64,000 nucleotides of DNA from Nitratiruptor sp. YY08-10 (lineage in GTDB: Bacteria; Campylobacterota; Campylobacteria; Campylobacterales; Nitratiruptoraceae), in assembly GCF_016629565.1 (NCBI RefSeq), contig NZ_AP023057.1:1674001-1738000 (forward strand), written 5' to 3'. Made by a program: the position numbers and the translations under genes. The notes beneath the pieces are model-generated. The model was given only the letters and a program-made list of their open reading frames with translations. It was not told the DNA's origin and did no database searches. This document shows, one piece after another, positions 1 through 64,000 of this stretch (the first letter of the stretch is position 1; each line of letters begins with the position of its first letter).

Positions 1-174
1 AGTAGTTTCGAGCATCTTCTTGCACCAGGAGCAGTTGTGGCTCTCATAAAAGACCATAATGGGAAGATCTCTTTTTTTTGCTACTTTTTGTGCCGTTTTG
101 AAATCTTTTTGCCAAAGAATCCCGGCAAACAGCATCAAAGGCACCACTAAACTTACAAAAACTCTCATCACCAT
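1..174 (-). CDS. Thioredoxin-like periplasmic protein (partial, N-terminus only)
   Basis: This is the 5' part of a minus-strand gene that runs off the left edge of the window. The start is ATG at 174, or the in-frame ATG at 168; either overlaps or follows the end of the cytochrome c gene closely. The first ~17 residues are a hydrophobic signal peptide ending near LFAG. They are followed by a thioredoxin-like beginning in which ESHNCSWCKKM carries a CxxC redox motif near residue 49. This resembles the thioredoxin_7/DUF255-like group of exported disulfide proteins. It is the last visible gene of the TetR-controlled operon, and the neighbouring exported cytochrome suggests a periplasmic redox role. 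The product name rests only on the CxxC motif and the signal peptide. Confidence 0.7.
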   Translation of the reverse strand, partial: MVMRVFVSLVVPLMLFAGILWQKDFKTAQKVAKKRDLPIMVFYESHNCSWCKKMLETT

Positions 175-176
175 TC

Positions 177-500
177 CTATCCGCAATTCAGACCATCACA
201 GCTACGCACAACACCCATATCTCTGGCATTGTTTTTTAAAAAACGCTTCAGATATTTCGCGCGCCTTATAAAATAGTTCGAATCGATATACTTCATCGCT
301 TTTGGATTATCTTTATGCACCTTGCGAAGTCTCTTTGCATTCTCTGCAAACATCTGTGTCCATTCGTCACTATAGAGCATAGCTGCACCTTTAAAAGCCG
401 GTCCATGACAATGAACACACAATTTTTTGTAGGCATTCAACCCTTTTGCACCATATCCAAAAACAAAAATTGGTACAAAAAACACCATAAAACGTATCAT
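177..500 (-). CDS. Small exported cytochrome c-like protein
   Basis: A 107-residue protein with an N-terminal hydrophobic segment (residues 1-16) that serves as a signal peptide or membrane anchor. A single CVHCH heme c motif lies at about residues 28-32. The rest is rich in Lys, Arg and Asn, and I see no obvious distal Met ligand pattern apart from several methionines. Its start codon directly follows the stop of the AhpD-like gene, and its stop is 2 nt from the next start, so it is translated within the TetR operon. It is probably a periplasmic monoheme electron carrier. It matches no named family that I recognise beyond the cytochrome c signature. Confidence 0.75.
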   Translation of the reverse strand: MIRFMVFFVPIFVFGYGAKGLNAYKKLCVHCHGPAFKGAAMLYSDEWTQMFAENAKRLRKVHKDNPKAMKYIDSNYFIRRAKYLKRFLKNNARDMGVVRSCDGLNCG

Positions 501-1037
501 CTAAGCCTCCTCTCCCAGGCCAAATACATTGGACAAAGTATTGATATAGTTAAAATAGCCTGTAATCGCTACGGCTTCCAAAATCTCCTTATCACTCCAA
601 CCAAGACTTTTAAGATACTCAATATCTTCTTTTGTGATTTTGTAGTTGTCTTTTTTGCTTGCTCGAATACAAAATCGAAGCAGCTCTTTTGTCCTCTCTT
701 CCGCTTCTATTGCATCAACTCCTTGTAAAATCGATTCAATCTCTTTTTCATCAAGACCCAGCATTCTGGCAATATTTTTATGTACATCCACACACATCTT
801 GCAGCTGTTTTCTTTCGATATCAAAAGTGCGATAGCCTCTTTGATAAAATAGGGAAGATGTGTCTGTTTTAAAAGATAGTTTTGCACCATCATATCCGTT
901 GCATTGTAGATATTCTCATCTATTGCCAAAAGTTTGAAAATCTCTCCAAGTTTTCCGGTTTTTTCCAAAATAGGACGAGCTTTTTCTTGAATTGCAGGAC
1001 TCATCTGTTCAAATTCCGGCAAGTTTATATGCGCCAT
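501..1037 (-). CDS. AhpD-like carboxymuconolactone decarboxylase-family protein
   Basis: A 178-residue all-helical protein of the CMD/AhpD fold. The signature CKMCVDVH (about residues 80-87) contains the CxxC plus His of alkylhydroperoxidase-type members, which reduce peroxides through a dithiol relay. The C-terminal part (WSDKEILEAVAITGYFNYINTLSN) is typical of YciW/AhpD-related proteins. It is probably cytoplasmic, since no signal peptide is visible. It lies immediately downstream of a TetR regulator and upstream of a cytochrome c gene with no spacer. A role in oxidative or electrophile stress is inferred from family and context; the substrate is unknown. Confidence 0.85.
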   Translation of the reverse strand: MAHINLPEFEQMSPAIQEKARPILEKTGKLGEIFKLLAIDENIYNATDMMVQNYLLKQTHLPYFIKEAIALLISKENSCKMCVDVHKNIARMLGLDEKEIESILQGVDAIEAEERTKELLRFCIRASKKDNYKITKEDIEYLKSLGWSDKEILEAVAITGYFNYINTLSNVFGLGEEA

Positions 1038-1643
1038 CTACACTCCTTTACATTTTTTTAATGCTTGTACAGCTTTTTCAGTAAGATAGGGCATTAAAGC
1101 TTTGGAAACCTCCTTGGAAACCTCTAAAGCCATTGTTTGAGAAATCTTGTCTCCAAATATCTGTAAAAAAAGGATCCAAAAGTTGCTGTATAGCGCAACC
1201 GTATTCGCTATATGTCGTTTCATCTCTTCTGTCAGTGTAACCATACACTCTTTTTTGATAAGATGATCTATAAGATGGACAAGCTTTTCATACTGCACTT
1301 TTGTATCGTGCTCCACCTCCTGTTGCAAAAGAGGATCTTTTTGCATCAAAATAACCAACTCCTTTTTTAAAAAGCGGTATCGCCACCAAATAGCTGCGAC
1401 ATATTCGCAATACTCCATCATTTCACATAGAGTCTCAGGCAAAGCTTGATTCTCAAATCCCACCTCCTCTCGCATCTTCTGATACAAAAGACGGATAATC
1501 TCCTCTTTATTTCGGAAATGATAATAAAGATTTCCCGGACTGATACCAGCCGCTTTGGCAATATGATTTGTCGTCACATCTTTTGTTCCGAACCGATTGA
1601 AAAGCTCCAGTGCCACTGATAAAATTTTCTCTTTTGTTTCCAA
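1038..1643 (-). CDS. TetR-family transcriptional regulator
   Basis: A 201-residue regulator with a TetR_N helix-turn-helix at residues ~5-50 (KILSVALELFNRFG, then TTNHIAKAAGISPGNLYYHF, then NKEEII). A helical C-terminal ligand domain follows. The start is TTG at 1643, supported by an AAGGTGG ribosome-binding site about 6 nt upstream; no in-frame ATG lies near. It heads an operon with the AhpD-like protein, the small cytochrome c and the thioredoxin-like protein, all with essentially no spacing. A perfect palindrome just upstream of its start is the likely autoregulatory operator. The inducer cannot be told from the sequence. Confidence 0.9.
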   Translation of the reverse strand: METKEKILSVALELFNRFGTKDVTTNHIAKAAGISPGNLYYHFRNKEEIIRLLYQKMREEVGFENQALPETLCEMMEYCEYVAAIWWRYRFLKKELVILMQKDPLLQQEVEHDTKVQYEKLVHLIDHLIKKECMVTLTEEMKRHIANTVALYSNFWILFLQIFGDKISQTMALEVSKEVSKALMPYLTEKAVQALKKCKGV

Positions 1644-1652
1644 ACCCCACCT

Positions 1653-1670
1653 TTAGAGTAATTACTCTAA
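1653..1670. promoter_or_regulatory. Perfect 18-bp palindrome, probable TetR operator
   Basis: TTAGAGTAA followed directly by TTACTCTAA forms an exact 18-bp inverted repeat without spacer. It ends 10 nt before the TTG start of the TetR gene and overlaps the upstream edge of its ribosome-binding region. TetR-family proteins commonly bind such short palindromes to repress their own operons. Binding is inferred from symmetry and position. Confidence 0.75.
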
Positions 1671-1717
1671 TCACATTGTAGAACAAATTGATATGCTTTG
1701 TCAAATAGAAGAAAAAA

Positions 1718-3439
1718 TTATAGATAGCTTACTCTGTTTTTACCGTTTCTTTTCGAGAAGTAGAGGGCTTCATCCGCTCGTTCCAATAAAGTAGGAAGTG
1801 TATCGCCGTCTCTTTTGTTTGTCATGCCTATACTCACGCTCAATGGATATCCGAAACGTTGACTCAATGCCTCAAATTCGAAGCGGATACGTTCTGCTTT
1901 TTCCTTTGCCATCTCTTCATCCAGATCAAAATAGACAACAACAAATTCTTCTCCACCAAATCGACCGACAATATCGGATTTTCTTGAATTTTTTATGAGG
2001 ATCTGCGCAAAAGCTTTTAAAACTTCATCTCCAAAAAGATGCCCTTTTGTATCATTGATTTTTTTAAAATTATCAATATCAATCAGCAAAAGAGAAATAT
2101 TTTTCTTATTGAGGTGTGTTTGCAGTAGATTTAAAAGACTTTTTTTATTCAAGAGTCCTGTCAAACCATCTTTTTGCACTTCACTTTGCAACTCACTCTT
2201 TTCTCGTTCCAACTCCTGGGTTGTTTTCTCTACAAGATTGATCAATGCATTGATAGCTCGAATAGTACTATTGTCATCGACATACTCTTTATTGTACAAG
2301 TCAAGATCTTGTATACTTTCTTCCCGTTCCGAAGCAGCGATTAAAGTGAGGCTTTCATTGAGCAGTTCATGCCCATCCTTCATAGTGACGAACTCTCCGT
2401 ACGTAAAAAATCCAATATTTGGCGATACTCTTTTAAAAGGTATGATTTCTTCATGGACTAGATCACCCAAATAACGTTTCCTTGCAACACACGAAAATAT
2501 AAAAAGAGATTCGAACCGTTTTTGGAACATCTCATTATGGAACAGTTTTCCGGCAGTATCCAAAATCAACAGTGTATTTCCAAATCCAAACCGAACACAA
2601 GAGCCTTCCGGGACATTCCCTGCAAAAACAAGTGTTCCATCTTCATTCATTGCAAGGGCAGCTCTTGCAATATATTTCCCGTCCTTTTCTACCATCAAAG
2701 GAAATTCAATGGCGCTGTCCGGAAGATTCTTTGCTATCTCCTTTCCAAGATATCGCTCATAAATTTCATAAATCGGTTCTCCATCAAGCTCGTATACAAT
2801 ATTTCCTGTCGATTTTGTTACAACGAAACTACGACCTATCGGTTTCCATCCAGTCGTATAGTAGTTGAATACCTGAAGCTCCTTCGAATCGAAGGCTACT
2901 GCTACCGCACCGTTTTCTATCACTCTGTTTTTACAAAACACATAAGTATTTTGAAGCTGACCGTAATCCCCAGCCAGTCCACCACCTATCACGACCTTTG
3001 TCTCATTTCCAAAACCTTTTACCAGCTCTTCTCCATTGGTTCTCATCCCGTCGGCCAAAAGCAAAATGAATTTTGTATCAGAAGTGACTAAGCGCTTTTT
3101 GAAGTACATACCACCTTCATAATGGGGATTATCTGAGGAGAATTGGTCATATGTCACAATGTCCGATTTTATAAACGTATGTTCCATATTGGTAAAAGAG
3201 AGTGCCACATTCTTCTCATAAATCTTTGAATCGACTATTTCTCCTGCAGTGGTAGAACCCACGATCGTTGCATCAGGTAAAAGCGAAACAAGAAGATCAA
3301 GGAGATTTTGCATAAACACTTTGTGTACGATACCTGAATAGACTTGTACCAAAAGCCGATTGCTGTTTTTGATTCCTTTTTCTTTGATAAATGATCGCAA
3401 CTGTTTTTCATCGTGAAAAACAGTATTGAAAGACTTCAT
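1718..3439 (-). CDS. FIST-domain diguanylate cyclase (FIST_N, FIST_C, GGDEF)
   Basis: A 573-residue soluble signalling protein. Residues ~20-200 match the FIST_N sensory fold (TTAGEI, LLLADGM, VIGGGLAGDYG) and ~205-370 match FIST_C. A short coiled-coil stretch (EKTTQELEREKSELQSEVQ) leads to the GGDEF domain (DGLTGLLNK onward, ~410-573). The active-site motif is intact as GGEEF. An RxxD product-inhibition site (RKSD) lies exactly five residues before it, so it should make cyclic di-GMP and be feedback inhibited. FIST domains are thought to bind small ligands such as amino acids. The gene stands alone, divergent from trkA, with GGGGAGC as ribosome-binding site before ATG 3439. Confidence 0.92.
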   Translation of the reverse strand: MKSFNTVFHDEKQLRSFIKEKGIKNSNRLLVQVYSGIVHKVFMQNLLDLLVSLLPDATIVGSTTAGEIVDSKIYEKNVALSFTNMEHTFIKSDIVTYDQFSSDNPHYEGGMYFKKRLVTSDTKFILLLADGMRTNGEELVKGFGNETKVVIGGGLAGDYGQLQNTYVFCKNRVIENGAVAVAFDSKELQVFNYYTTGWKPIGRSFVVTKSTGNIVYELDGEPIYEIYERYLGKEIAKNLPDSAIEFPLMVEKDGKYIARAALAMNEDGTLVFAGNVPEGSCVRFGFGNTLLILDTAGKLFHNEMFQKRFESLFIFSCVARKRYLGDLVHEEIIPFKRVSPNIGFFTYGEFVTMKDGHELLNESLTLIAASEREESIQDLDLYNKEYVDDNSTIRAINALINLVEKTTQELEREKSELQSEVQKDGLTGLLNKKSLLNLLQTHLNKKNISLLLIDIDNFKKINDTKGHLFGDEVLKAFAQILIKNSRKSDIVGRFGGEEFVVVYFDLDEEMAKEKAERIRFEFEALSQRFGYPLSVSIGMTNKRDGDTLPTLLERADEALYFSKRNGKNRVSYL

Positions 3440-3604
3440 CGGCGCTCCCCATTATGGCAATTCCTACACCAATTATAAAGAGAGGATTCTTTGAAAAAAC
3501 TGAATTATCAATAAATAATTTTTATCAACTCAAAATTCATTAAAAATTTATAGTTATAATTGTGTGAAACTGTTATGAAATTTATTCAAGAAGGCCAATA
3601 TAGC

Positions 3605-4924
3605 ATGGATATCATTATCGCCGGAGCCGGTAGGGTCGGATTCAAACTGGCTCAAACACTCTCTGTCAAACACAATATCATCATCATAGACAAAAACAAA
3701 GATGCACTCTCACGCCTTACCGAATCGATCGATGTTATGCCGATATATGGCAATATTGAAGATCCGGATACCTTTAAAGCGTTAACGGAAAGGCCCTACG
3801 ATATTTTTATCGCCGTAACGGATAACGATGAAGCCAATATCATCTCTACTTTGATTGCCGATGATGTGATTGATGTGAAAAAAAAGATCATCCGTCTTCG
3901 AAATCCCTTTTTCGCAAAAAGCTCAATTGCACATAAGATCGGTATTTATGAAGCGGTTTTCCCTTTCATCGCCGCAGCAAGATCTATCAAACTGCTTCTT
4001 GATTTTCCAAAAGCGAACAATGTAAAAAACTTCATCTTTACACCCCAGACTCTCGTATCTGTTTTGGTTGAAGGAAGTGACATCCATTCAATAAAAGAGA
4101 TCGAGTCACAAGATATCGTCGTAGTAGGAATCGAGAGAGACAAAAAATTTTATATCCCTACGGATAATGAAGTAATTCAACAAAAGGATCTGCTCTATCT
4201 TTTTGGGCAAAAAGAGGAGATCAAGAGGTTGTGTGACAGACTCAACCGGAATGCTCCAAAACAGATTCGAAAAATCGCCATTTTTGGAGCCGAACTTCTT
4301 GGACTTGAGATTGCAAAAGCGTTTTTGGAGCAAAAAGTAGAACTCAAGATCATCGAAAAAGATCCCGAACTTTGCAAAAGAGCTTCAGAGATTTTACAAA
4401 ACAGAGCAACGATCATCAATAGCCGTTATGTAGAACATACGATCTTTGAAGAGGAAAATGTCAAAAACGCCGATATGGTCATCTCCACTAGCAACGACGA
4501 TGAAGACAATATCATACGGTGTTTGGAAGCAAAAGAGTATGGCGTGAAAAAGACAGTGGCCGTGAACAACGATATGGAGTTTTACTCTTTGATGCACAAA
4601 CTCGGTATCGTAGCCGTCCGTGGTCCCAAAATGAGTGCATACTACTCCATCTTGGAAAAGATAGCTTCGAGTGCAGTCATCACAGAGCGGCATTATTGTG
4701 GCGGTCGAGGAACGATATTCATGCGAAAAATCTTTCCAAATTCTCCTCTTATCGACAAAAAAATCAAACCACTCTTGCAAGAAGATATCATCTCTTTCAT
4801 CATCCGAAATGGTAAAATTCAGCCCTTGCAACAAAAAACAGCACTCAAAGCCCTAGATGTCATTGTCGTATTTTCCAAATCTTACTTAGAAGAGAGGGTC
4901 AAAAAGTGGATCTACGCTCTATAA
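3605..4924 (+). CDS. trkA: TrkA, NAD-binding regulatory subunit of potassium uptake
   Basis: A 439-residue cytoplasmic protein with two tandem RCK units. The first begins with the Rossmann motif GAGRVGFKLAQ (residues 6-16), and a second nucleotide-binding motif, IFGAELLGLEIA, begins near residue 227. Each unit is followed by a TrkA_C segment. It gates the TrkH channel in response to nucleotides. I chose ATG 3605 because translation there begins directly with the Rossmann strand MDIIIAGAG; in-frame codons further upstream would add residues absent from TrkA. A TATAAT hexamer at 3555-3560 is a likely promoter element. The 3' end overlaps trkH by 19 nt, so the two subunits are translationally coupled. 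Confidence 0.95.
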   Translation: MDIIIAGAGRVGFKLAQTLSVKHNIIIIDKNKDALSRLTESIDVMPIYGNIEDPDTFKALTERPYDIFIAVTDNDEANIISTLIADDVIDVKKKIIRLRNPFFAKSSIAHKIGIYEAVFPFIAAARSIKLLLDFPKANNVKNFIFTPQTLVSVLVEGSDIHSIKEIESQDIVVVGIERDKKFYIPTDNEVIQQKDLLYLFGQKEEIKRLCDRLNRNAPKQIRKIAIFGAELLGLEIAKAFLEQKVELKIIEKDPELCKRASEILQNRATIINSRYVEHTIFEEENVKNADMVISTSNDDEDNIIRCLEAKEYGVKKTVAVNNDMEFYSLMHKLGIVAVRGPKMSAYYSILEKIASSAVITERHYCGGRGTIFMRKIFPNSPLIDKKIKPLLQEDIISFIIRNGKIQPLQQKTALKALDVIVVFSKSYLEERVKKWIYAL

Positions 4925-6360
4925 AAAATATTGCAAAATTTCTATCCACAATAGGACTTGTTCTCTCTCTGTTTCTTGCCATTCCGTCACTTACAGGTAT
5001 CATTTACCATGAATCTATCAAACCCTATCTTATATTTAATCTCATCTTTTTTCTGTTTCATTATCTGCTCTTTTCCCTTCTTTGGAAACATCCGGCACAA
5101 ATGAGTATCAAAGAGGGAATCTTTGCTGTCAATCTTGTCTGGATACTACTTGGTATCGGTGGCGGTATCGGCTTATATCTCACCTCCAATGTCACATTCG
5201 CTAAGGCTTTTTTCGAAGCGATCAGTGGTTTTACCACGACAGGAGCAACAATTTACAGTGATATCGAATCCCTTTCTCACACCACTTTGATGCTTCGAAG
5301 TCTCTACCACTGGCTTGGCGGAATGGGAATCATTGTTTTGGGTGTCGGCCTTTTGACCATCATCAATCCCACCGGTTCATTGACACTTTTTAAAGCCGAG
5401 TCGACCGGTGTAACACTGGAAAAACTGACACCAAAAATCAAAGATACGGCAAAAAGACTCTGGGCTGTCTACATCGCTTTGACACTGCTCGATACTCTTT
5501 TACTCTACGCTGGGGGTATGAATCTTTTCGATGCCATCAATCACGCATTTTCCACCATCTCGACAGGAGGGTTCTCTACAAAAAACGCGAGTCTCGGATA
5601 CTGGGAAAACAACGCATTCATTTTGTGGGTTACAACATTTTTTATGTTTGTAAGCGGTATCAACTTCATCGCCCATTTAAAAGCATTTTCAAAAGATTTC
5701 AGTGGATACAGAAGCGAAGAGGTCTTATGGTATACAGCTATTTTTTTGATCCTCTCTTTTGCATTGAGCTTTGTTCATATCTTTATAGGACATGACACAA
5801 CGTTTCATGCATTTACCCACTCTTTTTTCACCATCTCTTCCATTATCACTACCACTGGATTTGCATCCACCGACTATGGGCAATGGTCAGCAGCTGCTAT
5901 CGCCATCATTTTTATTCCGATGTTCATCGGCGCCAATGCCGGCAGTACCGCTGGGGGTGTCAAAGTCATCCGCTATGTGGTACTACTGAAAAATCTTGGA
6001 GCCCAAATCAAACAAATTCTTCATCCAAATGCAGTTATAGGTGTCTACATTGATCAAAAACGTATCGGCAGCAAGGTCCTTGGAAGCGTCAGCGGTTTTT
6101 TCTTTATCTATTTTTTAACAACATTACTGCTTTCTTTTTATCTCTATGCAAAAGGATATGATTATCTCACTGCAATGAGCGCTGCAATAGCGGTCATTGG
6201 CAATATCGGTCCCGGTTTTGGACATGTGGGACCGGCAGATAACTTTACCATTTTCAGTGAATTTGATAAAGTGGTTTTGGCAATTTTCATGATCATAGGA
6301 AGGTTAGAGTTTTATACATTTATCATCCTCTTCTCCCGTGAGTTTTGGAAAAAATTTTAA
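4906..6360 (+). CDS. trkH: TrkH-family potassium channel subunit
   Basis: A 484-residue integral membrane protein of the TrkH/KtrB superfamily with about ten hydrophobic segments. The four pore loops are recognisable: TTTGATIYSD, STISTGGFST, ITTTGFAST and AVIGNIGPGFG. They carry the filter glycines that select K+. LYHWLGGMGIIVLG following the first pore loop is typical of the family. With the adjacent TrkA it forms a K+ uptake system in the inner membrane. The start lies inside trkA. A CopZ-like gene and a ClC gene follow on the same strand, so K+ and Cl- transport may be co-expressed. Confidence 0.95.
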   Translation: MDLRSIKNIAKFLSTIGLVLSLFLAIPSLTGIIYHESIKPYLIFNLIFFLFHYLLFSLLWKHPAQMSIKEGIFAVNLVWILLGIGGGIGLYLTSNVTFAKAFFEAISGFTTTGATIYSDIESLSHTTLMLRSLYHWLGGMGIIVLGVGLLTIINPTGSLTLFKAESTGVTLEKLTPKIKDTAKRLWAVYIALTLLDTLLLYAGGMNLFDAINHAFSTISTGGFSTKNASLGYWENNAFILWVTTFFMFVSGINFIAHLKAFSKDFSGYRSEEVLWYTAIFLILSFALSFVHIFIGHDTTFHAFTHSFFTISSIITTTGFASTDYGQWSAAAIAIIFIPMFIGANAGSTAGGVKVIRYVVLLKNLGAQIKQILHPNAVIGVYIDQKRIGSKVLGSVSGFFFIYFLTTLLLSFYLYAKGYDYLTAMSAAIAVIGNIGPGFGHVGPADNFTIFSEFDKVVLAIFMIIGRLEFYTFIILFSREFWKKF

Positions 6361-6369
6361 AGGATCAAT

Positions 6370-6762
6370 ATGCAGTTTTTTGTACCAAACCACTGCCCTA
6401 ATTGTCATAGTGAAGGCAAAAAGATAAAATTTGAAAATCTTTTATGTAATCTCAAAGATATCTCCACACTCAATAGAAACAAAACCTACTATTTCTGTAA
6501 AAATCCAGCATGCGAGGTTATCTATTTTAGCGGTTTGGAAATTTTTACCAACAATGATCTTTTTCGTAAAACTGCCTATAAATCCAAAGATCCGGACGCT
6601 ACGATTTGCTACTGCTTTGGATACAAAGTCAAAGATGCAGATCAAAAACATTTTGAAGAGTATTTGATCAAAAAATCACACTTTTGTGCATGTAGTATTC
6701 GCAATCCAAGCGGGAAGTGCTGTAAAAAACTATTTGAAACCTTGTTGGAGCTTCCATCATGA
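6370..6762 (+). CDS. CopZ-like zinc / [2Fe-2S] cluster protein
   Basis: A 130-residue cytoplasmic protein rich in cysteine. CPNCHSEG (residues 9-16) and YYFCKNPACEVIYF form a zinc-binding unit. ICYCFGYK followed by HFCACSIRNPSGKCC resembles the BFD-like [2Fe-2S] site. This arrangement matches the N-terminal domain of Archaeoglobus CopZ, which binds zinc and a 2Fe-2S cluster. The C-terminal heavy-metal-associated domain of true CopZ is absent. The stop overlaps the start of the ClC gene by 4 nt (ATGA). A redox or metal-handling role is inferred; the partner is unknown. Confidence 0.8.
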   Translation: MQFFVPNHCPNCHSEGKKIKFENLLCNLKDISTLNRNKTYYFCKNPACEVIYFSGLEIFTNNDLFRKTAYKSKDPDATICYCFGYKVKDADQKHFEEYLIKKSHFCACSIRNPSGKCCKKLFETLLELPS

Positions 6763-8138
6763 TACGACGACACATTACAGAACAGACAGCCATATTTCTC
6801 TCCTTTTTAAAATGGATGATTCTCTCTACCGTAACGGGAATCATCATCGGTACTATCGTCACACTTTTTCTTAAAACAATCCATTTAGGCGAAGGACTAC
6901 GTTCCCAACTCCCTTTTCCCTACTACTATACTCTGCCCTTCGTTCTTGTTTTTGTGGTATGGCTTATCAAAACATTTGCTCCCAGTGCCGAAGGACACGG
7001 AACGGAAAAAGTGATCGAGGCGGTTCACAAAAAACATGGCAAAATTGATCTCAAAGTGGTGCCTATTAAACTTATCGCTACCGTTTTGACACTGGTCTCT
7101 GGTGGTTCAGTAGGAAAAGAGGGGCCCGCAGGCCAAATCGGTGCTGCTTCTGCAAGTGGACTCAGCGATCTTTTGCGATTTAGCGACACCGATCGCAAAA
7201 AGATTGTTATTTGTGGGATTAGTGCCGGCTTTGCATCCGTTTTTGGCACCCCCATTGCCGGAGCTATTTTTGGAGTAGAAGTCCTTATCATAGGCGTTAT
7301 CTTGTATGATGTGCTGCTACCCTCTTTCATCGCAGGTTTTGCAGCTTTTACCACCGCACAGTTTCTTGGCATCCAATATACCTATTTTGATTTCCATTAC
7401 TATCAAAGTGTCTCGCTCGATATTCCGCTTATTTTAAAAGTGATTGGAGCCGGAATCTTTTTTGGACTTGTAAGCGATATTATCGTCACCTTCATGAATC
7501 TCATCCACAAAGGAATTGAAAAAATTCCTCTCAATCTTTATATAAAAGCATTTATTGCAGGTATCATAGTGGTGCTGATCGGCATACTTTTTGGGGACCA
7601 GTATCTGGGACTCGGCATGGATACGATCAAAGATACCCTCAATCCAGATCCCTATTTTGCCAAAGATCTTCCCTGGTATGCCTTTTTACTCAAAACAATT
7701 ACCTCAGCACTCACTTTAGGAGGGGGCGGAAGCGGTGGTGTAATCACCCCGGTCTTTTATATAGGTGCAACCAGCGGACATGCTTTTGGAATGTGGTTTG
7801 ATTATCAACATATCGCTTTATTTGCGGCACTCGGTTTTGTAAGTGTTTTAGCAGGAGCTACCAATACCCCCATTGCAGCTACTATCATGGCAGTAGAACT
7901 CTTTGGTCTTGAGATCGCCCACTATGCAGCGTTAAGTGCAGTGATCAGTTTCTTGCTTACAGGACATAGAAGTATCTTTCCTTCTCAAATCCTTGCAATG
8001 CGAAAGAGCGAAATGCTCGAGATCAAAATCGGCGAAGAGATTGAAAAGGCTGAAGTAGAACTGGAAAAGAAACAGTTTAGCAAATTTCAACGGATTCGAA
8101 GAAGAATTTTGAGAAAGAAAAAAGAGCGGGGACTCTAA
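6759..8138 (+). CDS. ClC-family chloride channel / antiporter
   Basis: A 459-residue polytopic membrane protein of the voltage-gated chloride channel family. The motifs are GSVGKEGPAGQIGAA (with the gating glutamate of GxEGP), AIFGVEVL, GGGGSGGVITPVFYIGA and GATNTPIAATIMAVELFG. The first selectivity motif reads GHGTEKV instead of the usual GSGIP, so ion preference may differ from that of E. coli ClcA. No CBS domains are present; the C-terminus is a short charged helical tail (EKAEVELEKKQ...RRRILRKKKER). It is translated by coupling from the CopZ-like gene. Its 3' end overlaps the convergent DsbD_2-type gene by 4 nt. Confidence 0.93.
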   Translation: MIRRHITEQTAIFLSFLKWMILSTVTGIIIGTIVTLFLKTIHLGEGLRSQLPFPYYYTLPFVLVFVVWLIKTFAPSAEGHGTEKVIEAVHKKHGKIDLKVVPIKLIATVLTLVSGGSVGKEGPAGQIGAASASGLSDLLRFSDTDRKKIVICGISAGFASVFGTPIAGAIFGVEVLIIGVILYDVLLPSFIAGFAAFTTAQFLGIQYTYFDFHYYQSVSLDIPLILKVIGAGIFFGLVSDIIVTFMNLIHKGIEKIPLNLYIKAFIAGIIVVLIGILFGDQYLGLGMDTIKDTLNPDPYFAKDLPWYAFLLKTITSALTLGGGGSGGVITPVFYIGATSGHAFGMWFDYQHIALFAALGFVSVLAGATNTPIAATIMAVELFGLEIAHYAALSAVISFLLTGHRSIFPSQILAMRKSEMLEIKIGEEIEKAEVELEKKQFSKFQRIRRRILRKKKERGL

Positions 8139-8890
8139 CGTCCCTGTACCTTTTCTATTTTTTCATGAAGTTTTTGTTTCATATGTATCATCTTCTTTTG
8201 TACCATTTCGGGATGCTCAAGAAACATATATCCTTTATACCCTGTATAGATACCGTACAAAACAACTAAAATACCTGCAATCTGTAAGGCAACATGGCGA
8301 AATTTCATCTGCTGCATGAGTGAAGAAAAATATCCAAGCAAAAAAAGTACTGGAATTGTAGCCAGTCCGAAAACGAGCATCACCACACCACCCCAAAACG
8401 GCGATGCAGTAGCTGCCGCAAAAGCGGCAAAGAAGTAGACAAACCCACATGGGATCAGCCCATTGAGCATTCCAAGAAAGTAAAAACTAGGTAATGTCTT
8501 GGAGGCTATGAGTTTGCGAAAAGCCAAGCGAAAAAAGCCGATGTTTGTTGTAGAGCACTCTACACTGCTTAAAAACCGAATCTGTCCCATCAAAGAAAGC
8601 CCCATCAGTACCATCAAAACACCTACGAGCAGAAACAAAATACCTTTACTAGTCATGCTAAAAGAAAATACTTTTCCAAAAAAACCAAAAATCATTCCAA
8701 TGATCACATAAGCGGTAATCCGTCCAAGATTGTACAGCAGATGGGCCATTGCCTGGTGGGATCGGTTCCATTGGTTATCTACCTTTGCGGCACTGTACGC
8801 CATCACAAATCCTCCACACATCCCAATGCAGTGCCCGATACTTCCCAAAAATGCAACTAAAAAAAGTGTTCCAAGATCGATACTGTTCAT
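8135..8890 (-). CDS. DsbD_2 / SafE-like cytochrome-biogenesis-type membrane protein
   Basis: A 251-residue inner-membrane protein with about six transmembrane segments. It opens with LFLVAFLGSIGHCIGMCGGFVMAYS, whose GHCxGMCGG motif is typical of the urease-accessory-protein-H-like / DsbD_2 family (PF13386 type). Members often accompany copper handling and cbb3 oxidase assembly, and the paired cysteines suggest metal or electron transfer across the membrane. A short basic tail (KMIHMKQKLHEKIEKVQGR) is cytoplasmic. It follows the APC permease gene by 12 nt on the same strand. The exact substrate is unknown. Confidence 0.8.
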   Translation of the reverse strand: MNSIDLGTLFLVAFLGSIGHCIGMCGGFVMAYSAAKVDNQWNRSHQAMAHLLYNLGRITAYVIIGMIFGFFGKVFSFSMTSKGILFLLVGVLMVLMGLSLMGQIRFLSSVECSTTNIGFFRLAFRKLIASKTLPSFYFLGMLNGLIPCGFVYFFAAFAAATASPFWGGVVMLVFGLATIPVLFLLGYFSSLMQQMKFRHVALQIAGILVVLYGIYTGYKGYMFLEHPEMVQKKMIHMKQKLHEKIEKVQGR

Positions 8891-8902
8891 ATAAACCCTT
8901 TA

Positions 8903-10243
8903 TCACGTATCATACAATATCTTTTTGAGTTTTAATTCAATCTCTTCTGGCTCCCAAAGAATCTGTTTTTTAATAGTTCGATTAGTAGCAAGTCGAAGGA
9001 TTATCTCTAAAAAGTATGCTCCAAAAAAAGCCAGCAACACATACCATCCGACCAAAGGAAGCTTTTGTTGCGTATACGCCAATGCAAAACCGGCAGATGC
9101 AAATGTACCAATAGAGGCAAGGAGTACAAAAAACGGATTGGCTCCAGTCTTTTTGAGTTTCAAAAAATGTCCAGTATGTACAAAGCCTTGAATCAACAAA
9201 ACCACTATAGCTGCAACTGTAGCAATCTCTTCAAGATGTAAAAAAAGAACCATTGGAACAATCAAAAGAGCCGAGACAATCAATCCTTCAGTCGATTTAA
9301 AGACATTATACTCATACACTTTAGGAAGTTCTCCCTTTTTTGCCAAGTCGTAACTGATCTGTGTCGCTGCATACAATGACGCATTGATGGCACTGGTCGC
9401 ACTAATAAGAGCAACGGCTGCCATTATTTTAAATCCCAACTCACCAAATATAGGCTTTGCAGCTTCCGCCAAGGCGTAATCTTTTGCTTTGATCACTTTT
9501 GAGAGAGGGAGATTGCCTATAACAGCTACTGATGTTGCTACATACAAAACAACAACGATACCAATGGAAAGCAGCATCGCCTTTAACATCGTTTTATGAG
9601 GATTTTCCATATCTTCTACACTGTTTGTAATTACACTAAAGCCTTGATAGGCGAAAAAGACCAGTCCTAAAGCATACAGCATATCAAGCCAACCGTGGGC
9701 TTTGTCAGGAAGAAGTCTTTGCGGTTCGATATAAAAAAGAGCCGCAACTACAAACAGTGTAATGGCACTGAGTTTAAAAACGACAATATAATTCTCACTC
9801 TTTGCTACTATGGAAGCACCCAATAAATTAACAAAAGTAAAAAAGGCTAATATCCCGATAGCAAAAAGATTGACAGTAAAAGGAGTAATACCAGATGATG
9901 TATACGTAGCTGCATAAATACCAAAAGATTTTGTCACTGCCGCTAGTCCTATGAGCTGGGCAAGATAAAAAAGAACTCCCAATGCACCACTAAAAAAGCC
10001 TTCACCATATTCATGAACCAAATACTCTATCACGCCTCCACGGCTTGGATAGCGAAGAGCAAGCTTGGCCAGGGAATACCCTGACAAAAGAGCGATGAAT
10101 CCACCAATCAAAAAGGTATAGATGACCATATTGCCAGCAATCGCTCCAGCCTCTCCTATGACAATAAAAATCCCAATACCTACCATAGAGCCAATTCCCA
10201 AAAAGGCTGCGCTCCAAAGTCCAAAAGCTTTTTTAGATTCCAC
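8903..10243 (-). CDS. APC-superfamily amino acid permease
   Basis: A 446-residue transporter with about twelve membrane segments. The N-terminal GLWSAAFLGIGSMVGIGIFIVIGEAGAIAG carries the glycine-rich unwound helix of amino acid-polyamine-organocation transporters. FAYQGFSVITNSVEDMENPHKTM is the conserved region around TM6-7. Translation starts at GTG 10243, preceded by AAAGAGG. The gene is divergent from ppk2, with a 63-nt shared promoter region that contains TATACT. The transported amino acid cannot be assigned from the sequence. Confidence 0.9.
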   Translation of the reverse strand: MESKKAFGLWSAAFLGIGSMVGIGIFIVIGEAGAIAGNMVIYTFLIGGFIALLSGYSLAKLALRYPSRGGVIEYLVHEYGEGFFSGALGVLFYLAQLIGLAAVTKSFGIYAATYTSSGITPFTVNLFAIGILAFFTFVNLLGASIVAKSENYIVVFKLSAITLFVVAALFYIEPQRLLPDKAHGWLDMLYALGLVFFAYQGFSVITNSVEDMENPHKTMLKAMLLSIGIVVVLYVATSVAVIGNLPLSKVIKAKDYALAEAAKPIFGELGFKIMAAVALISATSAINASLYAATQISYDLAKKGELPKVYEYNVFKSTEGLIVSALLIVPMVLFLHLEEIATVAAIVVLLIQGFVHTGHFLKLKKTGANPFFVLLASIGTFASAGFALAYTQQKLPLVGWYVLLAFFGAYFLEIILRLATNRTIKKQILWEPEEIELKLKKILYDT

Positions 10244-10306
10244 AAAACCTCTTTAAATCTTCTTTAATCTCTTTAGAACTATACTATAGTGAAACAAAGG
10301 TGAAAA

Positions 10307-11065
10307 ATGGATAAAAAAGCGTATAAAAAAGAGCTGTATCGGCTTCAAGTGGAACTTGTCAAATTTCAACGTACTGTCATCGAAAAAGATCTTAAAGTAT
10401 GCACTATTTTTGAAGGACGCGACGCAGCGGGAAAAGATGGAACAATCAAACGATTTACCGAACACTTGAGTCCTCGTGACACAAGAGTGGTAGCTCTTCC
10501 CAAACCATCCGAGCTTGATAAAAAATACTGGTATTTCCAGCGTTATATCCACCATCTTCCCCGAGGAGGAGAGATGGTCTTTTTCAACAGAAGCTGGTAT
10601 AACCGTGCAGGTGTTGAAAAAGTGATGGGATTTTGCACAAATGAAGAGTATGAAAAGTTTATGCAAGAGGTACCGAATTTCGAACACCTTCTGGTTCATG
10701 ACGGTTTTATCTTTACAAAATATTGGCTTGATATCACAAAAGAGGAGCAAAAAAGACGGCTTGAAGAGCGAAAAAAAGATCCCCTAAAACAGTGGAAACT
10801 CAGTCCCATTGATCAAAAAGCCCAAGAGCTTTGGGATGCATACTCACTTGCTCGTGATGAGATGTTTGCTAGAACCCATTTTACCTATGCTCCGTGGTAT
10901 ATCGTTCGAGCAGATGACAAAAGAGTGGCTCGCATCAATGCGATAAAACACTTTTTAAGTAAAGTGGAGTATGAAGGCAAAGATGAATCTCTTTTACTCT
11001 ACGATCCAAATATCGTGTGTGAATTTGACAAAGTCTGCTATGAAAAAGGGCTCATAGCACCATAA
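10307..11065 (+). CDS. ppk2: Polyphosphate kinase 2 (PPK2 class I-like)
   Basis: A 252-residue P-loop kinase. FEGRDAAGKDGTIKRFTEHLSPR gives the Walker A motif (near residues 38-45) with the downstream Arg lid residues. FNRSWYNRAGVEKVMGFC is the Walker B region of the family. DITKEEQKRRLEERKKDPLKQWKLSPID is the conserved lid module. The enzyme uses polyphosphate to phosphorylate nucleoside diphosphates. The length is that of a single-domain PPK2. A good ribosome-binding site (AAAGG) precedes ATG 10307. It heads a plus-strand run with a small helical protein and a flavin reductase. Confidence 0.95.
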   Translation: MDKKAYKKELYRLQVELVKFQRTVIEKDLKVCTIFEGRDAAGKDGTIKRFTEHLSPRDTRVVALPKPSELDKKYWYFQRYIHHLPRGGEMVFFNRSWYNRAGVEKVMGFCTNEEYEKFMQEVPNFEHLLVHDGFIFTKYWLDITKEEQKRRLEERKKDPLKQWKLSPIDQKAQELWDAYSLARDEMFARTHFTYAPWYIVRADDKRVARINAIKHFLSKVEYEGKDESLLLYDPNIVCEFDKVCYEKGLIAP

Positions 11066-11078
11066 CAAGGAGGAAACA

Positions 11079-11396
11079 ATGGCTCAACTGGAAAAATATA
11101 TGTTTTATTACATGGACACTATCAGCGAACGACAGTTTAAAGAGGCAATGGAATTAGCCCGTCAAATGCTTGAGATATGTGAAGATGAGAGTGCTCCTGT
11201 AATAGAGGGACTATTGAGTGCAGCAACTTGTTTAGAGGCTTTGAAAATGGGAGATTTCGATGAAGTAGAGGCACTGTGGAATGCCTATGAAGAGTCCAAA
11301 AAATTTTTGATGCCGCAAAACAGACACTATGCGCTTCTTTTAGAGACAACACTTATTTTGGAAAACACTAAAGAAGAGATAGAGAGGATCATATGA
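11079..11396 (+). CDS. Hypothetical small helical protein
   Basis: A 105-residue acidic protein predicted to be nearly all helical, with alternating hydrophobic and Glu-rich segments (FKEAMELARQMLEICEDE, EGLLSAATCLEALKMGDFDEVEALWNAYEES). The pattern resembles tetratricopeptide-like helix pairs, but no repeat consensus is convincing. It has no signal peptide or membrane segment. AAGGAGG precedes the ATG. It sits between ppk2 and the flavin reductase and overlaps the latter by 4 nt (ATGA). I do not recognise the family. Confidence 0.8.
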   Translation: MAQLEKYMFYYMDTISERQFKEAMELARQMLEICEDESAPVIEGLLSAATCLEALKMGDFDEVEALWNAYEESKKFLMPQNRHYALLLETTLILENTKEEIERII

Positions 11397-11965
11397 TTAT
11401 AGAATTTGATTCGTTGGAACTGAAGAATCGGTATAAAATTATGAGTAGATCGATCATTCCAAGACCCATCGCATGGATCGTCACAGAAGGCAAAACTCTC
11501 AATATCGCACCTTTTAGCTACTTTATGGCTTTGAGTTCCAACCCCGCTACCCTGATCGTCTCAATCGGACACAAAAAAGATGGCTCGCCAAAAGATACGC
11601 TTAAAAATATTTTAGAAACGAAAAAGTGTACCATTTGTAGCGTAGCACCCGAACATATCACAAAAATGCACCAAAGCAGTGAAATGTTGGCAGAAGAAGA
11701 GAGTGAAGCCGAAAAGTTTAATATTGCTACACAAAAGATTCTTGATGGATTTCCTCCTATCATCAAAGGGGCTCCAAGTGCCTTTTTTTGTCACTTCTAC
11801 CAAAAAGTAGATCTTAAAGGAAGCAAAACTATTCCACTTATTTTGGAAATAGAATCTTACTATGTGGATGATCGATACGCGAATGAAAATTTCGATATAG
11901 AGTTTCAAACCGTTGCAAGAGTCGGAAAAGAGTATCGACTCTGTGAGAAGAGAATAGAACCATAA
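11393..11965 (+). CDS. Flavin reductase-like (FMN-binding split barrel) protein
   Basis: A 190-residue protein of the DIM6/NTAB flavoprotein family (flavin_reduct, PF01613 type). The N-terminal RYKIMSRSIIPRPIAWIVTEG and NIAPFSYFMALSSNPATLIVSIG contain the FMN-binding barrel signatures (RPIAWV, NxAPFSxF). SPKDTLKNILETKKCTIC follows as expected. It probably reduces or binds FMN in the cytoplasm. The start overlaps the preceding gene by 4 nt, so the two are co-translated. Substrate and partner monooxygenase, if any, are unknown. Confidence 0.9.
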   Translation: MIIEFDSLELKNRYKIMSRSIIPRPIAWIVTEGKTLNIAPFSYFMALSSNPATLIVSIGHKKDGSPKDTLKNILETKKCTICSVAPEHITKMHQSSEMLAEEESEAEKFNIATQKILDGFPPIIKGAPSAFFCHFYQKVDLKGSKTIPLILEIESYYVDDRYANENFDIEFQTVARVGKEYRLCEKRIEP

Positions 11966-11975
11966 GCTACTTTTG

Positions 11976-12021
11976 TCCTTGTTTTTTTCTCTATTTTTGA
12001 TATGATGGAAAAAAACAAGGA
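11976..12021 (+). promoter_or_regulatory. 14-bp perfect inverted repeat covering the amrS ribosome-binding site, with overlapping promoter-like hexamers
   Basis: TCCTTGTTTTTTTC (11976-11989) is exactly complementary to GAAAAAAACAAGGA (12008-12021), with an 18-nt loop. The right arm contains the AAGGAG ribosome-binding site of the first radical SAM gene (ATG 12029). If transcribed from upstream, the site would be hidden in the stem. The same stretch also offers TTGTTT (11979-11984) and TATGAT (12001-12006) spaced by 16 nt, a plausible -35/-10 pair. A transcript from that promoter would lack the left arm. Confidence 0.5.
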
Positions 12022-12028
12022 GCAAAAC

Positions 12029-13051
12029 ATGGTAGCGGACGCCTGGCTCTCTAAAGAGCTGAAAGATGGTAAAGTTCTCTGTCTTGCATGTGCTCATGCT
12101 TGTAAACTTGAACCCGGTGAATTTGGAAAATGTGGGGTTCGAGTCAACGAAAACGGCAAACTCAAGTCGACTGTCTATGGTCTTGCAGCTGCTGCACATA
12201 TCGACCCGATTGAAAAAAAGCCGATGTTTCATTTTTTGCCAGGCTCGACTATTATGAGTATTGGAACTGTCGGGTGCAACTTTTGCTGTCAATTTTGCCA
12301 AAACTGGGAGATTAGCCAATATCCACAGACAAATGGCTACAAAGTTTTTGGTCAGGAGCTGATGCCGCAAGAGATTGTTAAGATTGCATTACAATATGGA
12401 TGCAAATCGGTCGCCTACACCTACAATGAGCCAATCGTCTATTTCGAATACACCTATGATACGGCAAAACTTGCTCACGAAAAGGGACTGAAAAATGTCT
12501 ATGTCACCAGTGGATTTGAGACAAGACGCGCAATTGACGAGTTGGCTCCCTATATTGATGGAATGAATATCGATATCAAATTTTTTAAAGATGAAAGCTA
12601 TCAAAAAATCAGCTGTGCCAGACTCAAACCGGTGCTTGAAGCCATCAAATATGCCCATCAAAAGGGAATCTGGATAGAAACCACAACGCTTATCATCCCT
12701 GGCATAAACGACAGCGACCAAGAGCTAAGAGATATCGCAAAATTTATGGTAGATATCGACCCCAATATGCCTTGGCATGTGAGCCGTTTTCACCCAGACT
12801 ACAAAATGCTCGATCGCCCAGTCACTCCATATGAAACCCTCAAACGTGCCTATGATATAGGCAAAGAGGAGGGATTAAACTACGTCTATATAGGTAACTA
12901 TCCAGATGAGGATTTAGAATCCACCTACTGTCCAAAATGTGGATTGAAAGTGATCGAGCGAGCAGGCTATCTTGGAGAGCAGGTCAAAAACCATCTCATA
13001 GATGGAAAATGTCCAAAATGCGGTGAAACAATAGCGGGAGTTTGGAAATGA
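12029..13051 (+). CDS. amrS: Radical SAM enzyme, AmrS-type (first of a tandem pair)
   Basis: A 340-residue radical SAM protein. GTVGCNFCCQFCQNWEISQYPQ carries the CxxxCxxC motif that binds the 4Fe-4S cluster. It is flanked by an N-terminal Cys region (CLACAHACKLEPGEFGKCGVR) and a C-terminal zinc-ribbon pair (CPKCGLKV ... CPKCGETIAGVW). This is the architecture of the AmmeMemoRadiSam radical SAM protein related to pyruvate formate-lyase activases. No AMMECR1 or Memo gene is adjacent. ATG 12029 was chosen for its AAGGAG at the right distance; earlier in-frame ATGs lack one. The stop overlaps the next paralog's start by 4 nt. The chemical reaction is not established. Confidence 0.88.
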   Translation: MVADAWLSKELKDGKVLCLACAHACKLEPGEFGKCGVRVNENGKLKSTVYGLAAAAHIDPIEKKPMFHFLPGSTIMSIGTVGCNFCCQFCQNWEISQYPQTNGYKVFGQELMPQEIVKIALQYGCKSVAYTYNEPIVYFEYTYDTAKLAHEKGLKNVYVTSGFETRRAIDELAPYIDGMNIDIKFFKDESYQKISCARLKPVLEAIKYAHQKGIWIETTTLIIPGINDSDQELRDIAKFMVDIDPNMPWHVSRFHPDYKMLDRPVTPYETLKRAYDIGKEEGLNYVYIGNYPDEDLESTYCPKCGLKVIERAGYLGEQVKNHLIDGKCPKCGETIAGVWK

Positions 13052-14070
13052 AAGTGCATGCGTGGTTGAGCAAAAAACTTCCTTCGGGGAAAATTTTATG
13101 TGAAGCATGCGCACAAGCCTGTAAACTGAGTGAGGGCGAGTATGGGATCTGCGGTGTTAGAAAAGTAGAAGATGGAGAGCTGAAGCTTTTAGTGTATGGC
13201 AAAGCAGCCGCAGTCAATGTGGATCCAGTTGAAAAAAAGCCGATGTTTCATTTTTTGCCCAATACAAAAGTATTCAGCTTTGGAACAGTTGGATGTAATC
13301 TCAGCTGCTCTTTTTGTCAAAATTTTGAGATCAGCCAATTTCCTCAGGAACATGAACATAAAATCTTTGGCCACGATCTCATGCCCCAGCAAGCGGTGGA
13401 GCTTGCCTTGCAGCATGGATGCAGCTCCATCGCTTATACCTACAACGAACCGATTGTCTGGTTTGAATATAGCTACGATACAGCAAAACTTGCCCATGAA
13501 AAGGGTTTAAAAAATATTTACGTTACCAGCGGGTATGAGACAAGAAAGGCACTAGATCAGTTGGCTGGTGTCATTGATGGAATGAATATCGATCTCAAAG
13601 CCTTCACAGATAGATTTTACAAAGAACTGTGTGGTGCTAGACTAAAACCTGTCCTTGAAGCGATAGAGTATGCTTATAAAAAAGATATCTGGATAGAAAT
13701 CACGACGCTTTTCATTCCGGACCAAAATGACAGTGAAAAAGAGATGCGCCAAATTGCAAACTTTATCGCTTCGCTTGATACGGCAATTCCATGGCATGTA
13801 AGCGGATTTTATCCAACGTACAAGATGACCGATACCCATCCAACACCACCCGAAACGCTGCTAAAAGCCTACAAAATCGGCAAGGAGGAAGGACTCAAGT
13901 TTGTCTATGTAGGCAATTTCAACGCACCCGAATTTGAAACTACATACTGCCCATCATGTGGGTATGCAGTGATAGAGCGAAGCGGACATATCGGACAGCA
14001 GGTGCAAAACCATCTTGTAGATGGACGCTGTCCAAAATGCAATACATTTATCCCAGGAGTTTGGAAATAA
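13048..14070 (+). CDS. amrS: Radical SAM enzyme, AmrS-type (second of a tandem pair)
   Basis: Also 340 residues, a clear paralog of the preceding gene with long shared stretches (VEKKPMFHFLP, YTYNEPIVWFEY, GLKNIYVTSG, GMNIDLKAF). The cluster motif is CNLSCSFCQNFEISQFPQ. The N-terminal Cys set (CEACAQACKLSEGEYGICGVR) and the C-terminal zinc ribbon (CPSCGYAV ... CPKCNTFIPGVWK) are kept. All cluster ligands and zinc cysteines are intact, so both copies look active. ATG 13048 overlaps the upstream TGA (ATGA), which implies translational coupling. The stop abuts the convergent SYLF gene with no spacer. The pair probably arose by tandem duplication. Confidence 0.88.
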   Translation: MKVHAWLSKKLPSGKILCEACAQACKLSEGEYGICGVRKVEDGELKLLVYGKAAAVNVDPVEKKPMFHFLPNTKVFSFGTVGCNLSCSFCQNFEISQFPQEHEHKIFGHDLMPQQAVELALQHGCSSIAYTYNEPIVWFEYSYDTAKLAHEKGLKNIYVTSGYETRKALDQLAGVIDGMNIDLKAFTDRFYKELCGARLKPVLEAIEYAYKKDIWIEITTLFIPDQNDSEKEMRQIANFIASLDTAIPWHVSGFYPTYKMTDTHPTPPETLLKAYKIGKEEGLKFVYVGNFNAPEFETTYCPSCGYAVIERSGHIGQQVQNHLVDGRCPKCNTFIPGVWK

Positions 14071-14712
14071 CTAGTATTGACTCAAAAGGGCTTTTATCTT
14101 TTGAATGTATCTGTTTGCCTTATGTACGTTTCCTGCAATCACCCTTCGGGGTGAAGCATGATAGAACCTTCTTGTCTTTTCATAATCTATATCCAAAACA
14201 GCACCTTTGAGCGTAAGCCCAGCAAAAATTCCCCGACTTTTAGAGTAAGAGTATATTTCGCTTTTGAATTTGATATCGGTGCTTGCCTCGCCGGCTCTTC
14301 CAACCGGACCGGCTGCCACCGAGGCATCGGCTCCGAGTGTAAATTTTCCGCTTACCAGTCTATCCACACTCTCATGTGTTTCAAAAACAAGCATCACATC
14401 GATACTCTCAAGCCCGATCTGCCAGCCAAAGCTTCCACCTGCAAGTTTAACAAAAACGGGATCACTCCAGGTTCGGCCATGTCTCACCATCAAGATCCCT
14501 TCCCCGTATCTTCCTCCTATGACAAATCCTCCACGGATAACACCAGGTATGATGGCTATGGCTTTTGCATTGGCTAAAAGCTTTTTGGGGATCTTTTTTT
14601 CTGGCATATGCAAAAACTCTTTCAACGCATAATAGCTATCTTGCAATATTGCATCCGGTGAAGCAGCAAATATAGAACCAACAAAAAGCAACATCAAAAA
14701 TAGTTTTCTCAT
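14071..14712 (-). CDS. Exported SYLF-domain (YSC84-like) lipid-binding protein
   Basis: A 213-residue protein with a cleavable-type signal peptide (MRKLFLMLLFVGSIFAAS). The SYLF/Ysc84 domain follows: IPKKLLANAKAIAIIPGVIRGGFVIGGRYGEGILMVR, then FVKLAGGSFGWQIGLESIDVMLVF, then KFTLGADASVAAGPVGR. SYLF domains bind phosphoinositides in eukaryotes; bacterial exported versions are poorly defined. Its ATG overlaps the stop of the histidine kinase gene (ATGA), so it is the last gene of the two-component operon. That suggests a cell-envelope output of the pathway. Confidence 0.88.
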   Translation of the reverse strand: MRKLFLMLLFVGSIFAASPDAILQDSYYALKEFLHMPEKKIPKKLLANAKAIAIIPGVIRGGFVIGGRYGEGILMVRHGRTWSDPVFVKLAGGSFGWQIGLESIDVMLVFETHESVDRLVSGKFTLGADASVAAGPVGRAGEASTDIKFKSEIYSYSKSRGIFAGLTLKGAVLDIDYEKTRRFYHASPRRVIAGNVHKANRYIQKIKALLSQY

Positions 14713-16094
14713 CTCTTCTCCTCTTGCAGTAATTTTGTATCAAAACAGAATCGGCTCCCCTTTTTATATGTACTTTCAATATGCAGTTTTGCGCCATGCA
14801 GATCGAGAATATATGATACTATATAAAGTCCCAGTCCCATGGAATTATCAAAACTGTGTTTGATGCGGTAAAACTTTTTGGTGATTTTTTCTAAATGCTC
14901 CTCCTGTATCCCGATACCTCTATCTTCAACGCAAAAAAGGCCATCTTTGCATATGATCTTTACATCCGATTCGGAATATTTCAAAGCATTATCCAAAAGG
15001 TTGAGAACAACTGTCTCTATCAACGCTTTATCCGCATAAATTGTGCATATTTCACAGTCAAAAACAAAGCTTCTGTTTTTATATTTTTGTTTCAAAAAGG
15101 CAGCAGACTCTTTAACCAGTTCACACAGATCGAATCTGCTTTTTTGCAACTCTATCGAACTGCTTTCAAATTTCATAGCCAAAGCGAGTCTATCTATCAT
15201 ATAGGTTATCTTTTCACTGGCTTGATAGATTTTTTGGATAAAACGCTGCTGCAAAGCCTGTGGCATATCCGGTTCATCCAACAAAGACTCGGCATATCCA
15301 TGAATAATGGCCACCGGATTTTTGAATTCGTGGCTTACCGCGGATATAAGTTCATTACGCTGTTTGGAGATCTCTTTGATCTTTTGGGTAAATTTTTTCT
15401 TTTTTTCTTCTCTCTTTTTCAGTTTTTGAGCCAGTTTTTGCAAATGTTTTGTGATTGTTTCAAACTCTTGGGCAAATTTTGCTTTATAAAAAACATCATA
15501 CTCTTTGTGCGAGAGTTTTTTCACATACTCTACAATTCCATCAATCTCCTGTTTCACTTTTTGGCTTAAAAGATAAGAAACTACCAAAGCAAAAAGTATA
15601 AGCCCCAAAAAAAGAAGTAAAAATCGTATCCACAATGCAAGAAAATGCTTTTTGATTTCATCGACAGGATAAGCTACACGTACAATCATATCTCCAAATC
15701 TGTGCGCAACATACAAAAGATTTTGATGAATGGTTGAGGAGTAGCGTTCACTCCAGCCCCATCCCTTTTTCAAAGCCTCTTGCACCTCAGGTCGTAATCT
15801 ATGATTCTCCATTTCGCTTTTATCGTGTCTGCTTTCTGCCAATACTTTGCCATCAAGTCCGATAACGGTAATTCTGCTCTTTATTTTTTGATCAAGTTGG
15901 CGAACGAGATCATCTTTAACCCCTTTGGAAGCAAGGACCTCTTCTGTTAAAATGATCTCATTTTCCAATAGTTTTTTGAAATTATCCAGCTCGATATTTT
16001 TAATACCATAGTAGCTCACAAAAGAGAGCACGACAAAAAGAAGACTCAACAGCAGCAGTAGATGATTGAAAAAAATTTTATGCAGTCTTAACAT
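14709..16094 (-). CDS. Membrane sensor histidine kinase
   Basis: A 461-residue kinase. TM1 (about residues 10-30) and TM2 (about 150-172) bracket a periplasmic sensor region. A charged helical linker rich in Lys follows, then HisKA with the phospho-acceptor in SAVSHEFKNPVAIIHGYAES near residue 255. The HATPase domain has ETVVLNLLDNALKYS (N box), VEDRGIGIQEEHLEKI (G1) and GLGLYIVSYILDLHGAKLHIES (G2). It is paired with the OmpR-type regulator, whose stop overlaps its start by 7 nt. The signal sensed is unknown. Confidence 0.93.
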   Translation of the reverse strand: MLRLHKIFFNHLLLLLSLLFVVLSFVSYYGIKNIELDNFKKLLENEIILTEEVLASKGVKDDLVRQLDQKIKSRITVIGLDGKVLAESRHDKSEMENHRLRPEVQEALKKGWGWSERYSSTIHQNLLYVAHRFGDMIVRVAYPVDEIKKHFLALWIRFLLLFLGLILFALVVSYLLSQKVKQEIDGIVEYVKKLSHKEYDVFYKAKFAQEFETITKHLQKLAQKLKKREEKKKKFTQKIKEISKQRNELISAVSHEFKNPVAIIHGYAESLLDEPDMPQALQQRFIQKIYQASEKITYMIDRLALAMKFESSSIELQKSRFDLCELVKESAAFLKQKYKNRSFVFDCEICTIYADKALIETVVLNLLDNALKYSESDVKIICKDGLFCVEDRGIGIQEEHLEKITKKFYRIKHSFDNSMGLGLYIVSYILDLHGAKLHIESTYKKGSRFCFDTKLLQEEKR

Positions 16095-16750
16095 AACTTA
16101 TATCCGACACCCCGAACCGACACAATATAGCCGTGTTTCTTCTGCGGATCGATCTTTTCTTTGAGGCGCTTGATGGCGACATTGACACTGCGCTCTTGCT
16201 TGAAATCTTCCCAGACATGCTCCAAAAGATACTCACGACTCAAAACTTGTTTTGCATTTGTCACAAACTCCATCAAAAGGCGAAATTCAAGCTTTGTCAA
16301 ATGAATAGGCTCCCCATCGATAAACACTTCGCTTGAAGATGGAATCAATGTAATATTTTTATACTCTACGCGATCTTGCAACTGGGGTTTAGAGCGGCGA
16401 AGAACCGCCTTTATTCGTAAAATCAGTTCATTCAAATTGAAAGGCTTCGTGATGTAATCATCGGCTCCACGGAAAAAACCCTCTTCAATATCTTTTTCCT
16501 GATCTTTGGCCGTCAAGAAAATCACGGGGATGTCATATCCCTCCTTGCGAAGGGAGTGAACAAACTCGCTCCCTTCCTCGGTAGGAAGATTTCGATCGAC
16601 GATGAGAAGATCTGCTCCCTCTTCGTCCAGAAACTCGCGTACCTTTTTCGTGGACAAAAATCCCTCCACCTCAAAATCTTTGGAGAGTTTATACTCTAAA
16701 AGCTCCAACAGATCTCTCTCATCCTCGATAAGGACAATTTTTGGTTTCAT
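16088..16750 (-). CDS. OmpR-family response regulator
   Basis: A 220-residue regulator with a receiver domain (acidic pair ED at residues 9-11, phospho-acceptor D52 in LLIVDRNLP, Lys in FLTAKD). It is followed by a winged-helix Trans_reg_C domain (ITLIPSSSEVFIDGEPIHLTKLEFRLLMEF ... SVNVAIKRLKEKIDP ... VRGVGYKL). It is co-transcribed with the histidine kinase downstream and the heme-binding protein gene upstream, whose stop overlaps this start (TAATG). The target genes are unknown; the operon itself is a likely one. Confidence 0.95.
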   Translation of the reverse strand: MKPKIVLIEDERDLLELLEYKLSKDFEVEGFLSTKKVREFLDEEGADLLIVDRNLPTEEGSEFVHSLRKEGYDIPVIFLTAKDQEKDIEEGFFRGADDYITKPFNLNELILRIKAVLRRSKPQLQDRVEYKNITLIPSSSEVFIDGEPIHLTKLEFRLLMEFVTNAKQVLSREYLLEHVWEDFKQERSVNVAIKRLKEKIDPQKKHGYIVSVRGVGYKLC

Positions 16751-17205
16751 TATCGAACTTCTATATCGATATATCCTTTCCCGTCACTCGCCCAATTTTG
16801 TACGATTTTTTTATCCTCTTTGGAAAGTTTCGCTTCAGGATGGAGCCAAAGATATTGAGGAAGCGGCATTGCAAGAACCACACTTCTGTAAATCTGCTTT
16901 TTAAGCTCTTTTTTCTTTTGCTTGCTGTAACTATTCCAGACACTGAAATTGAGCGCTTTTCTTCCTTCAACTACATCTCTTCGCACCATCCAACTCATTG
17001 GAGCCACATCCGCATACCATGGCCAGTTTGTTTTGTTGGAATGGCAGTCATAGCAGCTTCTTTTAAAGATTGCCATCACTTTTTTTGGAGCTTTGATTTC
17101 CAATTTTGGATCGGTTGGTAAATTCTTTTTCTCATAGGTTGGAATAAACTGTAGAAGAGCTACGATAACAGCCAACACGCCCAAATACATCAAAAAACTT
17201 CTCAT
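16750..17205 (-). CDS. Exported heme-binding-domain protein
   Basis: A 151-residue protein with an N-terminal signal anchor (MRSFLMYLGVLAVIVALLQF). A Haem_bd-type domain contains CYDCHSNKTNWPWYADVAPMSWMVRRDVVEGRKALNFSVW: a single CxxCH with the typical W-P-W-Y context. ATG 17205 was preferred over an upstream in-frame ATG because GGAGGGGG lies just before it and the signal peptide starts there. It is the first gene of an operon with a response regulator, kinase and SYLF protein, so a periplasmic heme or redox signal to the kinase is possible but unproven. Confidence 0.85.
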   Translation of the reverse strand: MRSFLMYLGVLAVIVALLQFIPTYEKKNLPTDPKLEIKAPKKVMAIFKRSCYDCHSNKTNWPWYADVAPMSWMVRRDVVEGRKALNFSVWNSYSKQKKKELKKQIYRSVVLAMPLPQYLWLHPEAKLSKEDKKIVQNWASDGKGYIDIEVR

Positions 17206-17239
17206 TCCCCCTCCTCTTTTTTGAGGCAATTGTATCACA

Positions 17240-17929
17240 TCAAGGTAAATTTCTTATATCGATAAACTCGCCACTTGGATACTCCAAGAGTCTTTTAAAA
17301 TTGTCACTCAAAAGAACAGCTGCCTCTTCGGGACTCATTTTAGGCGATTCGGCCAGTCTTTTAACGACAGGGAATTTCTCTTGATCTCCATACTGCAAAA
17401 TATGCTCCATCATCGGTGTATCAATGAGACCGGGAGCCAAAGCAGTCAAATGCGTATTTGGCATCTCAGCTGCATAGAGTTTGATGAGCATATTGAGCGT
17501 GGCTTTGCTCAATGCATAGACGTTCCATCCTCTTGCTCCGCTAACACTCGCTCCACTACTGATTGCAACAACCTGCTTGACAGTGTAGCGTTTCAATATA
17601 TCCAGTATCACTTTGTTGGCCCATACATTAAGATCCATGACCGCCAAAATCTCATGTAAAGATGTATCACTCATATCCTTGAGCTCACCGACAATACCTG
17701 CATTTAAAATGGCAAGATCAAGCTCTACTCCATCCAAAAGCTTCACTAGTGCCAACTCAATCTTCTCATGAGCATGAAGATTTAACGATACAAAGTGCAG
17801 ATTGGAAAAGTTTCGTAGGCTTCTTGGAAGTGTTCTGCTCAGTGCATACACCTCTTCACCAGCTTCCAAGTAGAGCTTCGCCAACGCCTCTCCAAGGCCA
17901 CTTCCTATCCCTGTGATAAAAATCTTCAT
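17240..17929 (-). CDS. Short-chain dehydrogenase/reductase
   Basis: A 229-residue Rossmann-fold SDR. The cofactor motif TGIGSGLGEALAKLY (TGxxxGxG) is near the N-terminus, NAG appears in LAILNAGIVG, and the catalytic Tyr-Lys pair is in WNVYALSKATLNM with Ser in VVAISSGASVSG. LAPGLIDTPMM follows as in classical SDRs. The start is ATG 17929 with GGAGC upstream; the preceding in-frame TTG is less likely. It lies 34 nt from the heme-binding protein gene on the same strand. The substrate is unknown. Confidence 0.92.
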   Translation of the reverse strand: MKIFITGIGSGLGEALAKLYLEAGEEVYALSRTLPRSLRNFSNLHFVSLNLHAHEKIELALVKLLDGVELDLAILNAGIVGELKDMSDTSLHEILAVMDLNVWANKVILDILKRYTVKQVVAISSGASVSGARGWNVYALSKATLNMLIKLYAAEMPNTHLTALAPGLIDTPMMEHILQYGDQEKFPVVKRLAESPKMSPEEAAVLLSDNFKRLLEYPSGEFIDIRNLP

Positions 17930-18126
17930 CAAAGCTCCTTAGTTGGAAGTATTTTTATAACAACATCTTTACAGCAACGTATGTTTTTTAACTTTTGCAT
18001 TATATAGAAAGTTCAAAATGTATGCTGATAAGCATTTTAGTCAAAGTTTAAATAGATATGATCAAATGTTTTTCACAAAGATTATATTATAATAATGTTT
18101 TAATAATAACTTTATAAAGAGGAAAT

Positions 18127-19065
18127 ATGAGAAAGACATTTTTTATTATATGTATTTTTCTTTTTTTCAATGGATGTTCCCATAAACCTCAACAATCTAT
18201 CCGTATCGGTTTAGTAGACTGGATTGGCTACGCACCTTTATATATTGCAGATGCAAAGGGGTGGCTGCCCAAAAATATAGAGATAGAAGATTATCCAGCC
18301 AATTATGATGTTATCGAGGCAATGCAAATCGGTACAATAGAAATGGGTGCTTTAACGTTAGATGAGATGCTTCTGCATTATCAAAAACTTCCGGACTACA
18401 AAGCTGTATGGTTCATCGACTACTCTAATGGAGCTGATAGCCTTATGAGTGCTCCTTCTATCAAAACATTAAGCGATTTGAAAAACAAAAGAGTTGCATT
18501 CGAACCCAAAAGTGTTCAAGCGTATCTATTAGATCGCACTTTACAAAAGGGGGGACTAGCAAGAGAGGATATACATTTAAAACCCATGAAATCTGACTCT
18601 ACAGTAACTGCATGGAAAAAAAAAGAGATCGATGCAGCAGCTACGTTCGAACCGACAAAAAGCGAACTTATCAGGCTTGGTATGCATACACTTTTTGATA
18701 GCAGCCAAATCCCGTATGAAATTATCGATCTTCTTATCGTAAAAAAAGCGTTTATCGGTGATCCATCTTTACAAAAGCTTATTAATGCGTACAATAAGGC
18801 TCTTTCAATGATTCAAAAAGAACCTGAGCAAAGTTTTGCTATTATTGGTAAATACCTCCATATGTCGTCTAAAGAGGTCAAAAAAGCTTTACAAGAAGTA
18901 CAACTTCTTGGTTGTAAAGAAAATAAAACCATTATCAAAGAAAAACTCTCCCACAACTTTTCACAAGTTGCAACGATTTTAAAAAAACGGGGTGTTTTAG
19001 CTACAATTCCCCATATTGAAGAGATTTTTTCATTTGAATTGATTAAAAACTGTAAGGTTTTTTAA
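18127..19065 (+). CDS. ABC-type substrate-binding lipoprotein (NMT1/ThiY-like), orphan
   Basis: A 312-residue lipoprotein. The signal peptide ends in a lipobox (FFNGC, with Cys at about residue 17). The mature part is a two-lobed periplasmic binding protein of the NMT1/ThiY/SsuA type: IRIGLVDWIGYAPLYIADAKGW, VIEAMQIGTIEMGALTLDEML, VWFIDYSNGADSLM, KNKRVAFEPKSVQAYLLDR and AATFEPTKSELIRLG. No ABC permease or ATPase gene is near. The stop overlaps the start of a PAS-GGDEF-EAL protein (taATGa), so it probably presents its ligand to that sensor. AGAGGAAAT precedes the ATG, and TATAAT at 18088-18093 is a plausible -10. Confidence 0.9.
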   Translation: MRKTFFIICIFLFFNGCSHKPQQSIRIGLVDWIGYAPLYIADAKGWLPKNIEIEDYPANYDVIEAMQIGTIEMGALTLDEMLLHYQKLPDYKAVWFIDYSNGADSLMSAPSIKTLSDLKNKRVAFEPKSVQAYLLDRTLQKGGLAREDIHLKPMKSDSTVTAWKKKEIDAAATFEPTKSELIRLGMHTLFDSSQIPYEIIDLLIVKKAFIGDPSLQKLINAYNKALSMIQKEPEQSFAIIGKYLHMSSKEVKKALQEVQLLGCKENKTIIKEKLSHNFSQVATILKKRGVLATIPHIEEIFSFELIKNCKVF

Positions 19066-21434
19066 TGAAAACATGGCTTCAATCGCTTTTTATCTATCCA
19101 CTTATTGCTTTTTTACTTCTTTTTGGCTCTTTATTTGCAATCTATACAATGACCATACATAACATTAAACACAATCTCGTACAGCAAGAGATCCAACACG
19201 CAAAAGAGGATATATTTTTGCTTAAAAGCATGATCGATGAATACTCCTTTCAAAAGAAACCTGAGCTCATACAGCGAGAAATTGTTCGCTTTGCTACAAA
19301 AAAGTATGTTCATAAAGTATTTCTCATAGACCTAAACCATACGATTCATTACACGAATAGAGCAAAATATAGAGATGAAAAACTTGATCATGTTCTGAAT
19401 TCCAAAGAAAAAATTTCCCTAGCAAAAATAATGCATACTAAACATTTTAATATACAATTCAACAAAGAGCTTTTTCTCAATGTAATTCAACCTTTGGAGT
19501 TTTTCTTCAATCCGGTAACAAAAAAGCTCGAAAAGGGCTATCTCGTTATTGAATACGATTTTTCCTCTCTTATAGAGCAACAAATCTATATGGCACAAAA
19601 AACTTTTCTCCTGCTTTTTCTTGCCATTACTTTTCTTTTCCTTCTCTTTTCTCTATTTGTATATAAATTTTTGCTAAAAAACTATTATGAATTAGGAAAA
19701 CTTCTTTTTCATACTGATCTATATACCACTATCCCTATCAATAAGTTTATTCAAACCCTAAAAGAATCGATTGAGAAAATAGCCATAATGGAAAAAGTTT
19801 TCCAAAACAGCGAGGATGCAATCTTAATCACCGATGGTCAAAAAAGAATCATTACTGTTAATCCTGCTTTTGAAAAAATAAGCGGCTATAAAAAAGAGGA
19901 AGTTTTAGGGAAAAAACCGGAAGAAATTTTAAAATCTGGTTTGCAAAATGAAGCTTTTTATGAGCATTTATGGAGAAATTTAACAAAAAGAGGAAAGTGG
20001 TCTGGAGAAATTATCGATAAACGCAAAAATGGAAACAAACTTTACGCCTTAATTCATATCTTCTCTATCAAAGATCCAATCACCGGTACAATTACCAATT
20101 ACGCAGCTGTTATCAAAGATATTACTGAGTTAGCCAAAAAACAAGAGATTATTCAAAATCTTGCCTTTTACGACCCTCTAACAAATCTTGCCAATAGGGC
20201 AAAATTTTTACATACATTAGAAGAGTTTATAGCACTTGGAAAAAGAAAAGAGTTTCATTTTGCTATTCTTTTTATTGATTTGGATAATTTTAAAGAAATT
20301 AATGATACTTTAGGGCATGATATAGGGGATAAACTCTTACAAGAATTTGCTAAACGCATCAAAAATGAATTACGCGAAGAAGATATTGCAGCAAGACAAG
20401 GTGGAGATGAGTTTGTAATTTTGCTTCCCAATGTCTCTTCTGGTGAAGCTGCGTTAGAGGTCGCCTGTCGATTAAAAAACAGTTTTGAAGAGCCTGTTGC
20501 CATCAGTAGTCACTCTCTTACTATTAGTTTTAGCATTGGTATCGCTCTTTTTCCTCAAGATGCCAAAAATGCAATTGAACTTTTAAAAGCGGCTGATATT
20601 GCCATGTATAAGGCAAAAGAGAAGAGAAATAACTGCATTTTATTTCAAGAGAAGATGCAAAGTGAGGCTCTTGAGAAACTGATACTCAAAAAAGAGCTTC
20701 AACAAGCAATAGCTAATAATGAACTTATTCTTTATCTACAACCAAAAATATCCAAACAAACTCATCAAGTAAAGGGTTTTGAAGCTTTGATTCGCTGGAT
20801 TCATCCTAAAAAAGGTTTTATCCCACCCTTTAAGTTTATTCCTTTGGCAGAAGAGAGTACATTGATAATTCCTCTTACAGAGTGGATCTTTCAAGAAGTA
20901 AACAGTATACTTGATAAATTCCAACAAGAAAATATCCAAGCCTCAATTGCCATCAATATCTCAGCACGACATTTTGCAACTAAACAACTCATAAAGCAAA
21001 TTACTACAAATATAAAAAAAGAGTATATTCAAAGAGGGCTTATTGAGCTTGAAGTTACAGAGAGTGCAGTCATGGAGGATATCAACAAAGCAATGCATTA
21101 TCTTCAAGAACTCCACTCTTTTGGTATCAAAGTCTCACTTGATGATTTTGGAACCGGATACTCGTCACTGCAATATCTCAAAAAACTGCCAATCGATACT
21201 ATCAAAATCGATAAAATTTTTATTGATCACATTATAGACGACAATAAAGATCAAGCAATAGTAGAAAGCACTATTGAGATGGCAGACAAACTTGGAATGG
21301 ATACCGTTGCCGAAGGGGTAGAAACAAAAGAGCAAGCCCAATTTTTAGAGCAAATTGGAATCGATTATATTCAAGGCTATTACTATGCTAAACCAATGCC
21401 TTTTGAAGAGGTGCTTCAATTTTTAAAAAAATAG
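19065..21434 (+). CDS. Membrane PAS-GGDEF-EAL cyclic di-GMP enzyme
   Basis: A 789-residue protein. TM1 (~7-28) and TM2 (~185-205) enclose a periplasmic sensor region. A PAS domain (~245-360; EDAILITDGQKRIITVNPAF), a GGDEF domain (~370-530) and an EAL domain (~545-789) follow. GGDEF is intact, with an RxxD inhibition site (REED) five residues before it. The EAL domain keeps EALIRW, INISARHF, ELEVTESAVMED and LDDFGTGYSSLQYLKKLP, so both activities are possible. It is coupled to the upstream binding lipoprotein, suggesting that ligand-loaded lipoprotein tunes c-di-GMP turnover. The 3' end almost abuts the convergent reverse gyrase gene. Confidence 0.94.
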   Translation: MKTWLQSLFIYPLIAFLLLFGSLFAIYTMTIHNIKHNLVQQEIQHAKEDIFLLKSMIDEYSFQKKPELIQREIVRFATKKYVHKVFLIDLNHTIHYTNRAKYRDEKLDHVLNSKEKISLAKIMHTKHFNIQFNKELFLNVIQPLEFFFNPVTKKLEKGYLVIEYDFSSLIEQQIYMAQKTFLLLFLAITFLFLLFSLFVYKFLLKNYYELGKLLFHTDLYTTIPINKFIQTLKESIEKIAIMEKVFQNSEDAILITDGQKRIITVNPAFEKISGYKKEEVLGKKPEEILKSGLQNEAFYEHLWRNLTKRGKWSGEIIDKRKNGNKLYALIHIFSIKDPITGTITNYAAVIKDITELAKKQEIIQNLAFYDPLTNLANRAKFLHTLEEFIALGKRKEFHFAILFIDLDNFKEINDTLGHDIGDKLLQEFAKRIKNELREEDIAARQGGDEFVILLPNVSSGEAALEVACRLKNSFEEPVAISSHSLTISFSIGIALFPQDAKNAIELLKAADIAMYKAKEKRNNCILFQEKMQSEALEKLILKKELQQAIANNELILYLQPKISKQTHQVKGFEALIRWIHPKKGFIPPFKFIPLAEESTLIIPLTEWIFQEVNSILDKFQQENIQASIAINISARHFATKQLIKQITTNIKKEYIQRGLIELEVTESAVMEDINKAMHYLQELHSFGIKVSLDDFGTGYSSLQYLKKLPIDTIKIDKIFIDHIIDDNKDQAIVESTIEMADKLGMDTVAEGVETKEQAQFLEQIGIDYIQGYYYAKPMPFEEVLQFLKK

Positions 21435-21435
21435 C

Positions 21436-24400
21436 TCACTTGAAAAACTTTAACCGCTTTTTCATTTGCAGATAGAGATCTTGTATTACTTTTTGATAAG
21501 AGATTTCACCTTGTTCTATTTGATCCATCAAAGCCTCAAGCTCTTTTGTATAATGTTCATTGACAAATGTATACACTTCAGGATTTTTCCTGAGCTCTTC
21601 ATACACTTCTTGTCCCAATTTGGTTGGATATAAAATACCTTGCCGCTGAACAATATAATGACGCTCTTGAAGTTTTTGAATCGTTATAGCATAGGTAGAC
21701 GGTCTTCCTATTCCTCGCTCTTTCATCAGTCGAATAACATCGGCATAGCCGTATCTTGGAACTTTGGATCTGGTTAAAAGCTCTTTTTGTACAGCGTACC
21801 TGCCCTCTTGCAATTGGTGTAACTGCACAGGAAGGATCAAGTCGATACCGTGTTCAACTATGTCATCATAAAAACGGATCGTGGTTTTTTGGTCAAATGC
21901 CTCTACTTGAGCCGCAATCTCCTCTACTTTTGCACTTTTCATCTGTGAAGCGATAAAGGTACGAAAAATAAGATCGTATAGCTTCACGTGCTCTTGGGTC
22001 AAAGAGCTGTTTTGCAGCTGTAAAAACTGCTCAAGTTCCTGTGCGTCCATAGCCTTTGTAGGCCTGATCGCCTCATGAGCACCTCCGGCTTTACTATGAC
22101 TTCTTGGCACAAAATAGTTTTCGCCAAAATGGGTTTGGATATACTCTTTTGCTATAGCGATACCCACACTGCTAATTCTCGTTGAATCGGTTCTGTGATA
22201 GGTGATAAATCCAGATTCAAACAGATCTTGTGCCAGCTGCATCGTCTTTTGTGGAGAAAAATGCAGCTCTTTTGAAGCTGCATAGAGCATCGCATCGGTA
22301 GTAAAAGGTGTTTTGAAAAGCTCTTTTGTTTCTTTTTGAATAAACCGAATTTCAACTTCATGAAGTTTTTCATAAAACTCTTTTGCTGTTTGTTTCTCAT
22401 CAAAAACAAACTCTGCCACTACATCATCAACAAAAGTCTGCACAACAAAAATCTTCTCTTTTGCTTCATTGTCTCTCAGTACAATCCATTCAAGCACGGC
22501 ACTCTGTACCCGTCCGGCACTGAGCCAGCTCTTTTGAAATCTCTTTTGCAGCATCTGTGAGAGACTAAAGCCTATCCAACGATCGGCAATTCGACGAACC
22601 AACTGGGCTTTGACCAGATCTTCATCAAACTCCCTCGGATGACTCAGAGCCTCATCAAAAGCCCTTTTGGTCACTTCATGAAATTCGGCTCTTTGAACTT
22701 TTTTGTTGTAAGGCTTCACCAAAAGCTGCAAGTCGTAGCTGATTTTCTCTCCTTCCACATCCGGATCGGTAGCGATAAAAAGATCTTGTACCTCAACTCC
22801 CAATCTTCGCAAAGCCCCGATAATATCTTTTTTGTCTTCATCTATCGGCTCAAAAAGAGGGATAAAACGTTCCTCATGCAAAATGCCATATATCCCTTCT
22901 TGCTTTGTTAGATCCACAACATGCCCTTTGGATGCAGCGATAGAGAGGATTTTCCCCTCTTTTGCTACTTCGTAAACTCGAACACCACCAAGGTCTCGCA
23001 CCATAGGCTTTCCATAAAAGTTTGCAATAGTTCTTGCTTTATTTGGGGATTCTACGATGACTAAAGAGGTTGTAAAAAACTCCTTCTGTTCATGTAGTTC
23101 TCCCTGCATCGCTAAAGCAATTTTTTGTCGATCTTCATCAATGATTTGTAAAATCGCTTTTAGATCCACATCTTTTGCATCTTTAAAAACAATCTCCTCA
23201 TTAAACCATCGCACCTTTTTTTGCAAACTTACAAAGGCTTTTTGATTATCGACTAAAAGATAGCTAAGCCCCTTTGAAAGTCCTCCTACATAGAGCCTGC
23301 TTGTTCTACCACTTGCTTGGATATAACCTGTGACATCAGCGGTGACAAGTTTAAAATGATCATCTTCTTTCACAATGGCCACATCGGGAGTTTTATTGAT
23401 TTTTTCGATCTGCTTATCATCTAAAAGATTTGTTATCTCATGGTATATCGTTTCAACTTTTGCCTTTGCCTTTTGGCTTAGTTTCTCATAAGGGATACGC
23501 AACACCCTTTTTAAATAATTGAGATACTGTATAAATTGTTCAAAATTTGGATGGTTTTTGAAAAATTGTAATAGCGATACCAAAAAAAAGTATAAAGAGG
23601 TATGTTTTGTAATATCTAACGTAAACTCCAGTTTTGGCACACCCACAAACAACGCATACCGAATGACATCTGGCATGTCGATTCCACGGGCTAATGGATT
23701 TCGATAGCTGGCAAATCCAACTAAAACCTGGGCATCTCCTTTTCTAAAAGCCTCTTCATCAAACTCCTCATAACTTTGCGCTTTGATCCCTTTTTGCTCC
23801 AAAAAGGCCAAAAACTCCTGTAGCCGCTCTTTTGTCTCATTTCCTGGCAAAAAAAGAAGCCCGCCTGTGCCAAGCTCGTTGACAAGCTCTACACTTCGCT
23901 GCCAAAGATCCTTTGGCTCTTCATACACATCCTCTACATTTCTCACCGTAATGGATGGTCGGCTCACCTCAAATCCCAAAAGCTCCCGAAAGAGCCCTAC
24001 TCGCCTGCTTCTTGGATTTGCCGTTGCACTAGAGACTATGAGTTTTGCTTTTGCATGAGAGCGAATAAAACGCATCTTTGCTTGCCACTGCTCAAACTCT
24101 TCGTAAGTGAGACTACCTTTTATTTTTAAATCGATAAAGCACATCGCCTCATCGATATCTTCTTGACTAAAACCCAAAAGAAGCATCACCTTATCGATAT
24201 GTCTGGCACTCTTTAAGATACTGTCCACATCATCGATAAACACAAAACCAAACGCTTTTGGGATGGATTCAAAATTTTTGTAAAAAAAAGCGGTTGTGGT
24301 TACTAATATCTGAAACTCACCCGCACGAATTTTTGCTTTTGTTTCATCTTTTTTCTTTTTAGAAAATGAAGAGTCATAAAAAAGAGGCTCAACCCCAAGT

Positions 24401-24798
24401 TGCCTTAACCTTTCCACTGCCTGATTTACCAGAAGCTGTGTCGGGAAAAGGAGATAACTTTTTTGGTCTAAAAATGCAGCAAGCGATAATCCAAATGTTG
24501 TTTTTCCAACACCTGTAGGTGCAAGTAGAGCAAAAGAGTGTCCAAGGAAAAATCGTTTTGCCCAGCTTTTTTGGATTTGACGAAGACTAAATCCATTTTT
24601 TTCTTTGAAAAACGTTTCAAACAAAGCACTTCTTTGCTCTACTGCACAAATGGCTAAAAAATCGCCCTCTTGCAGTATATCGCACGGATCACCCTCTTTT
24701 TGCATACAGCGCTTGCACATCAATCCTTTGCCAAGGCGCTCGCTACAAATATCACCCCCACAGTTGGGGCAAAGCCCCTTGTAGACAAGTTCTATCAC
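21436..24798 (-). CDS. rgy: Reverse gyrase
   Basis: An 1120-residue fusion of an SF2 helicase and a type IA topoisomerase, which introduces positive supercoils. The N-terminal zinc finger uses C10, C13, C28 and C31. Walker A is APTGVGKT (93-100), the DEAD-like box is FIDDVDSIL, and motif VI is ASGRTSRL. The topoisomerase part has Toprim motifs VIVESPNKARTIANFYGKP and IATDPDVEGEK. The catalytic tyrosine is in GFITYHRTDSTRIS (around residue 870). The second zinc finger common in the Toprim region of archaeal enzymes is not visible. The GTG start overlaps the preceding TGA by 4 nt, which couples it to the near-KaiC gene. It marks a thermophile. Confidence 0.97.
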   Translation of the reverse strand: MIELVYKGLCPNCGGDICSERLGKGLMCKRCMQKEGDPCDILQEGDFLAICAVEQRSALFETFFKEKNGFSLRQIQKSWAKRFFLGHSFALLAPTGVGKTTFGLSLAAFLDQKSYLLFPTQLLVNQAVERLRQLGVEPLFYDSSFSKKKKDETKAKIRAGEFQILVTTTAFFYKNFESIPKAFGFVFIDDVDSILKSARHIDKVMLLLGFSQEDIDEAMCFIDLKIKGSLTYEEFEQWQAKMRFIRSHAKAKLIVSSATANPRSRRVGLFRELLGFEVSRPSITVRNVEDVYEEPKDLWQRSVELVNELGTGGLLFLPGNETKERLQEFLAFLEQKGIKAQSYEEFDEEAFRKGDAQVLVGFASYRNPLARGIDMPDVIRYALFVGVPKLEFTLDITKHTSLYFFLVSLLQFFKNHPNFEQFIQYLNYLKRVLRIPYEKLSQKAKAKVETIYHEITNLLDDKQIEKINKTPDVAIVKEDDHFKLVTADVTGYIQASGRTSRLYVGGLSKGLSYLLVDNQKAFVSLQKKVRWFNEEIVFKDAKDVDLKAILQIIDEDRQKIALAMQGELHEQKEFFTTSLVIVESPNKARTIANFYGKPMVRDLGGVRVYEVAKEGKILSIAASKGHVVDLTKQEGIYGILHEERFIPLFEPIDEDKKDIIGALRRLGVEVQDLFIATDPDVEGEKISYDLQLLVKPYNKKVQRAEFHEVTKRAFDEALSHPREFDEDLVKAQLVRRIADRWIGFSLSQMLQKRFQKSWLSAGRVQSAVLEWIVLRDNEAKEKIFVVQTFVDDVVAEFVFDEKQTAKEFYEKLHEVEIRFIQKETKELFKTPFTTDAMLYAASKELHFSPQKTMQLAQDLFESGFITYHRTDSTRISSVGIAIAKEYIQTHFGENYFVPRSHSKAGGAHEAIRPTKAMDAQELEQFLQLQNSSLTQEHVKLYDLIFRTFIASQMKSAKVEEIAAQVEAFDQKTTIRFYDDIVEHGIDLILPVQLHQLQEGRYAVQKELLTRSKVPRYGYADVIRLMKERGIGRPSTYAITIQKLQERHYIVQRQGILYPTKLGQEVYEELRKNPEVYTFVNEHYTKELEALMDQIEQGEISYQKVIQDLYLQMKKRLKFFK

Positions 24799-25460
24799 GC
24801 TTGACCTTGACTTTGCAAATACTCTTTTATGGCATGAAGCATTTCAGCAGGCGTTTTGATAGGATAAGCAATATTTTTTGCCACTTCACTTCCATCAATA
24901 CCTTTGATCTGAACACCGGCAAGCCTGTTTTCAAGTTCTTTGCTATCTACAACAGGGTAACTGATACCTTTGCTTTTTTTAAGCACAAGATAGGCCCATG
25001 GACTTTCACAACTTGCCGCTTTGAGTGATTCAGCCGCCACTGCGTGACAAAAATCAAGCATCGTTTGTGAATCTTGCCCCTCTTTGACTAGCTTGTAGGC
25101 TAACTTTGCCACACCACCGGCTGTATGAACTTTGAGCTCTTTTTTCTCCTCTTCACTGAGTTCTTCAAGATGCTCGATTTTATACATCGCTTGATCCGGA
25201 TCAGCTCTTAAGATATTTCTCACTGTATTTCTTGTAAGACCCACATACTCCGCAATCTCATCTTCAGGTTTGAGATACTCCTCCCGTAAAACAATAGCAA
25301 ATGCCGCACGAGCCAGACTCGGTAGCCATGTGAGTGTACGAAATTCTGCTAATTTTTTTAGACCGCCCAAAAGATCGATGGCTTTGAAAAAGACACGCTC
25401 AACCAATCTATCCAACTCTTTCTCATCAATATTAAATCCACTCGCTGTCAAAATAATCAT
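24795..25460 (-). CDS. Near-KaiC HTH-containing regulatory protein
   Basis: A 221-residue cytoplasmic protein. Residues ~10-80 (DRLVERVFFKAIDLLGGLKKLAEFRTLTWLPSLARAAFAIVLREEYLKPEDEIAEYVGLTRNTVRNILRAD) resemble the probable regulatory domain found next to KaiC-like ATPases in archaea (TIGR03879-type). EIAEYVGLTRNTVRNIL reads as a helix-turn-helix. The C-terminal half contains no named domain that I recognise. A strong AAGGAGG precedes ATG 25460. It lies between the KaiC-type ATPase gene and reverse gyrase, overlapping the latter by 4 nt. The function is unknown; DNA-linked regulation is inferred from the HTH and neighbours. Confidence 0.75.
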   Translation of the reverse strand: MIILTASGFNIDEKELDRLVERVFFKAIDLLGGLKKLAEFRTLTWLPSLARAAFAIVLREEYLKPEDEIAEYVGLTRNTVRNILRADPDQAMYKIEHLEELSEEEKKELKVHTAGGVAKLAYKLVKEGQDSQTMLDFCHAVAAESLKAASCESPWAYLVLKKSKGISYPVVDSKELENRLAGVQIKGIDGSEVAKNIAYPIKTPAEMLHAIKEYLQSQGQA

Positions 25461-25521
25461 TGTTCTCCTCCTTTATTGTAGTGACTCATTCAATCAAAAT
25501 CGAGCCTATTTAGTTCCTTTC

Positions 25522-26403
25522 TTATTCTCCCAATGGTCCTAAAATTCTAACAAGTCCTGTTTCAGTGATCTCCATAAAATGCGTTTTCGTATCATGTCCG
25601 CTCATTCGACATCCGTCAATTCGAAACAGGCGCACAAGATCACCCAATTTTGCCTTATACATCCTAGCGGCATATTGGCTGGCAATCAGCTCCTTTGCCA
25701 CTACCATCGTTCCATCAACGATATGGCCAACTGCATATCCACCTGCCGCTTCACTGCTCAGCTCTTCATGACCACTTCTTTTTTGCGAGATCAAAATGGC
25801 TGTTTGGTACCACTTTTTCAAGAAGTTATAGACTCGTCTGACAATTGCTCGTGCCATCATCTCTTTATTTTCAAAAAGACCTGTTACGGAGTCAATCACC
25901 GTATAGTTGATTTTAAACTCTTTGATGGCATAGGCAAGGGTTGCCAAAAGATCAGGGATATTTTCTCTCAGTTTCGAATGACTTGCCGCATCGATCAAAA
26001 TGATATTGTCTTCAAAATCCTCAAACTTATATCCCATGGCAAGGGCTCTGTATTTGATAGAAGAGATCACGAAATTTGCAGGGGTCTCCACTGTAATGAA
26101 AGCAACTTTCTCTCCCTTCCTAGCCTGCTCTACAGCAAACTGCTCCACCATTAAACTTTTTCCCGTATCATTTACGCCTGTTAGATTAAAAACACTATAT
26201 TTTGGAATACCTCCAAGTGGAACCTGCTTCAATTTTCCTTTTTCTTCTTTGAGGGTGAAAAAAAGATCATCCAACCCTTCAATTCCTGTTGGCACTCCTG
26301 TAATTTCCGGAGCTTTTTGCAGCGCTTCGGAGCCTTTGAAAATACTCTCTTTAACAACTTCTGGTTCATGATAGTAGCTTGGGTAGCTATTTGTTTCGGC
26401 CAT
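25522..26403 (-). CDS. KaiC-domain / RecA-superfamily ATPase
   Basis: A 293-residue RecA-fold ATPase. Walker A is GVNDTGKS (residues 76-83), Walker B is in NYTVIDSVTG, and the KaiC-like opening TGVPTGIEGLDDLF precedes it. VAFITVETPANF and ILISQKRSGHEELSSEAAGGYAVGHIVDGTMVV complete the core. It is close to the archaeal KaiC family that pairs with the near-KaiC protein (TIGR03880-type). CCAAGGAGG precedes ATG 26403. It is the first gene of a three-gene operon ending in reverse gyrase. It lacks the duplicated domain and phosphorylation region of cyanobacterial KaiC, so it is not a clock protein. Confidence 0.85.
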   Translation of the reverse strand: MAETNSYPSYYHEPEVVKESIFKGSEALQKAPEITGVPTGIEGLDDLFFTLKEEKGKLKQVPLGGIPKYSVFNLTGVNDTGKSLMVEQFAVEQARKGEKVAFITVETPANFVISSIKYRALAMGYKFEDFEDNIILIDAASHSKLRENIPDLLATLAYAIKEFKINYTVIDSVTGLFENKEMMARAIVRRVYNFLKKWYQTAILISQKRSGHEELSSEAAGGYAVGHIVDGTMVVAKELIASQYAARMYKAKLGDLVRLFRIDGCRMSGHDTKTHFMEITETGLVRILGPLGE

Positions 26404-26500
26404 AGCGACCTCCTTGGGTTTTAGACAATTATAACGAAAAGCAGTTCAAAGAAATGCAACCAAACTTGCACTATAATATCTTAAAAAAATTAAAGAGTAT

Positions 26501-27127
26501 ATGATGATTTATCAATCTGCCAATCCACTTATCAAACATCTTGTCAATTCCATTCGCGACATCTCCATTGACGCACAGCGGATGCGAGAGTATATCGGCA
26601 TTATTGCTCAGTTTCTTCTTTTCGAAGCCCTGCGTAATCAGCAGCTTATCCCAAAAACCATCTCCACATGGATCGGTTCAAAGGAGTTTGGCTTTTTGAA
26701 AGAGGAAAACTTTGTTTTTATTCCAATTCTTCGAGCAGGCATTCCTATGATGGAAGGGGTATTGCCTCTTTTTCCAAAGGCAAAAACCGGATTTTTGGCA
26801 ATGAAAAGAGACGAAAACACATTTGAGCCGATTGTCTACTATGAGCGATTTCCAAAACTTGAAAACAAAACCGTCTTCCTCTGTGATCCTATGGTGGCAA
26901 CAGGCGGGTCGCTGCATGATGCCATCAAGATAGTTGGTAAAGAAAATCCCGCTAAAATCATAACACTCAATATCGTTGGCGTCCAAGAAGGTCTGGAATA
27001 TGCCCAAAGTGCTAATGAAAATGTAGATATCTATATCGCACAGATCGACGATCATCTCAATGATAAAAAATATATCATCCCGGGTCTTGGCGATGCAGGT
27101 GATAGAGCGTACAATACAGAAGAGTGA
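26501..27127 (+). CDS. upp: Uracil phosphoribosyltransferase
   Basis: A 208-residue enzyme that makes UMP from uracil and PRPP. The PRPP loop is CDPMVATGGSLHDAI, and the uracil-binding end is IPGLGDAGDRAYNTEE. QSANPLIKHLVNSIRD and FVPILRAGIPMMEG are typical. The first two codons are both ATG (26501, 26504). TATAAT at 26472-26477 is a likely -10. The length is normal. It is divergent from the KaiC operon. A short ORF overlaps its last 35 nt. Confidence 0.96.
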   Translation: MMIYQSANPLIKHLVNSIRDISIDAQRMREYIGIIAQFLLFEALRNQQLIPKTISTWIGSKEFGFLKEENFVFIPILRAGIPMMEGVLPLFPKAKTGFLAMKRDENTFEPIVYYERFPKLENKTVFLCDPMVATGGSLHDAIKIVGKENPAKIITLNIVGVQEGLEYAQSANENVDIYIAQIDDHLNDKKYIIPGLGDAGDRAYNTEE

Positions 27128-27233
27128 TGGAAACAGTTTTCAAGAGGTTATGAAGCTTAAACGATACTATCTCGATCTCCGTGAGCAGGGTCTCGAAAAG
27201 ATCCCGCAACCGGGGAAAATCGAAAAACTATAA
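27093..27233 (+). CDS. Possible 46-aa protein overlapping the end of upp
   Basis: From ATG 27093 a 46-residue frame runs to TAA at 27231. It is charged and helical (SFQEVMKLKRYYLDLREQGLEKIPQPGKIEKL) with no signal peptide. Its composition and codon use look like a real coding tail rather than a shadow, because the second half lies outside upp. The ribosome-binding site is weak, so expression may depend on coupling with upp. An internal ATG at residue 20 is an alternative start. No family is recognised. Confidence 0.4.
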   Translation: MQVIERTIQKSDGNSFQEVMKLKRYYLDLREQGLEKIPQPGKIEKL

Positions 27234-27307
27234 AATTTTGCCTAGATATCTTCTAGTCACGGATTAAATATACTTTAAGAAGAACAAAAACAGCTCATAG
27301 ATATAAA

Positions 27308-27775
27308 TCATTTATGACTTTTAAAGTTGAGTTCCTCTTCTTTCACACATGCATCCTCGACTCCTAGATTGCAGGCTTGATGGTAGTAAAGGTACGCTTT
27401 TGTAAGATCTTTTTTGACAAGTTTTCCCTCTTCATAAGATAAACCAAGAAAATAGCATCCGATTCCATACTCTTCTTCACAGGCATCATTAAAAAGCTGC
27501 ATGATTTTTTTGGGATCTCGTTTTAAATTGGCCTGCTCCTTCTCCCACATTACACCCAGATTGACACAACCTCTTTGATCGCCAAGTGCACAACTAAGTG
27601 AATAATACTTGACCGCTTGATAATCATCTTTTGGCAAGTTAACAGCTTTATCATACATATAGCCTATTTGCGTGCATGCAGAAGCTACACCTTCTTGACA
27701 CTGTTGTAACAGTTTTTTCAATTCAGAAGCCTCTAACAGTAAGCCAAAAAGACAAAAAATGGCTATTTTAAACAT
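27308..27775 (-). CDS. Exported cysteine-rich SEL1-repeat protein
   Basis: A 155-residue protein with a signal peptide (MFKIAIFCLFGLLLEAS) and about four SEL1-like repeats. Each repeat carries a spaced Cys pair (QQCQEGVASACTQIG, SCALGDQRGCVNLG, ACEEEYGIGCYFLG, ACNLGVEDACV). This resembles the Helicobacter cysteine-rich Hcp family, in which each pair forms a disulfide. ATG 27775 was chosen because the signal peptide begins there; longer in-frame starts lie inside the upstream gene. It overlaps the ATPase-GNAT gene by 8 nt. It probably mediates periplasmic protein-protein contacts. Confidence 0.85.
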   Translation of the reverse strand: MFKIAIFCLFGLLLEASELKKLLQQCQEGVASACTQIGYMYDKAVNLPKDDYQAVKYYSLSCALGDQRGCVNLGVMWEKEQANLKRDPKKIMQLFNDACEEEYGIGCYFLGLSYEEGKLVKKDLTKAYLYYHQACNLGVEDACVKEEELNFKSHK

Positions 27776-29225
27776 CTCTTTTATCCAGTAAGATAAACTG
27801 ATGCAACGCTTTGCAAAAGTCACTATAACAGACGATATTTTGCTCTTCGATATTTTCAGCAAGCTCCAGCTGCATCCTCAAATAATCTTTTTCGTTCCTG
27901 CGTAAAAACAAAACACCACAATAAAAAAATCCAAGCTTTCGTAATGCCTCGACTACCTCATCAATATTTGCCACACTTGCCAAACAGATATCAGCGTATA
28001 CCATATCAGGATGCTTCTTCACTGCCTCTTCAAAGATAACAGTAGCTCTTTTTTCAAATCCTTTTGCACCATCAATCACAATCGTTGCAATATTAAAGGC
28101 GGGATTGTGTTCAACAGCAATCTGCTCTTTTTCTTTTGCCTTCTTTGCAATTTCAAAAGGTACCTGACACAATGCATAGGTCTTTTCTATCCAATCTTTA
28201 TATCGTTTTGGGATAAATATTTTTCGTTTTGCTCTATTAAAAACCAGATACTCGACAACCGCTGCACCTCTTGTATCTCGAAACGGGTATTTGTGCCCTT
28301 TTAAGCGCACCATCTGGTGCAGTTCTCCAAGCTGCAAAGCGGTAGGGACAAAACCAAACCTGGCGTTTGCTTTTTGGCTGTAAGGATGAAAGGTGATAGC
28401 CTCTCCAAAGAGGGCACTAAGATGAAGCTCTTTTGCCTTTTGAATGAGTTTCTCAAACATCGCCTTCATGATCCCCATTCCCTTAAATTTTGGGTCCACA
28501 ACTGCAATGCCGATTTCAGCCGTATTTGAGTTTGGCACTATGACAAGGGCAAAATGACCAACGATCTTGTCCTCAACTTGCGCGACAATTGAATGGATTG
28601 CACCGCTTCGCTCTTTTTGTACAATCTTTTCGGGAAAATAGAAAATATCTTTAAAGTATGTATAGCCATAATTTTTATAAATAAGCCTAGCAATACCTAC
28701 TTCATCCCCTTCTTGAAAACTTCTTACAACGAGTCTATCTTTGAGATGCTCTTTTGCTATTCTGTCAAGATCGTCTCCTATATCGCTATAAAAAGGGATA
28801 TCCTCTTGAAGGCGCAGATGCAATGGGACATATTTAATAACAGAAAACTTTTTCCCACCAAGCCCCAAATTAAAATATTTAAAGCTATCCACAAGCAAAT
28901 AGACGCGGTTAAGACCTCTATTTTTCTCTTTGAGATCTAATGGTACCTGCTGTAAAATTTTTGGATCAAAAGGAAGGCCTTTATCTTTGACATCCACTTT
29001 GATACCATTATGAAAGAGCTCACATTCAATCTCGATAATACCCTCTTCATCTTTCTCATAGGCATGTTCAACCGCATTTTCAAAAAGCTCCCAAACCGCC
29101 TCAATCAATTCATCACGCTCTTTTCTTGGAAAAGAGACTATTTCGCAAAGCTTTTCCAAAAAACTTTGAACCGGTTTAAAAAACTCTATATCATTATAGG
29201 TTCGAATCAAAAATCTATTTTTCAC
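27768..29225 (-). CDS. Fusion of anti-sigma-type ATPase domain and GNAT acetyltransferase
   Basis: A 485-residue cytoplasmic protein. Residues ~1-135 form a GHKL ATPase domain of the anti-sigma-factor type (ELIEAVWELFENAVEHAYEKDEEG, then VDVKDKGLPFDP, then NRGLNRVYLLVDSFKY). Residues ~155-300 form a GNAT domain (VVRSFQEGDEVGIARLIYKNYGYTYF, then GHFALVIV, then IGIAVVDPKFKGMGIMKAMFEKLIQKAK, with the acetyl-CoA loop KGMGIM). A C-terminal ~150-residue part is not recognised. The start is GTG 29225, overlapping the M20 peptidase gene by 11 nt. It may link a partner-switch-like module to protein acetylation; this is inference. Confidence 0.85.
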   Translation of the reverse strand: MKNRFLIRTYNDIEFFKPVQSFLEKLCEIVSFPRKERDELIEAVWELFENAVEHAYEKDEEGIIEIECELFHNGIKVDVKDKGLPFDPKILQQVPLDLKEKNRGLNRVYLLVDSFKYFNLGLGGKKFSVIKYVPLHLRLQEDIPFYSDIGDDLDRIAKEHLKDRLVVRSFQEGDEVGIARLIYKNYGYTYFKDIFYFPEKIVQKERSGAIHSIVAQVEDKIVGHFALVIVPNSNTAEIGIAVVDPKFKGMGIMKAMFEKLIQKAKELHLSALFGEAITFHPYSQKANARFGFVPTALQLGELHQMVRLKGHKYPFRDTRGAAVVEYLVFNRAKRKIFIPKRYKDWIEKTYALCQVPFEIAKKAKEKEQIAVEHNPAFNIATIVIDGAKGFEKRATVIFEEAVKKHPDMVYADICLASVANIDEVVEALRKLGFFYCGVLFLRRNEKDYLRMQLELAENIEEQNIVCYSDFCKALHQFILLDKRDV

Positions 29226-30420
29226 AAAATTCTCCCATTGCCCTTAGGGCTGCTACACTTAAAATCTTCATACCAATCGGCAAAGCATCCTCATCCACAT
29301 CAAATTTTGGATTGTGCTGGGCTACACAAGTCCCTTTTTTAGGATTACATACCCCTAGGCGAAAAAACGCCCCCGGAACAATCTCAAGGTATCTGCTAAA
29401 ATCCTCTCCTCCCATGACAGGGTCTTTCAAATCGATCACGTTTGTTTCACCAATAATCTCTTTTGCCACCTCAACGATAATATCAACTGCTCTGTCATCA
29501 TTGATGAGTTCAGGATTGCCATAGTCATAATGAAAGTTGTATTTTGCTCCCATCGAATGGCATATTCCATAAATGGTATCTTCCATCATCGCTGGAATCT
29601 TTTTTCTTACCTTTTCGTTGACTGTTCGAACAGTTCCCGTTAGCTTTACATGATCGCAAATGATATTTGGTGCCGTTCCACCTTCAATCGTTCCTAGACT
29701 TATAACTGCTGGATGCAAAGGATCGATACGCCTGGAGATGATATGATTGAGCGAATTGACACACATCGAAGCTACCAAAATCGCATCCACTCCTTCATGG
29801 GGTCTCGCTCCATGGGCGCTTTTCCCAAAAACCTCGATCTCAAAGGTATCGGCACTCGCCATCATAACCCCATATTTGTAGCCTATTTGCCCCGTCATGA
29901 GATAAGGATAAACATGGAGACCAAAAATTGCTTTGACATTTTCTAATGCACCGTCTCGTATCATCTCTTCTGCCCCACCGTCACTTACCTCTTCAGAGGG
30001 CTGAAAGATAAAGCGGATATTGCAAGGAAGCTCATCTTTTACATGTGCAAACGCAATGGCGGCTCCCACTGCTATCGCCGTATGGGCATCATGCCCACAT
30101 GCATGCATCACTCCTGGCACTTCACTAGCATATGGCTTTTCATTTTGCTCTTGAATCGGCAGAGCATCCATATCGGCTCGAATCGCAACAAATGGTTTAT
30201 TTTCATCCACCACCAAATCGGCTACTACACCATGATGCGTTTCGAATTCTTTGATACCATACCCTTCAATCTCCAAAATCCCTTTAACCAGATATTTGGT
30301 ATGCTCTTCATGATGGGAGAGTTCAGGATGTTTGTGGATGTCCCTTCGTACATGGATCACTTTATCTTTGAGGCCATCAATGATTTTGAAAAGCTTTTTT
30401 TCTATCTCTGAATGCTTCAT
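29215..30420 (-). CDS. M20-family amidohydrolase / N-acyl-amino acid deacylase
   Basis: A 401-residue metallohydrolase of the M20D type. HKHPELSHHEEHTKYLV opens the fold, VMHACGHDAHTAIAVG supplies metal-binding Cys and His, FQPSEEVSDGGAEEMI contains the catalytic Glu, and VMGGEDFSRYLE is the distal metal motif. AHGARPHEGVDAI belongs to the dimerisation domain. It probably removes acyl groups from N-acyl amino acids (AmaA/HipO-like). No signal peptide is present. It is the first gene of a three-gene overlapping run with the ATPase-GNAT fusion and the SEL1 protein. Confidence 0.93.
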   Translation of the reverse strand: MKHSEIEKKLFKIIDGLKDKVIHVRRDIHKHPELSHHEEHTKYLVKGILEIEGYGIKEFETHHGVVADLVVDENKPFVAIRADMDALPIQEQNEKPYASEVPGVMHACGHDAHTAIAVGAAIAFAHVKDELPCNIRFIFQPSEEVSDGGAEEMIRDGALENVKAIFGLHVYPYLMTGQIGYKYGVMMASADTFEIEVFGKSAHGARPHEGVDAILVASMCVNSLNHIISRRIDPLHPAVISLGTIEGGTAPNIICDHVKLTGTVRTVNEKVRKKIPAMMEDTIYGICHSMGAKYNFHYDYGNPELINDDRAVDIIVEVAKEIIGETNVIDLKDPVMGGEDFSRYLEIVPGAFFRLGVCNPKKGTCVAQHNPKFDVDEDALPIGMKILSVAALRAMGEFCEK

Positions 30421-30457
30421 AGAAAGCCTTTTTTTTTCTATAATAAATCAAAAATGT

Positions 30458-31141
30458 TTAAAAGTTTCTATATCGAACATCGATAGAAAAGGGGATATCC
30501 GTTGACAAGATTCTGTTTTGTTCGGGAATAGGTTGAAGAGTCTTTGGAGCGTTTCGGAAGTTTTGAATGTAGTAGGGTCCTTTATACCCCTCTTTCTCAA
30601 GGAGTGTTGCAAGATATTGGATATCCCCTTCCTCTAACAAATCTGTATGAACCGTCGTGCGTACTTCGAAGGGGGTGGAGGAGCGAAGAAGAAAGCGGAG
30701 AGTCTGAAGCACTCGGTCATACAGATTGAAACTGGCAAAAAGAGTCTGTTTATAGGGGGGAGCTTTAAGATCCAAGGCAACAAAATCAAGGAGATCGGCA
30801 TCCAGGAGACTCTGTACAACTTCAGGCCTGCTTCCATTTGTATCAAGCTTGATCAAAAATCCAAGCTCTTTGATCGAAGCACACATAGTTTGCAGATCTG
30901 GATGCAACGTCGGTTCTCCTCCACTAATCACAACCCCTTCCAAAAGACCTCTTCTTTTTTGTAAAAATTCCAAAGCCTTTTGGAAAGGGTATCGGTTCTT
31001 TCCTTGAACGATTTCGGCATTGTGACAATAGGGACAGTACATATTACAGCCAGCCAACCAAAAAATGGCAGCCGGCGTATCGGGAAAATCTAAAAGAGTA
31101 AATGGAGTAATATCATAGATGTTTATACCACTTCTAGACAT
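30458..31141 (-). CDS. nrdG: Anaerobic ribonucleotide reductase-activating protein
   Basis: A 227-residue radical SAM activase. WLAGCNMYCPYCHNAEIVQG holds the CxxxCxxC cluster motif. GVVISGGEPTLHPDLQ and LIKLDTNGSRPEV are conserved in NrdG2/PflA-like activases. It would generate the glycyl radical on NrdD using S-adenosylmethionine. Its ATG lies within the end of the small glycyl-radical-segment gene (19-nt overlap), so activase, radical segment and catalytic subunit form one coupled operon. Confidence 0.93.
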   Translation of the reverse strand: MSRSGINIYDITPFTLLDFPDTPAAIFWLAGCNMYCPYCHNAEIVQGKNRYPFQKALEFLQKRRGLLEGVVISGGEPTLHPDLQTMCASIKELGFLIKLDTNGSRPEVVQSLLDADLLDFVALDLKAPPYKQTLFASFNLYDRVLQTLRFLLRSSTPFEVRTTVHTDLLEEGDIQYLATLLEKEGYKGPYYIQNFRNAPKTLQPIPEQNRILSTDIPFSIDVRYRNF

Positions 31142-31293
31142 CGCTTCTCTTTAAACTGCTTTCTCTCTTTATGCTCACCTTTCTTTCCGATATTGAAACT
31201 CTCTACTGGTCTGTGGTATCCCATCACCCTTGTATAGACCATACATTTTGTTCTTTTGTGTTCTAGGTGTTTTAAAATCTCTTCTCGTCTCAT
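31123..31293 (-). CDS. Separate glycyl-radical segment of anaerobic ribonucleotide reductase (56 aa)
   Basis: A 56-residue ORF directly after nrdD. Residues 20-45 read YTRVMGYHRPVESFNIGKK and GEHKERK. This is the C-terminal glycyl-radical motif of class III reductases (R-V-x-G-Y-x-R-P-V ... GK ... ER) with G25 as the predicted radical site. The large NrdD ORF ends just before where this motif normally stands. ATG 31293 overlaps the nrdD TGA (ATGA) and has AAAAGGAGG upstream, so it looks like a genuine separate start. A -1 frameshift at the overlap would instead give one fused chain. The 3' end overlaps nrdG. Confidence 0.85.
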   Translation of the reverse strand: MRREEILKHLEHKRTKCMVYTRVMGYHRPVESFNIGKKGEHKERKQFKEKRCLEVV

Positions 31294-33413
31294 GAAACCT
31301 CCTTTTGTAGATACTCTTGAATCAGTTCTTCATCACATTTTGGACAATACTCATGCTCTCCACTCAAATACCCATGTTTCGGACAGACGCTGAACAAAGG
31401 CGTAACCGTAATATAAGGCAAACGATAGTTTGTTATCACAGCTTTTACAAGTTTTCTTGCAGCCTCAGCGCTGCTTACCTTTTCACTCATATACAGATGC
31501 AGCACCGTTCCACCTGTATATTTACACTGCAATTCATCTTGTAACTCTAGGGCTTCAAACGGATCATCCGTGTAACCTACCGGGATCTGAGAGGAGTTTG
31601 TATAGTAGATATGCTCACCAAACCCTGCTTGAATGATGTCTGGATAACGTTTTTTATCCTCTTTAGCAAAACGATAGGTTGTTCCTTCGGCAGGCGTTGC
31701 TTCAAGGTTATACAGATTGCCTGTCTCTTCTTGATAATATTTCAACCGCTCTCGCATGAAATCCAAAATCTCTATTGCAAACTGGATTCCACGCTCATCA
31801 GTGATATCATACTTATCATCAGTAAAATTTCGTATCATCTCATTCATGCCATTGACACCTATGGTAGAAAAGTGATTATCAAAATTTTTAAGATACCGTT
31901 TTGTATAGGGATACAGCCCTCTTTCAAATAGCATCGTGATAAAAGCTCGCTTTTTCTCCAACGTGCTTTTTGCAATATCCATGAGTCTCGCAAGCTCTTT
32001 GAAAAGCGCTTCTTTATCTCCTTTAAAGCGATATCCAAGCCTTGCCATATTGATCGTCACAACTCCGATACTTCCGGTCATCTCTGCACTGCCAAAAAGA
32101 CCGTTCCCTCTTCGCAGAAGCTCTCTTAAATCCAGTTGCAACCTGCAGCACATACTGCGTACGGCATTGGGTTTGTAGCTGTCAGGGTTCTCTTTTCTCT
32201 CGCCTGTTACAGGATCGATAATATATTGGCTGCCGATAAAGTTTTGAAAATAGCTGCTACCTATTTTTGCAGTATTTTCGAACAAAATATCGGTATTTTC
32301 TCCATACCAGTCAAAATCCTCTGTGATATTGACTGTTGGAATCGGAAAGGTAAAGGGTTGCCCCGATTTGTCTCCTTCGGTCATCACCTCATAAAAGGCT
32401 CTGTTAATGAGATTCATCTCTTTTTGAAAATGTTTATATGTCAAAGAGGTTGGCCTGTCTGCTCCCCTCTCTTTCGCTTTGGCAACCATTTTTGGATCAT
32501 CCGCAACATCTTCAAAAAGATGCCTGTCATTTTTTGTTGGGATCTGATCGGCCAAATCTTTTGGAACGGTCCAGTCAATCGTGATGTTGGTAAATGGGCT
32601 TTGACCCCATCGTGCCGGGACATTGAGGTTGTAAACAAAGCTCCGTATCGCCTCTTTTATCTCTTCGTAACTCAGATCATCTTTGAAAACATAGGGAGCA
32701 AGGTAGGTATCAAAGGAACTAAAAGCCTGCGCTCCTGCCCATTCACTCTGTAAAATCCCCAAAAAGTTTGCCATCTGTCCAAGAGCCGTTCGAAAATGGT
32801 TTGGTGGTTTGCTCTCAACTCTACCTCGTACACCATTAAATCCTTCATTAAGCAGGACCCTCAAGCTCCAACCGGCACAGTATCCTGTCAAACAGTCTAA
32901 ATCGTGGATGTGGATATCGGCATTTCTGTGCGCGGCTCCCTCTTCGGGACTATACACTTTATCAAGCCAGTAGTTTGCGATTACTTTTCCGGCCAAATTA
33001 TTCACAAGTCCCGCATTGGAGTAACCGGTATTGGCATTGGCATTGATCCGCCAATCACTTTTGTTGATATACTCTTCCACTGCATGGGTGGTATCGACAA
33101 ATGTGGTATCTGGTGTAAGTCCTAAAATACGCTCTCTTTGCATCTTGTGCAAAAAGCGGTAGGTGATGAAAGATTTCATCACATCAAAATAGCCTGCTCG
33201 ATGCAGTTCGTATTCGATAATATCCTGAATCTCTTCTACGGCTTTTACAGTATCGAAGCTGATACGAATAAGTACTGCTTCATACACTTTTCTGTCGTAC
33301 GGAACCAAGACACTGTCAAATGCCGCTTTGATGGCATCTTCTATTTTGTATGGTTTAAACGATTCAACACTTCCATCTCGTTTGATGATCGCTTTAGGAA
33401 AGTTAAGCTCCAT
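31290..33413 (-). CDS. nrdD: Anaerobic (class III) ribonucleoside-triphosphate reductase, catalytic subunit without its glycyl-radical motif
   Basis: A 707-residue enzyme that makes deoxyribonucleotides without oxygen. An ATP-cone begins it (PKAIIKRDGSVESFKPYKIEDAIKAAF). The core includes NADIHIHDLDCLTGYCAGWSLR, PARWGQSPFTNITIDW and FTFPIPTVNIT. The C-terminal zinc site is CPKHGYLSGEHEYCPKC. The chain stops 14 residues after the last zinc cysteine, and no glycyl-radical motif is present; it is encoded by the overlapping 56-residue ORF. AAAGGAGT precedes ATG 33413. The four-Cys zinc site and the catalytic regions appear intact, so this is probably functional when joined by the small protein. 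Confidence 0.95.
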   Translation of the reverse strand: MELNFPKAIIKRDGSVESFKPYKIEDAIKAAFDSVLVPYDRKVYEAVLIRISFDTVKAVEEIQDIIEYELHRAGYFDVMKSFITYRFLHKMQRERILGLTPDTTFVDTTHAVEEYINKSDWRINANANTGYSNAGLVNNLAGKVIANYWLDKVYSPEEGAAHRNADIHIHDLDCLTGYCAGWSLRVLLNEGFNGVRGRVESKPPNHFRTALGQMANFLGILQSEWAGAQAFSSFDTYLAPYVFKDDLSYEEIKEAIRSFVYNLNVPARWGQSPFTNITIDWTVPKDLADQIPTKNDRHLFEDVADDPKMVAKAKERGADRPTSLTYKHFQKEMNLINRAFYEVMTEGDKSGQPFTFPIPTVNITEDFDWYGENTDILFENTAKIGSSYFQNFIGSQYIIDPVTGERKENPDSYKPNAVRSMCCRLQLDLRELLRRGNGLFGSAEMTGSIGVVTINMARLGYRFKGDKEALFKELARLMDIAKSTLEKKRAFITMLFERGLYPYTKRYLKNFDNHFSTIGVNGMNEMIRNFTDDKYDITDERGIQFAIEILDFMRERLKYYQEETGNLYNLEATPAEGTTYRFAKEDKKRYPDIIQAGFGEHIYYTNSSQIPVGYTDDPFEALELQDELQCKYTGGTVLHLYMSEKVSSAEAARKLVKAVITNYRLPYITVTPLFSVCPKHGYLSGEHEYCPKCDEELIQEYLQKEVS

Positions 33414-33487
33414 CGCTACTCCTTTGAAAGGATTGTAGCGAAGGAGAATGTCAAAAAAGAGGCAAAACTATGGCTATTTTGTGGCGT

Positions 33488-36400
33488 TTAGTCTCTTTTC
33501 CCCCAGCCCCCTCCCCCGGGGGTTTGGATGATGAGTCTATCGCCAGTTTTTGCAAAAAAGTGGATCTTTCCTCCAAGAGTATAGGTTCTACTCTCACGAA
33601 TAAGATAGTTTTCTCCTCTTTTTCCCTCTTGGCCACCTGCAAGTCCATATGGAGCAAAAGCACGCCTTTCAGTTAGCAAGCTCAACTCAACTGGCTCCAA
33701 AAATCGATAGACTCGTTTCACTCCATCTCCACCTTTATACTTTCCATCTCCACCACTACCAGCTCGTAAGCTAAACTCTTCTATCATCATAGGAAACCGA
33801 CTCTCAATCACCTCAACATCGGTAATTTTCGTATTGGTCATATGGGTATGCACTCCGCTCGCCCCGTCGCCATTTGGCGTCGCTCCAGCTCCTCCAGCAA
33901 TAGTTTCATAATATCCAAAGCGCTCATTTCCAATGATCACATTGTTCATACATCCTTGACTCGCAGCAGCTACCTTAAATGCTTTGAAAATCACATCGAC
34001 AATTCGCTGACTGGTAGTCACATTGCCGCCAACTACAGCCAGTTCTTTATCTGGATTTAGAAGAGTTCCTGTTGGTGCAATGATCTCAATCTCTTGCAGC
34101 AATCCGTCATTGAGCGGAATCTCTCTTTGCAGCATCACACGAATTGCATAGAGCACAGCACTTCTTAGTACCGCAAAAGGAGCATTTTGGTTGCCAAGAA
34201 GCTGTGGACTTGAAGCGCTAAAATCAAATACAATCTTTTCTGCTTTATAGACTTTCAAAGCAATCTTAGCTCCACTGTCCAAATAATCCTCGGCCTCTAC
34301 TGTGTCAATCGAGTCAAAAAATTCTTCTACGCTTTTTTTGCTGATTGCTTTAATCGCCTCAAAAAACCAAGGAAGTTCCTCTTTTAACTCCACTAAACTC
34401 TTGATTCCTTCGATATTGGCGGCAATCTGTGCTTTGATATCGCTGATATTGTCTTCAATATTCCTAGCCCCAGCACTCTCAAAAATGGAGCGCAAAATCT
34501 GCTCATAAAATACACCATTTTCTACAATGGGCAAACTTTCAATAATCGCACCCTCTTCATGCAAAAATTTTGAAAAAGCGGGCATACTACCAGGAACTTT
34601 GCCTCCAATATCTGCATGATGGCCCCTGCTTGCCACCCAAAAAAGGGTTTTCCCATTTTCCATATAAGGCGTCACAATGGTGATATCTGGCAGATGCGAT
34701 CCTCCTTCATAGGGAGCATTGGTGATGTAGGTAGCATTTTTGTAACCTTTAGCGATGATAGATTTGACTACGCTGCTCATAGAACCTAGATGAACCGGGA
34801 TATGCGGGGCGTTAACGATCAAATCGCCTTTTTCATCAAAAATAGCGCAGCTAAAATCGGCCCGTTCTTTGATATTGACACTTCTAGCACTCTTTTGCAA
34901 AATATCCCCCATCTTTTTGGCAATAAACTCCAACCTATTGGCAAACAGAGCAACTTTTGCTGCTTCAATCACTCGTGTCTCTTTGCTCTCAACATCGATC
35001 ATAATATCCCCATATGCATCAATCAATGCCTTGCTTTTTGCATCAAGAACGATAGTAGAGTGTTCCAAAGCTATGAGTGCCGGACCGGTAATATTGTTGT
35101 CTGCTTTGAGTTCGTTAAAAACTGGTACATCTTGCCATCCCTCATCAAAATAGACCTTTGTATATTGCACCGGCTTCATTACTCCTTGAGAAATTGTCGG
35201 ACGTTTTGGCTTTTGCGAGGGTTTTATCAATGTGACCTTTACGCTTTCTATCTCTATATCCGATGTTGGCAAAAACCCAAAAATCTCTTGATAACGCTTT
35301 TTAAAATGCTCTTCATAGTTTTCATAGGGAACCTCGATGGAGTTGTTTGTTCCTTTAAAGCGAACAAAAACAGATCGCTGTTTTTGAAAATCCTCATAGC
35401 CTTGTTCCAATATTTCAAATGTTTTGTCTATATCCGCACCGGCCATTGCGACAAGCTCTTTTTTGACATCGGCATACGCTATCCCCACAGCAGACAAAAT
35501 CCCGCTATGTCTGTGAATGAAAACCTTCCGTATACCAAGTTTTCTAGCAACCCCTACAGCATGCTGCGCTCCAGCCCCACCAAAAACACACAACGTATGC
35601 TCTTTTGGATCATACCCTTTTTTGATGGTGATCTCTTTAATGGCATTTGCCATATGCTCATTGGCCACGTCGATAAATCCCAAAGACACTTCTTCGATCG
35701 ATTTGCCAAGTTTCTTTGCCAAAGGTATAAAAGCTTCTTTCGCAGCCTCCACATCCAACGGTTCTTTGCCACTTTTGCCAAAGATTTTTGGCAAAAACTC
35801 TGGATTAAGTCTTCCGGTAACGGCATTGGCGTCACTTACGCTCAAAAACCCATTTTTTCCGTAACACACAGGTCCGGGATCACTTCCACTGCTCTCGGGA
35901 CCTACAACGAACATCCCTTCCTTTTCAAAGAGCCTGCTTCCTCCACCGGCAGCTACCGTGTGGATATCCACCATCGGATAAAAAATATTGCATCCTGCCA
36001 CTTCATCGCTCATTTTAAGTTCAATTTTTCCGTCATAACGGCTCACATCGGTACTGGTCCCACCCATATCAAAGCCTATCAAAGGCTCCCCTTTATAGAT
36101 ACTGGAGAGTGCTACCACGCCACCTGCAGGACCACTCAAAAGAGCGTTGACGCCGCGAAACTCCTCGGGAGCGCAAAGTCCTCCATCGCTTTTTATGAAA
36201 AGGATTCGTTTTTGATCAATCTCCACACCTTTTAAGATTTTCTGGACATACTTTCGAACAACCGGAGTCAAATAGGCATCAACTACCGTTGTATCGGCTC
36301 TATCGATCGCTTTTTGCAAAGGAATCACTGCACTTGAAAGTGTTACCTCATAGCCACTCAATTGCTCTTTTATCTTTTGTTCATGGATTGGATGTAAGTA

Positions 36401-36865
36401 GCTATGCAGCAGCATCACCGCTACATGCTTATATGTTGGAGTCGGTATATGCTGTAAAGGTATTGCAACCACTGGTTCGCCATTTTGTAAAGCTATTCTC
36501 TCATCAACTTCCAATACCTCTTTATATAACGGCTTTGGCTTTTTGATATCCAGTGCAAAAAGATCGCTTCTATTTTGATAACGAATCTCCAGGATATCTT
36601 TAAACCCTTTCGTGACCAAAAAGGTTAGATCCACTCCTTTTCGTTCAAGCAACGCATTTGTCGCTACCGTCGTTCCAAGCCGTATCCACTCGATATCTTC
36701 CCAACTTTTTCCCAGCTCATCCAAAATTAGCTTGATTCCGTAACTGTTGGAGTCTTCATACAAAGGGCTTTCACTCAAAATCTTTTTTGTTACAATCTGT
36801 TCATCATTGACAATGGCATAGATATCGGTAAATGTTCCCCCTCTATCGATTGCTATTTTGATCAT
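33488..36865 (-). CDS. Fused hydantoinase/oxoprolinase (HyuA-HyuB, 5-oxoprolinase-like)
   Basis: An 1125-residue ATP-dependent amidohydrolase. The N-terminal HyuA part (~1-620) begins with [18 protein letters not shown] and has [27 protein letters not shown] and AAGGGSRLF (actin-like ATPase motifs). The HyuB part (~640-1125) has [64 protein letters not shown] and [13 protein letters not shown]. It ends in [11 protein letters not shown]. It is somewhat shorter than eukaryotic 5-oxoprolinase. The likely reaction is ring opening of 5-oxoproline or a hydantoin with ATP. It stands alone, divergent from pyk. Confidence 0.92.
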   Translation of the reverse strand: [1125 protein letters not shown]

Positions 36866-36918
36866 TTGTAACCTTCTTGTTAAAATCTTTGGATATTATA
36901 GTGCAAGAAGGAGTGAAA

Positions 36919-38295
36919 ATGACAAAAATCGTTGCGACAATTGGACCAAGTTCAATTGAAAAAATAGACAAACTCATTCTTGCCGGAGTCAATGTTTTTC
37001 GGCTCAACTTCAGTCACGCCGATCACAAAACCCATAAAGCATCTATCAAAAAAATTCGAAAAACGGCTAAGAAACTTGGTACAAAAACAGCCATTTTACA
37101 AGATATCAGCGGTCCTAAAATTCGAATCGGCGAGGTTGATGGCATTTTGGAACTCAGCAAAGGCGACAAAATTCGCCTTGTCAAAACACATCCAAAATCA
37201 AAATATGACCTGACACTCAGTTATCCACAAATTATTGATGATTTACAAGTTGGCGAGTATGTCTTCTTCGCCGATGGAACCATCCGGACAAAAGTGATCG
37301 AAAAAGATAGCGACAGCGTTACACTCCTTGTCAAAAATCCGGGAGTCCTTTCAAGCAGAAAAGGGGTTAACTTTCCCCACTCCAATCTGCGTCTTAGTGC
37401 CATTACGCCAAAAGATGAGAAAGATTTACGATTTGGAGCCAAAGAGGGTGTGGATATCGTTGCAATCAGTTTTGTCAACAGTGCCCAAGATATCCAAAAA
37501 GCACGTTCCATTCTAGCCCAAGAGGGAGCAAATCCATGGATTGTTGCCAAGATAGAAACCAAAAAAGCGGTGGAAAACCTTGAATCGATTTTGCAAGCAA
37601 GCGATGGGGTTATGGTGGCAAGAGGAGATCTTGGCATTGAAGTTGGAATTGAAAAGGTACCTGTAATTCAAAAGCGAATCATCAAAGAGGCCAATCGATT
37701 AGCAAAACCTGTGATTACTGCAACACAGATGCTACTTTCTATGGTCAATTCTCCTTTTCCAACACGAGCGGAAGTCAGTGATGTAGCCAATGCAGTAATG
37801 GATGGAAGCGATGCGGTGATGCTCAGTGATGAAACAACGGTGGGGAAATATCCGGTCGAAGCGGTACAGACCCTTCGAAAAGTAATCAATGAGACAATGA
37901 GTATCTACCCATTTTACAAACGCTATGAAGGGAAAGATATTGATGCCATTGCAGGAAGTGTAGCGGATCTATGCCGTTCGATAAATCCAAAAGCCATAGT
38001 CTCCTTTACAAGCAGCGGCACAACGGTCAAAAGTATATCCAAATATCGCCCAAGTGCTCCTATCATCGCTGTTACACACGATAAAAAGACTTCCCATAAA
38101 CTCTCACTGGTTTGGGGAGTACAAAACATTTTGGAGATGCCAAAAATAAAAAATCCAGAGCACCTCATCCAAAAGTTTTTGGATACGGCCCTTCGAGAGC
38201 AGTTTCTCTCACCAGGCGATACAGTTATCGTTACCATGGGGAGTATCGTGGGAAAAGAGGGAACTACCAATATGATACGGGTGGTTGAGGTGTAG
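36919..38295 (+). CDS. pyk: Pyruvate kinase
   Basis: A 458-residue enzyme. TKIVATIGPSS opens it, VFRLNFSHADHKTH follows, VAKIETKKAVENL carries the catalytic Lys, MVARGDLGIEVG the metal site, and ITATQMLLSMVNSPFPTRAEVSDVANAVMDGSDAVMLSDETTVGKYPVEAV the signature region. ATG 36919 has AAGGAG upstream and starts directly with the first strand; an earlier in-frame ATG would add 14 unlikely residues. The stop abuts the stop of a convergent small membrane protein gene with zero spacing. Confidence 0.97.
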   Translation: MTKIVATIGPSSIEKIDKLILAGVNVFRLNFSHADHKTHKASIKKIRKTAKKLGTKTAILQDISGPKIRIGEVDGILELSKGDKIRLVKTHPKSKYDLTLSYPQIIDDLQVGEYVFFADGTIRTKVIEKDSDSVTLLVKNPGVLSSRKGVNFPHSNLRLSAITPKDEKDLRFGAKEGVDIVAISFVNSAQDIQKARSILAQEGANPWIVAKIETKKAVENLESILQASDGVMVARGDLGIEVGIEKVPVIQKRIIKEANRLAKPVITATQMLLSMVNSPFPTRAEVSDVANAVMDGSDAVMLSDETTVGKYPVEAVQTLRKVINETMSIYPFYKRYEGKDIDAIAGSVADLCRSINPKAIVSFTSSGTTVKSISKYRPSAPIIAVTHDKKTSHKLSLVWGVQNILEMPKIKNPEHLIQKFLDTALREQFLSPGDTVIVTMGSIVGKEGTTNMIRVVEV

Positions 38296-38478
38296 TTACA
38301 TATGCATGGGCATCATAAACCCGGCAAACAGAGCTCCAAATAGAAGCGAAAAAAACCAAAAAATAGCATATACAATAAACATGGCCGGCAAAGACGCCAA
38401 CGCCAATTTCACCATAAACCATACAAGATCCCAAAACGGGATTTTAAGCCCCGTGATTACAACCTCTTTTTTCTCCAT
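38296..38478 (-). CDS. Small membrane protein (60 aa)
   Basis: A 60-residue protein with about two closely spaced hydrophobic helices (WDLVWFMVKLALASLPAMFIVYAIFWFFSLLFGALFAGFMM) and a short cytoplasmic start (MEKKEVVITG). The C-terminus MPMHM is methionine-rich, which could bind copper, but this is speculative. GGAGTAAGC before ATG 38478 overlaps the preceding stop. It is the third gene of an operon headed by the siroheme decarboxylase. No family is recognised. Confidence 0.7.
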   Translation of the reverse strand: MEKKEVVITGLKIPFWDLVWFMVKLALASLPAMFIVYAIFWFFSLLFGALFAGFMMPMHM

Positions 38479-38481
38479 TGC

Positions 38482-38838
38482 TTACTCCACTACGCATTGT
38501 CGTATGTTGTATCCTCGTGGGAATTCTGGATGAACAAACTCCTCATTAACAATCTTCCATTCGCCCTTATTGATCAAAACATATCCTATCTTATTTGTTT
38601 TATCAAGACATAAAATGTTCTTCCCTGCTGCAAAAGCTTTCTTGACATTTTCTATATGATGTAAACGCCAGGTATAGTGTGCCACCAATGCAACGATCAA
38701 AAAGCCTCCCAAACCAAGCAAAACTTTTTTCGCATTGAGTTGAACAAAAGGTCGTGTCACCACAAACGCCGCAATCCCAAAGATAAAGAGTGAAACAAAA
38801 ATGTAAACAAGTTCCTCTTTCAAAAAATCAATCAACAT
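38482..38838 (-). CDS. Hypothetical membrane protein downstream of the siroheme decarboxylase gene
   Basis: A 118-residue protein with two membrane helices (LVYIFVSLFIFGIAAFVVT and KVLLGLGGFLIVALVAHYTW). The hydrophilic C-terminal domain (GKNILCLDKTNKIGYVLINKGEWKIVNEEFVHPEFPRGYNIRQCVVE) probably faces the periplasm. ATG 38838 lies inside the end of the upstream gene and is preceded by GGGAGC. Two cysteines are present, but no cofactor motif. The coupling suggests a role linked to heme d1 or denitrification; the function is unknown. Confidence 0.7.
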   Translation of the reverse strand: MLIDFLKEELVYIFVSLFIFGIAAFVVTRPFVQLNAKKVLLGLGGFLIVALVAHYTWRLHHIENVKKAFAAGKNILCLDKTNKIGYVLINKGEWKIVNEEFVHPEFPRGYNIRQCVVE

Positions 38839-39820
38839 ACTTTTGCTCCCATTCTTTAAATGCATCACTAAAGTATCGGATGCGCTGTTTTTTAAACTCC
38901 CTCGTAGAATAGAGATACCGATACTCTTTTGGTGCTATTTCTGCTTCAATCTCTTTTACAACAGCTTCTACTTCCTCTTTGCTTTTTCCATGAATCATAC
39001 TGAAAAGCGGATAGGGCCAGTTGGGATAGGTGGGTCTGAGATAACAGTGACTCACTGCACTAAATTCAGCCACTTTTTGTCCAATCTCCTGGGCTCTTTC
39101 TTCATCCACACTCCAAACCACCATGGCATTGGCGTTAAATCCCGCTTTTCTATGATACAAAATCGAAGCAAAACGGCGCATATAGCCACCATCTTGTAAT
39201 CTTTTAACCTCTTGCTGCAGCTCTTCATAACTTAACCCAAGTTTTTGTACAACCTTCTCAAATGGCTCAAAAACCGGTTCGATATCTTCTTGCAGCTCTT
39301 TTATAAGCTCATAATGGACTGGTTCAAGCTCAAAATCTATTTTTTTCCTTTTTGCTACTTTTTCCTTTTTGGATTTTTTGCCTGCAATATCGAGTTGCAC
39401 CTGAATCTTGAACATCTTCTTTGTAGGCAAAATAATATACTCTTTGGCATTTGCATGCTGTGCCATCAGTTCAACTGTTTTTTCCAGTCCCAAACGGCTA
39501 TTTGGCTCTACAGCTATGGTATACCAAAGATTAAATTCATGATCTCTTTCATAGTTGTGCGAAACGCCTGGATGGGTATTGACAAATGCTGCTGCTTTTT
39601 CAATATCATCTACTTGAAATGCAACAAGGCTGGATCGATATCCCAAAGATTTGGTATCAAAAATTGCAGAAGTTTGGCGGATGATTCTATTTTCTTTGAG
39701 TCTTTTATATGTATCTAAAACCTCTTCTTCTGTAGAATTGAGCTCATTTGCTAAATGCGCAAAGGGCCGTTTTGTCACGGGAAACTCTTTTTGGATAAGG
39801 GTCAGCAGCTCTTTTTCCAT
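38828..39820 (-). CDS. Fused siroheme decarboxylase (AhbA-AhbB / NirDL-like)
   Basis: A 330-residue protein made of two tandem Lrp/AsnC-like units. Unit 1 (~1-145) has an HTH-like start (KEFPVTKRPFAHLANELNSTEEEVLDTYKRLKENRIIRQTSAIF) and a RAM-like half with HEFNLWYTIAV. Unit 2 (~165-330) repeats it (LGLSYEELQQEVKRLQDGGYMRRFASILYHRKAGFNANAMVVW, then YPLFSMIHG). This matches NirD/NirL/NirG/NirH and AhbA/AhbB, which decarboxylate siroheme to 12,18-didecarboxysiroheme during heme d1 synthesis. Only one gene of the set occurs here, already fused. It is divergent from the precorrin-2 dehydrogenase gene across a Crp/Fnr-type box. Confidence 0.9.
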   Translation of the reverse strand: MEKELLTLIQKEFPVTKRPFAHLANELNSTEEEVLDTYKRLKENRIIRQTSAIFDTKSLGYRSSLVAFQVDDIEKAAAFVNTHPGVSHNYERDHEFNLWYTIAVEPNSRLGLEKTVELMAQHANAKEYIILPTKKMFKIQVQLDIAGKKSKKEKVAKRKKIDFELEPVHYELIKELQEDIEPVFEPFEKVVQKLGLSYEELQQEVKRLQDGGYMRRFASILYHRKAGFNANAMVVWSVDEERAQEIGQKVAEFSAVSHCYLRPTYPNWPYPLFSMIHGKSKEEVEAVVKEIEAEIAPKEYRYLYSTREFKKQRIRYFSDAFKEWEQKYVD

Positions 39821-39841
39821 ACATCGCCTCTTTTTTCTTTA

Positions 39842-39911
39842 ATTGTATTTGTTTTATACTTTGGTTTCCTTGATAGCTGTCAAAATCCTTTATTTCAAGT
39901 TTGGCTATCAT
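39842..39911. promoter_or_regulatory. Divergent promoter with a Crp/Fnr-type box (39870-39883)
   Basis: TTGAT AGCT GTCAA (39870-39883) differs from TTGAT-N4-ATCAA at one base. On the minus strand TACAAT (39842-39847) and on the plus strand TATCAT (39906-39911) each lie exactly 22 nt from the box. That places the box centre near -41.5 for both divergent heme d1 genes. The transcription starts are inferred, not seen. Confidence 0.65.
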
Positions 39912-39927
39912 TACACAAAGGAGAAAT

Positions 39928-40512
39928 ATGAGCTTTTTCCCTGCTTTACTCAAACTACAAAATAGACGTATCTTGGTAATCGGCGGTGGGAAGATTGCAG
40001 GTGATAAAATTTCGCATCTTCTGGATTTCACACACAATATCACCATCATTGCCCCAAAAATTGGAGCTCGAGTATTGCAGATGGCGCAAGAAAATGGTCT
40101 GCAAATCATCCAAAGAGCATATCAAAAAGGGGATGTGAAAGGTTTTTTTATCGTTATTGTCGCAGTTGATGATCTTGAAGTACAAAAAGAGGTTTTTCAT
40201 GAGTGCCATCAAGAAGGCGCACTGTGCAATGCGGTCGATAGCATAGAGTATTGTGATTTCATCTTTCCCTCCTATATCAAAGAGGGTGATCTTGTTATCG
40301 CTTTTTCTACCAGTGGAGCTTCACCGGCTCTATCAAAATATCTCAGACGCGCCATACAAAAGCTTTTGCCAAAAGATATTGGCAGTTTTTTGGAAGAGAT
40401 TAAAGCTTTGCGCCAAAAACTGCCAAAGGGCAAAGAGCGAATGAAGCTGCTTGATAGCAAAGCAAAAGAGTATATTCAAAACTATTTCACAAAGGATGAA
40501 AATGTTCAGTAA
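39928..40512 (+). CDS. Precorrin-2 dehydrogenase (siroheme synthase N-terminal domain, Met8-like)
   Basis: A 194-residue NAD-dependent enzyme that oxidises precorrin-2 to sirohydrochlorin and may insert iron. The Rossmann motif ILVIGGGKIAGDKISHLL lies at ~17-34; VIVAVDDLEVQKEVFHEC and NAVDSIEYCDFIFPSYIKEGDLVIAFSTSGASPALSKYLRR are diagnostic. The C-terminal methyltransferase domain of full CysG is absent and is supplied by the SUMT gene at 51194-51925. ATG 39928 has AAAGGAG upstream. It overlaps the next gene by 11 nt and shares a divergent promoter with the siroheme decarboxylase. Confidence 0.93.
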   Translation: MSFFPALLKLQNRRILVIGGGKIAGDKISHLLDFTHNITIIAPKIGARVLQMAQENGLQIIQRAYQKGDVKGFFIVIVAVDDLEVQKEVFHECHQEGALCNAVDSIEYCDFIFPSYIKEGDLVIAFSTSGASPALSKYLRRAIQKLLPKDIGSFLEEIKALRQKLPKGKERMKLLDSKAKEYIQNYFTKDENVQ

Positions 40513-40876
40513 AAAACTTGTTTGGGCCTTCTTCTTCGCGTTTTTGTTTGTGAGTTTCGTTGCCTTTTACTCCAATCTTCCAGAACCTAAAAATAAAAGA
40601 GTCTATACCGAGCTTTTACAATACTTTCCCTATAAAATCCAAAAAGAGCTTGGCGGGATTGATATTGTGGATAAACGAACAGGAAAAGACCTTGATATCG
40701 CAAACGCCCAGGTCTATTTAGCCTATGATGCATTGCTTAAAAAGTGGGGAAAGAAACATCTGCAGCTCAAAGGATCAGAACTTATTGTCTTAGACGACAA
40801 TGGTAAGAAGGTGGGACAAATCACTCTTCATACCCAAAAAGAGCTTGCGTGGGTACGAAAGTTTTTTGGATTTTAG
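40502..40876 (+). CDS. Hypothetical membrane-anchored protein
   Basis: A 124-residue protein with an N-terminal signal anchor (KKLVWAFFFAFLFVSFVAFY) and a hydrophilic domain (RVYTELLQYFPYKIQKELGGIDIVDKRTGKDLDIANAQVYLAYDALLKKWGKKHLQLKG) that should lie in the periplasm. ATG 40502 was chosen with AAAGGATG upstream; ATG 40496 is too close to that site. It is coupled to the precorrin-2 dehydrogenase and converges on a NosL-like gene with a 4-nt overlap. No family is recognised. Confidence 0.75.
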   Translation: MFSKKLVWAFFFAFLFVSFVAFYSNLPEPKNKRVYTELLQYFPYKIQKELGGIDIVDKRTGKDLDIANAQVYLAYDALLKKWGKKHLQLKGSELIVLDDNGKKVGQITLHTQKELAWVRKFFGF

Positions 40877-41328
40877 GGCATATCAAGATATTTGATAAGC
40901 CCTATGCCTTTATGTACGATTTCAGGAAATGTCAAAATTTTTGTACCGCCATATTTTAATCGAAAGATATTGAGTGCATCTTTGTTTCTCACTGGAATCA
41001 AATCATCGCCTTTTGGGCCTTGTAATCTGCTTCCAAAGACATAGATGGCTCCCTCAGCTTTAATCCAATCTCCGCTTATATAGTCTTTTACCATCAACTT
41101 TTTAAAATCAGTCTCTTTGGTCACATTGTATTCGGGAAACTCATATGGACGCAAATAAAAATAAAACATCGATTTTGGACAGCAAAAGAGAACTGTTTTG
41201 CCACTTTTAAGCTCTATTTTTGCTTGAAACTTTGGATATTTGTTGACATCGATGTGATAGACGGGGTCTTTAACAACCTCGGCAAAAAGTGCAACTACAA
41301 AGAGAATCAGCACTGCTATACGTTTCAT
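40873..41328 (-). CDS. NosL-family exported protein (second NosL paralog)
   Basis: A 151-residue protein with a signal peptide (MKRIAVLILFVVALFAEV). KYPKFQAKIELKSGKTVLFCCPKSMFYFY and KDYISGDWIKAEGAIYVFGSRLQGPKGDDLIPV match the NosL fold. The copper-site motif is CCPKSM instead of the CxxCxM-type motif of the lipoprotein paralog upstream. It has no lipobox, so it should be soluble in the periplasm. It is the last gene of the nos operon, 11 nt after nosY. NosL proteins deliver copper to NosZ; a division of labour between the two is possible. Confidence 0.8.
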   Translation of the reverse strand: MKRIAVLILFVVALFAEVVKDPVYHIDVNKYPKFQAKIELKSGKTVLFCCPKSMFYFYLRPYEFPEYNVTKETDFKKLMVKDYISGDWIKAEGAIYVFGSRLQGPKGDDLIPVRNKDALNIFRLKYGGTKILTFPEIVHKGIGLIKYLDMP

Positions 41329-41339
41329 ACCCCCTCCTG

Positions 41340-42167
41340 TTATAAAAGATCTCGCTTTTTGAAAAAGTAATATCCAAGAGCTGCAAAGAAAAAACCTACA
41401 AATAGCGGATAAAAAAAAGCATACAAAATAAATGGCGTATGTCCAAAATTATCAAGTAAAAAGTACGCTACTGGCCCCATTACAGTGAGTTCCGGATCAA
41501 ATAGGCTCATAGCCCCTACCCGGAACACTTCTAAAGGATTGAGCAGCGCTATTGAGATAATCACCTCATCACTCCATCTATTTGCAAGCATGAGTCCAAT
41601 CAAAGCAATATCTAAAAAGGCCAAAAGTGTAATCCAGACCACAAAACTAGCCCCCAAGGCCACATCGTGTGATTTTACAATGGTAGAGATGAAAAAAGCG
41701 ATTCCCAAAAAGGCGGCACACATGCTAAACAAAAAAGCACTGTAAACCAAAAGCATTTTCCATGGTAGCTCACCGCCTTTAAAGACCCCCCAGACCACAC
41801 CTAAAATAAGTGCCAAAAAGACTGGAACGAAAACGATAAAAAATCTGCCAAGCATTTTCCCCCAGTAATACTCTTTCAACGAAACAGGAAAAGAGAGCAT
41901 ATACTCTAATATCGCACTCTCTCTGTCACCCGAAATCGACTTCACCGTTGTAATCAGAATAAAAATCGGCAATATTACAATAGTTACTTGCATATATACA
42001 AGCAATAATCTGCTAAGCCCAGTAAAGCCCATCACAACGCTATCGGTAATACCTGTAATGAAGAAAAGCGCCATCAAACCGCCAAAAACCAACAAATAGA
42101 CAAGAAACCACCGGCTCCTTGTCGACTCTTTGATATCGAGTTTAGAAATCAAAAACAGATTTTTCAC
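41340..42167 (-). CDS. nosY: NosY, permease of the nos ABC transporter
   Basis: A 275-residue protein with about six membrane helices of the ABC-2 type (FLISKLDIKESTRSRWFLVYLLVFGGLMALFF at the start, KSISGDRESAILEYMLSFPVSLKEYYWGKMLGRF in the first cytoplasmic loop). With NosF and the periplasmic NosD it is needed to mature the CuZ centre of NosZ. It lies 2 nt downstream of nosL and 11 nt upstream of the second NosL-like gene. The start is ATG 42167. Confidence 0.92.
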   Translation of the reverse strand: MKNLFLISKLDIKESTRSRWFLVYLLVFGGLMALFFITGITDSVVMGFTGLSRLLLVYMQVTIVILPIFILITTVKSISGDRESAILEYMLSFPVSLKEYYWGKMLGRFFIVFVPVFLALILGVVWGVFKGGELPWKMLLVYSAFLFSMCAAFLGIAFFISTIVKSHDVALGASFVVWITLLAFLDIALIGLMLANRWSDEVIISIALLNPLEVFRVGAMSLFDPELTVMGPVAYFLLDNFGHTPFILYAFFYPLFVGFFFAALGYYFFKKRDLL

Positions 42168-42169
42168 TG

Positions 42170-42634
42170 TTACTCCATATGCATTTTGTGCATTTTTCTT
42201 TTTTTGATCGTTTTTTCCATCTCTTCATAGCTAAGTCCTTTATCTCCTGCCTCACTTGGCAAAAGTGCACCATATCCAAAATCCATCGGTGTAGTATAGC
42301 CTTTGACATAGCGAGCTTTTTTCGCATCAATCCACTTTCCGGTTTTCGCATCGGTAATCCATACTTTTACAATGTAGATATCTGGATGAGACCGCTTCCA
42401 AAGCACATAACATCCTATATCATCAAACCTGTACACCTTTTGATGATCATCTACAGCCTGTACTGCAAATTTTCGCTCACTGATAGCCATTTTACACCGA
42501 TCACATAGATCCCGATCCCAATGAATCGGTGGTGGCTCTTTGGTATAGTCTTTTTTTGAACATCCTGTTATAAAAAAAGCTCCTATGACCAATAACTGTG
42601 CCAGAAAAAAACTCCAAACTTTAAACCCTCTCAT
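42170..42634 (-). CDS. nosL: NosL, copper chaperone lipoprotein
   Basis: A 154-residue lipoprotein. The signal peptide ends in ITGC (lipobox), the Cu(I) motif is CDRCKMAISERKFAVQ, and FDDIGCYVLWKR and KGYTTPMDFGYGALL are NosL signatures. It delivers copper to apo-NosZ in the periplasm. The start is ATG 42634, preceded by GGTGGAAG inside nosF; the longer frame would start with TTG. A His/Met-rich tail (KKRKMHKMHME) may bind metal. It overlaps nosF by 14 nt. Confidence 0.92.
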   Translation of the reverse strand: MRGFKVWSFFLAQLLVIGAFFITGCSKKDYTKEPPPIHWDRDLCDRCKMAISERKFAVQAVDDHQKVYRFDDIGCYVLWKRSHPDIYIVKVWITDAKTGKWIDAKKARYVKGYTTPMDFGYGALLPSEAGDKGLSYEEMEKTIKKRKMHKMHME

Positions 42635-43259
42635 CTTCCACCACCTTTCCAAGATCCATATAAATCTTTCTATTGATCAGTGACTCCACCTCTTCCAATC
42701 GGTGCGTTATGTAGATCGTTGTCACCTTTTGATCCAGTTCTTGAAGCAAACTATAAAATCGCTCTCTCGCCTTTGGATCGAGATTTGCCGTAGGCTCATC
42801 AAAAATCAATATATCACTCTGCTTCGCCAAAGCAATGGCGATAAGCATCTTTTGCTTCATCCCGCCACTCAGCTTAAAAAAGGGTTTGGAAAGATTTTTC
42901 TCCAAAGCCAGATCCATCTTTTTCGCTTCTTGCTCGATAGACTCTCTCTTCACACCCGAACTTTTTGAGACATACTCCATCAATTCTGTTAGGCTGAGTT
43001 TAATGGGAGGAGGAGTTTGGGGAATAAAGCTGATATGATGCAAAACGTTTTGCCGCTCTTTGATAGGGTCAGATCCGTTTACGCGAATTGATCCGCTATC
43101 GAGATGGTAAAATCCCAAAATGGAGCGCACGAGCGTTGTCTTCCCGGCTCCATTGGGCCCCATCAAAGCAATCTTATCGCCATCTTCGATGGTTAAATCT
43201 ATCCCATCCAGCACATTGACATCTAAAAATCGTTTTGTAGCTCCACGTACTTCTATCAT
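42621..43259 (-). CDS. nosF: NosF, ATPase of the nos ABC transporter
   Basis: A 212-residue ABC ATPase. Walker A is GPNGAGKTTL, the signature is LSGGMKQKMLIAIAL, Walker B is ILIFDEPTANLDP, and the switch His is in TIYITHRLEEVE. This short form matches NosF. It energises NosY for NosZ maturation. ATG 43259 overlaps the nosH stop by 4 nt. Regulation is through the long nosB-to-NosL operon. Confidence 0.94.
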   Translation of the reverse strand: MIEVRGATKRFLDVNVLDGIDLTIEDGDKIALMGPNGAGKTTLVRSILGFYHLDSGSIRVNGSDPIKERQNVLHHISFIPQTPPPIKLSLTELMEYVSKSSGVKRESIEQEAKKMDLALEKNLSKPFFKLSGGMKQKMLIAIALAKQSDILIFDEPTANLDPKARERFYSLLQELDQKVTTIYITHRLEEVESLINRKIYMDLGKVVEDERV

Positions 43260-44167
43260 ACAAGATTCTTCAATCGGAATTCGAAGTTATACGCATCCTC
43301 ATGGCATACGTCAAAACATCTTGCACACATTATACAATCGCCATCTTTAACGAACTCTTTAGTGATCCCTTTTTCTTTACGCTCTGGATCATATTTCGCT
43401 TTGAATCGTTCAAGAACATGCTCTTCAGGACAAGCGATAAAACAAGCTGCACAATGATCGCACTTGTCCATATCCCATTGAACTTTCATAGGGCTTGCCC
43501 ATCCCAAAAAGCTGTAGGTCGTACCAATCGGGCAGACATATTTACACCATGCTCTTCGTGAATAGAAAATCTCTATAAGTAAAATCACAAGTACCCAAAC
43601 AATTGCCAAACTCCACCCATATACAATGAAACGGCTGAGTATTCCTACAGGATTGATCACTTCAAAGACCATATATCCATCAATGGCTGCAGCCGCTAGA
43701 AAAATTGCCCAAAAGATATAGCGCACTCTTGGATTGAATTTACGCTCTTTAATGATATGTTTGCTCACAAGCTTTTGATGGAAATACTCTCCGATTTCAC
43801 TTAAAAGCCCATAAGGACACACCCATCCGCAAAAGGCTTTTCCCCCGACAAAAAAATAAAAAGCCACAATCGTCGAAACCCCTATGATAATGTTGGTATG
43901 CACATGGTGTTCCGCTGCCAAAATTTCCAATGCGGAAAAAGGATCAATCAAATGAAATCCCAAAAGTCTTGAGCCTGTCAACGTACCTTCTAGAAACTGT
44001 ATATCAATATGATAAGAAAGGAAAAATGCTAAATTTATTATGATAACACTCAGCCAGCGCCAAAAGCGCCAGGTAGGACGAATCTTTCCTTCTCTTGTTT
44101 TATAATAGAGTGTCGACCATAAGGGAGCACCTATGATTTCTCGTACACTCCAGTTGTATCTATCCAC
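43256..44167 (-). CDS. nosH: NosH, NapH-like membrane quinol dehydrogenase
   Basis: A 303-residue inner-membrane protein with four or five helices. GGKAFCGWVCPYGLL and RRAWCKYVCPIGTTYSFLG are the CxxxCP motifs of NapH/NosR-type proteins. Two C-terminal ferredoxin clusters follow (CDHCAACFIACPEEH, CIMCARCFDVCHEDA). In Wolinella the NosG-NosH pair is thought to carry electrons from menaquinol to periplasmic cytochromes and NosZ. It follows nosC2 by 9 nt and overlaps nosF by 4 nt. Confidence 0.92.
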   Translation of the reverse strand: MDRYNWSVREIIGAPLWSTLYYKTREGKIRPTWRFWRWLSVIIINLAFFLSYHIDIQFLEGTLTGSRLLGFHLIDPFSALEILAAEHHVHTNIIIGVSTIVAFYFFVGGKAFCGWVCPYGLLSEIGEYFHQKLVSKHIIKERKFNPRVRYIFWAIFLAAAAIDGYMVFEVINPVGILSRFIVYGWSLAIVWVLVILLIEIFYSRRAWCKYVCPIGTTYSFLGWASPMKVQWDMDKCDHCAACFIACPEEHVLERFKAKYDPERKEKGITKEFVKDGDCIMCARCFDVCHEDAYNFEFRLKNLV

Positions 44168-44176
44168 GACTCCCCC

Positions 44177-44677
44177 CTATTTGGATTGATTCATTTTCTG
44201 TGCAAAAGAGGCGATCTCTGTTGCCAACTCTTCTAGTTTCGCATCATCCAGTTTTTGCAAAAGTCCATACATCACATAATTTTTTCGTTTACCTGTTTTA
44301 AAATCATGCAACGCTTGAAGGATATACTCCTTGCTTTTTCCGATGAGTTTCGGACCTACAGCACCTTCACCATTGATACCATGACAAGAAGCGCAATTTC
44401 TACGATACAGTGGACTCACTTCAAAAGCGCTCAAGCGTCCCGCTTTTTCTTTCAGTACTTTTAACTTAGCCTCTTCCTGATTCTCCTCTTTTTTCTTAAC
44501 CTGCTGCTGTTTTGAAGCTGCCTGTATCTTTTTATTCATAGGAACTTCGAGCTTGCTTTTTTCGATAATCTCATGAATCATCTGAAGTCTATGGACTTCT
44601 CGATCCAGATTTGCCATATACAAAATGGCTGCCACCGTAAGTGCTCCTGCTATTGCTGCAATAATGTGTCGTATCAT
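44177..44677 (-). CDS. nosC2: NosC2, membrane-anchored monoheme cytochrome c
   Basis: A 166-residue protein with an N-terminal membrane anchor (HIIAAIAGALTVAAILYMANL), a Lys/Gln/Glu-rich linker and a class I cytochrome c domain. RRNCASCHGINGEGAVGPKLIGKSKEYILQALHDFKTGKRKNYVMYGLL carries CxxCH and the conserved GKRKNxxM distal Met. It is homologous to NosC1 upstream, overlapping by 4 nt, and passes electrons toward NosZ. Confidence 0.9.
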   Translation of the reverse strand: MIRHIIAAIAGALTVAAILYMANLDREVHRLQMIHEIIEKSKLEVPMNKKIQAASKQQQVKKKEENQEEAKLKVLKEKAGRLSAFEVSPLYRRNCASCHGINGEGAVGPKLIGKSKEYILQALHDFKTGKRKNYVMYGLLQKLDDAKLEELATEIASFAQKMNQSK

Positions 44678-45258
44678 TTTCTATCCTTTTGTCCATGTTG
44701 CTCGAGTAGTTTTTTGACTTTTTTGTTGAATGCTGCAATCTCTTCAGACAAAGCTTTGAGTTTTTCATCGCTCAATCTATGCACAAGCTGCTCCATTAAA
44801 ACGTTTTTGCGTTTTCCTGTTTTAAATTTTTGCAGCTGTTCATAGATATAGGATCCATCTTTGTCGAGCAAAGATGGCCCTATGATTCCATTGGCATAGT
44901 CATCGTGACAAGCAGAACAGTAGATCAGAAAATCTTTGCTCAATTTATTTGCCCATAAAGAGATTTGTACTTTTTGATAGTTGTTGAGAATATGTCTATA
45001 GGCTCCAAGCTCTGTATACTTTCCTTCGTCTTCAACCTGATTTTGTGCTTGTTGCGCCTTATTGTAAGAGTAATAGAACTCCCCATTGTCACCGCTTTTT
45101 TTATTGACTGCTTTTTGTTCCTGTACTGCACCTTCTGTAATTGTAATCTTTGCTGGAGCATTCACTTCAGCCTCTTTTTTCTCTTTTTTTTCACCACATC
45201 CAGCGATAGCTAAAATAACAAGCACTGCTATCATCAACTTTACTATTTTCATACTCAT
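44674..45258 (-). CDS. nosC1: NosC1, monoheme cytochrome c lipoprotein
   Basis: A 194-residue protein with a signal peptide ending in a lipobox (VILAIAGC), a charged linker and a cytochrome c domain: LIYCSACHDDYANGIIGPSLLDKDGSYIYEQLQKFKTGKRKNVLMEQLV, with CxxCH and the same GKRKNxxM Met motif as NosC2. It probably sits on the outer face of the inner membrane and receives electrons from the NosG/NosH unit. ATG 45258 overlaps the nosG stop by 4 nt. Confidence 0.9.
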   Translation of the reverse strand: MSMKIVKLMIAVLVILAIAGCGEKKEKKEAEVNAPAKITITEGAVQEQKAVNKKSGDNGEFYYSYNKAQQAQNQVEDEGKYTELGAYRHILNNYQKVQISLWANKLSKDFLIYCSACHDDYANGIIGPSLLDKDGSYIYEQLQKFKTGKRKNVLMEQLVHRLSDEKLKALSEEIAAFNKKVKKLLEQHGQKDRK

Positions 45259-46037
45259 GCCTTTTTCCCATAAACCTCTTCATAGGTTTTTCTTGGAATG
45301 ATTTTTAATACATCGGTAGGACATAGCTCTACACAAGCACCACATCCCACACATTTTTCTCGGATTTCTGGAATATATCCGGCTCCTTTTCGTACCATTC
45401 CTATAGCCAAAGAAGGTTCAGGATATGGGCACAAATCTGCACATATCGTACACTGCTTGCCTACATACTTTTCTACTTTTTTCAAAAGTTCTGTCTGCAA
45501 AACTCTCTTTTCACTTGGTGATGGCAGATCATATACCTTCTTTTCCCGTCTTTCAGCAGGGGTCAAAACTTTCGTATGTTCATAGATAAGATCTTTTTCA
45601 CTTTCGGGAACTGGCTTATTATAAAGCGCCAAACATGCACTCTCGTTTGCTATGATAGCCACTCCCATGTGTATTTTTCGTACATCGTCTGCTTTGCTGT
45701 GATCAAGCGCCCCGCTTGGACAGGCTAAAATACAAGGAAGTGCTTTACAAAGATAACAGCCCCTTTTATCTGGATCGATATAGGCTGTTCCAACTCCTGC
45801 TTTTCCATTTACATCTTCCAACATAATCGAATCATACGGACATACTTGTAGGCACTGCCCACACTTTATGCAAAGGGCCAAAAACTGATGTTCCGGCATT
45901 GCACCCGGCGGGCGAAGAGGAGACTCTTCTCGCTGTAAAAGCTCTTTTCCTCCCCACACCGTTCCAGCAGCAGCCAGGCCAAGTACACCAAGGCCTACCA
46001 TCTGCTTCACAAAATCTCTTCTTTTTTTATCGTTCAT
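45255..46037 (-). CDS. nosG: NosG, NapG-like periplasmic ferredoxin
   Basis: A 260-residue iron-sulfur protein with a Tat-type N-terminus (KKRRDFVKQMVGLGVLGLAAAG). It has four cluster motifs: CIKCGQCLQVCPYDSI, CYLCKALPCILACPSGAL, CTICADLCPYPEPS and CVGCGACVELCPTDVL. The architecture is that of NapG. With NosH it forms a presumed menaquinol dehydrogenase. It overlaps nosD and nosC1 by 4 nt each. Confidence 0.92.
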   Translation of the reverse strand: MNDKKRRDFVKQMVGLGVLGLAAAGTVWGGKELLQREESPLRPPGAMPEHQFLALCIKCGQCLQVCPYDSIMLEDVNGKAGVGTAYIDPDKRGCYLCKALPCILACPSGALDHSKADDVRKIHMGVAIIANESACLALYNKPVPESEKDLIYEHTKVLTPAERREKKVYDLPSPSEKRVLQTELLKKVEKYVGKQCTICADLCPYPEPSLAIGMVRKGAGYIPEIREKCVGCGACVELCPTDVLKIIPRKTYEEVYGKKA

Positions 46038-47251
46038 GATACCCCCTCTTCATGCATCAGCGGCTTAGGATCGGTAAGTAGTTGAATAGGCTCCGAAAAT
46101 GGTGCCAGCTTATACAAAAAATTTAAAATGCTAATCACCGGTGATCCATAAAAGAATCTGATATTTGGATTGAGAAGCCACAACTTATCCGCATAATAAT
46201 AAAGCGTATAAGGCACATCGCCAATCCCATCGCCGTCTTGATCAAAACCTTGATAATCGTCCCAATAGTTTTCATACCATTTGTTCATAACTGCATGGAT
46301 TCGTCCCTGGCCCGAATCGTCATAAACATTTTCCATATTTCCCTTAAATACGTTTTTCGTAATAAGATTATCTGTACTAAGGGAGTGAAAATGAATCCCT
46401 ATAGAGTTATATAAGATTTCATTACCAACAATTTTGTTGATTTGTCCCGGTTCAAATGGACTCCGGTCGATATACAAACCCTTGGCACAATACAAAATGG
46501 TATTGTTTTGCAAGGTAAAATTGGATGCGTCTTTTAGGCCTATTCCGATACCAGTTGTTCCAAGGGAACTCATGATAATATTATTTTTTGCAATAGTGTC
46601 TTTTGAATACATAAAAAATATCCCGACACTGTTGTGTTTGAAAATATTGTTTTCTACAAAATTTCTCCCGGCATACATAAAATGAAGACTATATCTGCCA
46701 TATTCGCCTTTGTTATGGACGATTTTATTGCCATGGCTATACCACACCACAAAATCTCTCGATTTATACAGATGGTTCTCTTTTAAAACATTATCGTTGC
46801 TGTACCAAAGGCGGATACCATCACCTCGAATCCCCAAGGGAAACGGTTTTGAAGTGATATAGTTGTGTATGATTTCGGAATTTTTTACATTTTGTAAATC
46901 TATACCAAACAGACAATTAACAATTTTACAGTGATCTATTTGCACAAAAGAAGCATCTTTTACAGAAATTCCCGCATCTATCTTTTCATGCTCATTACCG
47001 CTATTGCGAATAGTAAGTTTTTTTAAGATAACATTTGAACTTCTGATGGAAACAACGGTTCCTTCGCCTCCTCCATCGATAACCGTATCATGTCCAACAA
47101 GCATCAACGGTTTATCAATAACAATCGGCCCTTTGTACACTCCTTTTGGTAAATCAAGTCTGGAACCAGGTTTTGCTTTATTAATAGCATCTTGCAAGAT
47201 TCCAGCCTGCAACATCAAACCAAAAAGAGTCAAAAGGGCCATCTTTTTCAT
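46034..47251 (-). CDS. nosD: NosD, periplasmic beta-helix protein for CuZ assembly
   Basis: A 405-residue exported protein with a signal peptide (MKKMALLTLFGLMLQAG). It is followed by a right-handed parallel beta-helix of CASH repeats (IVIDKPLMLVGHDTVIDGGGEGTVV, VQIDHCKIVNCLFGIDLQNVKNSEIIHNYI, NNIFKHNSVGIFFMYSKDTIAKNNII). WYENYWDDYQGFDQDGDGIGDVPY near the C-terminus is a NosD signature. It works with NosF and NosY on NosZ maturation. It overlaps nosB by 4 nt. Confidence 0.94.
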   Translation of the reverse strand: MKKMALLTLFGLMLQAGILQDAINKAKPGSRLDLPKGVYKGPIVIDKPLMLVGHDTVIDGGGEGTVVSIRSSNVILKKLTIRNSGNEHEKIDAGISVKDASFVQIDHCKIVNCLFGIDLQNVKNSEIIHNYITSKPFPLGIRGDGIRLWYSNDNVLKENHLYKSRDFVVWYSHGNKIVHNKGEYGRYSLHFMYAGRNFVENNIFKHNSVGIFFMYSKDTIAKNNIIMSSLGTTGIGIGLKDASNFTLQNNTILYCAKGLYIDRSPFEPGQINKIVGNEILYNSIGIHFHSLSTDNLITKNVFKGNMENVYDDSGQGRIHAVMNKWYENYWDDYQGFDQDGDGIGDVPYTLYYYADKLWLLNPNIRFFYGSPVISILNFLYKLAPFSEPIQLLTDPKPLMHEEGVS

Positions 47252-48036
47252 GAAGCATTTCTCTCTTTGAGATATCTGTTTTTTGAAATGATGGCTAGAA
47301 GCGTAAAGAAACTAATCGCTAATAGCAGCCAAAAACCGATGGTAGGATAGGAGTGGGTAGTAAACTGTGCAACCTTCCCATCTCCAAATACCGTTGGCAT
47401 AAATGGTTTAATTTTAAATGCTCCCCAGTCATGCATATGATGGCCAAACCAGTAGAGCCAGTATGCGTAAAATCCCAAGAAAATAAGTGGCAGCGCTACA
47501 GCAATCCACATGATATAGTTCAACCACTTCCAATCATAGAGGATAAACAGCACATATGCAAATGCCAAAAGAACGAGGACATACGGAGCCATCATTCTAA
47601 GATATGGAGCTCCCCGCTCCATCGGATCCATACCGATAAAGTGATTAATCGTATTCATCTCATGCACATCACCACTAAATCCATCAAAATGGTAGTATAC
47701 AGGAATACCTTCTGGAAAGGCATCTTTTGGATAGTTTGGAGCTTCTAAGGATACATACCAAATAGGTGCACTTGCAACGCCTATCTCGGCATTGTACTCT
47801 ATCATCTTTTTCAAAATAGGATTTTTATTTTTATCCAACGCTTCGGGAGGTGTGTTTGGACTCACATAGCGCCCTTTCATATAATAATCCCACACTTTAT
47901 AAGCGATCTCTGGGATTTTATCTGCTTTCCCCTGTTTGGCAAGATAGTTAACATCATGTGTCAAAACTGCCGGTATAACGAACCAATAAAGCAGCACAGC
48001 CAACGCAATCAGGGCGTAGATCTGATATTTTTTCAT
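47248..48036 (-). CDS. nosB: NosB, membrane protein of campylobacterotal nos clusters
   Basis: A 262-residue protein with an N-terminal helix (IYALIALAVLLYWFVIPAVL), a large periplasmic domain and about three further helices near the C-terminus (YVLVLLAFAYVLFILY, IMWIAVALPLIFLGFYAYWLYW, IGFWLLLAISFFTLLAII). HHMHDWGAFKIKPFMPTVFGDGKVAQFTTHSYP is a His-rich loop. Its place between nosZ and nosD matches nosB of Wolinella. The role in N2O respiration is not well defined. ATG 48036 with AAGGATG was preferred over ATG 48051. Confidence 0.88.
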   Translation of the reverse strand: MKKYQIYALIALAVLLYWFVIPAVLTHDVNYLAKQGKADKIPEIAYKVWDYYMKGRYVSPNTPPEALDKNKNPILKKMIEYNAEIGVASAPIWYVSLEAPNYPKDAFPEGIPVYYHFDGFSGDVHEMNTINHFIGMDPMERGAPYLRMMAPYVLVLLAFAYVLFILYDWKWLNYIMWIAVALPLIFLGFYAYWLYWFGHHMHDWGAFKIKPFMPTVFGDGKVAQFTTHSYPTIGFWLLLAISFFTLLAIISKNRYLKERNAS

Positions 48037-48065
48037 CGTTTCATCCTTCATCAGAAATTATTCTT

Positions 48066-48107
48066 ATCATAACACTATTTTGCATAAAAGCACATGATTT
48101 ACATCAA
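48066..48107 (-). promoter_or_regulatory. nosB promoter with a Crp/Fnr-type box (48094-48107)
   Basis: On the minus strand TTGAT GTAA ATCAT (48094-48107) differs from TTGAT-N4-ATCAA at one base. A TATGAT -10-like hexamer (48066-48071) follows after 22 nt, so the box centre would be at about -41.5. It lies about 60 nt before nosB and suggests that nosB onward has its own promoter in addition to read-through from nosZ. Confidence 0.65.
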
Positions 48108-48199
48108 AAATTAGTCTGGATTATTTTTATTATTATATATAGTTATATTTAACAAGGAATGCAAACTTTGTAACAATAAAAATAATCCAAACTATAGTT

Positions 48200-48217
48200 G
48201 AAGCCCAGAAGGGCTTC
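48200..48217 (-). terminator. Stem-loop after nosZ
   Basis: GAAGCCC and GGGCTTC form a 7-bp stem with a 4-nt loop just after the nosZ stop codon. No U-run follows directly; a T-rich stretch comes about 20 nt later on the minus strand. It may attenuate read-through into nosB or stabilise the nosZ message. Confidence 0.55.
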
Positions 48218-48222
48218 GAAAA

Positions 48223-50826
48223 TTAGAAGAGGTTTGCGTTTTGATCGATCCACTTGAGATATTCGATGATATCTTTGATTTGTTGATCACTCATATGCTG
48301 ATTCGGCATTCGGAGGTTGAAGTAGTCAATCAATGTTTTTACATATGGATCGTTATAGAATTTAGATGGGTTTTTGATAAATTCAGCTACCCATTTTTCA
48401 CCATTTTCATGTCGTTGGAGCACCCCTACAAGGTCTGGTCCAGAACTTACTTTACCGATGACGTGACATCCGTTACAACCACCTTCAGCAAACGCAACTT
48501 CTCCTCGTTTTGCAGCTTCGCTCATAGGAGTTGCAAGTTTTTTAACAAGGAGGTCTTTAGCTCTGATACCAACATCAGCAGTTTTAACCAAATATTGCCA
48601 TGCTTGGTATTGGAAGTTGATTGCAGTTTCTATATCACCTTTTTTGAGTGCTTCTTCAGCTTTTTTCTCTTCAGCAGGAACTTTGCTGAATTGATCCATC
48701 GCATCTTCAACAAGCTGTTTGACTACAGGGAATTTTTCATAGTGATTTTCTTTTAGGAATTTCACAACACTTTGAATAACTTTTTTCGTTGCTTCGTTGA
48801 GAGCAACTGTTTTTTTGTACTCTTTCATGAGCTCTTCTTTGCTCATTTTTTTGAGTTTGATTTTACGTACAGATTTATAAACTTTATTTGGATCTTTTAC
48901 AAGCAAGTAACCCATCATCTCTAGGTGAAGTGCAGAACAGAACTCTGTACAGTAGTATGGGAATACCCCTTCTTGATCCGCTTTAAATGTTACAGCCACA
49001 GTTTTACCTGGTTCAAGTGATGCGTGTACATTGTACCAGTCTACTGTAAAGCCGTGTGTTTCGTCCTCCGCTCGCTCTAGGTTTGTGAGATAGAATGTGA
49101 CGATATCGCCCTTATTGACAGTCACGTGCTCAGGATTGATATGGCTTCGCACCAATGTTCCATAGACATAAACATGGTTCCCTTTTCGAACAATTTTTTC
49201 TTGTCCGGCAAGCGTTTTTCCTCTATGAACTTTTCCGGTAAACGGATTTGTTCCCATCGGATAGCGTACTTCTGGATGAAGCTTGCTTGCTCGAATCGCT
49301 ACTGCTTGGTGTGGTTCACCAAGTGGGACTGGCATATCATAAAGCAGTTTCATTTTCTTACCGCTAACATCAATGAGCTGGTGGTTTTGTGGGTGAAGTG
49401 GTCCAATTGGGTTGAATCTATCGATTGCAAGTTTGTTAAGTGCGATAATATATTCGCCTTGCGGATCTTCTGTTTTTCCTTCCATTCCACAAAGGTGACC
49501 GATGTTGTAGTTTACGTTGACTCTATCTTTGACTTCACAATTGAGATAATCCCATTTGACAACTTGGCTGTCAACATAGAGTGATGTATAGATCTCACCT
49601 TCAGTTTTCCATTTTGGTCCAAATTGGTTATGTAGTGGTCCTAAACCAAGTTCTGCTTGACAATGCATCGCTTTTTTCATATCGATAATTGGAATACCGT
49701 ATGGATCTTTTCCAGCAAAGTCATGATTTTTCACAGCTTTCATAATCTTTTTAAAGTCATATACAGTTGCATGAGTATCAAGCTTTCCACACACAACAAT
49801 ATATCGACCATCTGGGCTCACATCCACTCCGTGTGGAGATTTTGGCTCTGGAATCAAGAAAAGACAATCATTTTTTACCGCTACTTCGATAGGAATAACT
49901 TTATGTCCATTGATAATTTTTACATTTTTTGGATCTTTTGCAAGCTCAGCTAGTTTTCTCCAATTGTATACATGCAAGTAGTCTGTATCGTTTCGGCTAC
50001 AACCAGCCTCAAATGGTGGAAGCCCTTTTTCAATACCTCCGGTATACATTTCAGAGTTGAATGAGTTGGTAAATCCCCATCCATAGCTTAGCTCTTTACC
50101 TGCATCGCTCAAATCTTGCATGTAAGGCGGCATTTCGATAGTAAAAGACTCTTCTGGAATAATTCGTCCATTTTCGTGATCAAATTTCCAAACAGTCACA
50201 CCACCTCTATATACATCTGCATACTCTTCCATTGGGTGGTAGTTGTTATCAAATGGTGCTGCATATTGACACGCTTCCAAAATATATTCACTGTTTGGTG
50301 TAAAGAAAGCTCCACCATGGTCCGACTTAAAAACAGGGTTGACAACGATTTGCTTTGTTACAAAGTCTTTTAAGTCGATAACGGCAAGTCTTGGATTCGC
50401 TTTATCGTTAATGACAAGCCATTTTCCATCATATACACCATTCGTTTCTGAAAGCGCTGGATGGTGAGTGTCCCCCCATGTAATTTTTTTACCGTTTCTC
50501 CAACCCTCTTTCAATACCTTTTTCGTATCATCATCATATCCCCAGCCTTGCCAAGGCTCAGGTGTAAAAACACCGATAAATTTCAAAATCCGCATTGATG
50601 GTACACCATAAACCATTATCTGGCCAGATTGTCCACCGGAGCTAAATACAATATATTTATCCCTTCCACCTGATGGGGTATAGGTTTTAGCAGCTGCAAG
50701 AATATCATCTTGCGTCAGCCCACGCTCTTTCATAATCTTTTCTAGTTCACTTTGTGCAAGTGAAACGCTAGAAACCAGTCCTGCTGCCGCCACAAGGCTG
50801 ATAAGCCTTTTCATGACTCGATACAT
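48223..50826 (-). CDS. nosZ: NosZ, nitrous oxide reductase (clade II, with C-terminal cytochrome c)
   Basis: An 867-residue periplasmic enzyme that reduces N2O to N2. A Sec-type signal peptide (MKRLISLVAAAGLVSSVSLAQ) replaces the Tat signal of clade I. CuZ ligands include the HH of GDTHHPALSE within the beta-propeller. The CuA site is FPYYCTEFCSALHLEMMGY (two Cys, two His, Met). A ~150-residue C-terminal cytochrome c domain has GGCNGCHVIGKVSSGPDLVG, typical of Wolinella-type NosZ. ATG 50826 follows AAAAAGGAGG. The nosB operon follows after 187 nt. Confidence 0.97.
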   Translation of the reverse strand: MYRVMKRLISLVAAAGLVSSVSLAQSELEKIMKERGLTQDDILAAAKTYTPSGGRDKYIVFSSGGQSGQIMVYGVPSMRILKFIGVFTPEPWQGWGYDDDTKKVLKEGWRNGKKITWGDTHHPALSETNGVYDGKWLVINDKANPRLAVIDLKDFVTKQIVVNPVFKSDHGGAFFTPNSEYILEACQYAAPFDNNYHPMEEYADVYRGGVTVWKFDHENGRIIPEESFTIEMPPYMQDLSDAGKELSYGWGFTNSFNSEMYTGGIEKGLPPFEAGCSRNDTDYLHVYNWRKLAELAKDPKNVKIINGHKVIPIEVAVKNDCLFLIPEPKSPHGVDVSPDGRYIVVCGKLDTHATVYDFKKIMKAVKNHDFAGKDPYGIPIIDMKKAMHCQAELGLGPLHNQFGPKWKTEGEIYTSLYVDSQVVKWDYLNCEVKDRVNVNYNIGHLCGMEGKTEDPQGEYIIALNKLAIDRFNPIGPLHPQNHQLIDVSGKKMKLLYDMPVPLGEPHQAVAIRASKLHPEVRYPMGTNPFTGKVHRGKTLAGQEKIVRKGNHVYVYGTLVRSHINPEHVTVNKGDIVTFYLTNLERAEDETHGFTVDWYNVHASLEPGKTVAVTFKADQEGVFPYYCTEFCSALHLEMMGYLLVKDPNKVYKSVRKIKLKKMSKEELMKEYKKTVALNEATKKVIQSVVKFLKENHYEKFPVVKQLVEDAMDQFSKVPAEEKKAEEALKKGDIETAINFQYQAWQYLVKTADVGIRAKDLLVKKLATPMSEAAKRGEVAFAEGGCNGCHVIGKVSSGPDLVGVLQRHENGEKWVAEFIKNPSKFYNDPYVKTLIDYFNLRMPNQHMSDQQIKDIIEYLKWIDQNANLF

Positions 50827-51193
50827 TCGTTCCTCCTTTTTATTAGCGATTAACACTGGGTTAACATTAAATAATTATAGGAGCCATTACTTAAAAAGAA
50901 GCTTAATTTTTTAAAAATTTTATAAAAAAATGAAGTATTGATTATGAGTTGTACAGGATTCGTTTAAGGTTTGCGTGGCAAATTTGTGACTTTTTGTCAA
51001 TTAAAACAGACGATAGCTACGATTTTTTTTAAAGGCCAAAAAATTTTTTTGTTGTTCATCAAGATTAAAACTTAAAATTTATCATTATATTTTAGAGAGA
51101 AACAGGTACACTTTTTATTGGCTCTTTTCGAAGAATCAAAGGGCTCATTATTAAAATTTGTAAAAAAGCAAAAAATACAAAGTTATTTAATTT
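50827..51193 (-). promoter_or_regulatory. nosZ upstream region (gap of ~370 nt)
   Basis: No gene is visible on either strand; the stretch is AT-rich. On the minus strand a TATAAT-like hexamer (50874-50879) is followed by an inverted repeat TTAAC-N5-GTTAA (50850-50864) near the expected transcript start. Further upstream are TGAC-N5-GTCA (50987-50999) and a poor Crp/Fnr-like match (51049-51062). None has the 22-nt spacing to a -10 seen at the other denitrification promoters, so nosZ control looks different or is not recognised. Confidence 0.45.
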
Positions 51194-51925
51194 TTATTCA
51201 AACCAATTGAGCTTATCTCGAAGTTCGACCACTTTTCCGACTACAATAAGTGCAGGGGTAGGAAGATTTTTTGCTTTTTCGTAGATATTTTCCAGCGTAC
51301 CAATTACAGTTTTCTGCTCTGGAGTGGTTCCTTTGGAGATCACTGCTACCGGAAAATCCTTCGGTTTTCCTATTTCAATCAATTTTTGCGCAATATTTTG
51401 AAGATTATGCAATCCCATTAAAAAGACAATCGTATCGTCTGTTTTAAAATTTTCCCATGGAATCTGACTCGTTTCTTTATTTGGCGCTTCATGGCCTGTA
51501 ACGACCCGAAAACTCACACTGATACCTCTATGCGTTACTGGAATGCCGGCATACGCTGGTACACTGATAGAAGAGGTTATTCCTGGAATAATCTCAAATT
51601 GGATCCCTCGCTCTCGAAGGTAGGCACCCTCTTCGCCTCCTCTGCCAAAAACAAAAGGATCACCACCTTTGAGTCGGACCACCACATCAGCCCGTAAAGC
51701 GCTTTGGTAAATCACCTCATTGATCTGATCTTGGGGCAAAATATGCTTTCCATCCTCTTTCCCCACATAGATAAATTCGCATCCATCTTTTGCCATTTTC
51801 AGAATTTCGGGATTAGCCAGTCTGTCATAGATGATGATATCCGCTTCTTTGATAACTCTTGCAGCCTTCAGTGTTAACAGTTCAACATCACCTGGACCTG
51901 CTCCAGTTAGATAGACCTTCCCCAT
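51194..51925 (-). CDS. nirE: Uroporphyrinogen-III C-methyltransferase (SUMT)
   Basis: A 243-residue SAM-dependent methyltransferase. VYLTGAGPGDVELLTLKAARVIKEADIIIYDRLAN opens it, VVRLKGGDPFVFGRGGEEG is the P-loop-like motif, and VIPGITSSISVPAYAGIPVTHR is the conserved central motif. It makes precorrin-2, the first dedicated step toward siroheme and heme d1. It ends the nor-nir operon, 17 nt after nirF, so it plays the NirE role. Oxidation of precorrin-2 is supplied by the Met8-like gene at 39928. Confidence 0.94.
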   Translation of the reverse strand: MGKVYLTGAGPGDVELLTLKAARVIKEADIIIYDRLANPEILKMAKDGCEFIYVGKEDGKHILPQDQINEVIYQSALRADVVVRLKGGDPFVFGRGGEEGAYLRERGIQFEIIPGITSSISVPAYAGIPVTHRGISVSFRVVTGHEAPNKETSQIPWENFKTDDTIVFLMGLHNLQNIAQKLIEIGKPKDFPVAVISKGTTPEQKTVIGTLENIYEKAKNLPTPALIVVGKVVELRDKLNWFE

Positions 51926-51942
51926 TCTACGCCTTTTTTTCT

Positions 51943-53091
51943 TTATTGTAGCGCCTCTTTTGGCCTATTTCCTTGCTTCATATCAAAAATAAAAATCCCC
52001 GATGGTTTTGGCACGGCTACTTCAAAAGCCTCTTTCCAATTCTTGATATCCATCCCAATCACTTTGCTCAGGCCGTTATTGGAAACATATAAGAGTGGTT
52101 CTTCCTTGCTCCATCGCACATGCAACACCATGCCTCCAAAATCAAACCGTTTGATGACCTGTAAGCTTTTCGTATCAACAATCTGTACAATCGGGAACTT
52201 TTTCCCGCTGAAAGTCACAGCCAGATATCGTCTATCAGGACTCAGTGAAGTAAAAACAGGATTCCCTTCTACTTCAATCGCTTTGAGAAAATGGAAGTTT
52301 TGATCAAATACAAAAACCTTATTGTCACCCACAGCCGGTATAAAAAACTTATCTTTCATAATAGACCAAAAGCCAAAATGAGGCACCTTTAGAACCATCG
52401 TTCTTTTTTCCAGTTTCAAAGGAACTTGCTTATATTCAAACGTATCAAGATTTAAAACACCAACAAACGGTGAATTGAAAAACCCTACTACATAAAGATT
52501 TTTATTAATCATCGCATCAAAGGGCATTTCACCTGCATTTCTTATGATTTTTACTTTTTCAAAATGGATTTTTTTCTCATACATCGGTGTGCCATCCGGT
52601 TTGATGCAACGAAGCGGAATTTTTTCAACAATCTTTTTCATAACCCATATTGCATCACTATCCATTGCGGCAAAAACAAGATAATCTTTATAGGTTTTGA
52701 TTCCCACATTTCTTGAACCAGTATCGATAGTTTGAAGATGTCGAAGATTTCTATCATAGATTTCTACTGTTTTGTTTGCATAGTTTGCTACGGCTATAAA
52801 ATCTTTTGCCAATGTAAAGCCGATAGCGCTTTTACTTGCCTGAACTTCAGCAATCTTTTTTTCATGAATTGGATCAAATTTGATCAAATATCCATCCCTT
52901 GTAATGACATAACCATCATTTTCAATAAATTTCACTACAGCGTGATTGAAATTGTGCAAGTTTTTTATCTCATTTTTTAGCTTATGATTCTCTATCACAG
53001 CCAGTGCACTGTTTTCACGCTCGACAACAAACACTTTTTCATGAGCAAAAACCGTTAACACTATACATAAAAAAGCTACAATTATTTTCAT
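51943..53091 (-). CDS. nirF: NirF, heme d1 biosynthesis protein
   Basis: A 382-residue exported protein with a signal peptide (MKIIVAFLCIVLTVFA). It is followed by an eight-bladed cytochrome d1-like propeller without a cytochrome c domain (KVFVVERENSALAVIENHKL, GYVITRDGYLIKFD, FIAVANYANKTVEIYDRNLRHLQTIDTGSRNVGIKTYKDYLVFAAMDSDAIWV, YLAVTFSGKKFPIVQIVDTKSLQVIKRFDFGGMVLHVRWS). NirF is required for heme d1 synthesis in the periplasm. Its GGATAAAGT ribosome-binding site lies immediately next to the left end of the palindromic element that separates it from nirJ. Confidence 0.92.
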   Translation of the reverse strand: MKIIVAFLCIVLTVFAHEKVFVVERENSALAVIENHKLKNEIKNLHNFNHAVVKFIENDGYVITRDGYLIKFDPIHEKKIAEVQASKSAIGFTLAKDFIAVANYANKTVEIYDRNLRHLQTIDTGSRNVGIKTYKDYLVFAAMDSDAIWVMKKIVEKIPLRCIKPDGTPMYEKKIHFEKVKIIRNAGEMPFDAMINKNLYVVGFFNSPFVGVLNLDTFEYKQVPLKLEKRTMVLKVPHFGFWSIMKDKFFIPAVGDNKVFVFDQNFHFLKAIEVEGNPVFTSLSPDRRYLAVTFSGKKFPIVQIVDTKSLQVIKRFDFGGMVLHVRWSKEEPLLYVSNNGLSKVIGMDIKNWKEAFEVAVPKPSGIFIFDMKQGNRPKEALQ

Positions 53092-53109
53092 ACTTTATCC
53101 TTTGGAACT

Positions 53110-53333
53110 GGGAAATAGGAATTAGGAATTAGAATAAGAAAGATATTGACTAAATCAAGCGAAACAATTGTAAATTTTAGTGAAGAAAAAGCGTTAAAAA
53201 AAGTGGATTTTACCCATAGGGCAGCGTAGCTGTTTGCACTTTTTAGCTTTTTTGTAGCGTTATAAAATTTACACTCTTGTTGAGCGTATTTAGTTACTGC
53301 CTTAACAATACTCATTCCTTATTCCTATTTTAC
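53110..53333. mobile_element. 224-bp palindromic MITE-like element between nirF and nirJ
   Basis: The ends are 23-nt inverted repeats (53110-53132 and 53311-53333) matching at 19 positions and built on GGAAT steps. Further in, a second arm pair starts with TGTAAATTTTA and a third ends in AAAAGTG around a centre containing CAGC-GTA-GCTG. Nearly the whole stretch can therefore fold on itself. No transposase is encoded. The right end overlaps the last codons and TAG stop of nirJ, and the left end lies just before the nirF ribosome-binding site. It is the only long non-coding stretch inside the nir operon. Confidence 0.6.
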
Positions 53334-54428
53334 ATAACAGCTTGGATCTTCCGCCCACAGATCACCATGAATCGCCCATGCTCTTGGGCGGCTTCCCCCA
53401 TTGCAAATCTCTATCCATTCACAATCTTGGCACTTTCCGCTGATCCCTCGTGGAAACTGACGAAGCTTTTGCAAAAGTGGATTTCCATCATCTAGCCATA
53501 TCGTATCAAAAGGTTTTTCAAAGATGTTGCCAACTGTTTCAGGGAAAAATGGATCCGGTTTTACATTTCCTTCACTGTCGATATTGACCAGATTCCTCCC
53601 TGCACTGTTACCACCCCATTGAAGCAGTCTTTGCATGAGTCTTTTTGCAGCATCAGCATCCCTTTTTTCCAAAGTCTGCAAAAGCATGACCGCATCCATC
53701 TCCATATTTCCTGTTACAATATCGATATTTTGCCCACTCTCATAATATTCAAACGCTTTTTGAATAATATATTCTACTGCCTTTTTTCTTTGCTCTTTTG
53801 TCAGATCCATTTTGAGATTATCCAATCCCCTGCCACTATAGACCAAATGGGAGATATACACCTTGTCAATCCCTTTCGTCTCAGCCAGCTCAAAAATATG
53901 TTCAAGTGCATCAACTGTCTCTTTTGTGATAGTAAAACGGATCCCTACTCTCCCACCATGCTCATGAATGAGATCGATCGCTTTGAGGCTCATTGTATAA
54001 CTTCCCTCAAGTCCTCTAAATCTGTCATGAATAGCCTGTGTTCCGTCGATACTGATACCGATATATGAAAATGTATCGATGATACGCTTTACATTGGAAT
54101 GGTGGATATAAAGTCCGTTAGTAGAAAGATAGGTTGCAATTCCCTCTTCTCTCATTTTTTCAGCTATATCAAAAATGTCTTTTCTTGTTAACGGCTCACC
54201 ACCGCTAAATATTACAAATTTCACGCCCGCCTTTTTAAGCTGGGGAATCGTCTGCATGATCTTTTGGGTAGTTAGATGGTCTTGCGATTCAAGTCCGGCT
54301 TTTGAGTAACAGTGCAAGCAGCTTAGATTGCATCTGTTAGTGAAATTCCAGATCGCTATGGCACCATGCAAATAGCGCTGCGGAAGATCTTCAATAGAGG
54401 ATTTGATCAAATTACTCAAACGAAACAC
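53325..54428 (-). CDS. nirJ: NirJ, radical SAM enzyme of heme d1 biosynthesis
   Basis: A 367-residue radical SAM protein with a SPASM-like C-terminus. WNFTNRCNLSCLHCYSKAG carries CxxxCxxC, and FVIFSGGEPLTRKDIFDIAEK follows. C-terminal cysteines appear in ISGKCQDCEWIEICNGGSRPRAW and DPSCYVK. It installs the oxo groups or removes propionates on the way to heme d1. GTG 54428 was chosen because AAGGA lies 8 nt upstream and it directly follows the nirN-like stop; a longer frame would start at TTG. Its 3' end runs into the palindromic element. Confidence 0.92.
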   Translation of the reverse strand: MFRLSNLIKSSIEDLPQRYLHGAIAIWNFTNRCNLSCLHCYSKAGLESQDHLTTQKIMQTIPQLKKAGVKFVIFSGGEPLTRKDIFDIAEKMREEGIATYLSTNGLYIHHSNVKRIIDTFSYIGISIDGTQAIHDRFRGLEGSYTMSLKAIDLIHEHGGRVGIRFTITKETVDALEHIFELAETKGIDKVYISHLVYSGRGLDNLKMDLTKEQRKKAVEYIIQKAFEYYESGQNIDIVTGNMEMDAVMLLQTLEKRDADAAKRLMQRLLQWGGNSAGRNLVNIDSEGNVKPDPFFPETVGNIFEKPFDTIWLDDGNPLLQKLRQFPRGISGKCQDCEWIEICNGGSRPRAWAIHGDLWAEDPSCYVK

Positions 54429-54429
54429 T

Positions 54430-56109
54430 TTATTTATCCTTGAAACTTTTGATGTAATCGACAATGCATCGAAGCTCTTTAGGGCTTAGATGAAAGGCTG
54501 GCATCGCATTTCTTTTGTATCCCAAATATTTATAAGTATGCTCTGGATCTGTTATCTGTGCCATCATCTCTTCATCACTTCTTTGTTTCGCAATCTGGGC
54601 AAATGGCGGCCCAAAAGCCATGGCAGTTTGATGATGACATCCCCAGCACTTCTCTTTGAAGATGGAGAGCCCAAAAAGTCTTGGATAAAACTTTCTGTTT
54701 TTATTGATAAAGTTGTACTTCCCTACCGGAACATTTGCCTTATAATCCTTTAACTCTTTAAATGTATCCGTTTGCCATACAAGCAGATCCCCATTTGGTT
54801 CATAAATACTCAAATAGGCATATTTTCCATCTCCGCTAAATTCAGTATGGATATATCGTTTGTTTTTTCTCGGAACTATTTTTTTAATTGTATATTTTGC
54901 TTTATCCACAAGGATAAGCTGATCACTTCCATTATCAACCCACAAATAATCGCTTTGCGGATGGGTTTTGACAAAGAAACCGTCTCCGCCTACATTGATT
55001 TTTTTAACAAGCTTCCAGTCATACATTTGCCAAATCGTAATGTAAGGTTTTCTAAGATGCGGTGTAGCAAAGTAAAATTTTCCATCTTTATACCAATACG
55101 TTGCGCTAAATAGATGTGGCATTCCCTCGATTGGTGCTTGAAATACTTCTTTCAATGTTTTAATATCATAAACCCGAAGATCTTTTCCGTGTCGTGTTGT
55201 ACCGATAATATACTCTTCAAAGGGATCGATAAAAAAATCTTCGATCGGCTTATCTAGCTTATAAGAAGTAAACCGGAGTAATTTCGTATCGACTTTGTAA
55301 AGCTTTGGACTGTTACGAAGGGTAAAAATCGCTTCATCTTTGCTATACAACTCATATAAAGCACTTATTTTTCCCTTCACATCATACATTTTGACAGGTT
55401 TTAAATTGTTTCTTTCAAATACGACCACCCGCTCAGGAAGCAAACAGGTAGCAAAAAGATATTTACTGTCTCGACTCAAAGAGATATTGCGAAGGTTGAC
55501 ACATGCTCTTATTTTTTCTTCCAATCTTCCATGTTCCAAGCTATAGTGCCCTATCCATCCATCCCGTGTAGGAATATAGAAGTTTTTTCCATCCAATGTA
55601 TACTTGAGGCCACCATGCACATTTTTAAAAGTAAATTTGTCTAAAACTTTTTCGTTCTCCATCACCCATACTCTGTTTGCTCCTCGCTCTACAACTAACG
55701 TGACATTTTCTATATTTGTGATACCCAGATTTTTTTTAGAATTGGAGAATACTTTTTTGCTTTGTACGATATCCTCTTTTGACCAGGTAATATTTTTCGC
55801 AGGTGTTCTGAGATAGCGAACAATGGCTTCGATCTCTTGATCGCTTAAAAATGAGAATTTGGGCATCAGTGTTTGTGGTAAAGAGTTTTTAATAATGGCA
55901 TGGAGTTTCTTATCATTAAGACGTTTGATAAATTGTGGTAAAAGGGGTGGTGCCGAAATGCCTTGTCGTTCTTTCCCGTGGCATACAGCACAATATTTCT
56001 GATAGCTGTCATATCCCTTGTTTTTGAAGTTCTTTGCTTCTAGTTCATGAATCAATGGTGAAGCTGGTAAAAAAGTGAGCAAAAAAAGCAGCAATACAAC
56101 CTGTTTCAT
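54430..56109 (-). CDS. nirN: NirN-like protein with an additional C-terminal cytochrome c domain
   Basis: A 559-residue exported protein. A signal peptide (MKQVVLLLFLLTFLPAS) is followed by a cytochrome c domain (YCAVCHGKERQGISAPPLLPQ, Met in TLMPKFSFLSDQEIEAIVRYL). A cytochrome d1-type propeller (~120-455) comes next, then a second cytochrome c domain (EKCWGCHHQTAMAFGPPFAQIA, Met in NAMPAFHLSPKELRCIVDYI). NirN oxidises dihydro-heme d1 and hands heme d1 to NirS; the extra c domain resembles NirC-type carriers and no nirC gene is nearby. AGAGGAG before ATG 56109 lies in a small hairpin. Confidence 0.85.
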   Translation of the reverse strand: MKQVVLLLFLLTFLPASPLIHELEAKNFKNKGYDSYQKYCAVCHGKERQGISAPPLLPQFIKRLNDKKLHAIIKNSLPQTLMPKFSFLSDQEIEAIVRYLRTPAKNITWSKEDIVQSKKVFSNSKKNLGITNIENVTLVVERGANRVWVMENEKVLDKFTFKNVHGGLKYTLDGKNFYIPTRDGWIGHYSLEHGRLEEKIRACVNLRNISLSRDSKYLFATCLLPERVVVFERNNLKPVKMYDVKGKISALYELYSKDEAIFTLRNSPKLYKVDTKLLRFTSYKLDKPIEDFFIDPFEEYIIGTTRHGKDLRVYDIKTLKEVFQAPIEGMPHLFSATYWYKDGKFYFATPHLRKPYITIWQMYDWKLVKKINVGGDGFFVKTHPQSDYLWVDNGSDQLILVDKAKYTIKKIVPRKNKRYIHTEFSGDGKYAYLSIYEPNGDLLVWQTDTFKELKDYKANVPVGKYNFINKNRKFYPRLFGLSIFKEKCWGCHHQTAMAFGPPFAQIAKQRSDEEMMAQITDPEHTYKYLGYKRNAMPAFHLSPKELRCIVDYIKSFKDK

Positions 56110-56114
56110 AATAA

Positions 56115-56129
56115 CTCCTCTATGAGGAG
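56115..56129 (-). promoter_or_regulatory. Hairpin covering the nirN-like ribosome-binding site
   Basis: CTCCTC and GAGGAG are exact complements separated by 3 nt, and one arm is the ribosome-binding site of the nirN-like gene. The stem is short but GC-rich enough to lower initiation, which would keep this gene's output below that of nirS. Confidence 0.5.
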
Positions 56130-56183
56130 CAAGAACTACCAAGACCTCTTGGCACTTCTCACTCATCGATATTATAACACTGA

Positions 56184-56215
56184 AAGATTAGCCGGGCCTT
56201 AGCCCGGTCAATCTT
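56184..56215. terminator. Stem-loop between nirS and the nirN-like gene
   Basis: CCGGGC-CTTA-GCCCGG (56192-56207) is extended outward by AAGATT/AATCTT (56184-56189 and 56210-56215) with one internal mismatch step. The right arm overlaps the nirS stop codon. No U-run follows on the minus strand, so it more likely stabilises the nirS 3' end or attenuates read-through than ends transcription fully. Confidence 0.65.
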
Positions 56216-57875
56216 AGTAGATATCGTATTTTGTATTGAAGACGTTGAATTTTCCTGTCGGAGTTCGTACCCAATCTCCTGTGATCGCTTTTTTGAGTTT
56301 GAGTTTTTCAGCATCGTATACCAAGATCGCACTTGGTACAAGCTTGTTACCCCAAACACTGACCCAAAATTCATCACCGTCTTTATTGAATTCGATATGA
56401 ACCGGTCCTCTTGGTTTAACTTTGATTTTTTTGCCGTTAACTGTAACTGTTCGTTCTTTTACATATTTTCTAGGAATTTTAATTGTTTTTACAACTTTAA
56501 GTTTATTTTTATCAATTACGTAAAGTTGTGTTTGTAGTTTTCTGTCAGGGTTAACCGGTCTATCTGCGATGATATATTTACATGCTGGATGTGTTTTGAT
56601 AAAGAGGTTACCCCCACCTTCTCCAGGTAGATGAATATCTTTAACCACTCTCCATGCATATTGCGGATGGTATGTTGGATCTGTTCCGATACATACTACA
56701 TCGTTACTACCGATGTGTCCAGTACACCAGATTGGACCATATTTTGGATGGCTTACATTTGCACCTCGTCCAGGGTGTGGTTTTGTACCACCAGTAGGAA
56801 TAATTGCAGCAACTTCACCATCTTTTGTATCCACTGCAACTACTTTGTTACGAGCATTCGCCGCAACGAGGAAGTATCGCTTGGTTAAATCCCAACCACC
56901 ATCATGCAGATATCTTTCTGCCATCAGCATATGAATCTTCGGATCTCTTGGATCAGAATAGTTATAGAGCCATACCTGACCAGTCTCTTTGACGTTGATA
57001 ACCCACTCAGGTTTATGGTGATTCGCAACGATGGAAGCAACTCGAGCCTCTCTTGTAAATTCACCTGTATCATAGGTATAGCTTGCGGTTGAGACGATTT
57101 GGATAGGCTCAAGCGTATCACCTTTAAGCGTTACGATTGAAGGAGGCCAGTAACATCCTACAACCGCATACTCATCCTCATACCCTTTTGCTTTTGAAGT
57201 ATCGATACTTCGAGCATCGTTACATACTCTAATTTCTGCAACATTTTGTGGTTTTTTCATCCATAAGTCGATAACGCTTGCCTTACCATCCCGACCAATT
57301 GCATACATATATCGGCCAGATTTAGAGGTTCTTAGGATATGGGTAGCAAATCCAGAAGGAACAATACTTACAAGCTCTTTTGTATCACCATCAACAATTG
57401 CCACCTTGCCAACATCTCTCAGCACTATACCAAAATAGTTTTCCCAATTTCTTTTAGTTTCAGGCTTTGTAGGACGTTTTTCTGGCGGTACTAAAACTTT
57501 CCATGTTTTTTTCATATCCGCCATACTTTTTTCCGGTGGCGATACTGGTGGGAGCTGAATAAACTTAGCCATCAATTCTGTCTCTTTTTTTGTCAATTCA
57601 CCTGAAGCACCCCAGTCTGGCATCCCACCAGGAGTACCATTATAAATGATATATTCTAAAGTTTCAGTCCCCATTTGTTTTGTTTTTTTAGGCAATAAGT
57701 TAGGACCCAATGCCCCTTTTCTAAGCATCCCATGACATCCGGCACATCGATCGAAATAGATTTGGGTCGCTTTTTTCATCTCATCGGGACTAAGATAAAC
57801 ATTCCCAGCTGCTAAAGCACCACTTGCAAAGGCACTTAATGCAAGAACAGCGCTCATTCCAATTTTGAGTTTCAT
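56214..57875 (-). CDS. nirS: NirS, cytochrome cd1 nitrite reductase
   Basis: A 553-residue periplasmic enzyme that reduces nitrite to nitric oxide. The signal peptide is MKLKIGMSAVLALSAFASGALA. The cytochrome c domain has YFDRCAGCHGMLRKGALGPNLLPK and a Met in GTPGGMPDWG. The d1 propeller (~130-553) includes RDVGKVAIVDGDTKELVSIVPSG, TSKSGRYMYAIGRDGKASVIDLW and HPGRGANVSHPKYGPIW (d1 pocket His). AAAGGAGTATCA precedes ATG 57875. It follows norB and a 54-residue membrane protein gene in one operon. Confidence 0.97.
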   Translation of the reverse strand: MKLKIGMSAVLALSAFASGALAAGNVYLSPDEMKKATQIYFDRCAGCHGMLRKGALGPNLLPKKTKQMGTETLEYIIYNGTPGGMPDWGASGELTKKETELMAKFIQLPPVSPPEKSMADMKKTWKVLVPPEKRPTKPETKRNWENYFGIVLRDVGKVAIVDGDTKELVSIVPSGFATHILRTSKSGRYMYAIGRDGKASVIDLWMKKPQNVAEIRVCNDARSIDTSKAKGYEDEYAVVGCYWPPSIVTLKGDTLEPIQIVSTASYTYDTGEFTREARVASIVANHHKPEWVINVKETGQVWLYNYSDPRDPKIHMLMAERYLHDGGWDLTKRYFLVAANARNKVVAVDTKDGEVAAIIPTGGTKPHPGRGANVSHPKYGPIWCTGHIGSNDVVCIGTDPTYHPQYAWRVVKDIHLPGEGGGNLFIKTHPACKYIIADRPVNPDRKLQTQLYVIDKNKLKVVKTIKIPRKYVKERTVTVNGKKIKVKPRGPVHIEFNKDGDEFWVSVWGNKLVPSAILVYDAEKLKLKKAITGDWVRTPTGKFNVFNTKYDIY

Positions 57876-57937
57876 TGATACTCCTTTATCTAGATTTGCC
57901 CCTCTCCCTCCATTACATGGAGCACAGGAGGCCCGGA

Positions 57938-58102
57938 TTACTCTTCCGGGATATCTCCATGTTCCATCTTTTTCTTCTCATCAAAATAGATCCAGATCAT
58001 CGGTAAGACGATCAACGTATGGAGTGTAATGGTCAATGTCATCGGTCCTTGATTGAGTATGGACCAGAAACTGCAGACCACATCGGTACATGGCTCAAAC
58101 AT
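57938..58102 (-). CDS. 54-residue membrane protein between norB and nirS
   Basis: From ATG 58102 (AAGGAG 5 nt upstream) a 54-residue frame runs to TAA at 57938. MFEPCTDVVCSFWSILNQGP contains two Cys five residues apart. One membrane helix (MTLTITLHTLIVLPMIWIYF) and a charged tail (DEKKKMEHGDIPEE) follow. The strong ribosome-binding site and the position between norB and nirS argue that it is real. It has no recognised family; it may assist Nor or Nir assembly, or electron transfer. Confidence 0.75.
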   Translation of the reverse strand: MFEPCTDVVCSFWSILNQGPMTLTITLHTLIVLPMIWIYFDEKKKMEHGDIPEE

Positions 58103-58152
58103 AGTTGCTCCTTATATCAATTATATTGAAGTTATTATTAATATTTTCTTAT

Positions 58153-59589
58153 TTAAGCAGCTGCTGCCGCACCACTTGCCTCATACACTTCAGCTGGCTG
58201 TTTTTTTGTACATGTCAAAAGGTCGTATACTAAGAAAACATATCCGGCGATTACCATAAGACCTGTTGCAAGTCTCCATCCCAGACCTTGTACAAACCAT
58301 TGATTTGCTTGAGCAACAAAGTATCCTTCCCATGTTCCACCATACATACCCCGTTCGACCATCGTTTGTACATATGCAGAAAGTGTTAAAGATACTGTCA
58401 TCAAAAGTACTCCAACAGTGATAAGTGTAATCGCCCACCATCCAGCTTTTGTCATTTTAAGCTCTTTGAGTCCTGCCTTTCCTTGAACACCAAGATAGAT
58501 AGCAGCAATCATAATCGCTACATATGCACCAAAGAATGCCAAGTGTCCATGAGCTGCTGGCCACTGAGTTCCGTGAGTATAAAGGTTGATTTGAGGGAGT
58601 GTATGCATAAATCCCCACACACCAGCACCTAGGAAGTTTCCAAATGTCTCAACTGTCAACCATGCAAAAGCTGGAACGTTTTTGATAGTGTTCCCTTTTC
58701 CTCGCTCTTTACCCCAGTCATAAAGTACGTGAACAAAAAGACCTACGAGTGGAACTGGTTCAAGTGCACTAAAGAGCGCTCCAATTTCCCACCAATATTC
58801 TGGTGTTCCTATCCAGAAGTAGTGGTGACCAAGACCCAAGATACCAGATCCAAACATCATGGCTACTTCGATCCATAGCCACATCTCAACTACTTTTCTG
58901 TTTGCATTGAGCGTTTTAATGAGGATATAGCCACCAACTGCTGCAACATAAACTTCCCATGTTGCTTCAACCCAAAGGTGAACAACCCACCACCACCAGA
59001 ATTGATCAACAGAAATATTGTCTGTATAGAACATACCTGCTAAATACAAACCTGCCAAAGCAATCAAGTCTGCCATTAAGACTGCTAATATTCCAGTCTT
59101 TTTACCACTCATAACAGTAGCATACACATTATAAAGGAAAATGAGTACTACGACAACGATACCAATATCCGCCCATCGTGGTGCTTCGATATATTCACGG
59201 CCTTCCGTAATAAGCCATGTTGTCATCTCATTTCCCGGACCTACTTGGATAAAAAGATAGACCAATACAACAACAGCAACAGCTGCAGTCAAAACATAAA
59301 ATGCCAGATTTCCAAGCTTGACACCTACCACTTCTCTGCCAGCCTCATCTGGTAAAAGCCAATACACTGCACCGATCATTGCATACAAAAGCCAAACGAC
59401 AAGTGCATTGATATGCACAATTCTCGCAATGGAGAAGTCAAGTGTATTAAACAAAAATCCGGGATACAAAAACTGTATCGCTGCTATCAGCCCAAAAAGA
59501 AGCTGGGCACCAAACAAAACTATCGCAACTGTAAAATACTTGAGCGCTAACTTTTGCCCTTCATAGAGTTGACCGTTATTTCCTTGCAT
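58153..59589 (-). CDS. norB: NorB, catalytic subunit of cytochrome c-dependent nitric oxide reductase
   Basis: A 478-residue heme-copper-oxidase-family protein with about twelve helices. RIVHINALVVWLLYAMIGAVYWLLPDE carries a heme His, WVVHLWVEATWEVYVAAVGGY has the FeB His and Glu typical of NorB, and GLGHHYFWIGTPEYWWEIGALFSALEPVPL and HTLPQINLYTHGTQWPAAHGHLAFFGAYV give the remaining metal His. It reduces NO to N2O. ATG 59589 (AAAGGAG upstream) overlaps norC by 14 nt; an earlier in-frame start is less likely. The C-terminus ends in an Ala-rich tail. Confidence 0.96.
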   Translation of the reverse strand: MQGNNGQLYEGQKLALKYFTVAIVLFGAQLLFGLIAAIQFLYPGFLFNTLDFSIARIVHINALVVWLLYAMIGAVYWLLPDEAGREVVGVKLGNLAFYVLTAAVAVVVLVYLFIQVGPGNEMTTWLITEGREYIEAPRWADIGIVVVVLIFLYNVYATVMSGKKTGILAVLMADLIALAGLYLAGMFYTDNISVDQFWWWWVVHLWVEATWEVYVAAVGGYILIKTLNANRKVVEMWLWIEVAMMFGSGILGLGHHYFWIGTPEYWWEIGALFSALEPVPLVGLFVHVLYDWGKERGKGNTIKNVPAFAWLTVETFGNFLGAGVWGFMHTLPQINLYTHGTQWPAAHGHLAFFGAYVAIMIAAIYLGVQGKAGLKELKMTKAGWWAITLITVGVLLMTVSLTLSAYVQTMVERGMYGGTWEGYFVAQANQWFVQGLGWRLATGLMVIAGYVFLVYDLLTCTKKQPAEVYEASGAAAAA

Positions 59590-60253
59590 CGACCGCTCCT
59601 TTGATTTTTCCAAAGTTTCTCGGGAATCCGTTGGTATCGATCGCAGACATAAACTTCAGATACGCAACAACCGCTTTTGCTTCATCCTTTGTAATACCAA
59701 GATTTGGCATCTTTCGCTCATGCATAGCCATAGCCGGAGGATTTTGTAAAAATTTTGCCATTGCATACTCTTTTCCTCCATATGCAGGAGCAAGAGTTTC
59801 CCATGTTGGATCGAGCCATGCTTTGGTTAAATCCGGTGCATAATAGGCACCATTCCCAAGAAGCGTATGACAATCCATACAGTTTTTCGCCTGAATGGTG
59901 AGCTTTCCTTTGTGAATAAGCGCTCTTGCTTCTTTTTCACTGTAATCATCCCGACCGAAAAATTTCTCTTTTTCCTCATATTTACTGTTGCCATTGGCAT
60001 CCATTCCACCTATAATTGGAACTTCGTGCCCTCTTTTTCTATTGAGCTGATAGTCGATCTTGTAGTTAATCACTACCGGTGAAGGTATCCGTTTATCGAC
60101 TTTATTTTTTATATCTTGTGCCGTACCCATCTGCATCTGTGCCATTGAATCAAAGGTCAAAAGTATCAATAGCACTGCAGACACACCCGTTACCCATGTC
60201 GCAGATCGCCGCCAGAACCTGTTACTGGTCCAAACTGATGGCTTATTGTCCAT
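59576..60253 (-). CDS. norC: NorC, cytochrome c subunit of nitric oxide reductase
   Basis: A 225-residue membrane-anchored cytochrome. One N-terminal helix (SATWVTGVSAVLLILLTF) is followed by a periplasmic domain with NCMDCHTLLGNGAYYAPDLTKAWLDPTW (CxxCH) and a Met ligand in RKMPNLGITKDEAKAVVAYLKF. The region ARALIHKGKLTIQAKNC is typical of NorC. It passes electrons to NorB. It is preceded by a 110-residue membrane protein in the same operon and overlaps norB by 14 nt. Confidence 0.95.
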   Translation of the reverse strand: MDNKPSVWTSNRFWRRSATWVTGVSAVLLILLTFDSMAQMQMGTAQDIKNKVDKRIPSPVVINYKIDYQLNRKRGHEVPIIGGMDANGNSKYEEKEKFFGRDDYSEKEARALIHKGKLTIQAKNCMDCHTLLGNGAYYAPDLTKAWLDPTWETLAPAYGGKEYAMAKFLQNPPAMAMHERKMPNLGITKDEAKAVVAYLKFMSAIDTNGFPRNFGKIKGAVDARK

Positions 60254-60265
60254 ATCGCCTCCTTC

Positions 60266-60598
60266 TTAAGATGTAACTTCACTATGCTCGAAACGGTTAT
60301 GGACCTTTTCGAGTAGAAAATAGACGATGTGTGGAAATACAAGATATCCCACCATCGCACCTATAAGAACCTTTTGTGTATAAGGTTCCACCCGTAGCAG
60401 CTCACCTAAATAGTATATACACGCCACCAATGCACCCCAGGAGAGATATGCCAAGACTATGAAATATTTTTTTACCAATCTCAGCTTCACCAATGTAAAA
60501 AAACCTGCATACATCATTCCAAATAGGATGACCCAGGCAGAAATGACGAAGATTGGTAAAAAGTCTTGGCTTGGAATATCGTGCATATAATACTCCAT
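60266..60598 (-). CDS. Membrane protein heading the nor-nir operon (110 aa)
   Basis: A 110-residue protein with three predicted helices (LPIFVISAWVILFGMMYAGFFTLV, YFIVLAYLSWGALVACIYYLG, KVLIGAMVGYLVFPHIVYFLL) and a charged C-terminus (EKVHNRFEHSEVTS). GGAGGGATCG precedes ATG 60598. It is the first gene after the Crp/Fnr-type promoter and lies 12 nt before norC. I do not recognise the family; an accessory role for the NO reductase is inferred from position. Confidence 0.8.
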   Translation of the reverse strand: MEYYMHDIPSQDFLPIFVISAWVILFGMMYAGFFTLVKLRLVKKYFIVLAYLSWGALVACIYYLGELLRVEPYTQKVLIGAMVGYLVFPHIVYFLLEKVHNRFEHSEVTS

Positions 60599-60629
60599 CG
60601 ATCCCTCCTAAAAATAAATTTACATTTTT

Positions 60630-60671
60630 ATTGTATGTCTTTTTTTGAACCATTACTTTGATATTGATCAA
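60630..60671 (-). promoter_or_regulatory. nor-nir operon promoter with a perfect Crp/Fnr box (60658-60671)
   Basis: TTGAT ATTG ATCAA (60658-60671) is an exact FNR-type consensus. On the minus strand TACAAT (60630-60635) follows after 22 nt, placing the box centre at about -41.5, the class II position. On the plus strand TATAAT (60718-60723) serves the divergent regulator gene with the same box at about -65. Nitrate, NO or anaerobic control through the adjacent regulator is inferred. Confidence 0.8.
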
Positions 60672-60751
60672 TAAATATTGAACTTAGTTTTTTAGCTCCA
60701 TTTAATTTTTTGCAATTTATAATTGTATCTCCCAATAAAAAAGGCCAATAT

Positions 60752-61390
60752 ATGGAAAAAATACGCAGTTTCTATCTCTTTAACAATCTCGACGACAAAC
60801 AGTTTCAACGATTGAAAGAGATTTCTGTTTTAAAGCAGTATAAAAAAGGAAGTATCGTTTTTTATGAAGGAGAGATCGCTAAACATCTTATTTTGCTGAC
60901 AAAGGGAATTTTACAGATCTACAAAAGCGATCACAAAGGCAATAAAATCGTACTACATGTTTTCTATCCGCCGAATTTAATCGCAGAAATCGTCAATTTT
61001 GAACAGATTCCCTATCCCGCATCGGGAGAATTCCTCACAGAGGGTGAACTTTTATTAATCGATTATAAAATATTTGAAGAAGAATTTTTAAAAAACCCTG
61101 AAATTGCTTTTACAATAATTAAGTCATTAACCAATAAGATCCGCTATCTTGAACATGTTATCACCAATGATCTTGTCTTAAGTTCCACTGCAAGAGTGGC
61201 AAAATTTATTTACGAACACGAAGAAGAGTTTATGGATCTGAAAAAAAACGAGATTGCGACACTTCTCAACATCACGCCAGAAACCCTTTCTCGCATCATC
61301 TCAAAATTTAAAAAGCTGGGACTTCTTGAAAAAAATCGTTCTCAATACAAAGTCCTCAAAAAAGAGGAATTCCGATCTTTCTTTGAATAA
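60752..61390 (+). CDS. Crp/Fnr-family regulator of denitrification (no cysteines)
   Basis: A 212-residue regulator with a cyclic-nucleotide-binding-type beta-roll (residues ~5-120; YKKGSIVFYEGEIAKHLILLTKGILQIYK), a dimer helix and a winged HTH (KKNEIATLLNITPETLSRIISKFKKLGLLE). The recognition helix keeps the E-x-x-S-R pattern of FNR (PETLSR), which fits TTGAT-N4-ATCAA. The protein contains no cysteine, so it cannot carry the FNR 4Fe-4S cluster; it may sense NO via heme, or another signal, as in DNR/NssR-type proteins. ATG 60752 follows AAAGGCC. Confidence 0.93.
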   Translation: MEKIRSFYLFNNLDDKQFQRLKEISVLKQYKKGSIVFYEGEIAKHLILLTKGILQIYKSDHKGNKIVLHVFYPPNLIAEIVNFEQIPYPASGEFLTEGELLLIDYKIFEEEFLKNPEIAFTIIKSLTNKIRYLEHVITNDLVLSSTARVAKFIYEHEEEFMDLKKNEIATLLNITPETLSRIISKFKKLGLLEKNRSQYKVLKKEEFRSFFE

Positions 61391-61413
61391 CCAATCTACA
61401 CAAAAGGAGTATC

Positions 61414-61962
61414 ATGAAAATAGCATCGATCTTTGTCAGTGGTTTATTGCTTGGAATGACGGCATTCGCACATAAACAAGAGCCTGTACATGAACCTGCA
61501 AAACCGTACTATGTCGTAATCAAAGGTATTCATAACTATGGTGATCACCACGGAAACGAAAAGGGTGATCATGGTAACGGAATAGGTATAGACTTGGGTT
61601 ATCGACTCGGTCACGGTTTTGCAGTGGAGATTGATGGAAGTTATGAAAAGACAAATGTAACTGTTTTCGAAGAGACAGAATCTGTACGTGAAAATATCAA
61701 ATACTGGACCTCCTCTCTTGATTTTGCCTATACATACGAAGCAACCGAGTCTTTAGGTATCCTATTTAAAGTAGGCTATGAGTATGAATATGAAAAAACG
61801 GACACTGAAAGCAGTCACGATACTGGACTGGTCTATGCGGCAGGTTTCGAATATGCGATAGATTCGACATGGAAGGTAGTCGGAGAATATGAAAAATCAA
61901 CAATTAAAGGACCAAAAGGGGATATGATTACACTTGGTGTAATGTATAACTTTGATTTGTAA
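61414..61962 (+). CDS. Outer-membrane beta-barrel protein (OmpA/opacity-like)
   Basis: A 182-residue exported protein with a signal peptide (MKIASIFVSGLLLGMTAFA). It is followed by alternating amphipathic strands ending in Phe/Leu (GIGIDLGYRLGHGFAVEIDGSYEKTN, SSLDFAYTYEATESLGILFKVGYEYEYEK, TWKVVGEYEKSTIKG, MITLGVMYNFDL). The terminal NFDL is a typical outer-membrane insertion end. A His/Gly-rich loop (YGDHHGNEKGDHGNG) near residue 50 might bind metal. AAAGGAGTATC precedes the ATG. It is transcribed with, or right after, the Crp/Fnr gene. Confidence 0.88.
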   Translation: MKIASIFVSGLLLGMTAFAHKQEPVHEPAKPYYVVIKGIHNYGDHHGNEKGDHGNGIGIDLGYRLGHGFAVEIDGSYEKTNVTVFEETESVRENIKYWTSSLDFAYTYEATESLGILFKVGYEYEYEKTDTESSHDTGLVYAAGFEYAIDSTWKVVGEYEKSTIKGPKGDMITLGVMYNFDL

Positions 61963-62030
61963 GAAGCGAAGGAGGGAATGAAACTGGCAAAATTGATCTC
62001 CTCTTCGCTTCTTTCCCCCGAAGGGGAGAG
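61961..62030. terminator. Bidirectional terminator between the beta-barrel gene and the porin
   Basis: AAGAAGCGAA (61961-61970) pairs with TTCGCTTCTT (62004-62013), and the stem continues inward through GGAG/CTCC with a 2-nt bulge. A second small hairpin CCCC-GAA-GGGG lies at about 62015-62025. It sits between two convergent genes, and its position rather than a U-run supports the call. Confidence 0.65.
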
Positions 62031-62033
62031 AAA

Positions 62034-63269
62034 TTAGAGTCCAGCGCTAAATTTGTAATCGAGCTGTACCCAATATTTTGTTGTGTCTGTTGCATATTGA
62101 TCAGCATTATAGTCAGCATATTTAAGTAACAATCCTATGTTCTTATTAATTTTATAGGTATATGCTATATCAACTTCCGTACCATAATCAGTGCTTCCTC
62201 TATCAGAATTGAAATCATGATAAATACCTATGATTTTTCCATACTCTCCTGCATTGTATCCCAATTTTACAGAAAAGTCTTCTAAACCATCAGCAGGAGT
62301 AGAAAGAAACTTATCTGCCCAACCGTTCATTGCATGTAAAGTTGCAAGAGGGGTATTGAAGGCCATATCACCTGTTCCCGCATCACCTAATACTTCATAT
62401 CCCAAACCACCAATGAATCCATTATATGATGCAGTTACATTAAGATTGTAATATGTAGGATCATCTTGATTTAATTTTGTATATGGCCAGTCGTCATCAT
62501 CATCTAAACTTGGATCTTTTTGTACCGCATACTCAGCTGTATAATTCACTTTTACGCCATTGAAATCTACATTGCCTGTCAATCTCAAACCTATATGATC
62601 CATAAGATTTTCAATCATATAGTCATAGGCGGTAATTGTCAATTCTGGCATAACTTTATAAGATGCATGTAGTAAAATACTACCTGTTTTCATATGTTTA
62701 TTTCCTGGACCATCACCATTTTTATTGAAGATTCTGTTGACATTCCAAACATATGCACCAAGCAGGTTCAAGTTTTCGATACCATTATAGATTACAGCTG
62801 CCAAATCATATGTTTGTGGCATCTGTCTCCAGCCAACATTACCGATAAATCGGTGATTGTCCAAAGTCACCATTTTTCGGCCAACAATCGCAGTAAAGCC
62901 ATTTGCAGAATAGCTGATATTTGCCTGTGTCACCCTTGTTTGCTCAGGGTCGGCAACCACTGGATAGTTACCAGAATCGTTTTCTGGAGCATAATCATCA
63001 TCCAAAGCTGTCACATTCATCACTTGAAACTGTGCTCCAAGACCATCCACTCCAAAAAGCTGAGCATTGAGCCCAAGAGCGGTTCGAACCGTTACCGCAT
63101 TCGCCTCATCAGTAAAGCCATCCTGATCCACATATTCATATCGTGGTCGCACTTCCAAAGAGACCTTTGGATTGGAAACAATATTTTCCAATGCGCTTGC
63201 ACTTGCTGCGCTGCTCATTCCAGCTGCCAACAATACTGCAGCAGTTATACTTAATCCAATCTTTTTCAT
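62034..63269 (-). CDS. Porin-like outer-membrane protein
   Basis: A 411-residue exported protein with a signal peptide (MKKIGLSITAAVLLAAGMSSAASA). It is followed by VSLEVRPRYEYVDQDGFTDEANAVTVRTALGLNAQLFGVDGLGAQFQVM, the usual opening of campylobacterotal porins. Repeated amphipathic strands follow, ending in WVQLDYKFSAGL. GLLLKYADYNADQY near the end is a strand-turn typical of this group. ATG 63269 has AAAAGGAG upstream. A perfect Crp/Fnr box lies about 70 nt before it, so it may carry nitrate, nitrite or other small solutes for denitrification. Confidence 0.9.
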   Translation of the reverse strand: MKKIGLSITAAVLLAAGMSSAASASALENIVSNPKVSLEVRPRYEYVDQDGFTDEANAVTVRTALGLNAQLFGVDGLGAQFQVMNVTALDDDYAPENDSGNYPVVADPEQTRVTQANISYSANGFTAIVGRKMVTLDNHRFIGNVGWRQMPQTYDLAAVIYNGIENLNLLGAYVWNVNRIFNKNGDGPGNKHMKTGSILLHASYKVMPELTITAYDYMIENLMDHIGLRLTGNVDFNGVKVNYTAEYAVQKDPSLDDDDDWPYTKLNQDDPTYYNLNVTASYNGFIGGLGYEVLGDAGTGDMAFNTPLATLHAMNGWADKFLSTPADGLEDFSVKLGYNAGEYGKIIGIYHDFNSDRGSTDYGTEVDIAYTYKINKNIGLLLKYADYNADQYATDTTKYWVQLDYKFSAGL

Positions 63270-63310
63270 TTTTACTCCTTTTGTGAGGTAAATCATTTTT
63301 TATGATACCT

Positions 63311-63353
63311 ATTATATTTTAAATTTATACTTAAAATAATTGATTTTAATCAA
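63311..63353 (-). promoter_or_regulatory. Porin promoter with a perfect Crp/Fnr box (63340-63353)
   Basis: TTGAT TTTA ATCAA (63340-63353), extended to ATTGATTTTAATCAAT, is an exact FNR-type palindrome. On the minus strand a TATAAT (63311-63316) follows after 23 nt, which puts the box centre near -42. The box lies just after the stop codon of the upstream PAS gene, so the porin has its own promoter. Confidence 0.8.
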
Positions 63354-63358
63354 TTTTT

Positions 63359-63886
63359 TCAAGCATAAATCAAATTTTTAATGAGCGTTTCTGGAGTCTC
63401 TCCCAACTCTTGTGCTTTTTCCAACAATTTTTTATAGGTCGCACTATCGATATAGCTTACGCAGCGAACATGTTCACCTGCATCCAAGCGCATCTGATCA
63501 TATCTCTTTTGCATTTCTATCCGTTTTTCTTTTGGAACCCAGCTTCGCATAGACTTATACTCAACCAATTTACCATTTTTATACACTCCACTCACCTCGG
63601 CATACACCCAGTAAAAACCTTTGTCTTTGCGTAAATTTTTTACATAACCTTTCCATATTTTCTCTTGTCGTATCGTTTGCCAAAGCTCTTGGAATACAGA
63701 TTTTGGCATATCTGGATGTCTAAGGATATTATGAGGTTTTCCGATGAGCTCTTCGGGCGTGTAGCCACTTATCTTGGCAAAAGTTTCATTTGCGTAGGTG
63801 ATAACCCCTTTTAAATCCGTTCTAGAAATGATAAGCTCATCTTTTGGTACCTCCGTTTCGATAAACATATCCCACGTAATATCCAT
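63359..63886 (-). CDS. PAS-domain protein (Aer-like, no output domain)
   Basis: A 175-residue soluble protein that is almost only a PAS domain: ELIISRTDLKGVITYANETFAKISGYTPEELIGKPHNILRHPDMPKSVFQELWQTIRQEKIWKGYVKNLRKDKGFYWVYAEVSGVY. The HPDMP and KNLRKDKGFYWV motifs match the FAD-binding PAS of Aer-type energy sensors. The C-terminal ~50 residues are helical (IEMQKRYDQMRLDAGEH, YKKLLEKAQELGETPETLIKNLI) and could bind a separate chemotaxis partner. A partial gene lies 10 nt upstream on the same strand. Confidence 0.9.
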   Translation of the reverse strand: MDITWDMFIETEVPKDELIISRTDLKGVITYANETFAKISGYTPEELIGKPHNILRHPDMPKSVFQELWQTIRQEKIWKGYVKNLRKDKGFYWVYAEVSGVYKNGKLVEYKSMRSWVPKEKRIEMQKRYDQMRLDAGEHVRCVSYIDSATYKKLLEKAQELGETPETLIKNLIYA

Positions 63887-63895
63887 CTTGAACCT

Positions 63896-64000
63896 TTAGA
63901 TATATTTTTTCTTCAAATCGCCATGATATACGATCTGTTCAGCAGGTACATCCTTTTCCAAAATCTCCGGTACAGGCTCTTGTATCTCAAGATCATCACG
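63896..64000 (-). CDS. Partial gene, C-terminal end only
   Basis: An open frame enters from the right edge and ends at TAA (63896-63898), giving 34 residues (EIQEPVPEILEKDVPAEQIVYHGDLKKKYI at the end). It lies 10 nt before the PAS gene on the same strand, so it is likely operonic. The acidic, Pro-rich tail shows no domain. With a PAS-only protein next door it might be part of a chemotaxis or signalling protein, but nothing visible proves that. Confidence 0.55.
   Translation of the reverse strand, partial: RDDLEIQEPVPEILEKDVPAEQIVYHGDLKKKYI

Follow-up and report, generated by a model that had tools for sequence, protein, structure and literature searches.

The radical SAM superfamily is established to cleave S-adenosylmethionine reductively, giving a 5'-deoxyadenosyl radical. 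One of its families, AmrS (TIGR04337), belongs to the AmmeMemoRadiSam system together with AMMECR1 (system protein A, TIGR04335) and Memo (system protein B, TIGR04336), two proteins that have human homologues. Adjacency to the genes of these partners is common among AmrS genes, even if it is not required. No description of AmrS chemistry was found in the literature searched, most subscription journals being outside its coverage, and sequence searches for a solved structure of the family returned only PFL activase and MoaA. One article (PMC7159879) refers the reader to Burroughs et al. (2019) for Memo-Ammecr1 systems.

Here we describe two AmrS genes joined in tandem in Nitratiruptor sp. YY08-10. 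They lie in a stretch of 64,000 nucleotides, the window (C1:1674001-1738000), from a genome of 1.82 Mb in 2 contigs that was searched as a whole. Though known, the system is uncharacterized; the pair represents a genuine variant arrangement within it, both old and conserved.

The tandem genes and their products

The genes discussed below are the following, in coordinates of the window.

10307..11065, + strand: polyphosphate kinase 2 (PPK2), slot neighbor; TIGR03707 359.8 bits, cut-off 301.8
11079..11396, + strand: 105-aa protein, slot neighbor, without Pfam or NCBIfam match
11393..11965, + strand: flavin reductase-like gene (FlavRed), directly upstream of amrS1; PF01613 75.4 bits
12029..13051, + strand: amrS1 (copy 1), AmrS-type radical SAM enzyme, 340 aa; TIGR04337 369.9 bits
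12277..12300, + strand: codons of the CX3CX2C radical SAM motif of AmrS1 (C83, C87, C90); coordinates from residue numbers
13048..13051, + strand: ATGA overlap of the amrS1 stop and the amrS2 start, read from the sequence
13048..14070, + strand: amrS2 (copy 2), AmrS-type radical SAM enzyme, 340 aa; TIGR04337 369.2 bits
13294..13317, + strand: codons of the CX3CX2C radical SAM motif of AmrS2 (C83, C87, C90); coordinates from residue numbers

An earlier note on this DNA had described two tandem AmrS genes of equal length, joined by an ATGA overlap and with all their cysteines intact, and each of these points holds. The genes are + strand neighbors and both encode exactly 340 residues, from ATG 12029, with AAGGAG just 5' of it, and from ATG 13048; a mechanical ORF caller had placed the starts slightly earlier, at 12002 (amrS1) and 13042 (amrS2). 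The overlap is found at 13048-13051 and gives the two genes the geometry of co-translation. A scan of 10100-14800 for promoters and terminators gave matches at chance level.

Both products are members of the AmrS family, as they score above the curated TIGR04337 cut-off of 220 bits and carry the CX3CX2C motif as well as the N-terminal and C-terminal cysteine quartets. Their sole Pfam match is Radical_SAM, and the genome holds no third TIGR04337 match. The two proteins are identical at 217 of 340 positions. In a 70-row AmrS alignment, the 73 family-invariant columns (at least 97% invariant in rows outside the genus) are all intact in AmrS1 and AmrS2. In a second alignment, C18, C21, C25, C35, C83, C87, C90, C301, C304, C328, and C331 are invariant in 41/41 rows, and all are present in both copies. 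By analogy with the family, these cysteines would hold the cluster and zinc.

Distribution and history of the two copies

The overlapping pair is found in 7 of the 16 genomes of the genus of the source strain, hereafter g1 (G000, G001, G002, G009, G013, G014, and G015), and the ATGA overlap is kept in all seven. Hence, the paired conservation that the earlier note had proposed to look for is found in relatives. Eight other g1 genomes (G003-G008, G010, and G012) have copy 2 only, and in G011 the sole trace of AmrS is a piece of copy 2, 97 residues long, at the end of a contig. Among the copy-2-only assemblies, G004, G006, G007, and G008 are incomplete, with the bases upstream of copy 2 read and holding no copy 1, and G010 is a complete genome. 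No relic of copy 1 was seen beside copy 2 in the eight single-copy congeners, where the matches were copy 2 itself or at chance level. In the sister genus, g3, the five genomes all have copy 1 only, and G016 has a single, copy-2-like AmrS. No tandem AmrS pair occurs outside g1 in a class sample of 298 genomes, evenly drawn and at least 90% complete, nor among the best matches listed for the phylum to which G312, a Clostridia record, belongs (348 genomes).

The gene slot itself is shared. The order PPK2 - 105-aa gene - flavin reductase - AmrS is common to pair genomes (for example G001, G009, G013, and G015), to g1 genomes with copy 2 only (G007, G008, G010, and G012) and to g3 genomes with copy 1 only (G017-G020). 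Partial slots are seen in G016 (flavin reductase - AmrS) and G021 (PPK2 - AmrS), and the flavin reductase gene next to AmrS is missing in G003, G004, G005, and G014. In G006, an extra 221-aa gene on the opposite strand (L104:2815-3480 (-)) separates the flavin reductase gene from copy 2. A role of the flavin reductase as a functional partner was considered and is unsupported, as its gene persists in genomes that lack one or the other copy and does not accompany AmrS at other loci.

In a 70-row tree, the group of copy 1 also takes in the AmrS of g3 and of Hydrogenimonas (17 rows, 99/96). Copy 2 and the remaining g1 genes form a group of their own (15 rows, 100/100), nested in a larger clade of 38 rows (100/98) that also holds solo AmrS from other families. 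The phylogeny by which the earlier note had proposed to date the duplication thus gives an old split. Indeed, the AU test rejects (p-AU 6.7e-6) the tree expected from a recent lineage-specific duplication, in which copies 1 and 2 of g1 form one clade; its log-likelihood is lower by 92. Two vertical groupings are tolerated by the AU test, g3 copy 1 as one clade (p-AU 0.131) and copy 2 with G016 (p-AU 0.611). Neither gene conversion nor chimeras between the copies were seen, and the copies stay at 63-65% identity.

From its position in the tree and in the slot, copy 1 appears to be orthologous to the sole AmrS of g3. Since g1 and g3 are closer to each other by PPK2 and SDR identity than either is to G016, the simplest history would be a g1/g3 ancestor with both copies in the slot, followed by loss of copy 2 in g3 and of copy 1 in several g1 lineages. 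Alternatively, lateral transfer from g3 or a Hydrogenimonas-like donor may have brought copy 1 to a place next to an already present copy 2, a course of events that we regard as unlikely. It would account for the patchy presence of copy 1 in g1 and for the nesting of g1 copy 1 inside g3 plus Hydrogenimonas, seen in the 70-row tree and in a 113-row tree of class-sample AmrS. However, the slot is identical in g1 and g3, and the divergence of copy 1 between the two genera (identity 0.882 within g1, 0.792 between g1 and g3) is the same as for four genes in or near the slot: PPK2 goes from 0.884 to 0.814, and the steps of the flavin reductase, Cyt and SDR are similar. The 105-aa gene drops faster, from 0.766 to 0.445. 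The nesting is also compatible with vertical descent, on the sole ground that the AU test allows copy 1 of g3 to be monophyletic. A lateral origin concerns only the history of the genes and can hold together with any of the functional readings weighed below, be the copies isoenzymes, specialized or parts of a heteromer.

AMMECR1, Memo and the two classes of AmrS

The pair had been described in the earlier note as being without AMMECR1 or Memo. This holds for its neighborhood, where the adjacency common in AmrS is absent, but not for the genome, which encodes one AMMECR1 (C1:1557667-1558194; TIGR04335 199.2 bits, cut-off 99) and one Memo (C1:850428-851198; TIGR04336 234 bits, cut-off 26). Both are on the same contig as the pair, at distances of about 128 kb and about 835 kb, respectively. 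Among the 22 genomes of the family, that of the source strain included, AMMECR1 is present once in all 22 and Memo once in 20, whether there is one AmrS or two, and nowhere in these 22 does a second AMMECR1 or Memo go along with a second AmrS copy. Memo was not found in two family genomes, of which G008 is 88% complete and G014 is split into 370 contigs. Single-copy relatives, namely g3, G016 and the eight congeners, all have AMMECR1, and all but G008 have Memo.

At the level of the class sample (298 genomes), AmrS is found over its cut-off in 78 genomes, full AMMECR1 in 90, Memo in 87 and all three in 77. Both partners are present in 77 of the 78 AmrS genomes; none is without Memo and one (G225) is without AMMECR1. 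Nine genomes lack AmrS but have both AMMECR1 and Memo, and another four have AMMECR1 alone. G280, whose sole AMMECR1 match is short and partial (39.2 bits), is left outside the count of 90.

At AMMECR1 loci devoid of AmrS (L105, L106, L107, L108, L109, and L111), G137 and G222 have hemH ahead of AMMECR1, and in these two as well as in G271 and G029 an ElyC/DUF218 gene adjoins the AMMECR1/Memo genes. Short frames (89-147 aa) with partial matches to the AMMECR1 model, mostly to its first 65-117 positions, were also observed in G178, G064, G269, G254, G201, G308, G232, G280, and others, and recur in one family of the class.

The 113-row tree separates an operonic clade (54 rows) from a solo clade. 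Within the operonic clade, 52 of the 54 genes are within 2.5 kb of AMMECR1 or Memo, the exceptions being that of G225 and one gene of G249. In the solo clade this is the case for 0 of 29 mapped genes and 0 of 6 tandem genes (0/35). Besides the pair genomes, eight genomes of the sample have two AmrS genes, and in all eight there is one of each clade. A protein-L-isoaspartate methyltransferase (PCMT) gene is close to solo AmrS at 9 of 22 loci outside the family (for example L068:842-1450 (+)), these loci not being independent of one another.

Proteins joining two components in one chain were also found. AmrS-Memo proteins of 597 and 592 aa are encoded in G061 and G256, with both halves over the NCBIfam cut-offs, at the following loci.

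L160:530-2320, - strand: AmrS-Memo fusion, from profile matches
L159:3102-4877, + strand: AmrS-Memo fusion, from profile matches

A Memo-AMMECR1 protein of 482 aa with a hydrophobic, signal-peptide-like start is encoded in G030 (L161:521-1966 (-)), and a shared frame of 494 residues suggests a similar fusion in G302. In G072 (L156:2560-4338 (+)), a periplasmic-binding-protein domain is fused to a radical SAM domain that resembles AmrS but is divergent (117.7 bits, under the cut-off), directly 3' of a periplasmic binding protein gene. Other AmrS-like matches below the cut-off lie in long frames (597-704 aa) of G221, G250, G263, G138, and G224.

Because AmrS co-occurs with AMMECR1 and Memo, because operonic-clade genes lie beside them and because AmrS-Memo and Memo-AMMECR1 proteins occur as one chain, AmrS probably acts in one pathway with the two partners.

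Function of the copies and comparison with known systems

AlphaFold2 models of the two proteins have a mean pLDDT of 94.8 (AmrS1) and 91.5 (AmrS2). A fold search of the PDB with the AmrS1 model ranks PFL activase first (Z 23.8, 2.1 A over 225 residues) and NifB second (Z 18.0). As intact radical SAM enzymes with a PFL activase-like core, the two copies would most likely each cleave S-adenosylmethionine to a 5'-deoxyadenosyl radical.

Neither copy is degenerate. A pseudogene or relaxed copy is ruled out by intact frames and by dN/dS values (NG86) of 0.025 (copy 1) and 0.019 (copy 2) for G000-G001, and of 0.054 and 0.029 for G009-G013, the only two genome pairs that are not saturated; in the other 19, dS is saturated or high. 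Hence, both copies appear to be under purifying selection. The earlier note had named single-copy relatives combined with relaxed selection on the other copy as what would speak against its reading; the former exist, but selection is relaxed on neither copy (dN/dS 0.019-0.054). The dN of copy 2 exceeds that of copy 1 in 17 of 21 genome pairs (means 0.080 for copy 1 and 0.100 for copy 2).

Across the seven pairs, the copies show fixed differences at 38 columns. With family-invariant columns set aside, the columns that hold a single residue within each copy differ between the copies at 16 of 32 positions in the loops of the active-site face vs. 22 of 103 elsewhere (p 0.0022), these loops being those at the C-terminal ends of the barrel strands as assigned from predicted secondary structure. 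Four other definitions of the loops, out of five in all, give p 0.0096, 0.0074, 0.015, and 0.045. The controlled value of 0.0022 replaces one obtained without control for conservation (p 3.65e-5), which conservation biased. Copy 1 has W93, H255, D257, and N40, as do most AmrS genes beside AMMECR1/Memo; at the same positions, copy 2 has F93, Y255, T257, and V40. The excess of fixed differences on the active-site face suggests specialization.

The reading that we favor, and hold to be rather probable, is that the two genes are ancestral tandem isoenzymes serving one AMMECR1/Memo system and reciprocally lost in relatives. In this scheme, the common ancestor of g1 and g3 would already have carried the two ancient paralogs as a tandem, the overlapping pair being kept in about half of g1, and both copies would feed the single system encoded elsewhere in the genome, acting in parallel on the same or closely related substrates. 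One copy alone would be enough, since relatives have kept only one. Some observations pull the other way. The overlap is kept in every pair, a hint of balanced dosage and possibly of a complex; g1 copy 1 rows nest inside g3; the co-occurrence seen in the class partly reflects shared ancestry; two assemblies (G008 and G014) have no Memo match; and the presence of partners in single-copy genomes is no proof that the pathway works there. Because the active-site face holds more than its share of the fixed differences, the substrates may also differ. Copy 2 and its solo relatives would then act on a substrate or position other than that of copy 1, and single-copy genomes would miss one reaction. 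The residues at positions 93, 255, 257, and 40, together with the identity of 63-65% held without any conversion or chimera seen, fit with such specialized paralogs, a possibility that carries some weight even if we lean against it; however, the second copy comes without a second AMMECR1 or Memo, and the partners are the same where copy 1 is alone, in g3, and where copy 2 is alone, in other congeners.

The earlier note had proposed a heteromer or two sequential reactions, and both are weakened by the distribution. The ATGA overlap in 7/7 pairs, the equal lengths and the purifying selection on both copies would suit two chains forming one enzyme, but in the five g3 genomes with copy 1 only and the eight congeners with copy 2 only, as in G016 with its copy-2-like gene, neither needs the other. 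On the favored reading, reciprocal loss and single partners argue against an obligatory two-step relay as well as against an obligate heteromer, the latter being very improbable. Finally, the activase fold leads us to guess that the substrate of AmrS could be a polypeptide. Its target might then belong to the AMMECR1/Memo pathway, the invariant LRGCIG motif of AMMECR1 being one candidate, and the two copies might have evolved to act at two different sites or targets; little probability can be given to this idea.

The two genera offer a natural comparison in the search for the shared substrate, between g1 genomes, with copies 1 and 2 or copy 2 alone, and g3 genomes, with copy 1 alone, all with a single AMMECR1 and nearly all with Memo. 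The split between operonic and solo AmrS, together with the AmrS-Memo and Memo-AMMECR1 one-chain proteins, provides a supply of expression constructs.

Three known groups are close to the pair. PFL activating enzyme (PFL-AE, PDB 3CB8) has the closest solved fold, matching residues 47-288 of AmrS1 with 22% identity. In contrast to this enzyme, AmrS has extra N-terminal and C-terminal Cys4 segments, and the copies score only 65.6 and 55.1 bits (copies 1 and 2) with the PFL activase profile TIGR02493, far below its cut-off of 231.75, which places them outside that family. The solo AmrS of other families of the order, among them relatives that we take to be Sulfurimonas-like, form the 38-row clade in which copy 2 groups, but theirs is a single gene with other neighbors, such as PCMT at 9 of the 22 loci of this clade that lie outside the family. 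With the AmrS of AmmeMemoRadiSam systems, the copies share scores of about 370 bits, the family-invariant residues and the presence of system proteins A and B in the genome. Whereas 52 of the 54 operonic-clade genes are adjacent to AMMECR1 or Memo, the present locus carries two coupled copies away from both.

What the first reader, a model, noticed from the sequence alone, without database searches (positions are those of the whole stretch)
21436..26403. Operon of KaiC-type ATPase, near-KaiC HTH protein and reverse gyrase
Three minus-strand genes run together, and the GTG start of reverse gyrase overlaps the stop of the near-KaiC gene by 4 nt. The near-KaiC/KaiC pair resembles archaeal families that regularly occur side by side (TIGR03879/TIGR03880 types). 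Coupled translation with reverse gyrase suggests the ATPase and HTH protein act with, or control, positive supercoiling. This may be a thermophily module acquired from archaea or hyperthermophilic bacteria. I know of no described functional link.
Basis: partly seen in the sequence, partly recalled or inferred. Interest (0 to 1): 0.72.

Follow-up and report, generated by a model that had tools for sequence, protein, structure and literature searches.

The report
KaiC-type ATPase operon with reverse gyrase
In heat-loving vent bacteria, the gene for reverse gyrase (the enzyme that overwinds DNA in heat lovers) sits in one tightly coupled operon with a clock-protein-like ATPase and a small DNA-binding protein, and this grouping has arisen more than once in unrelated lineages, which points to an undescribed partner or control system for reverse gyrase.

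Summary
Three minus-strand genes encode a KaiC-family ATPase (TIGR03878), a near-KaiC HTH protein (TIGR03879) and a complete reverse gyrase (TIGR01054). The last two overlap by 4 nt (GTGA).

The neighbourhood is not unique. The same trio occurs in all seven Nitratiruptor-family genomes that have the genes, and in about ten Persephonella-type Aquificota. One Hydrogenothermaceae genome has reverse gyrase divergent from the pair, beside one shared upstream region. Six Thermotogota genomes have rgy directly followed by a different KaiC family (TIGR03877) and then near-KaiC: another order, with 1- or 4-nt overlaps where read. The linked rgy genes fall in separate parts of the rgy tree.

Presence also tracks rgy. 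In 148 Thermodesulfobacteriota genomes the same 8 have both genes; in Campylobacterota KaiC occurs only with rgy (11 of 14 rgy genomes). Exceptions exist: rgy without the pair (e.g. Nautilia profundicola) and the pair without rgy.

Best reading: the pair is a heat-response ATPase/DNA-binding regulatory module repeatedly coupled to reverse gyrase. Whether it regulates rgy or works beside it is untested. No held paper describes the link.

The parts
25522..26403 (-). KaiC-family ATPase gene (thermo_KaiC_2, TIGR03878), first gene of the operon; Walker A GVNDTGKS, catalytic Glu E106, Walker B ..VIDS
24795..25460 (-). near-KaiC protein (TIGR03879 domain at residues 29-128; HTH about residues 66-84; conserved C-terminal half without a family)
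21436..24798 (-). reverse gyrase (zf_Rg, DEAD helicase, Toprim and topoisomerase IA domains all present)
24795..24798 (-). GTGA junction: stop of near-KaiC overlaps the start of rgy by 4 nt (translational coupling inferred)
24805..24808 (-). AAGG Shine-Dalgarno-like sequence of rgy, inside near-KaiC
26428..26433 (-). putative -10 element TATAAT of the operon promoter; a TATAAT at a similar distance before KaiC is seen across most of the Nitratiruptor family
26456..26469 (-). small inverted repeat GCAA-N6-TTGC upstream of the -10 (putative operator, weak; same repeat in two sister genomes, a different TTAAAG-N3-CTTTAA repeat at about the same place in others)
   Evidence: inference
26409..26415 (-). 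Shine-Dalgarno AAGGAGG of KaiC

Best explanation
A compact three-gene heat-response operon. The KaiC-type ATPase and the near-KaiC helix-turn-helix protein form one ATP-gated DNA-binding module (inferred from their pairing and often overlapping genes). It is made from the same transcript as reverse gyrase and most likely adjusts how much reverse gyrase is made, or where it acts, when temperature rises: ATP binding or hydrolysis by KaiC switches the DNA-binding state of near-KaiC, which then controls its own operon (rgy included) and probably other heat genes. Shown: the genes, their tight and repeated linkage to rgy, and their phyletic association with rgy. Inferred: co-transcription, complex formation, and direction of control.
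For: Same trio in all 7 Nitratiruptor-family genomes that have the genes, with absence of all three together in G052. Same order in Persephonella-type Aquificota: L068-L072 read directly, and 10 of 131 Aquificota genomes by KaiC-rgy spacing. Divergent rgy/KaiC with a short shared upstream region in L084/G304, whose rgy is of a different clade. Thermotogota: rgy followed at once by a second KaiC family (TIGR03877) and then TIGR03879 in L241-L246, with 1- or 4-nt overlaps where read. rgy tree: a single clade of Nitratiruptor plus Persephonella linked rgy is rejected, p-AU 0.0002; KaiC tree borderline, p-AU 0.055. Co-occurrence: Thermodesulfobacteriota 8/8 identical genomes of 148; Campylobacterota 11 of 14 rgy genomes and 0 of 284 others; Thermotogota, either KaiC family, 27 of 31 rgy+ versus 4 of 60 rgy-. 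Heat link: P. furiosus KaiC-domain PF1931 and predicted regulator PF1932 are heat-shock-induced Phr targets (PMC10746257); their TIGR family was not checked.
Against: Pair without detected rgy: G590, G606, G654 and G663. L060 keeps an intact pair after its rgy has decayed. Thermophily is a shared confounder, and the Fisher tests ignore phylogeny. The near-KaiC model has no significant fold match.
Confidence: 0.5

Rival explanations
1. Thermophily cassette: independent heat-survival genes (rgy, and a KaiC pair with an unrelated target) are clustered because they are useful at the same time, are co-expressed and are transferred together; the pair does not act on rgy.
For: Linkage is broken in most lineages, where the pair sits beside aroF/pyk, SMC, GAPDH and other genes. 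L060 looks like transfer of the whole trio into a deltaproteobacterium followed by rgy decay with the pair kept intact. rgy spreads horizontally in bacteria (PMC6878951), and the rgy and KaiC trees here do not follow phyla.
Against: Repeated linkage to rgy specifically, in two gene orders and with two different KaiC families; rgy is the commonest neighbour of the pair in 80 genome-contig loci.
Confidence: 0.3
2. Direct partner: the KaiC ATPase and near-KaiC act on DNA together with reverse gyrase as a loader or remodeller (recombinase-like RecA-fold ATPase plus HTH DNA adaptor) during heat damage repair.
For: RecA-fold ATPase with Walker A/B and one of the two KaiC catalytic Glu residues conserved; near-KaiC has a central HTH; pair next to SMC in six Thermodesulfobacteriota-type loci.
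Against: Rgy alone supercoils DNA in vitro (established knowledge); several organisms have rgy without the pair.
Confidence: 0.15
3. Chance adjacency with no meaning.
For: Adjacency is lineage-restricted in each phylum.
Against: At least three separate arrangements in three phyla, conserved short overlaps, and flanks otherwise shuffled.
Confidence: 0.03
4. A circadian-type oscillator controlling supercoiling, as KaiC does in cyanobacteria.
For: KaiC superfamily membership only.
Against: Single-domain protein, distant from clock KaiC (30 bits to TIGR02655, cut-off 546); second catalytic Glu replaced by Thr; no kaiA or kaiB in the operon.
Confidence: 0.02

Closest known systems
thermo_KaiC_2 (TIGR03878) with near_KaiC_dom (TIGR03879)
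   Same: Both proteins score far over the curated cut-offs and are adjacent, as in most other bacteria surveyed
   Different: Joined by a short overlap to reverse gyrase; the family entries name no target
thermo_KaiC_1 (TIGR03877, PH0284 type, PDB 2DR3) with TIGR03879 in Thermotogota
   Same: Same kind of pair, also joined to rgy in six genomes
   Different: Different KaiC subfamily; order is rgy-KaiC-near; near-KaiC is short (about 140 aa, versus 221 aa here)
Reverse gyrase (TIGR01054) of Nautiliaceae, e.g. Nautilia profundicola
   Same: Same enzyme in the same order of bacteria, heat-induced (PMC2628731)
   Different: Not linked to the pair; N. profundicola has no KaiC pair at all
PF1931/PF1932 of Pyrococcus furiosus (Phr heat-shock regulon)
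   Same: A KaiC-domain protein and a predicted regulator with adjacent numbers, both strongly heat-induced (PMC10746257)
   Different: No link to rgy stated; TIGR family not verified here
Cyanobacterial clock KaiC
   Same: RecA-fold ATPase superfamily (about 50 bits to the best solved KaiC)
   Different: Single domain, only one catalytic Glu kept, no KaiA/KaiB; not a clock protein by any test here

Membership tests
TIGR03878 thermo_KaiC_2 | whole-protein score over 232.2 bits | tested here: met
   448.4 bits
TIGR03878 thermo_KaiC_2 | intact Walker A and Walker B | tested here: met
   GVNDTGKS and VIDS, conserved in the 10-sequence alignment
TIGR03879 near_KaiC_dom | score over 65.1 bits and gene beside a KaiC gene | tested here: met
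   130.9 bits; adjacent gene
   53.7 bits
Reverse gyrase TIGR01054 | full-length score plus zinc finger, helicase, Toprim and topoisomerase IA domains | tested here: met
   1188 bits, residues 1-1113; all four Pfam domains
Reverse gyrase TIGR01054 | ATP-dependent positive supercoiling | not testable with these tools
   needs biochemistry
Circadian KaiC (TIGR02655) | duplicated CI-CII domains and score over 546 bits | tested here: not met
   single domain, 30.4 bits
Operon (co-transcribed unit) | one transcript | not testable with these tools
   inferred from overlap, strand and promoter position
DNA-binding regulator | HTH that binds DNA | tested here: inconclusive
   central helices with weak HTH and sigma-region-4 hits; no significant fold match

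The most novel reading that the evidence does not exclude
KaiC/near-KaiC is a dedicated, widespread control or partner system of reverse gyrase: it senses heat through its ATPase state and sets positive supercoiling in bacteria, and has been physically joined to rgy independently at least three times.
Probability: 0.35. Interest if true: 0.85.

Novelty: new variant of a known kind. Interest (0 to 1): 0.62.

Why it matters
Reverse gyrase is the hallmark enzyme of hyperthermophiles, yet how cells control it and what works with it are little known. The near-KaiC family has no known function. Repeated joining of the two into one operon gives the orphan family a concrete target to test, and gives reverse gyrase a candidate regulator or partner present in many thermophilic bacteria. 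It could be tested in Thermotoga or Thermococcales.

Tried and rejected
1) Trio unique to this genome: rejected. 2) Nitratiruptor and Persephonella linked copies as one exclusive clade: rejected on the rgy tree (p-AU 0.0002), borderline on KaiC (p-AU 0.055); the second KaiC clade test (Nitratiruptor with Nautiliaceae) did not finish. 3) Fold of near-KaiC by structure search: model mean pLDDT 84 but no PDB match below E 0.001; weak hits to ParB and sigma region 4 only. 4) PDB sequence relatives of near-KaiC: none. 5) Plasmid carriage: the only plasmid relatives of the pair are on the Thermomicrobium roseum megaplasmid, without rgy in the 13 kb stretch read; the rest of the plasmid and the chromosome were not searched for rgy, and the genome paper does not mention gyrase. 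6) Prior report: full-text search found one paper with both 'reverse gyrase' and 'KaiC', which does not link them; the 2017 KaiC-like ATPase review is not held and the 2003 paper on genomic determinants of hyperthermophily was seen only as a citation, so earlier notice of the phyletic link cannot be excluded. 7) Archaeal survey: no archaeal genome could be used as a search centre.
Full report
OBSERVATION. The three genes are present as described. KaiC (25522-26403, minus) is TIGR03878 with 448 bits against a cut-off of 232; near-KaiC (24795-25460) is TIGR03879 with 131 bits against 65; reverse gyrase (21436-24798) scores 1188 bits against 472 and keeps its zinc finger, helicase, Toprim and topoisomerase domains. 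The rgy GTG overlaps the near-KaiC TGA (GTGA, 24798-24795), with AAGG a few nt upstream. A TATAAT and a consensus Shine-Dalgarno precede KaiC, and a TATAAT is seen at a similar place in most other members of the family. The unit is closed on both sides: upp is divergent upstream and a GGDEF/EAL gene is convergent downstream.

NEIGHBOURHOOD WITHIN CAMPYLOBACTEROTA. Of 298 genomes, TIGR03878 is found over its cut-off in 11 and rgy in 14, the 11 being a subset; TIGR03879 is in the same 11 of the 15 genomes tested. All seven carriers in the window's own family have the trio; flanking genes differ between them. One genome of that family (G052) lacks all three. In Nautiliaceae the pair is unlinked, between a DAHP-synthase-like gene and pyruvate kinase. 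Nautilia profundicola (identified as G038 by its genome length of 1,676,444 bp) has rgy but no pair, and Campbell et al. report over 100-fold heat induction of its rgy (PMC2628731), so the pair is not required for heat induction in that species.

NEIGHBOURHOOD BEYOND. Eighty loci from genome contigs showed the trio in further Nitratiruptor-type MAGs and in Persephonella-type Aquificota L068-L072. In a draw of 131 Aquificota, ten genomes have KaiC and rgy at trio spacing (near-KaiC between them was read directly only for loci in hand). L084 has rgy divergent from KaiC with a short shared upstream region. In Thermotogota a search for TIGR03878 also caught a second KaiC; in six genomes it starts where rgy stops. 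The loci show rgy, then KaiC, then near-KaiC; the two KaiC genes tested from these loci are TIGR03877 with 416-429 bits and the two near-KaiC genes are TIGR03879. The overlap is ATGA in L243 and TAATG in L244. Thus both gene orders exist, with two KaiC subfamilies.

INDEPENDENCE. On the rgy tree the linked genes lie in four places: Nitratiruptor, Persephonella (nested among Hydrogenothermaceae with unlinked rgy), L084 (with Thermodesulfobacterium-type rgy) and a Thermotogota clade. An exclusive clade of the Nitratiruptor and Persephonella copies is rejected for rgy (p-AU 0.0002) and borderline for KaiC (0.055). One ancient linkage with several losses remains possible for those two; the L084 and Thermotogota cases differ in arrangement and rgy lineage, and the Thermotogota case in KaiC family too.

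CO-OCCURRENCE. Thermodesulfobacteriota: 8 genomes with KaiC, 8 with rgy, the same 8 of 148. Thermotogota: KaiC of either family in 27 of 31 rgy genomes and in 4 of 60 others, never both families in one genome (the second family was scored by its weaker hits to the TIGR03878 model and three members were confirmed as TIGR03877). Aquificota: both 105, rgy only 14, KaiC only 5, neither 7; 8 of the 14 do have near-KaiC, so part of the gap is probably assembly incompleteness. Twenty of 20 carriers of TIGR03878 reached through named loci have rgy. Fisher p-values range from 5e-4 to 1e-17 for these four comparisons but ignore phylogeny and the shared factor of growth temperature.

DIVERGING EVIDENCE. 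L060, a contig labelled Deltaproteobacteria whose other genes do not look campylobacterial, carries an intact Nitratiruptor-type pair followed by only the first 39 codons of rgy. This looks like transfer of the whole trio followed by rgy decay with the pair kept, so the pair can be retained without its adjacent rgy (another rgy elsewhere in that genome was not tested, and a chimeric contig cannot be excluded).

MECHANISM. KaiC keeps Walker A, Walker B and the first of two KaiC catalytic glutamates (E106; the second is Thr). Near-KaiC is helical with a central HTH and strongly conserved residues around it, without a fold match. The P. furiosus PF1931/PF1932 genes, a KaiC-domain protein and a predicted regulator, are Phr heat-shock targets (PMC10746257). 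The simplest model is an ATP-gated DNA-binding regulator of the heat response that is joined to rgy where tight co-expression pays. Complex formation and the direction of control are inference. In six Thermodesulfobacteriota-type loci the gene after the pair is SMC, which also hints at chromosome architecture.

CONCLUSION. A real, recurrent operon; a known protein pair in a partnership with reverse gyrase that none of the held papers describes. The functional link is likely; its mechanism is open.

Noticed in passing
L241-L246 (Thermotogota): rgy directly followed by a TIGR03877 KaiC and a short near-KaiC, with 1- or 4-nt overlaps where read: the trio in another phylum, another order and another KaiC family.
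   Followed up: yes
L060:10001-11750: Intact KaiC/near-KaiC pair followed by a decayed rgy (39 N-terminal codons left) on a deltaproteobacterium-labelled contig: apparent transfer of the trio, then rgy loss.
   Followed up: partly
L092, L099, L101, L105, L109, L111: In Thermodesulfobacteriota-type loci the gene right after the KaiC pair is SMC (chromosome condensation); only L109 was checked against Pfam.
   Followed up: partly
L084:6432-10850: rgy of Thermodesulfobacterium type is divergent from KaiC, sharing one short upstream region.
   Followed up: yes
L240 (Thermomicrobium roseum megaplasmid): TIGR03878/TIGR03879 pair with a 127-aa near-KaiC, next to a FAD-dependent thymidylate synthase; no rgy in the stretch read.
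   Followed up: partly
G257:C1:1386427-1387200: Second TIGR03878 copy in a Nitratiruptor-family genome, away from the trio; no second TIGR03879 was found in that genome.
   Followed up: no
window 26456-26469: Small inverted repeat GCAA-N6-TTGC just upstream of the KaiC -10; other family members have TTAAAG-N3-CTTTAA at a similar place: possible operator.
   Followed up: partly
L078, L090, L104, L106: Contigs with a thermophile KaiC filed under Bacteroidales, Omnitrophota and Dojkabacteria; some may be misbinned vent contigs.
   Followed up: no
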